A stretch of 37,611 bases of DNA from a virus. Where the stretch lies: positions 1 through 37,611 of IMG/VR virus record IMGVR_UViG_3300033156_000409; one strand, written 5' to 3'. The notes below the pieces were generated by a model, which worked only from the letters and a program-made list of their open reading frames with translations, did not search any database and was not told the DNA's origin. This document shows positions 1 to 37,611 of this stretch, piece after piece (position 1 is the stretch's first letter; the number at the start of each line of letters is the position of its first letter). The translations under genes and the position numbers were made by a program.

Positions 1-114
1 GATCCCGGAGTGTTTCCACGAGCACCCAGTATATGCCATATCCCTCCATACCTAATTGTTCAATAAGCATTACCATCTTAGGATCGTCTTTAGCGTTGCT
101 ATCATGCGGAAAAT
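1..114. repeat. Terminal direct repeat, left copy
   Basis: These 114 bases are identical to 37498-37611. The DUF4373 reading frame continues uninterrupted from one copy into the other, so the window is one turn of a circular map plus a 114-base overlap. This is either the end overlap of a circular assembly or a true terminal redundancy; the sequence alone cannot say which. Confidence 0.97.
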
Positions 115-130
115 AAAAAGCGTCTTTCAT
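1..130 (-). CDS. Replication initiation-like protein (DUF4373), N-terminal part across the junction
   Basis: The ATG at 130-128 opens the gene that continues at 37498 and ends at 36902, giving 241 aa in all. The first residues, MKDAFYFPHDSNAKDDPK, are the classic start of the DUF4373 (Lin1244/Lin1753-type) N-terminal domain found in phage replisome organisers and helicase loaders. The ATG overlaps the stop of the upstream 127-597 gene by 4 nt (ATGA), which supports this start and suggests translational coupling. The rest of the protein is described under 36902-37611. Confidence 0.9.
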   Translation of the reverse strand, partial: MKDAFYFPHDSNAKDDPKMVMLIEQLGMEGYGIYWVLVETLRD

Positions 131-597
131 AATTTATTTTTCAAATTAAATTTCATTATGCAATAATTTTCAGCTCTTTCTTTATCAAGTAAAAAACCAC
201 AAGATGTTCCTGTATTATTATTTTTTATTATTTTATAATATCTTTTTGTATTATAAACTTTTATTAATTGTTTTTTACTAAATGCATATAATTCATCATA
301 ATTACCAATAAAATAAAGCCAGGTATTATCACTTCTAAATATACCTGATGGATAATATTCTCCATTTCTTGGTTCTGCTTTTTCGCCTGTTTCAATATAA
401 ATATTTCCTGTTTCATTATACTTCATGTCTAATTTAATTTCTACTCCCTGTAATGATTCTCCTATATTATATTGATATTTCTTACTACTAAAAATTGTCA
501 TAACAATACCATAATTTTTAGCCATCCATTCACAGATAAAATCCTGATATTGTTTAGCTTCTTTACTTTTTTCTTCTCTATATTCTTTATAATTCAT
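127..597 (-). CDS. Hypothetical protein, possible PD-(D/E)XK nuclease-like fold
   Basis: The product is 156 aa if translated from the ATG at 597 (MNYKEYREE). An upstream in-frame ATG at 630 lies deeper inside the methyltransferase gene and looks less likely. The central segment contains GVEIKLD (about residues 51-57), followed by ETGNIYIE and SGIFRSDNTWLYFIG. The E-x-K strand after a predicted helix resembles restriction-endonuclease-like folds, and I recall similar small phage proteins of unknown function. The nuclease idea is inference only. It overlaps the methyltransferase end by 11 nt and the DUF4373 start by 4 nt, so it belongs to that operon. A nuclease beside a methyltransferase would fit a modification or degradation role. 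Confidence 0.75.
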   Translation of the reverse strand: MNYKEYREEKSKEAKQYQDFICEWMAKNYGIVMTIFSSKKYQYNIGESLQGVEIKLDMKYNETGNIYIETGEKAEPRNGEYYPSGIFRSDNTWLYFIGNYDELYAFSKKQLIKVYNTKRYYKIIKNNNTGTSCGFLLDKERAENYCIMKFNLKNKL

Positions 598-1576
598 TTC
601 CGTAACTGTCCCAATTTTCAGCTTTCTCACGTGCGAAAAGTTCTATTCTATTGCCTTTTATATATAAATTATCTATTAATTTTCTAAAATATTCAGGTTT
701 TTCACTATGTTCAGTTCTTTCAATAGATACTACACTGTCATATAATTTTTTCACGTCGGGCAAGCAACTGCCTTTTGTGGCTATTAATAAAAATTCATGT
801 CTCACTGAATTATAATGCCCCATGTTATGTTTCATTTTATCCCAAACAAATGATGATTTATATTTAAACCCCCAGGCATTGATCACTTTAAAACTATCCT
901 CAAGTAAAGGACTTGTTGTCCATAAAAATAAAACTGCATTGTCTTCTGTCCCGGGTATTTTAAATTCACATAATTCTTTTATGCTCATCACAGGATAATG
1001 ATTTTCCGCTGCTCCTTCTGGTCTGTATTCTTTTTTATCTGAATATTTCCATGGCGGATCAGCATAAATTATTCTGTATTTTCCTTGTGGCATTTGAATA
1101 TTGGAGGATGTTTTTTCTCTTGCGATATTTCTGAGTACTGATGTTTTTGTAAGTGGTTTTTTATCTTCAATTATTTCATTCAGGATAACTTCAAATTTTT
1201 CATCAGGTATTGAAGCCAGATTTTTAGATGTGCTGCTTTCCTTCCGGGTAATGCCTATTTCAGGAAGGGTAATAACGGTGTTCCCATCAGGCACACCGTT
1301 TTTTATATTTGCACCTCCATGATCCTGCCTTGCAATCTCCTTGGCTTCCTGTTTTTCCCGGATAAGTTTGCCCATTTCCCTGATAGCACGTATTTCAATT
1401 TCAGATGCTTCATTTTTCATTTCAATACCAAGCCCTTTGGCTATCGTGTAAGCCTTTACAGCAACTGCAATATCTTTTATTTTTTTTATTTCATCAAGTG
1501 TTTTAGCTTCCATTAAAGCTTTTCGGGCAAAATTCAATTTGGCAAGTTCATTCATATCAAAATATAAAAAGGCCAC
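587..1576 (-). CDS. MT-A70 family adenine-specific DNA methyltransferase
   Basis: The 329-aa product has a helical N-terminal region (about 1-155) and a C-terminal MT-A70 domain. The catalytic motif DPPW is at residues 173-176 after the strand KYRIIYA, and SVRHEFLLIATKG is the later core strand. MT-A70 enzymes transfer a methyl group from S-adenosylmethionine to the N6 of adenine; in phages this usually protects DNA from host restriction. The start given is GTG at 1576; ATG at 1555 (MNELAKLNF) is equally plausible. The gene lies just downstream of the lipoprotein terminator and begins the replication block. The target sequence is unknown. Confidence 0.93.
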   Translation of the reverse strand: MAFLYFDMNELAKLNFARKALMEAKTLDEIKKIKDIAVAVKAYTIAKGLGIEMKNEASEIEIRAIREMGKLIREKQEAKEIARQDHGGANIKNGVPDGNTVITLPEIGITRKESSTSKNLASIPDEKFEVILNEIIEDKKPLTKTSVLRNIAREKTSSNIQMPQGKYRIIYADPPWKYSDKKEYRPEGAAENHYPVMSIKELCEFKIPGTEDNAVLFLWTTSPLLEDSFKVINAWGFKYKSSFVWDKMKHNMGHYNSVRHEFLLIATKGSCLPDVKKLYDSVVSIERTEHSEKPEYFRKLIDNLYIKGNRIELFAREKAENWDSYGNEL

Positions 1577-1662
1577 ACCCCGGCGTTTGCGATACCCGGT
1601 AAAAGAAAGGATACGCCAGGGGCAGCCATGTTAAAATTTTTATTTTCAAATTTACAATTCAT
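1552..1662 (-). CDS. Possible 36-aa leader ORF upstream of the methyltransferase
   Basis: An ATG at 1662 opens 36 codons with a hydrophobic second half and stops at 1552, overlapping the proposed GTG start of the methyltransferase by about 25 nt. It contains a second ATG (NMAAPGVSF). The overlap could couple translation, but there is no clear ribosome binding site and no family match that I know. It may be non-coding leader. Confidence 0.25.
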   Translation of the reverse strand: MNCKFENKNFNMAAPGVSFLLPGIANAGVWPFYILI

Positions 1663-1672
1663 CAGGTATCGC
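1589..1672. repeat. Inverted repeat in the gap before the methyltransferase
   Basis: GCGATACC at 1589-1596 is the exact reverse complement of GGTATCGC at 1665-1672. The arms are 68 bp apart and bracket the methyltransferase leader. An RNA stem that occludes the start, or a protein binding pair, are both possible. Apart from this, the small ORF and the terminator, the 1577-1746 gap holds nothing I recognise. Confidence 0.4.
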
Positions 1673-1710
1673 CTTTTATCCTGTAAAGATAATAAAATTT
1701 TTCTTAATTG

Positions 1711-1740
1711 AAAAAAACAGGGGCCATATTTCAGGCCCCG
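1711..1740 (-). terminator. Rho-independent terminator after the lipoprotein gene
   Basis: On the minus strand GGGGCC (1739-1734), an 8-nt loop and GGCCCC (1725-1720) form a strong stem. It is followed, after CTG's last bases, by seven U residues (1717-1711). It lies 7 nt past the lipoprotein stop, so it closes the early transcript. Confidence 0.88.
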
Positions 1741-1746
1741 TTAAAA

Positions 1747-2109
1747 TTAATGCAAGTAATCCGTTACAATATTTCCTGAATCATATGTACGTACCAAGGT
1801 GTATATTTCCCCGTTCCATACTCCCGGGATGCCTGGTAAGGAATAATCAGTTACAGGAACCGGTGCCACGGTGTACTCATTTACATAATCATCGATGTTC
1901 CCTGTTCGGGTCCGGAATGAATAAAGCCTGTTTTCGATGATTGTATCTCCTGCCGGATTATCCACCCAGGCATAGTCAGGATTACTTATATCCATTACTT
2001 CGATCACGTACACATACGAAAAATCTGGTTCTTTCTCGCACGATGATAGTAATAGCATTATAAATCCAAACGCTATTACAAGAACAAATAAAACAGATAA
2101 ACGTTTCAT
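1747..2109 (-). CDS. Phage-encoded lipoprotein
   Basis: The 120-aa product has a short basic start, a hydrophobic stretch (residues 5-22) and the lipobox LSSC with the lipidated cysteine at 24. The following residues, CEKEPD, approach the C-x-K-(D/E) pattern described as a surface-export signal for Bacteroidota lipoproteins, so it may be displayed on the host cell surface. No domain is recognised in the mature 97 residues. It is the last gene before a strong terminator and, unusually for this genome, has an excellent Shine-Dalgarno (GAGGAGG, 2114-2120), suggesting high expression. Phage lipoproteins often block superinfection by masking receptors; that role is inferred. Confidence 0.88.
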   Translation of the reverse strand: MKRLSVLFVLVIAFGFIMLLLSSCEKEPDFSYVYVIEVMDISNPDYAWVDNPAGDTIIENRLYSFRTRTGNIDDYVNEYTVAPVPVTDYSLPGIPGVWNGEIYTLVRTYDSGNIVTDYLH

Positions 2110-2113
2110 GTTA

Positions 2114-2120
2114 CCTCCTC
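2114..2120 (-). promoter_or_regulatory. Strong Shine-Dalgarno of the lipoprotein gene
   Basis: GAGGAGG lies four bases before the ATG of the lipoprotein. Most other starts in the window follow A/T-rich leaders without such a motif, so this site stands out and fixes the start at 2109. Confidence 0.8.
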
Positions 2121-2154
2121 TTTTTTAGTTAGTAATAAAAATTCTTGTTGTAAT

Positions 2155-2346
2155 TTATTTATTAAAAATATCTCTCAGTTCAAGTTCATTGATCTTTTTC
2201 CCGTCAATCCATTCTTCCACTATCTGATCCGGGCGATATAATTTATACAATTTTTCTTTTACCCTATTTTCATTCACATCGGTAAGGATAAATTCCCGGC
2301 CATTAACTACAAGCATGCATGGTGGGTAAATTCTGTTTTTTGTCAT
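2155..2346 (-). CDS. Hypothetical 63-aa protein
   Basis: A small basic/acidic mixed protein beginning MTKNRIYPPCMLVVNG, with no recognisable domain. Its ATG overlaps the stop of the putative annealing protein by 4 nt (2343-2346), which supports real, coupled translation and a link to the recombination genes. Confidence 0.75.
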   Translation of the reverse strand: MTKNRIYPPCMLVVNGREFILTDVNENRVKEKLYKLYRPDQIVEEWIDGKKINELELRDIFNK

Positions 2347-3194
2347 TGCCCCCGGAATAATTTTTTTTCTTTTTCCTGATCTGGTTCCTTGTCATCATCA
2401 AATTCGTCAGCCTTTAATTTCACCTTTTCCCCGTCCTCATTTTCTCCTTTTTCCCGCTGAAAGGCAATATCAACAGTTGTATCGCCGTCTTTTAATGCCT
2501 GGTATAAACCTCGCAAACTTGCAATATCTTCAGCATTGATCTGGGTGGATGAAGTTTTCCCGAAGATATTAAGTATCTCTATCTCTTTAACATCGAATTC
2601 TTTCAAAAAGACGTCAAACATCTTTTTCCTGGCAGAGGATAATTTCTGATCAGTTGACAGGTCGCCGGTTAATTTTTTCTGTGCTGTTTTATACGCCTGT
2701 TCAATAAAGCCTTTTGGTATCACGCCAAATATAGCGTTTCTTTCAGCTATTGCCATTGCGGCAAGCATGGTAGTATTGATCATATCATCATTATATCTGT
2801 TCCCATAACGATCAATGATCTTCCTTCTTGCTTCGACTTTAATAGCGTAATTACTCTCGAGATCAAACGCCATGGCTTCTGCCGTAACGTATTTATCACT
2901 GATCATATTTCCCCGTTTTTCAATCCTCAGATTTCCATAAAACTGCCCCATGATCCTGGCAAGATGAACGCTCGGTCCCTGGATTTGCTTCTTTGCCCTC
3001 GGAAGGGAATAACCACAGGCGGCGGCAATTTCTTCACTAATTGTAATCGTTGCTGTAACATTATCCATGAACCTGGGAATATTACGAGGGAATTTCTTCG
3101 CCGTGCTGATCTGTAAATCATATGATGCACGTTCAGCCTGTTCATATACAGGCATTTCTTTTTCAATAATCTGAATTTCATTTTGGTTTTTCAT
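2343..3194 (-). CDS. Putative single-strand annealing recombination protein (RecT/Red-beta-like)
   Basis: The 283-aa product has a central region of about residues 40-170 with the pattern QGPSVHLARIMGQFYGN, a strand-rich stretch ending DLESNYAIKVEA, then NTTMLAAMAIAERNAIFGVIP. This resembles phage recombination proteins of the RecT/Red-beta superfamily, which anneal single strands produced by a partner exonuclease. The C-terminal 50 residues are highly charged. It sits 28 nt downstream of a RecE-like exonuclease gene in the same direction, the usual exonuclease-annealase pairing. The assignment rests on pattern and context, not on a catalytic motif. Confidence 0.65.
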   Translation of the reverse strand: MKNQNEIQIIEKEMPVYEQAERASYDLQISTAKKFPRNIPRFMDNVTATITISEEIAAACGYSLPRAKKQIQGPSVHLARIMGQFYGNLRIEKRGNMISDKYVTAEAMAFDLESNYAIKVEARRKIIDRYGNRYNDDMINTTMLAAMAIAERNAIFGVIPKGFIEQAYKTAQKKLTGDLSTDQKLSSARKKMFDVFLKEFDVKEIEILNIFGKTSSTQINAEDIASLRGLYQALKDGDTTVDIAFQREKGENEDGEKVKLKADEFDDDKEPDQEKEKKLFRGQ

Positions 3195-3222
3195 GATTTT
3201 CGTTTTAAAATTAAATTAAATT

Positions 3223-4224
3223 TCAGTTAAAATATTCATAATCTTTATTTAGCTCGTACCCTGGAACCTTGCATCTCGTGATCCTGTGACCCCGGTAATC
3301 AGGCCTGGTAAATATAGAAACGCCCGGCCATTCATCATTTTCAAGGCAATAAAGATATTGTTCGAGTGCCTTGATAAATATTTCCGCGTGAATACCTATA
3401 CCGATCATCTGTCCTCCCTGTACTTCAAATGCCCATCCGTCAGCGCTTACAATATTAAAATCATATGGAGGCTCTTTGTCCTGAACGACCCAGTAAAAAG
3501 ATTTCCAGCGTCCCGTGATCATCCATTCGAAATACTGGTACATGGCTGCTGAAAATCCATACATCCTGTCAGATATTACACGGGCAAACTGCCCGGCCTT
3601 CAAGGGAGCATCTTTACCATTGGAGCGGCCCACTGTTTTCCAGTCTATAATCTTGTTATACGTAGTTAGGTCCTTACGTATCTTGAACAATCCTGAATCA
3701 TATTGTAATAAGTCGTTTATCTTATGATTTGTAAAGATACTGATTTCTGCCTTCCCTATATTTAACAACTTATTAACTACCGGGGAAAGATGCTTATTTC
3801 CCGACCGCATGTGGTTTATCATCGCCAAACTATTTTCATATTCAGTCTTGCTATATATTTCTTTGCCCGGATTACTGTTAATAAAATGTTCATATTCTTC
3901 TCTGAATTTCAACGTGTTATAACCATAAGGTTTCCCGGTTGAAGTATTAACAGGAGGTTCAAAGATTACACAGTTTTTTTTAAATTCATTCATGCCACCC
4001 GTGTTGGCTATTGAAGAAAGCATTGAATGATAACAGTTACCTTCAAGCTTCCATGACATGGTCGGATCCTCATCTTCCGGATGTTCCTGGCAATATTTCA
4101 TCCATAGCGGCGAAATAATAATATTCTTTAATACGCTCGATGAAATAAAATCTTTGTATTTTTCACCAGTATGATACTGCTCATTCGGTATCTCATTAGG
4201 GCCTGATATATATGGCAGATTCAT
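3223..4224 (-). CDS. RecE-like exonuclease (PD-(D/E)XK, exodeoxyribonuclease VIII type)
   Basis: The 333-aa product matches the exodeoxyribonuclease VIII/Cas4-like nuclease layout. YKDFISSSVLKN is the N-terminal helix, GNCYHSML (62-69) resembles the G-x-x-x-H motif, and E160, D185 in KIRKD and D194-x-K196 in IIDWKTV form the PD-(D/E)XK core. AAMYQYF (about 226-232) fits the following helix. Such enzymes resect double-stranded DNA 5'-3' so that an annealing protein can act, and the next gene downstream is such a candidate. The upstream gap carries the 18-bp inverted repeat at 4276-4293, so this gene may begin a regulated transcript. Confidence 0.85.
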   Translation of the reverse strand: MNLPYISGPNEIPNEQYHTGEKYKDFISSSVLKNIIISPLWMKYCQEHPEDEDPTMSWKLEGNCYHSMLSSIANTGGMNEFKKNCVIFEPPVNTSTGKPYGYNTLKFREEYEHFINSNPGKEIYSKTEYENSLAMINHMRSGNKHLSPVVNKLLNIGKAEISIFTNHKINDLLQYDSGLFKIRKDLTTYNKIIDWKTVGRSNGKDAPLKAGQFARVISDRMYGFSAAMYQYFEWMITGRWKSFYWVVQDKEPPYDFNIVSADGWAFEVQGGQMIGIGIHAEIFIKALEQYLYCLENDEWPGVSIFTRPDYRGHRITRCKVPGYELNKDYEYFN

Positions 4225-4275
4225 AATTTTTTTTTGGTAATTTATAAATTATAATAAATTAATAACAATTTCAGC

Positions 4276-4293
4276 ATATGTTATAAAACATAT
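4276..4293. promoter_or_regulatory. 18-bp perfect inverted repeat, operator candidate
   Basis: ATATGTT-ATAA-AACATAT has perfect 7-bp arms and a 4-bp centre. It lies 52 bp before the exonuclease start. The same 18 bases occur at 30047-30064 upstream of the terminase genes, and a weaker relative lies at 7331-7348 upstream of the early genes. The XRE regulator encoded at 4982-5191 is a possible binder. Confidence 0.7.
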
Positions 4294-4586
4294 TATACTG
4301 ATTTTTTACGTTTATTAAAAGTGCTGTTCATTTGTGCATCCTTTTCATAACCTTTGCGCACCCTGTGCCGGGGTATGAATATAGCCTGACCGTTCCATTG
4401 CCGGCCGCCGCCATGAGTATGTTTCTGGACAAACTTAAATCCGCTTTTCTGTGGATCTCTCAATTTTTTTTCTTTGTTTTTTTCTTCGGATATCCTCCGG
4501 GCTTTCCTTCCCTGATAGATAGCTTTCCATTGGTTCCTTGAAAAAATTGCCTTTGCAAGATTAACTGTCTTTTGTAATGTTCCCAT
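4293..4586 (-). CDS. Hypothetical basic protein
   Basis: The product is 97 aa from the ATG at 4586 (MGTLQKTVNLAKAIF). A longer form from 4646 would sit deeper in the preceding gene. It is rich in Lys and Arg, with a charged helix (RKARRISEEKNKEKKLR) and KHTHGGGRQWNGQ. It may bind nucleic acid, but no family is recognised. Its start overlaps the preceding gene by 26 nt. Confidence 0.65.
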   Translation of the reverse strand: MGTLQKTVNLAKAIFSRNQWKAIYQGRKARRISEEKNKEKKLRDPQKSGFKFVQKHTHGGGRQWNGQAIFIPRHRVRKGYEKDAQMNSTFNKRKKSV

Positions 4587-4950
4587 AATCCATGTCTGTT
4601 TTAAAATATGTTGCTTTCTTAAATATCCGATTGTAATTGATGGCACGTTTTAATAGCCCTCGTCTCTGGAATATTTTTATTTCCAGTTTAGAGCATACTA
4701 TTATTTTTGTTTCCCCGATAGGAAAAATGCCTTGTCTTTTACCGTTCTGATCCCACCTGGTTTTCCATTTCTTATCTCTTTTCCGGGCAAAATGAGTTGC
4801 GAAATACCATACGGAAAATCCATAAAATATATGAGGCTTTTTGATCGAACAGAATATTAATATTAATAAGGACCTGAACCAGCCATAAAGATCAATGCAA
4901 AATTCCTTTACTTCAGGATAATATTTTTTTAAGGTTGTTTTTATTTTCAT
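4561..4950 (-). CDS. Hypothetical protein with a possible membrane segment
   Basis: The product is 129 aa from the ATG at 4950 (MKIKTTLKKYY); ATG 4965 is an alternative. Residues of about 27-55 (LLILIFCSIKKPHIFYGFSV) are hydrophobic and could form one or two membrane passes. The C-terminal half is basic. No family is recognised. It lies between the XRE gene and the basic 97-aa gene in the same operon. Confidence 0.65.
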   Translation of the reverse strand: MKIKTTLKKYYPEVKEFCIDLYGWFRSLLILIFCSIKKPHIFYGFSVWYFATHFARKRDKKWKTRWDQNGKRQGIFPIGETKIIVCSKLEIKIFQRRGLLKRAINYNRIFKKATYFKTDMDYGNITKDS

Positions 4951-4981
4951 AAAATTAAGTACCATATCTTAAAATCTATAT

Positions 4982-5191
4982 TTATTTTTCATGATTTTCT
5001 TTTATAATTTTAAGATTAAGAATTGATAATAATTTATCAATAAGTTTCGACCCGGGCTGTGTTTTACCCGTTTCGATTTTATTGTAATGCGATTGGCTTA
5101 TCCCGGCCAATTCAGCAATCTGTTTCTGGGTCAGGTCTTTTTCTTTCCTGGTATCCCTGATTGCTTCAATTAATGATGTATAGAGTTTCAT
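4982..5191 (-). CDS. XRE-family helix-turn-helix transcriptional regulator
   Basis: The product is 69 aa from the ATG at 5191 (MKLYTS), or 73 aa from 5203. It is a single Cro/CI-type HTH domain: KDLTQKQIAELAGISQ is the helix-turn-helix and SHYNKIETGKTQPG the following loop and helix. It would bind operator DNA, most likely as a dimer. The perfect inverted repeats at 4276 and 30047 are candidate targets. There is no partner repressor or integrase, so it may control early-late timing rather than lysogeny; that is inference. Confidence 0.9.
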   Translation of the reverse strand: MKLYTSLIEAIRDTRKEKDLTQKQIAELAGISQSHYNKIETGKTQPGSKLIDKLLSILNLKIIKENHEK

Positions 5192-5212
5192 TTTATTAAT
5201 CATATAAATAAG

Positions 5213-5800
5213 TTACCAATCATTATCCCCCCACTGTTCAGCAATAGCCTTTGCAATTCCAGGATATGTTTTACTTCTTAATTTACTTCTGTCATCGCTC
5301 GGTGACATTTTCCATATCTTCTGTTCTCTCCCTTCTACTATGTCCGTGGGCTGTAATGGTTTTAATCCATGAAGCCAGAAGCCTGTCTTTTTAACTTCAC
5401 CGTGTCCAAATTGCCATGGCTGTATGTAATTTGGTTTCGGGAAATTGCCCATCTTATTTAACACACCTACCGGATTTTCCAATGCCACACGCTCACATGC
5501 GCCTATAGCTTTATCCCAAAGTTTTTGCGTCCATTTAACCGCCTCAATTCTTTCCTGGTATCTTGGTTTCCCCACACCATACCATCTATTACCAGACACA
5601 GCTATTGCGGTGCATGGTGGATGTAAAATGATTATATCCCATTTTTTCAGGTCAATAGCTTTTAATATATCAATCTGGTAATGATATTCTGGCTCCCCGC
5701 CACTGCATTCTTGTAAATCACAGCTATATGCATTGTGTCCAATTTTTCTGAATGCCTTCATTACTGTTTGGCTTTCCTCGCATCCTACTAAAACATCCAT
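5213..5800 (-). CDS. Phage-type C5-cytosine DNA methyltransferase
   Basis: The 195-aa product is a compact cytosine methyltransferase-like protein common in phages. The N-terminal strand MDVLVGCEES replaces the usual AdoMet-binding glycine loop. HPPCTAIAVSG (60-70) carries the Pro-Cys catalytic motif, and ALENPVG (about 106-112) corresponds to the ENV motif. It is shorter than full-length C5 enzymes (over 300 aa) and lacks an obvious target-recognition domain. It is likely used to modify the phage's own DNA against restriction, and is the second methyltransferase of this genome after the MT-A70 enzyme. Confidence 0.82.
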   Translation of the reverse strand: MDVLVGCEESQTVMKAFRKIGHNAYSCDLQECSGGEPEYHYQIDILKAIDLKKWDIIILHPPCTAIAVSGNRWYGVGKPRYQERIEAVKWTQKLWDKAIGACERVALENPVGVLNKMGNFPKPNYIQPWQFGHGEVKKTGFWLHGLKPLQPTDIVEGREQKIWKMSPSDDRSKLRSKTYPGIAKAIAEQWGDNDW

Positions 5801-5806
5801 AAAATT

Positions 5807-6121
5807 TTATATTAATTTCTTCAATTGCGATCTCAGTGAATTAAAATCATCATGCCGGCTTTGTATTGAGCACTTATAATTAATTAAACCTTTAACAAGA
5901 TCAACGGCATTTTCAATGCTGTATACAGCATAATAAATTACCTTATTATTTAATTTATCCCGGCACTTTAATATGTACCATTTTTTTTTATTCATATCTC
6001 TTTGTTTACAATGGAAAGGAGCTGAATATTTATTGTATATCCTTATTCTGACATTTTTCTTTGCGATAATTGTCGGAACAATTAATATTTTAAACAAAAA
6101 TATATTTAATAATCTTTTCAT
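5807..6121 (-). CDS. Hypothetical protein, uncertain start
   Basis: The product is 104 aa if started at ATG 6121, which adds a hydrophobic N-terminus (LLNIFLFKILIVPTII) that could be a membrane anchor. An internal ATG at 5995 (MNKKKWYILKCRDK) would give a soluble 62-aa protein. The 16-nt gap to the upstream 52-aa gene favours the long form. No domain is recognised. Confidence 0.55.
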   Translation of the reverse strand: MKRLLNIFLFKILIVPTIIAKKNVRIRIYNKYSAPFHCKQRDMNKKKWYILKCRDKLNNKVIYYAVYSIENAVDLVKGLINYKCSIQSRHDDFNSLRSQLKKLI

Positions 6122-6137
6122 TTTATCCAAATCCTCA

Positions 6138-6296
6138 TTATTTCATCTTTTCTGCCAGCCATATTACTATTTTTTTAGTGAAACGTCCAAATGCGCTATT
6201 CTCAAATTCCCTTTTAATCTTAAGTATAGCTATCTGAAATATCACATTATCAGGTATTGTGCGCCGCTGTTTTTCAGTGAATATTGGTTTTTTCAT
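6138..6296 (-). CDS. Hypothetical 52-aa protein
   Basis: The ORF runs from ATG 6296 (MKKPIFTEKQRRTIP) to the stop at 6138, without gaps to its neighbours: 4 nt after the upstream gene's stop at 6301 and 16 nt before the next start. The composition is basic and amphipathic, with the C-terminal helix KKIVIWLAEKMK. The tight packing in an operon supports coding; function is unknown. Confidence 0.6.
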   Translation of the reverse strand: MKKPIFTEKQRRTIPDNVIFQIAILKIKREFENSAFGRFTKKIVIWLAEKMK

Positions 6297-6300
6297 AATT

Positions 6301-6579
6301 TTACGAAATTTCCTCTATAATATGTAACCAAATTTCATCCCAGATATTAAAATTGCATATCAGTTTACCTTCCTTACGCATACGATCAATTCTGCATTCA
6401 ATTATTGAATTAAGACGATCAAGTGTATCATTGATATTACGTCCTTCAAAATAAACATTTACATCCGATATTTCAGCGGAAGGAGCAATTTCATTATTGC
6501 CTTTATTGACACGTGCACAAAATTTAACATCCAGTTCTTTATCAATAAAGACATAACTGCTTTCTACAAATAATTTCAT
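6301..6579 (-). CDS. Hypothetical 92-aa protein
   Basis: An acidic protein beginning MKLFVESSYVFIDKELD with predicted strands followed by a helix (NDTLDRLNSIIECRIDRM). No family is recognised. The ATG follows an A/T-rich leader typical of this genome. Confidence 0.7.
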   Translation of the reverse strand: MKLFVESSYVFIDKELDVKFCARVNKGNNEIAPSAEISDVNVYFEGRNINDTLDRLNSIIECRIDRMRKEGKLICNFNIWDEIWLHIIEEIS

Positions 6580-6598
6580 TATTAATTACTTTTTTTAT

Positions 6599-6826
6599 TT
6601 AATAAAGGTACCAATCCCTCGTGGGATAAGGGACGATACCAGGAGCTCCGGGATAACCTTCCCAACACTCACCTGTGACAACAGACGCTTCTTCGCCTGT
6701 TATCTTATTAACTGCCTTATATACTACCAGGGACTTGGTGTTGTCCTGTGGTATAAGTACTTCCGCAGTTTTTTTCCAAACAAGCCGGTTATTAACGACC
6801 GACTCCGGGTTAATTAATGTTTTCAT
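6599..6826 (-). CDS. Hypothetical 75-aa protein
   Basis: I place the start at ATG 6826 (MKTLINPESVVNN), preceded by an A-rich leader. In-frame ATGs at 6862 and 6886 are alternatives. The frame stays open upstream to 6979, but that stretch is the tRNA-like element, so the longer protein is not believable. The C-terminus is rich in Gly, Pro and aromatics (GYPGAPGIVPYPTRDWYLY). No function is recognised. Confidence 0.6.
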   Translation of the reverse strand: MKTLINPESVVNNRLVWKKTAEVLIPQDNTKSLVVYKAVNKITGEEASVVTGECWEGYPGAPGIVPYPTRDWYLY

Positions 6827-6897
6827 GATGTTTTGGTTTAAAATGTCATAAGTCTTTTTCATAGTTTTTTGTTTTTGGTTTGACATATAATTAATAG

Positions 6898-6977
6898 TGG
6901 CCTCAGATGGATTCGAACCATCAACCTTCTCAGGTTCCTGACCTCTCGTACGGGCTCTCATCCGTCGGAGTTCGGCC
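6898..6977 (-). tRNA. tRNA-like element, anticodon not assignable
   Basis: The 80-nt minus-strand sequence has a canonical T-arm (GATGG-TTCGAAT-CCATC), a D-arm with CTC/GAG and a GG-containing loop, and an acceptor stem of four G-C pairs (GGCC/GGCC) followed by tandem G-A/A-G mismatches and an A-U pair. AACCT-GAGA-AGGTT before the T-arm would be a long variable arm, as in Ser or Leu tRNAs. I cannot find a good anticodon stem with U33. An ACG loop with a 3-bp stem is the best I see. It is either a divergent or decayed phage tRNA, or a tRNA mimic. No CCA is encoded. Confidence 0.45.
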
Positions 6978-6992
6978 ATAAAAGGAGTATCA

Positions 6993-7247
6993 CTACTCCT
7001 CTTCGATTAATAGTAATGTTTCTTCTTTTAGTGTGCTCGGACTGTGGGAATATCTTTCTTTTACCCACATGTGATTTTTCCCGAAACCATAACCAAATTT
7101 GACTGAGTATTGGAAAGGTTTCATATTTATTTTTAAGTCACTTAAAGATTGTGAATAGACACATGTTATGATAATTTCGTTAAGTTCTTCTAAGGAGGAA
7201 GAATCAATATTCCGTACCGGCAATGGATGTTTGATAATGGTTTTCAT
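6993..7247 (-). CDS. Hypothetical 84-aa protein, first gene of the early transcript
   Basis: It begins MKTIIKHPLPVRNID and contains KFGYGFGKNHMWVKERYSH and an acidic C-terminal tail. No domain is recognised. It is the first gene after the long A/T-rich gap holding a promoter-like site at 7275-7305 and an operator-like repeat, and is followed directly by the tRNA-like element. Confidence 0.7.
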   Translation of the reverse strand: MKTIIKHPLPVRNIDSSSLEELNEIIITCVYSQSLSDLKINMKPFQYSVKFGYGFGKNHMWVKERYSHSPSTLKEETLLLIEEE

Positions 7248-7274
7248 GATTTTATTTATTAATTAATTCTATAG

Positions 7275-7305
7275 TAAATATATATTATAATATATTATTG
7301 TGCAA
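7275..7305 (-). promoter_or_regulatory. Putative early promoter (Bacteroidota type)
   Basis: On the minus strand TTG (7305-7303), a 20-base spacer and TATATTTA (7282-7275) approach the Bacteroidota pattern TTG-N19/20-TAnnTTTG with one mismatch. It lies 28 bp before the first early gene, in a very A/T-rich stretch that can match by chance. Confidence 0.4.
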
Positions 7306-7330
7306 ATATTTTTGCAATTATTTTCATGAA

Positions 7331-7348
7331 ATATGTCGCATAACATGT
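7331..7348. promoter_or_regulatory. Degenerate copy of the 18-bp operator-like repeat
   Basis: ATATGTCGCATAACATGT matches the perfect repeat at 4276 and 30047 at 13 of 18 positions, keeping both outer arms almost intact. It lies upstream of the early promoter candidate, so the same regulator could bind here. Confidence 0.35.
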
Positions 7349-7360
7349 TTTTTGACTAAA

Positions 7361-7396
7361 AATCAAAATAAAACCCCTGTCATTAAGCGACAGGGG
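7361..7396 (-). terminator. Rho-independent terminator of the late transcript
   Basis: On the minus strand an 8-bp stem CCCCTGTC/GACAGGGG (7396-7389 with 7381-7374) and a 7-nt loop are followed by UUUUAUUUU. It lies 37 bp past the endolysin-like gene and separates the late from the early transcript. Confidence 0.92.
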
Positions 7397-7432
7397 CAAA
7401 TCATGAAAAAACACGTGCGAACCAGGAAAAAT

Positions 7433-7864
7433 TTATGTAATAATGATCCTTATTGATTTATTGTTGTAAATATCATCGAGCATGAGCTGTATTAATTTAG
7501 TCTCGTATTCAGTACTGTTTATCACCCCTCCCCTGATCTTATTCTCTCCGGGTATAATGCAACCGGCGCTGTTAGCGGCCGTTTTTCCCCGGTGTATCCT
7601 GATCCCGCTGAAATGTTTAACGTTCAAAAGCAACGGGAGTACTCTTTTAAATTTAGGCGACATGGAAAGAATTATATCATAAGTGCCGCAGGGGATAGCT
7701 GTTTTCCCGTATATCTTTCCTTCATCCTGATCATTAAGATCGCCGTCTTTGTTCAGGTCACGGTCCCGATCTTCGATCGTGTCACAAAAATATACACCGT
7801 TTATGTATAATTTACCGATAGTGTAATTTTCGTGTGGATATAAGCGCCTGAGCCTGAGTTCCAT
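7433..7864 (-). CDS. DUF5675 family protein, putative endolysin-like lysis enzyme
   Basis: The 143-aa product matches the DUF5675 proteins common in Bacteroidota phages. N-terminal strands carry VYFCDTIEDRDRDLN, then KTAIPCGTYDIILSMSP, then IRIHRGKTAANSAGCIIPG (88-106), with His91, Ser99 and Cys102 in an arrangement like the YkuD/L,D-transpeptidase active site (H-x-n-S-x-G-C). An acidic D-rich insert (33-49) may bind metal. It sits at the end of the late transcript after a membrane protein, the usual place for lysis genes. A peptidoglycan-directed role is inferred. Confidence 0.78.
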   Translation of the reverse strand: MELRLRRLYPHENYTIGKLYINGVYFCDTIEDRDRDLNKDGDLNDQDEGKIYGKTAIPCGTYDIILSMSPKFKRVLPLLLNVKHFSGIRIHRGKTAANSAGCIIPGENKIRGGVINSTEYETKLIQLMLDDIYNNKSIRIIIT

Positions 7865-7869
7865 ATAAT

Positions 7870-8181
7870 TTAAAGATTAAATAAATATTCAATACCAAGA
7901 TACGTGAGAATGAAATAAATACCGAAGGCAATGATGATGAACAGCGGAATTGCCCAATGAGGATTTCTGTGAATCCATCGCATAAAACGCGTCTGTTTTT
8001 CTATGCATTCAATTTTTTCAGTATTCCTGTTAACATTGCCATTTGTCTTTTCCTGCCGTTTTATCACTTCATCAATCCGCAGGTTTGTTATATCGGCAGT
8101 TGCCTTGATATTGGCATTAACAGATTTTCTCATTATATCAATTAAATCCTTTACATGATTATACAATTCCGTATTATTCAT
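7870..8181 (-). CDS. Holin-like coiled-coil membrane protein
   Basis: The 103-aa product has a long helical, coiled-coil-prone region (residues 1-65), a basic patch (RFMRWIHRNPHW) and one transmembrane helix (about 77-98) near the C-terminus. This layout resembles XhlA-type phage lysis proteins and other one-pass holins. It lies 5 bp before the DUF5675 lysis enzyme gene. Family membership is not certain; a tail-associated membrane role is the alternative. Confidence 0.65.
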   Translation of the reverse strand: MNNTELYNHVKDLIDIMRKSVNANIKATADITNLRIDEVIKRQEKTNGNVNRNTEKIECIEKQTRFMRWIHRNPHWAIPLFIIIAFGIYFILTYLGIEYLFNL

Positions 8182-8191
8182 CGTATTAAAA

Positions 8192-8362
8192 TTATTTTTT
8201 ATTGTCTTTTATTTCCACAATATTAACAAACTGTGCCCTGTTAAGTATATCAATCACCTGCTTAGTATCTTTATATGGCATTGATATTGAATAAATAAAC
8301 GAGCGTAACAGATTAAAATCCTGTATCTCGATTGCTACTTTTTTTAAATTTTTTTCATCCAT
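8192..8362 (-). CDS. Hypothetical 56-aa protein
   Basis: The ORF from ATG 8362 (MDEKNLKKVAIEIQD) to the stop at 8192 fills the gap between the BACON protein and the holin-like gene with 10-11 bp on each side. Two predicted helices, soluble, basic C-terminus. No function is recognised. The fit in the gap and the A/T-rich leader before the ATG support coding. Confidence 0.6.
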   Translation of the reverse strand: MDEKNLKKVAIEIQDFNLLRSFIYSISMPYKDTKQVIDILNRAQFVNIVEIKDNKK

Positions 8363-8373
8363 TTTTTTAAATT

Positions 8374-8745
8374 TTAAGTTCCTGAATCTATAATGACTGT
8401 CAAATCTTTAAATTCACTCCCGCAAGTAACCCGTATCATGGCGTTAGCATAGCTACCAGGGGATTTATAATTCATCGTGATAGATAAACTATCCCCATCG
8501 CCCCCGTTTGTTGTATAACTGTTTATAATGCTATCCGGGTCAGAGGTCTTGTTTGCAGTCCATGCCGCGGATGAATTCACCGTAACAGAATCTGTCGTAC
8601 CCCCGTCAATAGTGATGGAATATTGAGACAGCGTAATGTAATCCGGGATAAAATTCTGCCCGTTCATGTAATGTACATCACTTCGGGTATTAATTTCAGC
8701 TATATCAGCATTCGCCTGTCCGTTTATCTTTGCTATATCTCCCAT
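8374..8745 (-). CDS. BACON-like/Ig-like domain virion protein
   Basis: The 123-aa product has a helical N-terminus (IAKINGQANADIAEI) and, from about residue 40, a beta-sandwich with SITIDGGTTDSVTVNSSA, WTANKT and VTCGSEFKDLTVIID. This is the pattern of BACON domains (Bacteroidota-associated, often carbohydrate-binding), which also occur in gut-phage structural proteins. The ATG overlaps the stop of the large tail-tip gene, so it is probably a fibre accessory that contacts host or mucus glycans. The binding role is inferred. Confidence 0.7.
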   Translation of the reverse strand: MGDIAKINGQANADIAEINTRSDVHYMNGQNFIPDYITLSQYSITIDGGTTDSVTVNSSAAWTANKTSDPDSIINSYTTNGGDGDSLSITMNYKSPGSYANAMIRVTCGSEFKDLTVIIDSGT

Positions 8746-11700
8746 TATTCTATCTCAATTACATCCAATGATGGTGTGAATAACACGGTATCTGAATCCA
8801 ATGCAATTCCTACTCTTTGAAGGGTATCTCCCGATCCAGCCACCGGGGATGTTGTAAGTCCCCCGTCTGTTGTACTTACATATACAGGTAATCCAGTGGT
8901 GAAAGAATAACTTGCATCACTGAGGATCCCATATAAAAGAATTTTTTTACCTGCTCCCGTGCCGGCTTCAAGCGCCAGCCCGGAACATGGAAAATCTGCA
9001 GCCACATCAGCATCGCAGCTTTCCCAGTGCCCATCAGAAGCAAGTCCGAGAGCACAACCAATTCCGAAGTTATTAATATCAACCTGGCCTGTAATGATTA
9101 TCCCGGCGCCTTTACCCTGGGCGACGGCAGAAGGCATCTTGATAAATTTATCAACCGCCAGGGCAAGATCGCCGCCAAGCTCTGGACTAATATCATCTGA
9201 TAGATCAAACATAAATGTACCATCACTACAGGCTGAATTAAAATTAGCCTTGGTATCTGAGATACCATAGCCTGATAGCGTTGTCGGTGTTGTGCCGAGA
9301 TCAGAAAAATCAAGATCCCCCCAGTATGGATCATTGCCATTTGTCCTGAGTACATTTGTTAAACTGACAGCAATATTTAACACATCCCACTCCGGAGTTG
9401 AATTTGCAACTACAATATCGCCCCGGGTAGGATTTTTCGTTACCGCATCATCATGCGTGGCACTCAGAAGATCATGCGATGAACCTGTGGATGCTATTGT
9501 TGCCCCGTACCATCCCAGCCCACTGCTTCTCGTGATAGTTATATTTGCGCCTTCTATCAGCCTGAATTCCTCACCTGACAATATCGGATCATGAGCCGAA
9601 CCGGCTATCTTGACGTACCAGCTTTCGTAGTTGTCAGCATCCGAAGGGATAGATTGAAGTTTAGTGAGTTCTGAGCTTTTCAAGTGATAATATTCACCAG
9701 CTTGTCCTCCCTGTTTACTTCCAAGATTATTGTGAAGCATGTTTGCTTCATCAACTGTAAATAAAGCATTATCCCCATGAGTGGCATCATCATCAGTTAC
9801 AATTATTGTTAATTTATTATCCGCGCTTCTTAATTTAAAAGTATCCGTACCTGAAGCTATGGCGGTATTTGTCCCGTCTGTAATATTTTTATAAACATCA
9901 CTGGCCGCCCCGCTATAAGAAATAGTGGCACCATACCATCCTGCTCCGCTGCTTCTCGTAATAGTTATATCAGATCCTTCTATTAATCGCAGTTCATCAC
10001 CCGGTGTCATGGCATCCTGAGCCGAACCGCTTATCTTGACATACCATGTGCCGGCAGCGTTTATCTGTGTCTGTATATCACTTGTAACACCATGAAGATA
10101 GCCCATTTCTGTCTGTGTTACTCCATTGCGCCAGGTATCGATTTCAGATGAGGTATAATAATCCGCGGCATTTTCAAAAGCCATACTATCAAGTGCCTGT
10201 ACATCTGCCAGTTCAGCGGCTGTAAGATGTTGGTAATCTCCTATATTAAGCCCATCGAGATTGTTGTGATCCATCGATGACGGCGTACCTGTTTCAAGTG
10301 AATTACTTACAGCCGATTGTCCGTCAATACTGGTTAATGGCGTTTCAATAAAAGAAATTGTTACATCACCGGTCGTGATACGTTGACGCAGGTGAAGACG
10401 GCACCACGATGTACGGTAAAATTTTTCATATGAAGCTATAGAAAATATATCTCCCCTGAATGATATGAAATTTACAGGTGTGATATTGTCATCAGGATCA
10501 TAAACGTCAATGACAATATATTTGCGATAATCCTGTTTATCGCTGAGATAATCAAGTGCGTAAAGATATTGCAGGCTTGCCGCATCAGCTTCTCCTTCAC
10601 GGTTCCATTCATCGGTATTTGATCCCGAGTAAATAAGCGCTGCCAGGTCATTGGTTCCCGGGGTATCACCGAAATAAAAATCAATAGTCTCATCAATCTT
10701 TTTGCCCTTGTCACTTTTAGCATTAAAATATTTATCGAAAGTAATATCACTGTAAGTATCATCTTCAAGAGCAATTATCTTGGTGAGACTGACATCTTTG
10801 ATATAAACATTTTCCTCGTAATCTGCACCGGCATCATCGCTCTCTATAAGATCGATCTTTATATTATAATCGCCGTCAGCAATTATCTTGAATACTTCAT
10901 CATTAGGTGATTCATATAATGACCAGTTAGGGGATGTATAATATTCCCATGTTGTACTGGTAACACTTCCCGGTTTTGTAACCGTGATTTTAAATTTCGG
11001 CATATTTCCGATCATGGCGGGTGATATATCGGCATATACCTGAAATTTGAGTTTAATATAATCACCATCTGTTAGTTTATCAAGACTGAAATCAGTATTT
11101 AATGTAATTGTTCTCGCGCCTGCATTCTCGTCTTTAACATAACAATGGAGTACCGTTCCTCCTTCTTCCGGGTCCGGACCATCAGGAGTGAAGCCGCTAA
11201 GATCCCAGGGACCGCCGCCGGTAAAATCATCAAGATCGGCAACAAGTTGTTCACCCATATTGCGGTTAAGAAGTTTTATTCCCATTTCTTTCACGGGTGA
11301 TATAAGTGAAGCTTCCGAATCACGACGATATTTATATGAATCTATATTTATACTTTCCGATACACCTGTCTTGCTCTGGAATGTCAACGCCCAGTTATAG
11401 ATATAGTAATCCGTGTCCCCTTCATATCGATGCTGTATATAATATTTACCCTGGTATTGTCTTAGTTGACAATGATACGGGCGAAGTACCTTTTCAATTA
11501 CAGTTTCACAATCATCAATTTCTGTTTTTCCATCTTTATTTTTGAAAAATCGCCGGCAGTCATGCGTCACGTCTTTAAGCGCGCAATCATTAGCTCCTTC
11601 GCCTGTATGTTTTGTTCCCAATTTAATTACGAAATCATACTGAAACTGGCTGTCACGGTCAAGATTGGCAAGACAATATTTAATGATCTGAAGACCTGTT

Positions 11701-12146
11701 TGATGATCCGTGATAAGATCGCCGTCATCTGTAAATTTATATTCAGAAAGGTCTTTAAGTGCATCAGTTGCCGAAAAACTCATGTGAAGATTACGATGAT
11801 GAATATCCTTGAATGAATTTTCGCTTTGTAAATATCCCTGCCACAGAAGCGTCGAAGTATCATCATTATAGAATTTAACTATATGATCGCCATATTCGCT
11901 TTCAAAAAGAGCATCGTAATCGCTTTCTCCGGCACGTCCGTTAAGAATGAATTCCCATGCAAACTCGCTGCCTATAATTATTTTATATTCATCTTTGCCT
12001 GCCGCGAGCGTACGAAGCTGGCCGGGATCAGTACTTAATCTATCTGGTATTATGATTCCTCCCCCGGCTTCTGACAATATATCAACACGGTATGTTACAG
12101 AATCGTAGTTCTGGAATTTCTTGCGATATTTGACAGTGTAAGCCAT
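8745..12146 (-). CDS. Large tail-tip and receptor-binding protein
   Basis: The 1133-aa product follows the tape measure gene, the normal position of tail-tip/fibre proteins. The N-terminal 250 residues (WEFILNGRAGESDYDALFE, LLWQGYLQSENSFKDI) look like a baseplate-hub-type domain. The middle is beta-rich with a jelly-roll-like stretch. From about 620 there are fibre-like linkers (HNNLDGLNIGDYQHL). Two homologous 46-residue modules, WYVKISGSAQ (701-746) and WYVKIAGSAH (843-887), show internal duplication. The C-terminus (GLPVYVSTTDGGLTTSP, VGIALDSDTVLF) is typical of fibre caps. It probably recognises the host surface. Confidence 0.82.
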   Translation of the reverse strand: MAYTVKYRKKFQNYDSVTYRVDILSEAGGGIIIPDRLSTDPGQLRTLAAGKDEYKIIIGSEFAWEFILNGRAGESDYDALFESEYGDHIVKFYNDDTSTLLWQGYLQSENSFKDIHHRNLHMSFSATDALKDLSEYKFTDDGDLITDHQTGLQIIKYCLANLDRDSQFQYDFVIKLGTKHTGEGANDCALKDVTHDCRRFFKNKDGKTEIDDCETVIEKVLRPYHCQLRQYQGKYYIQHRYEGDTDYYIYNWALTFQSKTGVSESINIDSYKYRRDSEASLISPVKEMGIKLLNRNMGEQLVADLDDFTGGGPWDLSGFTPDGPDPEEGGTVLHCYVKDENAGARTITLNTDFSLDKLTDGDYIKLKFQVYADISPAMIGNMPKFKITVTKPGSVTSTTWEYYTSPNWSLYESPNDEVFKIIADGDYNIKIDLIESDDAGADYEENVYIKDVSLTKIIALEDDTYSDITFDKYFNAKSDKGKKIDETIDFYFGDTPGTNDLAALIYSGSNTDEWNREGEADAASLQYLYALDYLSDKQDYRKYIVIDVYDPDDNITPVNFISFRGDIFSIASYEKFYRTSWCRLHLRQRITTGDVTISFIETPLTSIDGQSAVSNSLETGTPSSMDHNNLDGLNIGDYQHLTAAELADVQALDSMAFENAADYYTSSEIDTWRNGVTQTEMGYLHGVTSDIQTQINAAGTWYVKISGSAQDAMTPGDELRLIEGSDITITRSSGAGWYGATISYSGAASDVYKNITDGTNTAIASGTDTFKLRSADNKLTIIVTDDDATHGDNALFTVDEANMLHNNLGSKQGGQAGEYYHLKSSELTKLQSIPSDADNYESWYVKIAGSAHDPILSGEEFRLIEGANITITRSSGLGWYGATIASTGSSHDLLSATHDDAVTKNPTRGDIVVANSTPEWDVLNIAVSLTNVLRTNGNDPYWGDLDFSDLGTTPTTLSGYGISDTKANFNSACSDGTFMFDLSDDISPELGGDLALAVDKFIKMPSAVAQGKGAGIIITGQVDINNFGIGCALGLASDGHWESCDADVAADFPCSGLALEAGTGAGKKILLYGILSDASYSFTTGLPVYVSTTDGGLTTSPVAGSGDTLQRVGIALDSDTVLFTPSLDVIEIE

Positions 12147-13993
12147 TAGAAACTATTGTTTAAATAATCTTCGCCTTCATTAAGCCAGAATATCAAATCT
12201 CCCTTGCTTATCTTGACAGATAAGGTACCGCCGCGTTTATTTCCCTGCATTTGTGATATTTGTCTGGCTGTTCCTATAAATTCAGGATTACTCCGGCTTA
12301 TCCCTGCCGCTTCTCCCACGAGTGCAAGTGTAGGACCCGTGACGGCGCCGCCTTCGGCAAATGAAGGTATTATGGAATTAAATAATGTAGCAGCTGCCGC
12401 TCCTGCTGCCGCTCCTGCTGCTATATTAAATGGAAAAGGAATGGTTGTCAGAGCCTTGGACACGGCATTAGCTATTCCTTCAGCTATGGCAGCGCCAATT
12501 ACTTTTTTTGCTGCCTCTATTGCCGCGTTAGCAAGACCCTTCAATCCTGTTTCTCCTTGTGCCGCTGCATTCATCATGGCATCACCCATGGCAAGAGCTG
12601 CCTGTTCCGCGAGATTCATTTCTTCAATAAGTTCCCGGGTATCCTCTTTCATTCCTTCCATAAGCTTGGAAGTATCAACTCCTTCAACGCCCAAATCAAT
12701 ATCAGCTTTACCTGTAACCGGTTCAATCTCTGCGCCAGGCATAATTTTTCTTAACGTTTCCGTGACATCAATCAATCCCATTGTGGCATCAATGGCATTT
12801 TGATAAGTTTCAATTTTAGCTTTTATGGCCGCCGCTTCTTCCGTATGACCGATCTTTACATTTTTCAGGTCTTCCTGCAACTTTTTAATAGCTTCATCAT
12901 AATCAGCAACAGTATTCATCTGATTTACTACTGTCTCATTTTCCTTCTTCTTTATTTCGATAGATTTTTCGGCCTGTTCTATCATATTTCTTAACATGTT
13001 AGCCTCATCAGATTCCTGATCTTCCAGGTACTTTAATTTGATCCTTGTTGCTTCTATAAGATATTGATATTTTTCAATACTGCCTATTTCTGCATCCCGG
13101 TATTTACTAAGCGCCTCCATGCCCTTGACAGAATCGTTCATCATCTCTACATTCTGTCTCCCTTCCTTGGTATATCTGGCCAGTTTCCAGGTCACTCGCT
13201 CTATCCATGTCGCCTGCTCTTGCATGTAATCACTTGACATAAGCTCATTAAAGGCAGCCATGGAATCAGTTGCATTTTCAATGGCTGTTTTAAGCCATTG
13301 CATTGATCCTTTAAAGGCATCGGTATTAACTATTGATTCGCCAATCTCCTCCTTGTAATCACCGAATGCATTAGTCAATTGTTCCAATGGTCCAAGTCCC
13401 ACTTTAGCTTCTTCTGTTGCTAATTTAAATCCATCAGCTAACGTTTTTTGGAGAATCGCATTTTTTTCAGTTTCCGTACCGGCAGACCTTAATAAGGGAA
13501 TATAACGGCCAAGCATTGTATATTCGCCTTGTTGTGCTAATACTACCATTTTTAAAGCACTTTGCAAATCTATTTTCAATGCTTTACTTAATGCAATAGC
13601 TCCTTTAGCAGCTTCCTTGGGTGCTTTACTTCTCATACTTTCTGCTAATTGCAAAAGTTCAAGTGTAGTTTCATCTCCTACTGTAGTAACATTTTGTAAT
13701 TGAGAAGCAAAATTTTTATAATCACTCAATACTATATTCGTGGCTTTCCCATTAGCTCTTATGGCAGCTTCAAGTTTTTTCTCCGCCTGTATCTGCTTAT
13801 CAAATGCTTTGATTGATTCTGATGCGAATCGAATAATTTTTTGCACGGAAAAGGCAGCAGCCATGGCGGAACCGAACTTCATTAATGTATTTTTCAGCTT
13901 ATTAGTGCGATTCTCTACCTCTTTGATTTTTTGCTTGAACTGCTTATTCTCAGCAGTAAATTTACTCTTATGTTCATGTATTGTATCAGCCAT
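12146..13993 (-). CDS. Tail tape measure protein
   Basis: The 615-aa product has an N-terminal coiled coil, a central FASQLQNVTTVGDETT and ALKMVVLAQQGEY region typical of phage tape measure proteins, more helical repeats, a hydrophobic Ala/Gly-rich segment (about 495-545) and the common tail SFAEGGAVTGPTLALVGEAG-like motif near 560. Tape measure length sets tail length, so 615 aa predicts a tail near 90 nm. It follows the frameshifted chaperone gene by 2 bp, and its stop overlaps the tail-tip start. Confidence 0.95.
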   Translation of the reverse strand: MADTIHEHKSKFTAENKQFKQKIKEVENRTNKLKNTLMKFGSAMAAAFSVQKIIRFASESIKAFDKQIQAEKKLEAAIRANGKATNIVLSDYKNFASQLQNVTTVGDETTLELLQLAESMRSKAPKEAAKGAIALSKALKIDLQSALKMVVLAQQGEYTMLGRYIPLLRSAGTETEKNAILQKTLADGFKLATEEAKVGLGPLEQLTNAFGDYKEEIGESIVNTDAFKGSMQWLKTAIENATDSMAAFNELMSSDYMQEQATWIERVTWKLARYTKEGRQNVEMMNDSVKGMEALSKYRDAEIGSIEKYQYLIEATRIKLKYLEDQESDEANMLRNMIEQAEKSIEIKKKENETVVNQMNTVADYDEAIKKLQEDLKNVKIGHTEEAAAIKAKIETYQNAIDATMGLIDVTETLRKIMPGAEIEPVTGKADIDLGVEGVDTSKLMEGMKEDTRELIEEMNLAEQAALAMGDAMMNAAAQGETGLKGLANAAIEAAKKVIGAAIAEGIANAVSKALTTIPFPFNIAAGAAAGAAAATLFNSIIPSFAEGGAVTGPTLALVGEAAGISRSNPEFIGTARQISQMQGNKRGGTLSVKISKGDLIFWLNEGEDYLNNSF

Positions 13994-13995
13994 GA

Positions 13996-14286
13996 TCAGT
14001 TCCTTTTTCGTTTACCATATTCACGCCATATATCATCGAGCTCCTCCTTAGTCATTTCCTTGCCCTTAATCTCGCCAATCGGCATATATTGATCCTCCTC
14101 GACATGAGTTTTTGATCCCTTGCGCCATATTTCAAATGCCACCTTCCTGAACTTGCGCCACTGGTTTTCATCTTCCAGTCTGAGCGAAAGCATGAGCCGG
14201 TATATCTGTGCGAATGACAATCTCAAGAGATCGTTTTCATGTATCCCGGCCCGCCATCCCGCGACAAAGAGATCTTCCCATGTTGT
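13996..14286 (-). CDS. Frameshift-dependent C-terminal part of the tail assembly chaperone (G-T type)
   Basis: Read in the -1 frame from the A9 run, the sequence is open from 14286 to 13996 (96 aa). It begins TTWEDLFVAGWRAGIHENDL and joins LRLSFAQIYRLM. The W-x-D-L-F-x-x-G-W-R pattern and position before the tape measure are typical of the T part of phage G-T chaperones. There is no good own start; only a TTG at 14226 would give a 76-aa protein lacking this conserved stretch. With 109 residues from the upstream frame, the fusion is 205 aa. Confidence 0.85.
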   Translation of the reverse strand, partial: TTWEDLFVAGWRAGIHENDLLRLSFAQIYRLMLSLRLEDENQWRKFRKVAFEIWRKGSKTHVEEDQYMPIGEIKGKEMTKEELDDIWREYGKRKRN

Positions 14287-14612
14287 TTTTTTTTATCTTT
14301 ATCATCCTTACCGTTACCTTCGCTCTTTGGAGGTGACGCCTCAACCATTGCCTGATTGATCTTGTGATATTCCGATATCCGTAACCGGGCAATTATCTTT
14401 TTCATCTTTTTGTAAGGTAAATGCGCTCGCCTGTTCTTATCTGTCATGTAAGAACGATAGGCACACCATACGAATGACGGAAAATATTCCATCCGGTCAA
14501 TACTCTCGAGATCATTGATATCCACATCGTGCATTTTGCAAAGGAAAAGTACGGCATGGGCATCAAAACGTAGGCCGATGGTTCTTAATCCTGATTTAAC
14601 ATGTGTGATCAT
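14223..14612 (-). CDS. Tail assembly chaperone, short (G-type) product
   Basis: The 129-aa product has a helical domain (VLFLCKMHDVDINDLESI, PSFVWCAYRSYM) and a charged linker with three consecutive Lys codons at the slippery run. It lies between the tail tube and tape measure genes, where tailed phages encode the G/GT chaperone pair that coats the tape measure before tube polymerisation. Without frameshifting, translation ends at 14223; with it, the 205-aa GT form is made. Confidence 0.87.
   Translation of the reverse strand: MITHVKSGLRTIGLRFDAHAVLFLCKMHDVDINDLESIDRMEYFPSFVWCAYRSYMTDKNRRAHLPYKKMKKIIARLRISEYHKINQAMVEASPPKSEGNGKDDKDKKKQHGKISLSRDGGPGYMKTIS
14285..14294 (-). promoter_or_regulatory. 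Slippery site for -1 ribosomal frameshifting
   Basis: The minus strand has nine A residues followed by C (AAAAAAAAAC), read in frame as AAA AAA AAA CAA. It contains the heptamer A-AAA-AAC, a classical -1 slippery sequence. Slippage moves ribosomes from the 129-aa frame into the frame ending at 13996. Confidence 0.82.
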
Positions 14613-14615
14613 AGC

Positions 14616-15005
14616 TTAGCTTATTTCACCTGTACCGATAAATCCTGCCGAGAACTGCACGTAAGAACCTGCTGTTCCTCCCGTTGGATTCAGGTTGGTA
14701 AGGTAGCCAAGCCCCGAATAACTCTTGCCAGCCTCAAGCTCGCATACAAGCGTTAGCTCGCTCTGTGCCAGATATGCTTCCATGACATCATCCCAATCGG
14801 CACCGCTCGCCACGGCATTGTTATACCAGGTTGTAACATCAACACTCCATCCGTTAAGAGTGGGCAGATTCTCCTTCCAGTTGCCGCTATCGGCATCTGT
14901 TACTTCTTCCGTGTCAGTATCAAAATTAAATGATACCTCGCTGGTATGTGCCAGCAAATCGCTTCCGAGATAAAGCCTTACATTATTACCTTTAATTTTT
15001 CCCAT
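14616..15005 (-). CDS. Major tail (tube) protein, TP901-1-like
   Basis: The 129-aa product contains GNNVRLYLG, TDTEEVTDADSGNWKENL, GWSVDVTTWYN and VQFSAGFIGTGE, typical of the TP901-1-type major tail protein family with its beta-sandwich tube fold. It is strongly acidic and beta-rich. Its place between the tail terminator and the tail chaperone agrees. It probably forms stacked hexameric rings around the tape measure. Confidence 0.9.
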   Translation of the reverse strand: MGKIKGNNVRLYLGSDLLAHTSEVSFNFDTDTEEVTDADSGNWKENLPTLNGWSVDVTTWYNNAVASGADWDDVMEAYLAQSELTLVCELEAGKSYSGLGYLTNLNPTGGTAGSYVQFSAGFIGTGEIS

Positions 15006-15030
15006 TTCTGTTTTTTTTTAAATTAAACAA

Positions 15031-15483
15031 TCATTTTTCATCTATCATAGTACTTATAGTAAGTATCTTATTTATTATCAGCTTATTACCGTCATAAGTC
15101 GAATTATAGGAAAGGGATTCAAACCTGCATCCCATATCTTCGAAATTATCCATTGTTATATTACGGGCACGATCAGCAACAGATACCCCCATGGTGATCA
15201 GCAATTCCATCACATCATTCATGATCATATCGCTCTGTTTGGAACCAAAATCATCTATCTCTCCCAAATGTGAAGTAACGACCTGAATATCGGTGTTTAC
15301 TATCTGGCTGAACGTGGTATTGTCCGATTCCGGCACGCTGCTCATCCCCAGTACCTGTATATATGGCGTTTCCTGATCCTGTCCTGCAAATTCCATGACT
15401 GGCACTATATTACCATCATAAATGATATTTCCGTTTAAAGCTTCATACAGCCCTTTCCGATATTGATAGAAACAATCTTTCAC
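15031..15483 (-). CDS. Tail terminator/completion-like protein (DUF3168 type)
   Basis: The 150-aa product starts MKDCFYQYRKGLYEAL and continues with PYIQVLG and NTDIQVVTSHLGEIDDFG, the pattern of DUF3168-like neck proteins that cap the tail tube. It overlaps the upstream gene by 4 nt and precedes the tube gene, the expected order. Confidence 0.82.
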   Translation of the reverse strand: MKDCFYQYRKGLYEALNGNIIYDGNIVPVMEFAGQDQETPYIQVLGMSSVPESDNTTFSQIVNTDIQVVTSHLGEIDDFGSKQSDMIMNDVMELLITMGVSVADRARNITMDNFEDMGCRFESLSYNSTYDGNKLIINKILTISTMIDEK

Positions 15484-15914
15484 CTTTTTGAATTTTTTCT
15501 GAATATTTCTTCTGTCTTTTTATCAAGTCTTTTTACAAGCTTTTCCCTGTTAATAAAAAAGGCCGGGTAAAGATAAGGCCGTGAACCGGTATTAACCTGT
15601 CTTAATCCTTTCCCCTTGAACTGCATGGCATAATCCTTAAGCTCCGAAGGAACGTTTACTAAAAATCCGGTTCCGAATTCAACATAAGGAGCATATTGTA
15701 CACGTGTTCCGACAATAGCAGTCATGCCTTTAATATTTGTTGTTATACTATTTTTTAAATTACTGTGTTGAACAGGAACAAAACTTTTTGCCGCACGTGC
15801 CGTATCCCGGCCTGCAACGGCTATTTCCCGTACCAGCATCTTATCATGCTGTTCACGTATCCGTTTCATATCACGAACAAATCCTTTATCATCATATTTA
15901 TATTGTATTTTCAC
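15480..15914 (-). CDS. HK97 gp10-like neck/tail component
   Basis: The 144-aa product contains AKSFVPVQHSNLKNSITT, YAPYVEFGTGF and GSRPYLYPAFF, the standard signature of the HK97 gp10-like family (head-tail neck or minor tail component). It overlaps both neighbouring genes by a few bases, consistent with a tightly coupled connector operon. Confidence 0.92.
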   Translation of the reverse strand: MKIQYKYDDKGFVRDMKRIREQHDKMLVREIAVAGRDTARAAKSFVPVQHSNLKNSITTNIKGMTAIVGTRVQYAPYVEFGTGFLVNVPSELKDYAMQFKGKGLRQVNTGSRPYLYPAFFINREKLVKRLDKKTEEIFRKNSKR

Positions 15915-16227
15915 TTTTACAAATCAATTTAGTATAATATTTATCTATCTCAACAGATTGTATTGTCATATCTATATTACCATATATTCCTTCGTATCGC
16001 ACGATATAATCGCGTTTGATCTTACGGTCAAAATCTGTACGTATCCATACTTCGTATCCCTGTGACCCTGTCAATTGCTGAAACTGCATACCTATAAGTC
16101 CTCCAAGAGGCCTGACTTTCGCGTATAGCCGGTATTGTTCCGTTAGTGTCCCAGATTCCTTTCCCCCGGCACCGTCGCTTGTAGCCGATTCTTCATAAAT
16201 ATATATGTATTCATGCAGTTTCATCAC
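15898..16227 (-). CDS. Head-tail joining (head closure) protein
   Basis: The 109-aa product contains EESATSDGAGGKESG, YAKVRPLGG and the strand YEVWIRTDFDRKIKRDYIVRY (first and last residues of the strand). This is the typical profile of the SPP1 gp16/phage head-tail joining family. It sits between the gp6-like connector and the gp10-like gene, as in many siphoviruses. ATG codons at 16227 and 16224 are both possible. Confidence 0.87.
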   Translation of the reverse strand: MMKLHEYIYIYEESATSDGAGGKESGTLTEQYRLYAKVRPLGGLIGMQFQQLTGSQGYEVWIRTDFDRKIKRDYIVRYEGIYGNIDMTIQSVEIDKYYTKLICKSENTI

Positions 16228-16649
16228 GGATTTCTTGTTAATAATTGTATTTTCTTTTTTATTGCCACCGGTAAATCGGCGCTTACATCGTCAATATCAT
16301 ACCAGTATTTTATCACCTCAAGTATCAGCCTTTTCATATCAGGAGGCGTGGGATCATACCCGGCACTATATTCATAAATATAATTACCATTTGTATCTGT
16401 GCTTTCTGTAACATCGCCTATAACGGGACCGAAAGGTAATTCATATTCTTCAAGATCAAGTTCACTGGTAACTTTCAAAGAACGCTCGCTTACCGAACTG
16501 TCTGTCGCACGTTCGATATAACGTCGTGCATCACTGATCATATCCTCAAGATCATCATCATGACCAGAGCCCGTGATTTTTAATGCTGCTTTTACCTCAT
16601 CAATACTGACAGGTTCCGTTGTGATATCCGTAATTATTTCCACATTCAT
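16224..16649 (-). CDS. Head-tail connector, gp6-like
   Basis: The 141-aa product has EPVSIDEVKAALKITG, DDDLEDMISDARRYIERAT and a C-terminal LILEVIKYWYDI helix. This is the usual pattern of gp6-like connector proteins (all-alpha adaptor under the portal). Unlike most phages, the gene upstream is not the capsid but a glycosyltransferase, overlapping by 4 nt. Confidence 0.9.
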   Translation of the reverse strand: MNVEIITDITTEPVSIDEVKAALKITGSGHDDDLEDMISDARRYIERATDSSVSERSLKVTSELDLEEYELPFGPVIGDVTESTDTNGNYIYEYSAGYDPTPPDMKRLILEVIKYWYDIDDVSADLPVAIKKKIQLLTRNP

Positions 16650-18859
16650 AATTGCTCGATTATTGGTTCATATATTGGCTCATTAATAAGTTCCACGTAG
16701 CCTTTTTTTTGCAGATCATAAAAAGCCTTATGTGATATTTTTTTCACATCACCCTCCTTGAAAAGACGGCAATATTTTTTCAAAAAACGAACCTCAACTT
16801 TTCTATTGTTTCTCAAGACCTCAACCGCGGAAACAGTATTATTGACAACAAGTCTTTTTACAATATCTTCGGGTAACCCGATATCATGTATTGTCTTTTT
16901 TGTGGCCCTGAATGGCGGTTGTGGCTTGTTAAAATGCCTGCGTCTGTTAAGACTAACCGTGTTAGCTCCTGTCGTGGCAACACATGCAAATCGCTCATGA
17001 TCAACATATTTATCCGTGACATATCCGCTCATCCATTTATGAATGCCATTATTGCGATGCGAATCATTCGCTTTTCGCACTATTTCAGTTCGTATACCTA
17101 TATTAAATCCCGTTTTCCATCTCTTGCGAGTCATGAGATAATCAAATTCAATAAGTTTATTGTCGGGTATTGAATAATGCCACGCATAGCGTGAATCATA
17201 CCAGGGCTTGTCGCCGATAAGATCAACGGTTCGCTGTATCCTCGCGGGATGGGTGTAATCATCACTGTCATGCAGGATAAGAAGTGATCCCCGGGCTTTT
17301 TCTGCTATATACTTCCATTTCGTTGAAAGATCGGTTTTGCGTCCGCGGTTCATATAGATTATTCGTTCACATCCTGCATCACGTAATCTTTCTTTATATA
17401 AATTTATAAAATTTTTGCCTATATGCTGTTCCGCGGGACATTCCATGACAATATATTCCCAGGGTATTTTAGTTTCCTGCCGGCACAGGCTTTCCACGGA
17501 CAGCCAGAATATGCCGGCATTATTCCAGGTCGGGGTACCTACCGTTACCAGATTATTGCTGACTTTTTCGGCTTTGTCTTTCCGGATAATTTCAATCTTA
17601 GGAATACTGCCATGGTGATTCTTCCCTCCCTGGGTACCTGTAAGTACTTTATCTATCCATTTTACCTCAAGCTTTTTGCTTAAATATTCTATTACATGGA
17701 AGTCTCCTGCCGGACGTGCCTGCCATGGTACGGGCAGATGTTTAGAATGAAACAATATACCTATGCCTGATACCTGTCCTTTTTTAATGATCTTTCCGAA
17801 ATGCTTGTCATTTGGCGCCGTCCATGTGCTGATCCTTACTTTCCATATCAGCAACTGGTCTTCGTGATCTATTTCTACCACCATTTCTTCAACGGATGTA
17901 TCCCGCATGAGCATATCATCGTCGTCAAGATACATTACCCATCCTGTCTTGACATGTTTTCCCAAGTCATTAAGATGCAGATTCCATGGCAAAAATTTCC
18001 CTTCCTTCTTTGTAAGTCTGATGGCCTGCGGATAGTACGTACATTTTTCCTGGCATCCCACTATGTGATTTATCTTCATGGAACGGTCATTGAATTTGCC
18101 GCTACTCTTTATATAAGTCTGTGACAATATGCTTTCCTGGCATTTGGCAAAACTACGTGGCCGGCGGTAGGTCCTTGTAAGTATATTGATTACCGGATCA
18201 ATATTGCGTTCGCTGATCCAGTTGTGATCAGGGTCATACAGGCGCATGTTACCAACTTTCTTTAATCCTTTGCTCTTGAGCCTGGCATTTGTAACGGTAT
18301 ATTCGTGTTGTACCCACTTGCAATAACCTTTCGGAAGTTCTACCACCCCATCTGTAAATTTCCACAATTGACCATGCGAACCCTTGTATACCGGATAAAC
18401 AGGTTCTTTTTGACACAGGGTAGCAAACATGCTTATCCTGCGGTCATGATAAGGAGATAATGGCATTTCTTTCATATCAGGATATGATACCTTAATCGGT
18501 TGCACGTGTATGATGAAACTATCATATTTGTCTTTATTCTCTTTATATTTCTTTTGAATAGTTTCAATATAATCTTCCCTCATCCAGTCATCAAAATCAT
18601 GGCGGGTCTGAATATTGTACCCGTATTTTTTTGGCACAGTTCTGTATTGTTCAATACCATTAATGAAAGGGATGAAATCTATACCGATCCTTTCACGAAC
18701 ATAATCAACATCATCCTTTCGTATAAGCAGACCGAAGTCAAAGTCCTTGCATGTCTGCTTCTTGAGCTGTGGTATAAAGGTATCGAGCGCGATATCAATA
18801 TATTTATCCATTAATTCGCGGTTGTCAAACCACAATCTTGAAATAAGGAGATGTTTCAT
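16646..18859 (-). CDS. Multidomain glycosyltransferase with three GT-A-like modules
   Basis: The 737-aa product has three parts. Residues 1-210 resemble the putative rhamnosyltransferase family (LLISRLWFDNRELMDKY, LDTFIPQLKKQTCKDFDFG). Residues 222-420 form a GT2-like domain starting VINILTRTYRRPRSF, with acidic motif YLDDDDML (310-317). Residues 437-640 form another GT2-like domain (VTVGTPTWNNAGIFWL), with LHDSDDYTHP (529-538). The acidic motifs fit nucleotide-sugar and metal binding. The C-terminal 100 residues are basic. It lies inside the head module, coupled to the connector gene, so virion protein or tail glycan addition is likely; substrates are unknown. Confidence 0.85.
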   Translation of the reverse strand: MKHLLISRLWFDNRELMDKYIDIALDTFIPQLKKQTCKDFDFGLLIRKDDVDYVRERIGIDFIPFINGIEQYRTVPKKYGYNIQTRHDFDDWMREDYIETIQKKYKENKDKYDSFIIHVQPIKVSYPDMKEMPLSPYHDRRISMFATLCQKEPVYPVYKGSHGQLWKFTDGVVELPKGYCKWVQHEYTVTNARLKSKGLKKVGNMRLYDPDHNWISERNIDPVINILTRTYRRPRSFAKCQESILSQTYIKSSGKFNDRSMKINHIVGCQEKCTYYPQAIRLTKKEGKFLPWNLHLNDLGKHVKTGWVMYLDDDDMLMRDTSVEEMVVEIDHEDQLLIWKVRISTWTAPNDKHFGKIIKKGQVSGIGILFHSKHLPVPWQARPAGDFHVIEYLSKKLEVKWIDKVLTGTQGGKNHHGSIPKIEIIRKDKAEKVSNNLVTVGTPTWNNAGIFWLSVESLCRQETKIPWEYIVMECPAEQHIGKNFINLYKERLRDAGCERIIYMNRGRKTDLSTKWKYIAEKARGSLLILHDSDDYTHPARIQRTVDLIGDKPWYDSRYAWHYSIPDNKLIEFDYLMTRKRWKTGFNIGIRTEIVRKANDSHRNNGIHKWMSGYVTDKYVDHERFACVATTGANTVSLNRRRHFNKPQPPFRATKKTIHDIGLPEDIVKRLVVNNTVSAVEVLRNNRKVEVRFLKKYCRLFKEGDVKKISHKAFYDLQKKGYVELINEPIYEPIIEQL

Positions 18860-19584
18860 TTTTTCATTTGTTTTAATCGTTTTGCAATATCAGTCGGCAC
18901 AATATTTTCAAGTTTTTTCTCTGTCGGGAAAAATATGAATTCGTGATTATCTATCATCTTCCCGCGTTTACCGGATATATTGTTATATCCATGCGTTCCC
19001 AGGGTATTAAGATGTTTTCTTTCATTCTTCCCGTTTCTCGGCCTGCAATTGTTATAAATCCAGGCATTAAGAAGTTTATGTTTTTCCTGTCTTGGCAAAT
19101 TACGCATCAGTTTAGTACGGACAGTCATCTGTATGCCTGTCTTTGCCTGCGGTCTTTCATACAGGCTATATTTAACCAGTTTACCGGATAAGATGTTATA
19201 AAAATATCCTTCTCTTGATGTGAGCCAGTCATATCCGTCACGATAAGCATCGATGCTGTCCTGTATCATGTGCGGGTCATAATAATTATCAGCATCACAA
19301 ATACAGAACATTAAACTCAGCCTGTCTGCCTGGCGTCCAAGTTCAGCCCATTTATAAGACAACGGTAATTGTTCACCGGCAGTAAGATAGCGTATATTAA
19401 CACATCCCGACGAGTAAAGCCTGTCTGTATAAGACATGAAGAATTTTTTACCACAAGCTTGTTCATGGCGTTCTTCGAAGATAACAAGCTCCCATTTCTC
19501 CCTTGTCACCTGGCGGCAGAGACTTTCCATCGGAAGCCATGCTATCATTTTACTATTCCATACCGGTAATCCTACTGTTATCAT
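18856..19584 (-). CDS. GT2-like glycosyltransferase, paralogue of the third module next door
   Basis: The 242-aa product is one GT-A-like domain: MITVGLPVWNSKMIAWLP at the N-terminus, MESLCRQVTREKWELVIFEE, and the acidic motif CICDADNYYDP (94-104) for sugar-nucleotide and metal binding. It aligns along its length with residues 437 onward of the 737-aa enzyme (SVESLCRQ versus PMESLCRQ, KTGFNIGIRTEIVRK versus KTGIQMTVRTKLMRN), so the two arose by duplication. The gene overlaps its downstream neighbour by 4 nt and the upstream ATP-grasp gene by 32 nt. Confidence 0.85.
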   Translation of the reverse strand: MITVGLPVWNSKMIAWLPMESLCRQVTREKWELVIFEERHEQACGKKFFMSYTDRLYSSGCVNIRYLTAGEQLPLSYKWAELGRQADRLSLMFCICDADNYYDPHMIQDSIDAYRDGYDWLTSREGYFYNILSGKLVKYSLYERPQAKTGIQMTVRTKLMRNLPRQEKHKLLNAWIYNNCRPRNGKNERKHLNTLGTHGYNNISGKRGKMIDNHEFIFFPTEKKLENIVPTDIAKRLKQMKK

Positions 19585-20317
19585 TATATGTTTTTTTTAA
19601 ATATTCCAGAAATGACTGATCAATTTCTTTATATGGCTTGCTTCGTGCCAATATACCGGGATGTTTACCGCCAACCATATTGTTTACATCAATTACAATC
19701 TTTTTTTTGCCTTCTGTCAAAATATCAAGTTCACCGAAATCAATACCGAAATGAGTGCATTTATTAAGAAAATCTTTCTTTTCTGCCGGACTGAAAAAAT
19801 CATTAACGGTAATATTTTCAACTTTTTTAGTACTGGTAATAAAACGGTCAGTTTCATAGCGTTTATTGACATGCGTAATGACACCACCCATCAAGAAAAT
19901 ACGATAACGGACAAAATAATTACCTTCACGATTATTGATTACCCGCTGATAAATATATCCCGGCTTCGGTTCGCGAGGACATTTGACAATACTATGCCAT
20001 TTATGACCTCCCTGCCATTCCCGTTTCTCAACGGCTATACCCTTATGTGTTCGAGGGTCAATGCTTATATCATTAAATATCTTGTTCACTTTCTTTTTAC
20101 TTATATCCCAGCAACCACGGTTAAGTACTATTTTATCCTTCAATGTCAGTTCCGGCGGTTCTATCCTGTCACGTGTATAACTCCAAAATATATGCAGGTC
20201 ATAGGCTTTTGAAGGATCATTATGAAAATCCACCCATTCGCAATTTTCCAGAATACGCAATACTCTTGAATAACGTTTATAGTTGTCAAGAGGATCCGGA
20301 TAGAACAATATTATCAT
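19553..20317 (-). CDS. ATP-grasp-superfamily-like protein
   Basis: The 254-aa product shows the outline of an ATP-grasp enzyme of the kind found in sugar and peptide modification clusters. IVLNRGCWDISKKKV (63-77), IDPRTHKGIAVEK (86-98), YIYQRVINNR (121-130), FVRYRIFLMGG (135-145), then GIDFGELDIL (191-200) and IVIDVNN (207-213), which would supply the metal-binding acidic and Asn residues. ATP-grasp enzymes ligate a carboxylate to an amine or hydroxyl with ATP. It overlaps glycosyltransferase genes, suggesting a shared modification pathway. The substrate is unknown. Confidence 0.75.
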   Translation of the reverse strand: MIILFYPDPLDNYKRYSRVLRILENCEWVDFHNDPSKAYDLHIFWSYTRDRIEPPELTLKDKIVLNRGCWDISKKKVNKIFNDISIDPRTHKGIAVEKREWQGGHKWHSIVKCPREPKPGYIYQRVINNREGNYFVRYRIFLMGGVITHVNKRYETDRFITSTKKVENITVNDFFSPAEKKDFLNKCTHFGIDFGELDILTEGKKKIVIDVNNMVGGKHPGILARSKPYKEIDQSFLEYLKKTYNDNSRITGME

Positions 20318-20688
20318 TTACCTTCTCTCCTTCTGATTTCTTCTTCTGCCATACTCACGGCTCCCTTGCGGTAATCATCTTTTATGATAGCCAGCAATGC
20401 CTCATCAGGTAATGTAATTATTTTTTCCCTGAGTTGTTTCAAAGATATATGACTGAAATCCTTTGTCTCTGCCGGAGCAAATTTTTCTTCTTTCGTCTCG
20501 ACAGGTGTTTTTTCCTCCTTTTTTATTGGCTCCCGCTGAACATCGATAGCTTCAGCAATGCCCATTTTTACAAGTTTGTCAATATGCTCGCTCCTTCTTA
20601 ATATGATTTGTCCGGGGCGATGACCCTGTATAGCCTTTAACAATCTGGCCCTGGCCAATTTGTGTGTTTTCATCTTTTTCCTTTTCAT
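20314..20688 (-). CDS. Hypothetical protein downstream of the capsid gene
   Basis: The 124-aa product has a basic start (MKRKKMKTHKLARARL), a Lys/Glu-rich linker with PVETKEEK and APAETKD repeats, and a C-terminal helical part (LKQLREKIITLPDEALLAI). It resembles the small linker-rich proteins often placed after the capsid gene, but no family is recognised. Its start follows the capsid terminator-like hairpin. Confidence 0.7.
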   Translation of the reverse strand: MKRKKMKTHKLARARLLKAIQGHRPGQIILRRSEHIDKLVKMGIAEAIDVQREPIKKEEKTPVETKEEKFAPAETKDFSHISLKQLREKIITLPDEALLAIIKDDYRKGAVSMAEEEIRRREGK

Positions 20689-20702
20689 TGTTAATAATTG
20701 TT

Positions 20703-20736
20703 AAAAGGGGAGGGGATGATTACTCCCCCACCCTTT
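20703..20736 (-). terminator. Intercistronic hairpin after the major capsid gene
   Basis: AAAGGG-T-GGGG pairs with CCCC-T-CCC(C)TTT across a 9-10-nt loop and is followed on the minus strand by UUUU. It lies 17 bp past the capsid stop. A leaky terminator here would raise capsid transcript relative to the downstream glycosyltransferase genes, a common arrangement; it may instead protect the 3' end. Confidence 0.65.
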
Positions 20737-20752
20737 AATTAATAATAAAATC

Positions 20753-22111
20753 CTAAGAACTGGGACCTGTCTGCAGTACACAGATACCATCGGGCAGTAC
20801 AATGACATACCCTACACGCTTATGTACACGCAAAGCAACCATATCCTGTTCAGCCAGGTTAATCAGTTCATCGTTGTCATCATATACGCTGGCCTGATCA
20901 AGTATTTTGACCCTAATACCTTTTTTGTCGCCGTAAATGCAACATTTCTGCAGGTTTCCGAAAATAAGGAATGGATAATCGGCATCTCCATCATCATCAC
21001 CCACGGCCGGGAGAGCTTCAACAGGCACGACGGGATAACCCCACAGCCTGTACTGTCCGGGCTCCTTCGGATCTTGTACTAAATATGATCCTTCCTGATC
21101 ACCCGCGGAAACAGCGCTGGAACGGTACCTGCGAAGCCTGTCAAATACGCTGCGATGCATGTAGTATTTGGCTCCCGGCACGGCACCCTCAGGTATTTCG
21201 GCTACCATATCCAGCAAGTCATCGGGTGTAACATCCTCGATACCTTCTGTTGCACCAAGCTGCAGGGTAGCCACGTTAGTATCATTCAGTATGCCGGTCC
21301 AAGGTGTTCCTGCTCCTGCAAAGAATTGATCATCTTCTTCGGCAGCTATTGCTTCTCCGAGAAGTTGTCCGCACCATGAGGTCAGGTCAATAGCTATATC
21401 TTCCAGGATTTCCTCGGTCATGATAACCATGGCTGCCACGACTTTAAGGGTCTGCTGAACACGTGAAGTTGTCGGCTTGGTTTTCGGCTTGGCTTCACCC
21501 TCGCCTATCCAGTCAACAACCACGTTAGTCAGCAACGTGGGTATATACCTGCTGTTGCCCGGGCCGGAAAATGGAAGATAACGCATTTCACGCCTTGCCA
21601 CGCCACCGGATACAACAAACCTGTTTATCTCGGTAAGCAGAAGTTCAGGAACCAGGTAAGCGCCCTGTGTCTGATCTGTCGAAAGCATATCACTGCCATC
21701 ACCGGTATGCATTACAGGCTCAAGCTCAGTTTTTAAAATAAGCTCTTTTAATTCTTTCTCGATCTTCTTTATACCATTTGTATCCCTGCGGAGTAAGGAA
21801 CGTATCCATTTGTTATTCAGTTCCCGTTCCTTATATTTCATGGCCTCTTTATCATCAGGCGGGTTTTCCGTCCTTATCTTTTCCATCTCAATGAAGGCGG
21901 CATTAATCTGCTCTTTTATCTCATCATATTTAAATGATGCCTTCATTTCTTCCAGTTTGGCCTCAAGATCAGTCTTTACTGTCTCGATATCTTCTTTCTT
22001 GCTTGATTTTTCCAGGGCTTTAACAAAACCCTCATCAATTGTCTGAAGAAATTTAATATGATTTTCATCAAATTCATGATCTTCAGGCAGTTTTATAAAT
22101 TTAAATTCCAT
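20753..22111 (-). CDS. Major capsid protein, HK97 fold
   Basis: The 452-aa product has an N-terminal coiled-coil delta (scaffold-like) domain of about 130 residues, probably removed by the protease encoded upstream. The HK97-type capsid domain follows: LVPELLLTEINRFVVSGG, IPTLLTNVVVDWIGEGEA, MTEEILEDIAIDL, GTPWTGIL and YYMHRSVFDRLRRYR, ending with MVALRVHKRVGYVI. These are standard phage capsid family landmarks. Its place after the protease gene and the hairpin after it support abundant expression. Confidence 0.96.
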   Translation of the reverse strand: MEFKFIKLPEDHEFDENHIKFLQTIDEGFVKALEKSSKKEDIETVKTDLEAKLEEMKASFKYDEIKEQINAAFIEMEKIRTENPPDDKEAMKYKERELNNKWIRSLLRRDTNGIKKIEKELKELILKTELEPVMHTGDGSDMLSTDQTQGAYLVPELLLTEINRFVVSGGVARREMRYLPFSGPGNSRYIPTLLTNVVVDWIGEGEAKPKTKPTTSRVQQTLKVVAAMVIMTEEILEDIAIDLTSWCGQLLGEAIAAEEDDQFFAGAGTPWTGILNDTNVATLQLGATEGIEDVTPDDLLDMVAEIPEGAVPGAKYYMHRSVFDRLRRYRSSAVSAGDQEGSYLVQDPKEPGQYRLWGYPVVPVEALPAVGDDDGDADYPFLIFGNLQKCCIYGDKKGIRVKILDQASVYDDNDELINLAEQDMVALRVHKRVGYVIVLPDGICVLQTGPSS

Positions 22112-22113
22112 TT

Positions 22114-23073
22114 TTAAACATTTTTAAAGTTAATACTAATATTTGCATAACTACGAGTGGATTGGCTCCCGGCTCTTAAAAGAGTGGTCAGTTGCTCCGG
22201 CTCCCAGTATTTGATTCCTTCTTCGAATTTAATATAAGTAATGTCATTATCCTTCAACCATTTCTTGGCTTGTGCGACAGTATATTTATTCATATCGAAA
22301 CGATAAGCCTGAACAGTCATTTTGCTTTCTCCTTTTAGCTTACCCACGATTGCATATATACCATCGGTTATATTTTTTTTCCTGAAACTATCGTCCTGAA
22401 ATTTCCCGGGATCTATTATCCTGGCCGAGTGCCATCCCTTGTAAGGCTTCGATTGCATATCATATTTTTTCAGAAGCTCCTGCATCTGTTTAAGCTGTAT
22501 TTCCAGCAGATCAAATGCATCATCTGAATAATTGCCTTTATTCAGGGCTTTCATTAGATTTTCAATCTTTTTTATCCAGTTATTCCGGTCTTCGAGACTT
22601 TTTATAACAGGGGTATTCTGATTTGCTCCCCATTTATCAAGTGATGTTACTTCCCAGAGGATACCTTCTTTAATAACCCTTACATCAATATCGTCAATAC
22701 GATCATTGTCTGTCTTTACCACTTCAAAACCATGTGAATGTTCTGTAATTATCCCGTCATCATACATTGTTAATACATCACGGCCGACAGTATGTCTTCC
22801 GAGTTTGGAAACAAACCATCCTCCATTTTCATCTTCACCGAGTTCAATTAATGTGCCGGCAGCATCCCAATGATTGAATAGATGCTTTATTCTCGGTTGT
22901 GCTGATTTCGGTCCCCTTTCCGAAATACTTTTGCTATATGCTCCTGGAAGAATAAGTTCATTATCACTGTCAATAGTCTGGCTATTGTAATAATATGCCT
23001 GCACGATACGTTTCTGCAAATCAATATCCTTGATCTCTGTGCACGGGCTGCCGTATTTATAAAAAGTTTCCAT
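22114..23073 (-). CDS. Prohead maturation protease with C-terminal extension
   Basis: The 319-aa product carries a HK97-type (S78) prohead protease domain at residues 1-165. RIKHLFNHW contains the candidate catalytic His64/68 and GIITEHSHGFEV the candidate Ser113. A helical linker follows. Residues of about 210-290 (WHSARIIDPGKFQDDSF, GIYAIVGKLKGESKM, AKKWLKDNDI) form a domain often seen alone or fused in phage head genes. The gene ends 3 bp before the capsid start, the classical protease-capsid order. Confidence 0.9.
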   Translation of the reverse strand: METFYKYGSPCTEIKDIDLQKRIVQAYYYNSQTIDSDNELILPGAYSKSISERGPKSAQPRIKHLFNHWDAAGTLIELGEDENGGWFVSKLGRHTVGRDVLTMYDDGIITEHSHGFEVVKTDNDRIDDIDVRVIKEGILWEVTSLDKWGANQNTPVIKSLEDRNNWIKKIENLMKALNKGNYSDDAFDLLEIQLKQMQELLKKYDMQSKPYKGWHSARIIDPGKFQDDSFRKKNITDGIYAIVGKLKGESKMTVQAYRFDMNKYTVAQAKKWLKDNDITYIKFEEGIKYWEPEQLTTLLRAGSQSTRSYANISINFKNV

Positions 23074-23085
23074 ATTCTTAATTTT

Positions 23086-23847
23086 TTAATAACTATCCTT
23101 TTCAACAATAATCTCGTAACCACAGCGGCAATTAATCACATCTTCTGCCATTCCGTTCACGCTATCACCCGGATATTCAAGCCGGCTGCCGGAAGGGAGG
23201 GTAAACATTTCATTCATCGGGATACTCACCCCGTCCATTGCCATATGGTCCTCTCTTGACCTGGTATCGAATGTACTTATCCATATCTTTTTTTTATTGC
23301 CCGGTAATTCGCTTGCTCCTATCTTTACACCTTCGTTCGATGCATTAACTACTTCGGTACGTGCTATACGCAAGGCTTTCCACAGGTCCATCTTACCCTG
23401 TGACTTACTTATTTCACGTGCTACTCTTTCAACGCCCCATCCTTCCGTTATCCCTGTTTCCACGTATCTTTTCACGATACTTTCAATATCACCACCATGC
23501 GTTCGTATTATACTGTCTATCCCCGGCCCTTTTTTCGTTCTTACATATTCAATTATGATAGGCAGCCAGTCATCTTCCTGCTTTTTTTCAATATTTATAT
23601 CAGTACTTTTCATTGTCATTTTAGCCCAGTCAATGGAAGTCTTTGCATAGAAACGTTCCATTGCTTCCCGCACTTCAGTCCTGTTAAGATTGATATTCTG
23701 AGCTATATATGTCATCTCATTCAAATCCTGTGCTTTTTTTAATTCATTTATCAATTGTTTTCTTAAATTATCGTACATATTTTTAAACAACTTTTCGCCA
23801 AGCCTTATATATGGCAATCGCTTTCTATTTATCTCATGCCAGGTCAT
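23086..23847 (-). CDS. Minor head protein (SPP1 gp7-like)
   Basis: The 253-aa product ends with the phage head morphogenesis domain: ALRIARTEVVNASNEG, KIWISTFDTRSREDHMAMDG, LEYPGDSVNGMAEDVINCRC. The R-T-E helix, R-x-x-H and N-C-R-C motifs are diagnostic for gp7-like minor head proteins, which enter the procapsid near the portal. It lies between a small membrane protein gene and the protease. Confidence 0.93.
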   Translation of the reverse strand: MTWHEINRKRLPYIRLGEKLFKNMYDNLRKQLINELKKAQDLNEMTYIAQNINLNRTEVREAMERFYAKTSIDWAKMTMKSTDINIEKKQEDDWLPIIIEYVRTKKGPGIDSIIRTHGGDIESIVKRYVETGITEGWGVERVAREISKSQGKMDLWKALRIARTEVVNASNEGVKIGASELPGNKKKIWISTFDTRSREDHMAMDGVSIPMNEMFTLPSGSRLEYPGDSVNGMAEDVINCRCGYEIIVEKDSY

Positions 23848-24194
23848 AAGTTCTGTAATACTATCATTATACCTGCAAAAAGGAATACAGCTCTGCCGAA
23901 AAGTTCAGCACCAAGCGGAGGATTGAGCTTATCTACGAGCCTGTCCCACCAGTTATCGCCCCTGTGGTTTATCTTGCGCCCTGCGAAGGCATTGTTAAGC
24001 ATATCAAACAGCCCGATACGGATAAGCGTATAACCCGCTATGAGCCATACAATACCTGTGTCATACCAATATGGTATTAACAATAACGGGAGTAATAACC
24101 CTATCTTCTGCAAGTGCCATGGCTTGCTTTTTGAACGAAAGCCGTCCATCCATGCCTCGAAAGTAATTGATAGTATTATAAGCGTTAGTATCAT
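23844..24194 (-). CDS. Small polytopic membrane protein in the head module
   Basis: The 116-aa product has hydrophobic segments at about 2-14, 31-43, 47-64 and 99-114, so up to four membrane passes, and a charged loop (GRKINHRGDNWWDRLVDK). No family is recognised. A membrane protein between the adhesin-like gene and the minor head gene is unusual; superinfection exclusion or ejection help are possible but unsupported. It overlaps both neighbours by 4 nt. Confidence 0.72.
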   Translation of the reverse strand: MILTLIILSITFEAWMDGFRSKSKPWHLQKIGLLLPLLLIPYWYDTGIVWLIAGYTLIRIGLFDMLNNAFAGRKINHRGDNWWDRLVDKLNPPLGAELFGRAVFLFAGIMIVLQNL

Positions 24195-24481
24195 TTCTTT
24201 ATTAGTTCAATTGGTGTAATATCGTCTTTAATCGTTATACCGGCCTTTTTAAGCTCTTTGACCGTATCTTCATCAAGATTTTTTTTCTTCAGTGGAACCT
24301 TATCTGTTTTAAGAATGTTCACCATCAGTTCCTTGGTCTCTGCCTCCTTGTACTGTGTTCCCTTGGGCAGGAATGTTCTGCTGAAAAAATCCTGCTTCTT
24401 CAGGCTCCCCGTCCAGTTGCCATCTTTCTTTCTGAAAAAGAAATATTTCGCTCCGTTTATCTTTTCTCCTTGTATTGCCAT
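24191..24481 (-). CDS. Hypothetical 96-aa protein
   Basis: A basic protein starting MAIQGEKINGAKYFFFRK, with a helical C-terminal half (LDEDTVKELKKAGITI) resembling small helix-hairpin modules. No family is recognised. It is coupled to the large modular gene upstream (its start overlaps that stop) and to the membrane protein gene downstream by a 4-nt overlap. Confidence 0.7.
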   Translation of the reverse strand: MAIQGEKINGAKYFFFRKKDGNWTGSLKKQDFFSRTFLPKGTQYKEAETKELMVNILKTDKVPLKKKNLDEDTVKELKKAGITIKDDITPIELIKK

Positions 24482-26607
24482 TATGTAAATGTTACTTTTT
24501 TAAATGAAATATTGTCTGTATATATTCCCCCGTTATTACTCACATTGTTTTCCTTGTAGCGTATAGTGCAGGTCGTATCGCCTGCCGTGAAATAATAGAC
24601 CTTAGTTATATAGCTTGTTTCGGTATTGTCAAGTGTATCTGCCGTTGTTCCTTCGACCTTTAATATCCAGTCATCCCCGCTGCCAACGTGCCTGTGATCT
24701 ACTTCTAATCTGTAAACTTCCCCGTTCTCTACTGTTATATCTATATCTGCATCTGCATCTGCTGTCGGCGTGGTATTGCTTTCAATTTCTATTGCAAACA
24801 GCCCTTCATTTACATTTGTTTCCTCAACACTCAATACAGCATTATTAGCCGCCGTCCATCCTGTCGTAGCGTTATACTCACCTGTTATCTTCTGATCTGA
24901 AATTCCTTCAGCTACGTAATTCACAGGAATAATGAAACTATCCAAATCCTCTCCTTCTTCGGGCAATATATAATGAGTACCTGTATAATTTGTTGAGTCT
25001 GTTATTTCTTTGGTAACCGTGAGTTTATGGACTGATACGTTGTCTATATCACCAGTAAATTCTATACCACGCAGATACATCCTTTGACTCGATACTTCCC
25101 ATTGAAATAATTCGACATATGTACCATTAGCTGATCTTATCTCACCAACACCTCCCACACTTGATTGTATAGCTATAGCCCCAGAAACATAATTCGATAC
25201 TGTGTATTTTGCTAAATACCAATCATTTTGATCAAACACATAATCTTGATATGCCCAACCATCACCAGCAAAACTTAAAACACCACCTCCTATCGTTGGA
25301 GGTACGGTTCCTGCTTTTGTCCAGTCGGTATCAGCAGCAAAATCACCATTAGTAACAAGATCATCGCCAAGGACTTTTATTTCTTTGAGCGATATATCTG
25401 AAATGGAACCATTATAATTTACAGACCGTATTTCCAATACATCGCTTGTTACCTCTTTCCGTATCACAACAGATAGTGCTTCATTGCCCGTAAAGCTAAG
25501 AGTAAACCAATCGCTTTCTCCATATCTGGCTTTTAAGCTCCCTGAATTATAGTTTGTTGTTGTTATTTCGAGTAAATAATATTTCCCGTCATCATTGGCT
25601 TCTGTGATATACAGGTCAGCATCATTTGTGCCGTCACAATCATATTCATCATCACCTCCGTCATAAGTCCATCCTGCATCTTTACTCCAATCATCAGCAT
25701 CTAAAGCAGGATGAGCAAGTAATTCATCCCCTAAGGGTAACATCTTAGAAATATCCTGTCCCTGAGTTACCTTTGTTGCTCCTTCTATCGTGGCAGCATA
25801 ATCAGCAAAAGCCGTGATTGCTTCCGTTGCGTTGTCATTAGCTGCATTAAGTCCGGTGTAAAGTTCATCACCCAACACATCATTAAGGGTAATCGTGTTA
25901 CCATTAGCCAGCAACGTGTTCAGGTCATCATTTGAAGCTGCCGTGCGGTGCGCATTTGCTCCATTGATATTTATTATACAATCGGTACAGGTCTTTAATG
26001 ATGCTATTATATTGTCAGCTTCCTGAGATGTAAAATTGTTATCCTGCAATGCCATTTGATCACCATCGTTGGTAAATGCAGATACATTTTCAAATGAAAC
26101 ATTACATTTCGAAAATCCAAAGTAACCACAATTCGACAATGTACTCAGATTGCTTAGTTCGCCTGTTATATTTATGCAATTGTTGAAATTTATATAAGTG
26201 AGAGGCAATGAATTGTAATTCTCTATATTTCCATATAATCCCGTAGTATAAGCCTTGATATATGTCAGACTTGTTATCTTTGTCCATTTACTCACATCAC
26301 CGCTGACAAATGTCTGACTGTTAACATCTATATAGGTTATTTCCTCAACATCCCCTGAAAGCCAGAACCGATAAGTACCAGCTACTGAATATGAACTTGT
26401 TTTAGTAACAATTGTTCCATCCTGACCTGTTACTTCTTCACTTGTACCATCGCCCCAGTGCAATGTTACTGTATTCGTTGACGGCAACTTAAACTTGAAT
26501 GTAAACTGCGTGGTTGTGTAATCAACGATTAAGGCGATTATGGCTGATGCCCATCCTCCTTTGGGTCGCCTCCATGCAGGAAATGCCGGTGTTCGAAGAA
26601 ATCTCAT
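24481..26607 (-). CDS. Large modular adhesin-like virion protein (PKD-like, leucine-rich, jelly-roll modules)
   Basis: The 708-aa product has an N-terminal PKD-like domain (VTLHWGDGTSEEV near 48-60), then irregular leucine-rich repeat-like strands (ISGDVSKW, LYGNIENYNSLPLTYINF, ITGELSNLSTL). From about 290 there are two or three beta-sandwich modules of the carbohydrate-binding type, recognised by LGDELLAHPALDADDWS, LGDDLVTNGDFAADTDWT and TGEYNATTGWTAANN. It lies between portal-linked and minor head genes, not with the tail fibre. It may be a capsid fibre or head decoration binding host or environmental glycans. Confidence 0.75.
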   Translation of the reverse strand: MRFLRTPAFPAWRRPKGGWASAIIALIVDYTTTQFTFKFKLPSTNTVTLHWGDGTSEEVTGQDGTIVTKTSSYSVAGTYRFWLSGDVEEITYIDVNSQTFVSGDVSKWTKITSLTYIKAYTTGLYGNIENYNSLPLTYINFNNCINITGELSNLSTLSNCGYFGFSKCNVSFENVSAFTNDGDQMALQDNNFTSQEADNIIASLKTCTDCIININGANAHRTAASNDDLNTLLANGNTITLNDVLGDELYTGLNAANDNATEAITAFADYAATIEGATKVTQGQDISKMLPLGDELLAHPALDADDWSKDAGWTYDGGDDEYDCDGTNDADLYITEANDDGKYYLLEITTTNYNSGSLKARYGESDWFTLSFTGNEALSVVIRKEVTSDVLEIRSVNYNGSISDISLKEIKVLGDDLVTNGDFAADTDWTKAGTVPPTIGGGVLSFAGDGWAYQDYVFDQNDWYLAKYTVSNYVSGAIAIQSSVGGVGEIRSANGTYVELFQWEVSSQRMYLRGIEFTGDIDNVSVHKLTVTKEITDSTNYTGTHYILPEEGEDLDSFIIPVNYVAEGISDQKITGEYNATTGWTAANNAVLSVEETNVNEGLFAIEIESNTTPTADADADIDITVENGEVYRLEVDHRHVGSGDDWILKVEGTTADTLDNTETSYITKVYYFTAGDTTCTIRYKENNVSNNGGIYTDNISFKKVTFT

Positions 26608-26951
26608 TAATACGATTTTTTAATAAATATCCCACAAACGCAATCCGTGGCAGGCACTATCTTCGTGAATTTACCGGTAATTATAGTTCCAAGCGGATAA
26701 CCGTCACCACCGGCATTGAGCCTGCGGGCTACAACTGTTGACCCTTCTTCATCAAGATCGTCAAACGTAACACCATCGGTATACATCTCAATGGCATAAA
26801 CATACTCACCTTCCGGGATTCCATAATTTACCGACTGATACGTGACTGAATCGGTAACAATGTCATGTGAACCGGGCATACCGCTGCCGGCATTCATGAA
26901 ATACTGCATGATGCCTTCCTGAAGATACTTGTCAAATATTTTTTTTAACAT
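26607..26951 (-). CDS. Hypothetical protein between portal and adhesin-like gene
   Basis: The 114-aa product begins with an amphipathic helix (KKIFDKYLQEGIMQYF), then strands (DIVTDSVTYQSVNYG, YVYAIEMYTDGV) and GTIITGKFTKIVPATDC. The fold looks like a small beta domain suited to trimeric head decoration or an adaptor for the large modular protein, whose start overlaps its stop. No family is recognised. Confidence 0.7.
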   Translation of the reverse strand: MLKKIFDKYLQEGIMQYFMNAGSGMPGSHDIVTDSVTYQSVNYGIPEGEYVYAIEMYTDGVTFDDLDEEGSTVVARRLNAGGDGYPLGTIITGKFTKIVPATDCVCGIFIKKSY

Positions 26952-26953
26952 GA

Positions 26954-27033
26954 TAAATTAATTTTTATGTTATTTTTTTAATTTATTTAATTCTAAATTA
27001 ATTTTTATATTGTTTTCTTAATTTACTTAATTC
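26954..27033. repeat. 40-bp tandem duplication at the portal gene 3' end
   Basis: Bases 26994-27033, holding the last codons and stop of the portal gene, are repeated at 26954-26993 with four mismatches. The copy lies just past the stop, so the second set of codons is untranslated. Confidence 0.85.
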
Positions 27034-28395
27034 ATTATCTATCTGCTCGAACCCGCTATCAAAACTGTACCCGAGCGGAATTTCATTCATTGTTGTATAA
27101 AGCATATCGGCGGCCTCACTCTCATAACGGTCATAATTTGTCGCCGTGCGTTTTTCATTCCTTGTAATCCAGTCCATATTTTTTAATGTTGAAGAAAGCT
27201 TTTCAATGTCATCCTGCAGTTCCTGAATAGCCATTATATCGTAATCGATGTAATATTGTTCAGTGAAAAAGCGGCCGAAAAGATTATTTAAATTATCCCT
27301 CAGATCATCCATGTCCGGCAACACGCTCATTGTCATAAGCGCCTTACGGGCTTCGGTAAGATTGTTAAGCGTGGAAGCATCACTGCTAAGAAGGGATGGA
27401 TGGATCCGGAAAATATTACACAGCACCTCCTTGTAATATTTGGATGAATCCAGCACACCAAGATCAACAGGCGTCTTGCCTATCTCCGTATATTCGATGG
27501 GAGGCCGTTGAAATACCAGATTCCCTTCGCCTTCCTGCGCCCTCTTAACTGCTCTTTTAAATTTAAGGCGCAGCTTTTCTGCCTGCTCGGGAGTATATTC
27601 TATTTCCGTGCCTTCCGTGCCCGTTACTATACCTTTCACACCTTCATTGTCAAAGGCGGCATTCTGGTGATTAAGCCCTGCATTGTCGGAATTTATTACT
27701 CTTGCTGCAGCAACAAGCGGAGATAACCCGTAAAGATTACGACCCTGGGCATCCCATATAGGATTAAAATATTTCCAGTGCATTACCCTCTCACGATCCA
27801 ATATCTTATTACCATAAATATTTTCGAAGGTATAACCCTTAATAGGATCAACAAACGGCCCGGGTACGATACGTATCTTATCGGCCGGCATGAGAAACAG
27901 CTGCAATATCTCACTTGAATTTGTCACGCTGTAAAGATAGCTGTCACCTGTTGTGTCACGGTAAATAAATAAGCCTTCCACGAGCCCCTGGAATGAATAT
28001 TGTGGATTAGGTTCCTTGATGATCCTGTTCACGGGTGTATTGTCAACTTCTTCCAGCGCATCTTCTTTCAATCTTAATGCGGTATGTAAATTCAGGGCCT
28101 TATTCGTGATATTAGAATATTCCCTTAGCTTCTGCCTGTCCTTAACCCGGTAAACAAGCCATGGTATTCCTTTTGCTGCATTGGCACGCATTGAAATCAC
28201 GGAATAGACTGTTGAATTGTAAGCATAAGCCAAGGTGATATAATCAGTCTTTGATACCATGGGATTAATGGTAGGATTACTGTTAACATGCCGGTAAAGC
28301 ATCTGCGCAAGCATCTGCCATTCCTGATTCGTAATGAGATATTGCTGTTCTTTTTGAAAAATCCAGCGGGATAATATATTTTTTAATTTGCTCAT
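26998..28395 (-). CDS. Portal protein, HK97-like
   Basis: The 465-aa product follows the phage_portal family: YTLAYAYNSTVYSVISMRANA-type N-terminal helix (split here across positions 53-74), SLLSSDASTLNNLTEAR in the stem region, and the C-terminal helix ending ELSKLRKQYKN. The length is usual for HK97-like portals. It forms the dodecameric DNA channel at the capsid vertex and docks the terminase; its start overlaps the terminase stop by 4 nt. Confidence 0.93.
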   Translation of the reverse strand: MSKLKNILSRWIFQKEQQYLITNQEWQMLAQMLYRHVNSNPTINPMVSKTDYITLAYAYNSTVYSVISMRANAAKGIPWLVYRVKDRQKLREYSNITNKALNLHTALRLKEDALEEVDNTPVNRIIKEPNPQYSFQGLVEGLFIYRDTTGDSYLYSVTNSSEILQLFLMPADKIRIVPGPFVDPIKGYTFENIYGNKILDRERVMHWKYFNPIWDAQGRNLYGLSPLVAAARVINSDNAGLNHQNAAFDNEGVKGIVTGTEGTEIEYTPEQAEKLRLKFKRAVKRAQEGEGNLVFQRPPIEYTEIGKTPVDLGVLDSSKYYKEVLCNIFRIHPSLLSSDASTLNNLTEARKALMTMSVLPDMDDLRDNLNNLFGRFFTEQYYIDYDIMAIQELQDDIEKLSSTLKNMDWITRNEKRTATNYDRYESEAADMLYTTMNEIPLGYSFDSGFEQIDNELSKLRKQYKN

Positions 28396-29600
28396 AAGAC
28401 CCAGTATTCAGTTTTTTTCAACGTTAAAAACATAAAGATATACCTTGCAGCATCTATACTGTGATTGTAATCATCAATATATATCTTGCTACCTTTATCC
28501 AGGTAAATATAATTTCGTAATTCTTTCATTAAATTGCGGCTCCGTGGAGTGACGATAATATCGTAATCCAACATTCCGTTTATACCTGCCGTTATACTGC
28601 CGGGTCCTTTTTCTGCAGGTCTGATATTTAATTTATGTTCCTTCTTTAATTCATCAATCAGTCTGGGCTCCGCACTATCGCCTACTATAAGATTGTTACC
28701 GGCATGATGCCTGTTAAGTTCCGCTATCTTCGATGTGGATAAACCAGGGATAGCAAAAAGTTCATCTATATAAAGGCGTTTATTTTTCTTATCGATACCT
28801 ACATGTACCAAGGTAGTTGGATCCTCGCTGAATCCATAGTCCTGACCATATCCCTGCAGTGGGCTATTATAATCAAATTCTCCGATATTCCAGTTTTCAA
28901 AAACGACACCTTCAGCCGCGTTCATCCATTCGCCAAGGAACCTGTTCTTATAAGCATTAATATTTCTCGACTTGACCGTTTCAGCCTTATTAATGAAACT
29001 ATCTGAAAGATTTTCCATATTAATCAGGTAGGTTGTATGTATGTAGCATGTATCATCCCTGTTTCCGGTCTCATACCATCTTTGATGTATCCAGTGGCTC
29101 GTGTGCGTGGGATTAAGAACAATGATTATACGGTTATGAATATCTTTTTCTCTTACGGATTCGTCTATCTTGTCAAATATATATTCGTCAATAAGCTCCT
29201 CTGCTTCATCCAGCACCCAGGTAGTAACGCCCTGTATTGACTTTAATGCTGCCGTCTGATTACCGGCGCTTGTTCTGATTCCCCTGAATATGATCTTACT
29301 GCCTGTATATTTATGGGTGATCTCCGTTTTGGTTATTTCAAAATCCTGAAGCATGCCCATTGTTTCCATCTTATCGATAAATTCAGGAATGATAGATATA
29401 TGGGCAGAAGTCATCGTGAATCGGGTATATAGTATTGTTTGTTTTTCTCTTGCTGCCAGATCACAAAGAAAAAGGGCAAGTGCATAACTTTTGCCCGATC
29501 CCCTTCCTCCCGTGAGAAGGTAATAACGCTTATCTTTTACTTTCCATAGTGGCTGATAAGCTTCATGTAGTTTTATTTCAACAACTTGTTCATTTGTCAT
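28392..29600 (-). CDS. Terminase large subunit
   Basis: The 402-aa product has an N-terminal ATPase with Walker A GGRGSGKS (31-38), Walker B WVLDEAEE (128-135) and coupling motif VLNPTHTSHW (161-170). The C-terminal RNase H-like nuclease follows: GQDYGFSEDPTTL with Asp254, then LIVGDSAEPRLID and IDDYNHSIDAARY as further acidic strands. It packages DNA into the procapsid and cuts the concatemer. The gene overlaps the small subunit gene and the portal gene. Confidence 0.96.
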   Translation of the reverse strand: MTNEQVVEIKLHEAYQPLWKVKDKRYYLLTGGRGSGKSYALALFLCDLAAREKQTILYTRFTMTSAHISIIPEFIDKMETMGMLQDFEITKTEITHKYTGSKIIFRGIRTSAGNQTAALKSIQGVTTWVLDEAEELIDEYIFDKIDESVREKDIHNRIIIVLNPTHTSHWIHQRWYETGNRDDTCYIHTTYLINMENLSDSFINKAETVKSRNINAYKNRFLGEWMNAAEGVVFENWNIGEFDYNSPLQGYGQDYGFSEDPTTLVHVGIDKKNKRLYIDELFAIPGLSTSKIAELNRHHAGNNLIVGDSAEPRLIDELKKEHKLNIRPAEKGPGSITAGINGMLDYDIIVTPRSRNLMKELRNYIYLDKGSKIYIDDYNHSIDAARYIFMFLTLKKTEYWVL

Positions 29601-29979
29601 TATTGCTAAATTTAATTACAGGTATAATCTGTTTACCTCCTGATGTAATATCATGTTTATCCTCCCATCCCATATTTTTGAGTGCGAAAATAGCCCCTCC
29701 GTGAATATTACTGAATAATTGTTGTTCATACATGTTCTCAATTGCCAGCCTTGCTCTTTTTATAATGTAAGTAAATTCTTTCTTTTTTTCATAAGCATAA
29801 AAGGATTGACGACTTTCGAAACCACAAAAAAGGCATAGACCTGTTATAGTAAACTTTACATTATCCTGATTAAAATATTCTTCAATCTTTTTCTGCAGGA
29901 CCTTAACATTTTTAAATAAAGGAGGTCTTCCGCTTGTTTCACATCCTTCAGCATATTTATTTCCAATTGGTGCCGGCAT
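29590..29979 (-). CDS. Terminase small subunit
   Basis: The 129-aa product starts MPAPIGNKYAEGCE and has the typical helical DNA-binding part of small terminases: SGRPPLFKNVKVLQKKIEEY, TITGLCLFCGFESRQSFYAY (helix-turn-helix) and GAIFALKNMGWEDKH at the end. It recognises the packaging site. It is the first gene of the late transcript; promoter-like elements and palindromes fill the 150 bp upstream. Confidence 0.9.
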   Translation of the reverse strand: MPAPIGNKYAEGCETSGRPPLFKNVKVLQKKIEEYFNQDNVKFTITGLCLFCGFESRQSFYAYEKKKEFTYIIKRARLAIENMYEQQLFSNIHGGAIFALKNMGWEDKHDITSGGKQIIPVIKFSNNDK

Positions 29980-30013
29980 ATGATAAGTATTTCATTGTTT
30001 ACTATAGTACTAT

Positions 30014-30029
30014 AACTATATTTATAGTT
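30014..30029. promoter_or_regulatory. 16-bp palindrome in the terminase leader
   Basis: AACTATA-TT-TATAGTT is perfectly symmetric and followed upstream by ACTATAGT (30001-30008). It lies between the promoter candidate and the terminase start, so it would be in the 5' leader as an operator or an RNA stem. Confidence 0.5.
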
Positions 30030-30046
30030 GTTAAAGTTATAAAAAA

Positions 30047-30064
30047 ATATGTTATAAAACATAT
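30047..30064. promoter_or_regulatory. 18-bp perfect inverted repeat, operator candidate, second copy
   Basis: This site is identical over all 18 bases to 4276-4293 (ATATGTTATAAAACATAT). It overlaps the -7 element of the putative late promoter, so binding would be expected to repress or gate terminase transcription. Confidence 0.72.
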
Positions 30065-30085
30065 AAATTCGACTATTTTTTTCAA
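30056..30085 (-). promoter_or_regulatory. Putative late promoter for terminase genes
   Basis: On the minus strand TTG (30085-30083), a 19-base spacer and TATGTTTT (30063-30056) fit the Bacteroidota TTG-N19-TAnnTTTG pattern with one mismatch at the last base. It lies 77 bp before the terminase small subunit and just after the tmRNA terminator. Confidence 0.55.
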
Positions 30086-30130
30086 CTGTTTTTAATATAA
30101 TTCTATAAGTTGTTGATTATCAAATAAAAA

Positions 30131-30157
30131 GCAGGAGTTACTTTACTTCGCTCCTGC
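30131..30157 (-). terminator. Terminator of the tmRNA transcript
   Basis: GCAGGAG/CTCCTGC (7 bp, 13-nt loop) is followed on the minus strand by UUUUUAUUU. It follows the tag stop codon by about 7 nt and ends the RNA locus. In the mature RNA this stem may be the 3' end of the coding piece. Confidence 0.88.
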
Positions 30158-30164
30158 TAATCAG

Positions 30165-30215
30165 TTAAGCTGCTGTTTCAAGCAGATTTACCTCGTGCAA
30201 GTTTATCACCTTGCC
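30165..30215 (-). other. Proteolysis-tag reading frame of the tmRNA
   Basis: An open frame ending at TAA (30165-30167) can be read from GGC at 30215 as GKVINLHEVNLLETAA. Its last codons, GCA GCT TAA, are those of the classical ssrA tag, although ETAA replaces ALAA. The resume codon is not certain; it may be further downstream after pseudoknot 1, giving a shorter tag such as NLLETAA. Confidence 0.65.
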
Positions 30216-30538
30216 AGTTAATATAAATCAATGATTCTCCCTGTATTGTACTTATTACCTGTCGAAACCAGGTCAGCCCCGTGATCCCGGGGTTGTATAA
30301 CGTGATCAGGGCCCCGGGAAGCATCACGTTGCTACTTGCAAGTTGCTATTTGCAAGTTACACTACTTTTAAAATGACGACCCTTTCGGGAAATCGTGGAG
30401 CTGGCGGGAATCGAACCCGCGTCCAGATAATTTTCCTTTACAGATCAATAAATCAAAGAAACTCTTTTTTTAAAGGAGCCGTTCATGGCAAACACGACAG
30501 GATAGCTTCCTATCCATCTCTGGCCGAACAGCCCCTTT

Positions 30539-30568
30539 CAAACCCAATTAACCTATGAAAAAACCCAA
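30539..30568 (-). promoter_or_regulatory. Putative tmRNA promoter
   Basis: TTG (30568-30566), 19 bases and TGGGTTTG (30546-30539) match TTG-N19-TAnnTTTG except for one base. Transcription would start near 30535, exactly at a GGGGCTG sequence. The 36-bp repeats end 12 bp upstream of the TTG. Confidence 0.6.
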
Positions 30569-30579
30569 TCAATCTATTT

Positions 30580-30867
30580 GATTTTCTTTAAGCGAATGAT
30601 TCACTTATAAAGTTTGGTTTTCTTACCTCCTTTGATTCATTTGCATTTATTGGTTTTCTTAGTATTACTGATTCATTTAATAAACATGGTTTTCTTAGTA
30701 TTACTGATTCATTTAATAAACATGGTTTTCTTGAAGTAAATGATTCACTTATGTTTAATGGTTTTCTTCAAGTTTCTGATTCATTTTGACTTAATGGTTT
30801 TCTTGAACTTTTTGATTCACTTACAAATTTTGGGTTTCTTAAATGTCGTGATTCATTTAAATAATTA
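30580..30867. repeat. Eight 36-bp units with two conserved blocks
   Basis: GGTTTTCTT starts at 30580 (GATTTTCTT), 30616, 30652, 30688, 30724, 30760, 30796 and 30832 (GGGTTTCTT). TGATTCA starts at 30597, 30633, 30669, 30705, 30741, 30777, 30813 and 30849. Both have an exact 36-bp period. The blocks are near invariant, while the 8-bp and 12-bp spacers vary except in units 3 and 4, which are identical. TGATTCA is nearly palindromic. No hairpin forms on either strand. This is the pattern of an iteron-like binding array, placed upstream of the tmRNA promoter. Confidence 0.93.
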
Positions 30868-30881
30868 TCAAAAATAAAAAA

Positions 30882-31082
30882 TCAGTCTGATATTTGCAAA
30901 TCTTTTACAACATAAGATTTTATATTTTCTTTTTTGATAGTGAACATTTTTTGGCCTTCCAGTTCAACAAATTTAATATACTTGCCCGTGACTTCAACTA
31001 CATGACCGTGAATTGTCTTGGTGTAATGTAGCCCGTTCCACGTTATTGCCGCAAAATCGCCGGTGTTAATTAAAAAGTCCAT
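30882..31082 (-). CDS. Hypothetical 66-aa protein
   Basis: A small beta-rich protein (TGDFAAITWNGLHYTK, GHVVEVTGKYIKFVELEG), SH3-like in appearance, with no family recognised. It is the last protein gene before the repeat array and overlaps the upstream barrel-like gene by 13 nt. Confidence 0.7.
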   Translation of the reverse strand: MDFLINTGDFAAITWNGLHYTKTIHGHVVEVTGKYIKFVELEGQKMFTIKKENIKSYVVKDLQISD

Positions 31083-31528
31083 ATGGCGCCTGTTAAAACA
31101 AAAAATTGTTTATTTGTTAAATTAAAGCCGCCGCCTATATTAATAAACTGCATAGCATTAAAAGTAGCCGCAATACCAATACCGGCCATTGAACTTTGTG
31201 AAGCATCAATCACGAGAAGCGCGTTGAAACCATAATTATTAACAAGATTATCATTCACATCTTTGATAAAATGCTGATATCCTATTCCTATTCCAGCGGA
31301 ACTGAATGTTGAAGATTCAAATTGTTTAAGATCCTTATTGTAAATAAATTGTACGGCAGTAAGCTGCGCGGCCGGACGGAAATACCATTCACGCTGCGAA
31401 CCGTCAGCTTTCAGGCCATATTCAATACCAAGATTTTTACCTGGTTTAAAGAAACCGGTAAATGGGCCTTGTGCAAATACTCCCATTGACAGGAATATTG
31501 CCAGAGTGATTAAAAATAATTTTCTCAT
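31070..31528 (-). CDS. Secreted, outer-membrane beta-barrel-like protein
   Basis: The 152-aa product has a signal peptide (MRKLFLITLAIFLSMGVFA) with likely cleavage before Gln20, a common Bacteroidota pattern. The mature part consists of alternating short strands and turns (LGIEYGLKADGSQREWYF, AGIGIGYQHFI, GIGIAATFNAMQFINIGGG) and ends in Trp-Thr-Phe, the terminal aromatic expected of an outer-membrane barrel. The size fits an 8-stranded OmpX-like barrel. It follows a holin-like gene and a caspase-like gene. Outer-membrane disruption at lysis, or receptor blocking, are possible; neither is proven. Confidence 0.72.
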   Translation of the reverse strand: MRKLFLITLAIFLSMGVFAQGPFTGFFKPGKNLGIEYGLKADGSQREWYFRPAAQLTAVQFIYNKDLKQFESSTFSSAGIGIGYQHFIKDVNDNLVNNYGFNALLVIDASQSSMAGIGIAATFNAMQFINIGGGFNLTNKQFFVLTGAIWTF

Positions 31529-31551
31529 GATAAAATTGTTTTAATTTATTA

Positions 31552-31818
31552 TTAAATATTTTTTTTACGTATCCCGGATTTGTCTTCCATCCTGAACAGC
31601 ATGAATATACCGGTGACAGCATCAATCAGAGCCAGGATAGCCTCCCACCCGTTCATGGCAAGCAACTGAAATTGCTGCTGGCCTTCAATATCAAGATTTA
31701 TTACTCCTATACTGAAAAGTATAGTTATAATGATAGGAATCAAACTACCTATTGTCGATAACAGGTTTCTTGTTCTTTTAGCGGGGTCATAGACCGCTCT
31801 TGGAATTTTAATCATCAT
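31552..31818 (-). CDS. Holin-like two-pass membrane protein
   Basis: The 88-aa product has a basic N-terminus (PAKRTRNLL), transmembrane helices at about 20-41 and 58-76 separated by an acidic loop, and a charged basic tail (RKKNI). Length and topology are those of small phage holins. The start overlaps the caspase-like gene by 11 nt. The separate lysis enzyme and one-pass membrane protein lie at 7433-8181, so this would be a second lysis locus. Confidence 0.7.
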   Translation of the reverse strand: MMIKIPRAVYDPAKRTRNLLSTIGSLIPIIITILFSIGVINLDIEGQQQFQLLAMNGWEAILALIDAVTGIFMLFRMEDKSGIRKKNI

Positions 31819-32662
31819 TTCTATTTTTTATATTTGTAAATACCGGTTTATTAATTAATTCAATTCCTCCCCATATTTGCGGTACCTGGCTATAATGTGC
31901 GATATCATTGATCGCATATTTCGTACTCGAGAGCCATAGATCACAACCACGGTTTTTTACAAAAGTCTCGATCCAGAAATAAGTAAAAGCCCCGCGGTAT
32001 TTACCGGCGATATAAGCATCGGCCGCCGTCTGTCCTTCACCGCAAGCCGCAAACTGGATAATATTACTATGATCAAATACTCTCACGAAGGAACTTTTTT
32101 TCCTGATGCCCGGCGGTATAATATCGGTTTCAGTAAACCGTGGTTTAATATACAGGTCTTTCCTGAGAAAGCTTGTATATTTATTCTTTGATATCGCGCC
32201 GCCGGAGAAACATGTATCAAATGCGAGAGTAATTTTTGATTTGTAAGGAATATTTGTCAATATTTCTCTTAATTCAAAATCCCACAATGGCCCGTCATGC
32301 AAGTATAATGCTTCGCTATAACCATCAGCTTCAATTCCCTGTTTATCGAATCCCCTGGTACCATGACTGCTGATGTGGATAAAAAGATCATCACCGGGTG
32401 TGAGTTTATTTTTAAATTTTAAAATCCATTCGGTAAAGATTTTTCTTGTTACCTGCCTGTCTTTGAATTTATAAATCACGAATTCAGGAAAATAGGTATT
32501 AAGCCATTTTTCAACCATCAACTGGTCATTAAGACATCCCCGGAGATTATTAACACTTCCCGGGTAATCGTTAATTGCAAAAAGAAGCGCTGTCTTACCG
32601 CCATACGGCAATTCCTGGGGTAATGGGTTGCCGCCAAATATTTTTTTCAGACACATATCCAT
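31808..32662 (-). CDS. Caspase-like cysteine protease (peptidase C14/metacaspase family)
   Basis: The product is 284 aa from ATG 32662 (MDMCLKK). TTG 32674 would lie in the promoter-like site. The p20-like domain starts KTALLFAINDYPGSVNNLRG, with the catalytic His100 in HISSHGTRG and catalytic Cys151 in AFDTCFSGG, exactly as in metacaspases. The p10-like part contains FAACGEGQTAADAY and YRGAFTYFWIETF. Both dyad residues are present, so it should be active after Arg, Lys or Asp depending on subfamily. Bacterial caspase-like proteases act in regulated cell death and defence. Next to a holin-like protein, a role in lysis, maturation or counter-defence is conceivable. Confidence 0.9.
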   Translation of the reverse strand: MDMCLKKIFGGNPLPQELPYGGKTALLFAINDYPGSVNNLRGCLNDQLMVEKWLNTYFPEFVIYKFKDRQVTRKIFTEWILKFKNKLTPGDDLFIHISSHGTRGFDKQGIEADGYSEALYLHDGPLWDFELREILTNIPYKSKITLAFDTCFSGGAISKNKYTSFLRKDLYIKPRFTETDIIPPGIRKKSSFVRVFDHSNIIQFAACGEGQTAADAYIAGKYRGAFTYFWIETFVKNRGCDLWLSSTKYAINDIAHYSQVPQIWGGIELINKPVFTNIKNRNDD

Positions 32663-32676
32663 TTGGATTTTCAATA

Positions 32677-32684
32677 CAAAGTTA
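32677..32684 (-). promoter_or_regulatory. Possible -7 element upstream of the caspase-like gene
   Basis: TAACTTTG on the minus strand is a perfect match to TAnnTTTG and lies 15 bp before ATG 32662. The expected upstream TTG at 19-20 bp is not present (TTT instead), so this is a weak promoter prediction. Confidence 0.35.
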
Positions 32685-32707
32685 AATAAATATTCTAAAG
32701 AAAAAAA

Positions 32708-32902
32708 TTATTCTTTATCTTCATCTTCCCTGGTTATCTCCTTAACGCGCAAATTATTCAGTTCCTTGCAAATAGTAACCATATTCATATTTATAGTCTT
32801 ATACCCGGGACTATTTTTATAATCCTGTATGTTGAACAGGAGCTCCATTTGCTGAGAGAGCATCCCGTCCAGTGCTGTTAACGGTCTTTCTTTGAGTTTC
32901 AT
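32708..32902 (-). CDS. Hypothetical 64-aa protein
   Basis: A helical, charged protein (MKLKERPLTALDGMLSQQ, MVTICKELNNLRVKEI) with no recognised family. It lies 11 bp after the 60-aa gene and ahead of the caspase-like gene. Confidence 0.65.
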   Translation of the reverse strand: MKLKERPLTALDGMLSQQMELLFNIQDYKNSPGYKTINMNMVTICKELNNLRVKEITREDEDKE

Positions 32903-32913
32903 TTCAAATAATA

Positions 32914-33096
32914 TTATTTTTTAATTTTTAATTGTTTATTGGTTAAATATTCTTTTATTCTTTGACCTAATATATCGCAGGCATCACTCCACCCTTCGTT
33001 GTATTGAGAATAACTATCTCTATTGCCTGCCTGTTTGTAAGGGTGCATATTTTCCACCTCACTTATAATTTTGTCTATTTCTTCTATTGTCATCAC
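32914..33096 (-). CDS. Hypothetical 60-aa protein
   Basis: It begins MMTIEEIDKIISEVENM and continues YNEGWSDACDILGQRIKEYL, a two-helix pattern seen in many tiny phage proteins of unknown role. Its ATG overlaps the upstream stop by 4 nt, which supports coupling. Confidence 0.68.
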   Translation of the reverse strand: MMTIEEIDKIISEVENMHPYKQAGNRDSYSQYNEGWSDACDILGQRIKEYLTNKQLKIKK

Positions 33097-33266
33097 TCTT
33101 CCTCCTCATTAATTATCCTCGCACTTTTGTATGCCATCGAAAGGTTTAGATATCCCAATCTTCTGAATCGGTTCCACATCTTAGCGATAGCCTGTTCACC
33201 ATCCTCAGCCTGCACTGTCTCAGTCCCTGAGTATGTTCCGTACTGATACTTAATTGTGTAAGTCAT
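33093..33266 (-). CDS. Hypothetical 57-aa protein
   Basis: The start is ATG 33266 (MTYTIKYQYGTYSGTETV). It overlaps the stop of the 36-aa ORF upstream in ATGA, so the longer frame to 33308 is not needed. It is a beta-hairpin plus helix protein (AEDGEQAIAKMWNRFRRLG) without recognised function. Confidence 0.7.
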   Translation of the reverse strand: MTYTIKYQYGTYSGTETVQAEDGEQAIAKMWNRFRRLGYLNLSMAYKSARIINEEEE

Positions 33267-33373
33267 AACAGTATTATTAATAGGGTTAATGTTATTATTC
33301 CAATCCAAAACAGGCAGCCTGGTCGCCTGTCTCTTATGCCAAGCTCATCCTTCATGTCCTCCGGGATATCCAT
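33263..33373 (-). CDS. 36-aa single-pass membrane peptide
   Basis: ATG 33373 is embedded in the stop of the HTH membrane protein (TAATG), and its own stop overlaps the next ATG in ATGA. Such double coupling is strong evidence for translation. The peptide has a charged N-terminus (MDIPEDMKDELGIRDRRP) and one hydrophobic helix (CLFWIGIITLTLLIILL). It could partner the membrane-anchored HTH protein encoded immediately upstream. Confidence 0.65.
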   Translation of the reverse strand: MDIPEDMKDELGIRDRRPGCLFWIGIITLTLLIILL

Positions 33374-34163
33374 TACCACAGTTTCCACTTGGTTGTCATT
33401 ATCCAGGTTCTGACCCATATCCACAGAGCAGAGAATACAACAGCCAGGAAGCCGTCGAGTAGCATCTTACCAACGATATGAAGGCTGTCATTGACAGTGT
33501 GCACTCCGACTATGGTCCAGATGAAGAACCATGCAATGAGTATAGTAGCAGCGATGGATATCTTGTTCCTTGCAGCCTGATTCTTATGGATGCCTTTCAG
33601 GCTCCTTTTCAGTAGCTCTCTGAACTCAGCATCAGTCTTCTTCTCCTTATCTTCAATGTTTTCTTCTGTTTTAGGAGAGGCAAACTTGCTTTTCTTCTTC
33701 TCCACTTCCTTCTTCTCCACTTCCTTCTCATCCACAGCCTCCCATACAATGGGCTCCTTTTCCTGTTTGGTGTCGGCAGCTGCTTCCTTGATCTCAGCTT
33801 TGTTTATTTCTTCAACGGTAGTGACTTTGGTCTTAATGTCCGCCACTTTCTTACTACCCTCATGCTTAAGAGCTTCCTTTTTATCAAATGCCTCATTAAC
33901 CATCTTATCCATTTTCATCCTCTCTCCATGCTTCTTAAGCGACATACCTAAGTTGGTCCAACGCCTTGCTTTCTCCCAGGCTGCCGGGGAGCATTTACTC
34001 CATGAGCTTTCAGATCTTATTGCGGAAACATAATACTGCTTGACGCCTATAGCTTTAGCTGCATCAGCAGTATTCATTTTTTCCTCAGACATTGCCTTAA
34101 CCAGGCGATCCCGGATCGCTCTCTTGGCAACATCATTCAATGCTGCTTTTTTAGTCGTTGCTT

Positions 34164-34167
<4 letters not shown>
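33373..34167 (-). CDS. Membrane-anchored protein with N-terminal HTH-like domain
   Basis: The 264-aa product has an N-terminal HTH-like region (about 15-75: MNTADAAKAIGVKQYYV, AWEKARRWTNLGMSL), a long charged Lys/Glu-rich linker (about 85-190) with repeated EVEKKEVEKKKS-type sequence, and a C-terminal membrane domain with two helices (about 202-222 and 232-256). It would hold a DNA-binding head near the inner membrane. The linker nucleotides are Lys/Glu repetitive. It is coupled to the alanine-rich gene by ATGA. A role in tethering phage DNA or replication to the membrane is inference. Confidence 0.72.
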
Positions 34168-34792
<625 letters not shown>

Positions 34793-34796
<4 letters not shown>

Positions 34797-35221
34797 TTCA
34801 ATTTTTCTTTTATTATTTTATTTAATTCCTGAATTTCCAAACGAATAGTCCTGTCTGAAAACATGAAATTTTCAATCATCTTTATTCCATGCAATACAGT
34901 TGCATGATCTTTATCGAAAAATTTACCCAGACTATAAAGTGACAACTTGGTATATTGTTTGCCTAAATAGAAACTTAATTGTCTGGCAAATACAACTTCC
35001 TGTTTGCGTGTTTTCTTTTTCATGGTTTCAACAGGAATATCGTAATATAAAGAAACAGTTCCAATGATATATTCATAAGGCAAAACACGTTGCACCCGGT
35101 GATCGTCTCCTATCCTGAAACCAGCAATAAATCCTTTCATTATAAGAAATACCTCCCCGGATTTGGCATCCGGGTAATTATTTAAAATATATTCTTCTGC
35201 ATATTGTTCCGCTGTTTTCAT
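34793..35221 (-). CDS. DnaA domain IV-like origin-binding protein, no ATPase domain
   Basis: The product is 142 aa from ATG 35221 (MKTAEQYAEEY). Residues of about 55-120 match the DnaA C-terminal DNA-binding domain: TRKQEVVFARQLSFYLGK is the helix with the conserved R-x-x-x-x-Y/F pattern and KDHATVLHGIKMI (104-116) is the DnaA signature that contacts the DnaA box. There is no Walker A or AAA+ domain. It may mark the phage origin and recruit the DnaB helicase encoded 381 bp downstream in genome coordinates, or compete with host DnaA. Confidence 0.88.
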
Positions 35222-35231
35222 GATAATAAAT

Positions 35232-35588
35232 TTAAAATAGTTTTTCTTGTGCCTCAATTCCTTCCCGTAACCATCTTAGAAATTTAGTCTTATATCCTGG
35301 TTTATTTTTACTGAAAATTTTCTGAAATTCCAGATGCTTCGATTGGATCCAGCGGATATAATGAATCATTCCCCCCGTTCCTTTTGGATGGGCTTTTAGG
35401 AATTCGATAAAATAAGGATTTAAATTTCCCGGGTAATCATCTCCATGCCTTACAATTAATATATTTTCATTCCTGTTCCCGTAACACATGGAATAATTAG
35501 TGTCGGCCTGTTCATAATCATTAAATTGATATATACTGCCTTCACTGTTTACTATTGGTTTTCCATCAATCTCAATCGTGAAATACAT
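35232..35588 (-). CDS. Hypothetical 118-aa protein
   Basis: It has an N-terminal beta region (MYFTIEIDGKPIVNSEGS, NENILIVRHGDDYPG) and a basic helical C-terminus (KHLEFQKIFSKNKPG, FLRWLREGIEAQEKLF). No family is recognised. It lies between the helicase and the DnaA-like gene, so a replication accessory role is likely by context. Confidence 0.72.
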   Translation of the reverse strand: MYFTIEIDGKPIVNSEGSIYQFNDYEQADTNYSMCYGNRNENILIVRHGDDYPGNLNPYFIEFLKAHPKGTGGMIHYIRWIQSKHLEFQKIFSKNKPGYKTKFLRWLREGIEAQEKLF

Positions 35589-35601
35589 GATCTTTTTTTA
35601 T

Positions 35602-36918
35602 TTAATACCCCCAGAACATTGCATCCTCAGAGGCTGTAATTAATATCTTCTCACATTTACCATTACGATTCTTCGCGACATCTATATATGCCTTATCCCT
35701 CATGTCATTACCATCGTCATACCAGTGTTTCTCAGGCAGCCTTATGAACCGCGTTAAAAAGATTACAATATCAGCATCCTGTTCCAATTCACCACTTTCA
35801 CGAAGATCCGAGAGTATAGGAAAAGGATTGGCGCGGGATTCGACGGCCCTGTTCAGTTGGCTGACAGCAATAACAGGTATGTCAAGTTCTTTGGCCATGG
35901 ATTTGAAATGCTTGCTTATATCACCTATATACCGGTTGCCATTTTGTTTAAGCACATCATCACCGCGGGCTAATTGCAAATAATCAATAATTACCATGTC
36001 TATTCCGGCAAGTCTTTTCATTTTCCTGGTAATTGATCTTATTTCCGTGGCGCGTAATGCCGCCGTGTCATCCACGAATATTCTATTGGCATATTCCCCG
36101 TTCTGTTGATTAATCATATTCCAGTCAATATCTTTACCCGATTTCAATTCATTTATATCGGTAAACCTGTCAACCAGCATCCGGTATGACAATTGCCGTT
36201 TGCTCATCTCGAGTGAAAAAAACAATATCTTATACCCGAGTTTAGCAGCTTCACGGCTTATATTAAGTGAAAAGGCTGTCTTACCCATTGACGGGCGTGC
36301 GGCAATAAGTATAAGGTCTGATTTCTGAAACCCCAGTGTGAGCCTGTCAAGCTGCAATATACCCGATGGCACGCCAATAAGTTCCGTTTCCTGTTCGGCT
36401 ATTTTATGAATATATTTAATTGTTTCAGCATTAATATCTGATAATATTTCCGGTTCTGTACGCACTATTTCTTCACTTATATTGAATAAAGAATGTTCGG
36501 CGTAATCACTTATATCTTTAATATCCTTTTCATATTCATTATAACTCATGCGCTGTAATTCACCGGCTATCTTAATATATTCTCGTCTTAAATATTTTTC
36601 CTTTATTATTTCAGCGTGCTGTATCGCGTATTTATCTGTTACCACCGTTTCTGCCAGGGAGGTTAAATACATAACACCACCGATATCATCCAGTTTTTTA
36701 CTTGACTGTAGCGATTCATGAACACTTACAATATCCGGTTTCCCGCCATTTTTATATATTTTCAAAATATGATTATACAAGATGATATTTTTCTTGTCAT
36801 AAAACATTTCAGGTTTAACCAGGACATCATCCAGTATATCCGGATTAACAAGTATTGCTGCCAGTAACCCGCGTTCAGCATCTGTTGCATGCGGTAATAT
36901 TTTACCCTGTATATCCAT
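35602..36918 (-). CDS. dnaB: Replicative DNA helicase
   Basis: The 438-aa product matches DnaB end to end. The N-terminal helical domain (1-150) begins HATDAERGLLAAILVNPD. The RecA-like domain has Walker A ARPSMGKTAF (207-216), FFSLEMSKRQL (233-243), Walker B MVIIDYLQLA (308-317) and AVSQLNRAVE with LRESGELEQDAD, the arginine-finger and sensor regions. It unwinds the replication fork as a hexamer. The start overlaps the DUF4373 gene by 17 nt. Confidence 0.96.
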   Translation of the reverse strand: MDIQGKILPHATDAERGLLAAILVNPDILDDVLVKPEMFYDKKNIILYNHILKIYKNGGKPDIVSVHESLQSSKKLDDIGGVMYLTSLAETVVTDKYAIQHAEIIKEKYLRREYIKIAGELQRMSYNEYEKDIKDISDYAEHSLFNISEEIVRTEPEILSDINAETIKYIHKIAEQETELIGVPSGILQLDRLTLGFQKSDLILIAARPSMGKTAFSLNISREAAKLGYKILFFSLEMSKRQLSYRMLVDRFTDINELKSGKDIDWNMINQQNGEYANRIFVDDTAALRATEIRSITRKMKRLAGIDMVIIDYLQLARGDDVLKQNGNRYIGDISKHFKSMAKELDIPVIAVSQLNRAVESRANPFPILSDLRESGELEQDADIVIFLTRFIRLPEKHWYDDGNDMRDKAYIDVAKNRNGKCEKILITASEDAMFWGY

Positions 36919-37611
36919 TTTTGTTTTTATATTTTTCAGCGGTTTTTCTTGCTTCTTGTATCATTTTCTTGTATTCCGCTTCGGTGTCGTCTTGAGTTTC
37001 ATCTTCCCATCTGCGCTGGTTCAGGTATGTATAAGGATGCGGCTGAAATTGCTTATCTTTTATTCCTGCTATAAACTTAGGCAGTGTCTTCATAATTTCT
37101 TCCCGCTCGCTGTCTTTGAGCTTAGCCCATTTCTTTTCACATTTTACTTTTGCTATTTTTTTATTGTACAAATTCCAAAATTTATTGAACGGTATATTTA
37201 TTTCTTTTACTTTACTCTCTTTTACTCTTTTAGGCATTGGGTGCGCATTACAATCGTTATGCGTTTGTAATGCATTCGCATCATTACCCCATCTAATGGC
37301 GGCGGCCTTACGTGCTTTTTCCCGCTTGTCATCATATTTCAACATTCTATTGCATAAACTTTCGCTGTAAAAAAACTGTTCATCCTGCACCTTGAATAAA
37401 TCATATTTCAACACAACAGCTCTCATCTTTTCCGTCGTGGTATTATATCTCCTGGCAAGTGCTGGTATAAGCATAATAGGATAACAATATTTAGGCTGAT
37501 CCCGGAGTGTTTCCACGAGCACCCAGTATATGCCATATCCCTCCATACCTAATTGTTCAATAAGCATTACCATCTTAGGATCGTCTTTAGCGTTGCTATC
37601 ATGCGGAAAAT
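36902..37611 (-). CDS. Replication initiation-like protein (DUF4373), main part
   Basis: This carries most of the 241-aa protein whose start is at 130 across the junction. The N-terminal winged-helix-like domain contains LIEQLGMEGYGIYWVLVE and LIPALARRYNTTTEKM. A variable linker follows. The C-terminus has IPFNKFWNLYNKKIAKVK, KWAKLKDSEREEIM and PYTYLNQRRWED, typical of phage replisome organisers and helicase loaders. The gene directly precedes DnaB in the operon, so loading of the helicase at the origin is the probable role. Confidence 0.87.
   Translation of the reverse strand, partial: FPHDSNAKDDPKMVMLIEQLGMEGYGIYWVLVETLRDQPKYCYPIMLIPALARRYNTTTEKMRAVVLKYDLFKVQDEQFFYSESLCNRMLKYDDKREKARKAAAIRWGNDANALQTHNDCNAHPMPKRVKESKVKEINIPFNKFWNLYNKKIAKVKCEKKWAKLKDSEREEIMKTLPKFIAGIKDKQFQPHPYTYLNQRRWEDETQDDTEAEYKKMIQEARKTAEKYKNKNGYTG
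37498..37611. repeat. Terminal direct repeat, right copy
   Basis: Identical to 1-114. See the left copy. Confidence 0.97.

Follow-up and report, generated by a model that had tools for sequence, protein, structure and literature searches.

A circularly permuted tmRNA gene in a virus contig, and a lineage of phage permuted tmRNAs with glycine-initial tags

Anatomy of the locus

The DNA analysed here is a complete virus record (IMGVR_UViG_3300033156_000409; 37,611 nucleotides, hereafter the window), a 37.6-kb contig with terminase, portal, protease and capsid genes. Directly upstream of its small terminase gene (terS), on the minus strand, lies a phage-borne, circularly permuted (two-piece) tmRNA gene (ssrA). 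In a covariance-model search, the Rfam model RF04321 (tmRNA_permuted) matched positions 30455-30165 of the minus strand with 83.5 bits (E 1e-14) against a gathering cut-off of 47 bits, and ARAGORN likewise called a permuted tmRNA. Both results bear out the central claim of an earlier, sequence-only reading of the window, which had proposed such searches; the alpha, beta and cyanobacterial clade models (RF01849, RF01850 and RF01851) gave no window match at their gathering thresholds, and a prophage relative of the gene, L119, reached 36.4 bits with the beta model, whose cut-off is 84.

It is the order of the parts, listed in Table 1, that establishes the form of the gene. In the direction of transcription, the T arm and the 3' half of the acceptor stem (GGACGCGGGTTCGATTCCCGCCAGCTCCA, GGAC...CTCCA, 30424-30396) precede the 5' half, which begins with GGGGCTGA at 30280. 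The sequence-only reading had described this inversion and located the canonical 5' end correctly (GGGGCTGACCTGGTTTCGAC, 30280-30261), as well as the order in which the canonical 3' end, GGACGCGGGTTCGATTCCCGCCAGCTCC, is met; the latter starts at 30424 rather than at 30423. Its acceptor stem of seven base pairs with a G-U at pair 3, visible in the sequence and in the RF04321 alignment, and its eight-base-pair P2 also hold. CCA is not encoded, the bases after the discriminator A being CGA. The intervening sequence is strongly folded (z = -3.55; 0 of 200 shuffles were as stable), and when those of the relatives L141 and L119 were folded too, the closing hairpin, which adjoins the mature 5' end, proved common to the window and L141.

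Table 1. Parts of the permuted tmRNA gene, with window coordinates
Feature	Position	Strand	Basis or remark
Acceptor (3') piece	30393..30460	-	RF04321 match from 30455; L141 identity from ~30460; 5' boundary approximate
Helix a, acceptor-piece strand	30450..30455	-	Pairs with 30237-30232; cognate duplex prediction
Helix b, acceptor-piece strand	30439..30444	-	Pairs with 30245-30240; cognate duplex prediction
P2, acceptor-piece strand ATTATCTG	30424..30431	-	8 bp with 30261-30254; compensatory changes
T arm GCGGG-TTCGATT-CCCGC	30404..30420	-	Sequence; RF04321 alignment
Acceptor stem 3' strand CAGCTCC and discriminator A	30396..30403	-	Sequence
Intervening sequence, predicted to be excised (115 nt)	30281..30395	-	Fold compared with shuffles
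Acceptor stem 5' strand GGGGCTG	30274..30280	-	G3-U70 with CAGCTCC; sequence, RF04321
Predicted RNase P site	30281/30280	-	
Coding (5') piece: D-arm analogue, P2/b/a strands, tag frame, terminator	30122..30280	-	Sequence, RF04321, duplex prediction
Tag reading frame GKVINLHEVNLLETAA-stop	30165..30215	-	Frame as in GKVI relatives
Intrinsic terminator-like hairpin and T-run	30122..30158	-	8 bp stem, 13-nt loop; sequence, fold

As for the limits of the gene, the terminator that had been proposed is present (AGCAGGAG at 30158-30151 with CTCCTGCT at 30137-30130, then T5AT3), and is missing from our scanner's list because its loop exceeds the scanner's limit. A hairpin and T-run also follow the tag in L141, L145, L149, L142 and L154. 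A promoter suggested at 30568-30539 is not supported: in a scan that covered sigma-70-like sites, none was found there, and the region, with 4 against 4.2 in shuffles, shows no excess. The upper limit of 30535 was also too wide, since ~30470-30535 belongs to a separate stable hairpin that is missing from L141. This hairpin (30476-30540, -27 kcal/mol, z -3.5), which begins GGGGCTG and lies upstream of the acceptor piece, gives rise to a sub-threshold match to the one-piece model RF00023.

The gene is also carried by a near-identical contig, L003, and by L141, where a copy with 90% DNA identity and an intact frame stands before a divergent terS (43% protein identity), so that related phages seem to carry the gene as a unit. 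It was not found in the sequence examined of relatives whose large terminase (TerL) is 73-78% identical, and is thus dispensable there.

Several other features of the window were recorded. Just upstream of the tmRNA gene, the non-coding region 30590-30860 holds eight or more 36-bp units in head-to-tail order, and in each of them AAGAAAACCA and AARTGAATCA are spaced 18 bp apart; from its sequence, this array looks like a set of protein-binding sites or iterons. A gene at 31808-32674 encodes a caspase-like peptidase domain (Pfam Peptidase_C14, E 2e-12; PADLOC caspase model, E 2.5e-9). Inside the structural gene block, 16646-18859 encodes a 737-aa protein with a glycosyltransferase family 2 domain, and 34793-35257, which adjoins replication genes, a small protein with a DnaA C-terminal DNA-binding domain (Pfam E 1e-20).

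Pairing between the two pieces, and the tag

A MAFFT alignment of the joined strands had to be dropped because it shifted the helices against each other, and we therefore compared cognate with non-cognate pieces by alignment-free tests. Across 16 members, duplexes between cognate acceptor and coding pieces averaged -17.2 kcal/mol, compared with -11.9 when partners were swapped, and the cognate sum was reached by none of 100,000 permutations. In 13 of 14 cognate combinations, but in only 19 of 182 non-cognate ones, the P2 core is complete with its five pairs, and each of these five positions shows two-sided, compensatory changes. The covariation in P2 that the sequence-only reading had suggested looking for in relatives is thus there, and pairing between the pieces is established. 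Duplex prediction gives the same three-helix layout (P2, b and a) for most of the 16 members.

A pseudoknot, PK1, usually lies between P2 and the tag in tmRNAs. The window gene probably lacks one: the four hairpin pairs that RF04321 places between P2 and the tag are unformed in the alignment. The distance from helix a to the resume codon is 16 nt in the window and ~9-17 nt in the family described below, which therefore leaves no room for PK1, an absence deduced from length and pairing rather than from a pseudoknot search. In L119 and L148, a few dozen bases at most separate the start of the acceptor piece from a tRNA gene, which leaves little room for pseudoknots there as well. RF04321 itself models the tRNA domain and does not require PK1 (PMC11915505).

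While ARAGORN recognized the gene, the tag that it reports, DNQQLIELY, is wrong and comes from a false frame farther downstream; several relatives with glycine-initial tags are misread by the program. The corrected tag is GKVINLHEVNLLETAA followed by a stop, with the resume codon GGC at 30215 and TTAACT just before it, a frame that we could fix because ARAGORN reads GKVIQMNNAPVRLAA as the tag of L119, the prophage copy in genome G256. The frame ends GCA GCT TAA at 30165, as the sequence-only reading had it. Among the GKVI relatives, pairwise comparison of the first four codons gives 64 synonymous and 16 non-synonymous differences, with the greatest variation at third positions. This excess establishes selection on the tag and means that it is, or recently was, translated; as judged from codon comparisons, the glycine-family tag is conserved at the amino-acid level. 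Most family tags end in AA, often as RLAA, AMAA or KLAA, the usual ending being LAA or MAA, whereas the window tag ends in ETAA.

A phage lineage with glycine-initial tags, and its relatives

By pattern scans of viral contigs and parsing, we assembled a set of permuted tmRNAs that form a phage lineage of their own, with tags that start with glycine (GKVI...LAA, G[EAKT]QVE[ML]AMAA and GNN...), with more than 60 unique 5' pieces, 49 of the GxQVE type. The pattern TAACTGGNAARGTNATHMA alone returned mostly chance matches, and we retained a match only if an acceptor 5' end lay upstream of it. All 10 GKVI members and 48 of 49 GxQVE members are permuted, the sole exception being cut by a contig end. 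The glycine-tag pattern occurred in 0 of 249 Pseudomonadota genomes, and when the gene was compared by blastn with 50,697 phage records, the matches were limited to the T-arm string in unrelated tmRNAs of phages. The lineage differs in several respects from the 89 other permuted phage tmRNAs found in the same scans. The resume codon lies 55-75 nt from the 5' end (55-65 in the GKVI and GxQVE types), compared with a median of 86 nt in the others, of which 72 have alanine-initial tags; CCA is mostly unencoded, as against encoded in 71 of the 89; and most members have TTTTGAC instead of TTTCGAC, which the window gene itself retains.

Some unusual permuted genes also came to light. Those of L138, L143, L147, L150 and L153 have predicted tags of 36-37 residues, against about 10 usually, and a tRNA-Ala gene sits within the intervening sequence of two permuted phage tmRNAs, in the L311 3590-3774 region and at L153 4397-4717.

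Among bacteria, two-piece tmRNAs are on record for three lineages; the phage examples described come mainly from marine phages that infect Proteobacteria and cyanobacteria. RF04321 merges the alpha, beta and cyanobacterial forms (PMC11915505). With these the window gene shares the order 3' half, intervening sequence, 5' half, along with the acceptor stem, T arm, three-part P2 and tag; it differs in lacking the model's hairpin pairs between P2 and tag, in resuming on glycine rather than alanine and in leaving CCA unencoded. Phage-encoded permuted tmRNAs, as in the window, are found in methylophage Melnitz and the pelagimyophages, and 53 of 133 unique phage tmRNA structures are reported to be two-piece (PMC9004378); in contrast to ours, those of Melnitz and the pelagimyophages are of alphaproteobacterial type, from marine phages of Proteobacteria, and linked to a glutamine riboswitch (PMC9004378). 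Isolated Bacteroidota phages can also carry a tmRNA gene, as do Cellulophaga phages Calle_1, phi38:1 and phi40:1 (PMC8776804), but in the standard one-piece form (RF00023). In the two Cellulophaga phage records L157 and L158 we found one-piece tmRNAs; in phi40:1 the gene carries no annotation, and a hypothetical gene on the opposite strand overlaps it.

A further known parallel is the annotated ssrA of crAss-like phage cr50_1 (MT774375.1, 39374-39869), which is permuted (RF04321, 60.3 bits), with 59 nt from 5' end to resume codon, unencoded CCA and a glycine-initial tag, GNNFVTDYTAIGA. The phage is unrelated, the tag is another one, and the record is silent on permutation. A RAGATH-22 RNA (155.6 bits) lies a few hundred bases upstream of this tmRNA (L159, 363-529). 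The remark in the sequence-only reading that no permuted tmRNA was known in a Bacteroidota phage thus needs qualifying, given both cr50_1 and the prophage copy L119 in a Flavobacteriales genome. Two-piece phage tmRNAs are already known, and the window gene adds a variant lineage. As far as we searched, in the open PMC literature, this glycine-tag, PK1-less lineage in Bacteroidota phages is undescribed: no report of the family was found there, one member is annotated as plain ssrA in GenBank, and an earlier listing in a tmRNA database supplement (PMC11915505) is possible.

The best TerL matches of the window are flavobacterial phages and prophages in Bacteroidota genomes, which supports a Bacteroidota host for the window; the only other member with a supported host phylum is L119, through its place in a Flavobacteriales genome. 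A contig binned as Pseudooceanicola, L026, has a TerL 49% identical to this Bacteroidota-phage type and is possibly a mis-binned phage contig. Only 1 of 395 Bacteroidota genomes exceeded the RF04321 cut-off, namely G256, of the same order as a Flavobacteriaceae genome (Flavobacteriales). Its copy, L119, is next to tRNA genes; the region around it is prophage-like and encodes a DNA polymerase, a helicase and a tyrosine recombinase, functions read from translations rather than from a family search. In 31 Bacteroidota genomes RF04321 scored weakly (27-39 bits); these matches were considered as possible permuted genes and rejected, the best ones checked being one-piece tmRNAs. G256 also has its own one-piece tmRNA, with the tag GEDNYALAA, and 40 of 41 Bacteroidota genomes keep such a gene, which makes it unlikely that the phage gene replaces a host ssrA, as had been suggested.

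The host one-piece tmRNAs resemble the phage lineage in that many resume on the glycine codon GGC after TAA(C/A)T. TTTTGA or ATTTGA occurs in 7 of 12 of these glycine-codon host genes, 18 of 21 glycine-type and 1 of 72 alanine-type phage genes. They differ in their one-piece order, in scoring over the RF00023 cut-off, in tags of GENNYALAA and similar, which have little in common with the phage tags beyond the initial glycine and final alanines, and in the 90-103 nt between 5' end and tag. The glycine codon, TTTTGAC and the unencoded CCA suggest that the family descends from, or has adapted to, Bacteroidota. Overall identity does not decide descent, since in the tRNA-like part it is 0.838 to host glycine-type and 0.850 to alanine-type phage tmRNAs, nearest neighbours being mostly alanine-type.

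Proposed role in infection

The anatomy of the gene supports ordinary trans-translation, from which we infer processing, charging, ribosome rescue, a benefit and a role in infection. The best explanation, to which we assign a probability of roughly 85%, is that the phage permuted tmRNA is processed and charged, and tags proteins beside the host one-piece tmRNA during infection. The permuted gene would yield a single precursor transcript, cut by host RNase P before 30280; with 3' maturation and addition of CCA after 30396 by the host CCA-adding enzyme, the intervening sequence would be lost, leaving an acceptor RNA of ~65-70 nt and a coding RNA of ~150 nt, joined by helices P2, b and a together with the acceptor stem. 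The two-piece tmRNA would be charged with alanine by host AlaRS via G3-U70, and host SmpB would bring it to ribosomes stalled on broken mRNA; the window has no SmpB gene, as expected if the host's is used. Translation would resume at GGC, appending the phage-specific tag. Because hosts keep their one-piece tmRNA, the phage RNA would not take its place but would act in addition to it or in competition with it. Ribosomes would stay free despite damage to mRNA, and abandoned proteins would receive a different tag. How efficiently the window RNA would tag is uncertain because PK1 is missing.

A conventional one-piece tmRNA, running from GGGGCTG at 30535 to 30393, has a negligible chance of being the correct description. 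GGGGCTG can pair with CAGCTCC, and RF00023 scores 42.9 bits over 30535-30393, but this is under that model's cut-off of 47, and such a gene would be without a real 5' half: the TGG-TTYGAC motif is absent after 30535, where the sequence instead forms the hairpin missing from L141, and when a shorter stretch is aligned to RF00023, hardly any helix is paired. Nor does a decaying or passenger copy, acquired by recombination (for example as a former integration site) and now functionless, account well for the data, even though close TerL relatives are without the gene and no promoter is visible. All structural elements are intact, the gene persists in L141 with its frame, the family shows compensatory changes and a tag conserved at the amino-acid level, and the hosts offer no permuted source gene, the sole one over the cut-off being in a prophage; we consider it very improbable.

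Less remote, yet still unlikely, is a tmRNA-like competitor that would bind SmpB and AlaRS, enter ribosomes and mainly displace the host tmRNA, giving abandoned proteins a tag unrecognised by host proteases, that is, interference rather than rescue. The tags differ almost completely from the host GENNYALAA and GEDNYALAA, that of the window does not end in LAA, and a tag-less phage tmRNA (DS6A) is reported to inhibit the endogenous tmRNA (PMC11915505). Against this, most family tags do end like an ordinary degron, and a pure decoy would not need a conserved tag frame. Tagging alongside the host tmRNA is the reading that we prefer. A bolder reading, which we put forward tentatively and rate as rather unlikely, is that the glycine-tag family represents an additional, independent permutation of a Bacteroidota-type tmRNA inside phages. 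The task of PK1 in positioning the resume codon would then fall to the stacked helices P2, b and a, and the tag, conserved and unlike that of the host, would redirect abandoned proteins for the phage.

The window gene belongs to a recurring phage lineage, at least partly of Bacteroidota phages, whose architecture is pared down and whose tags are conserved and confined to phages, and at least one lysogen has a phage permuted tmRNA beside the one-piece tmRNA of its host. Why phages carry a ribosome-rescue RNA of their own, and whether an extended P2 makes PK1 dispensable, are questions that can now be put to the test.
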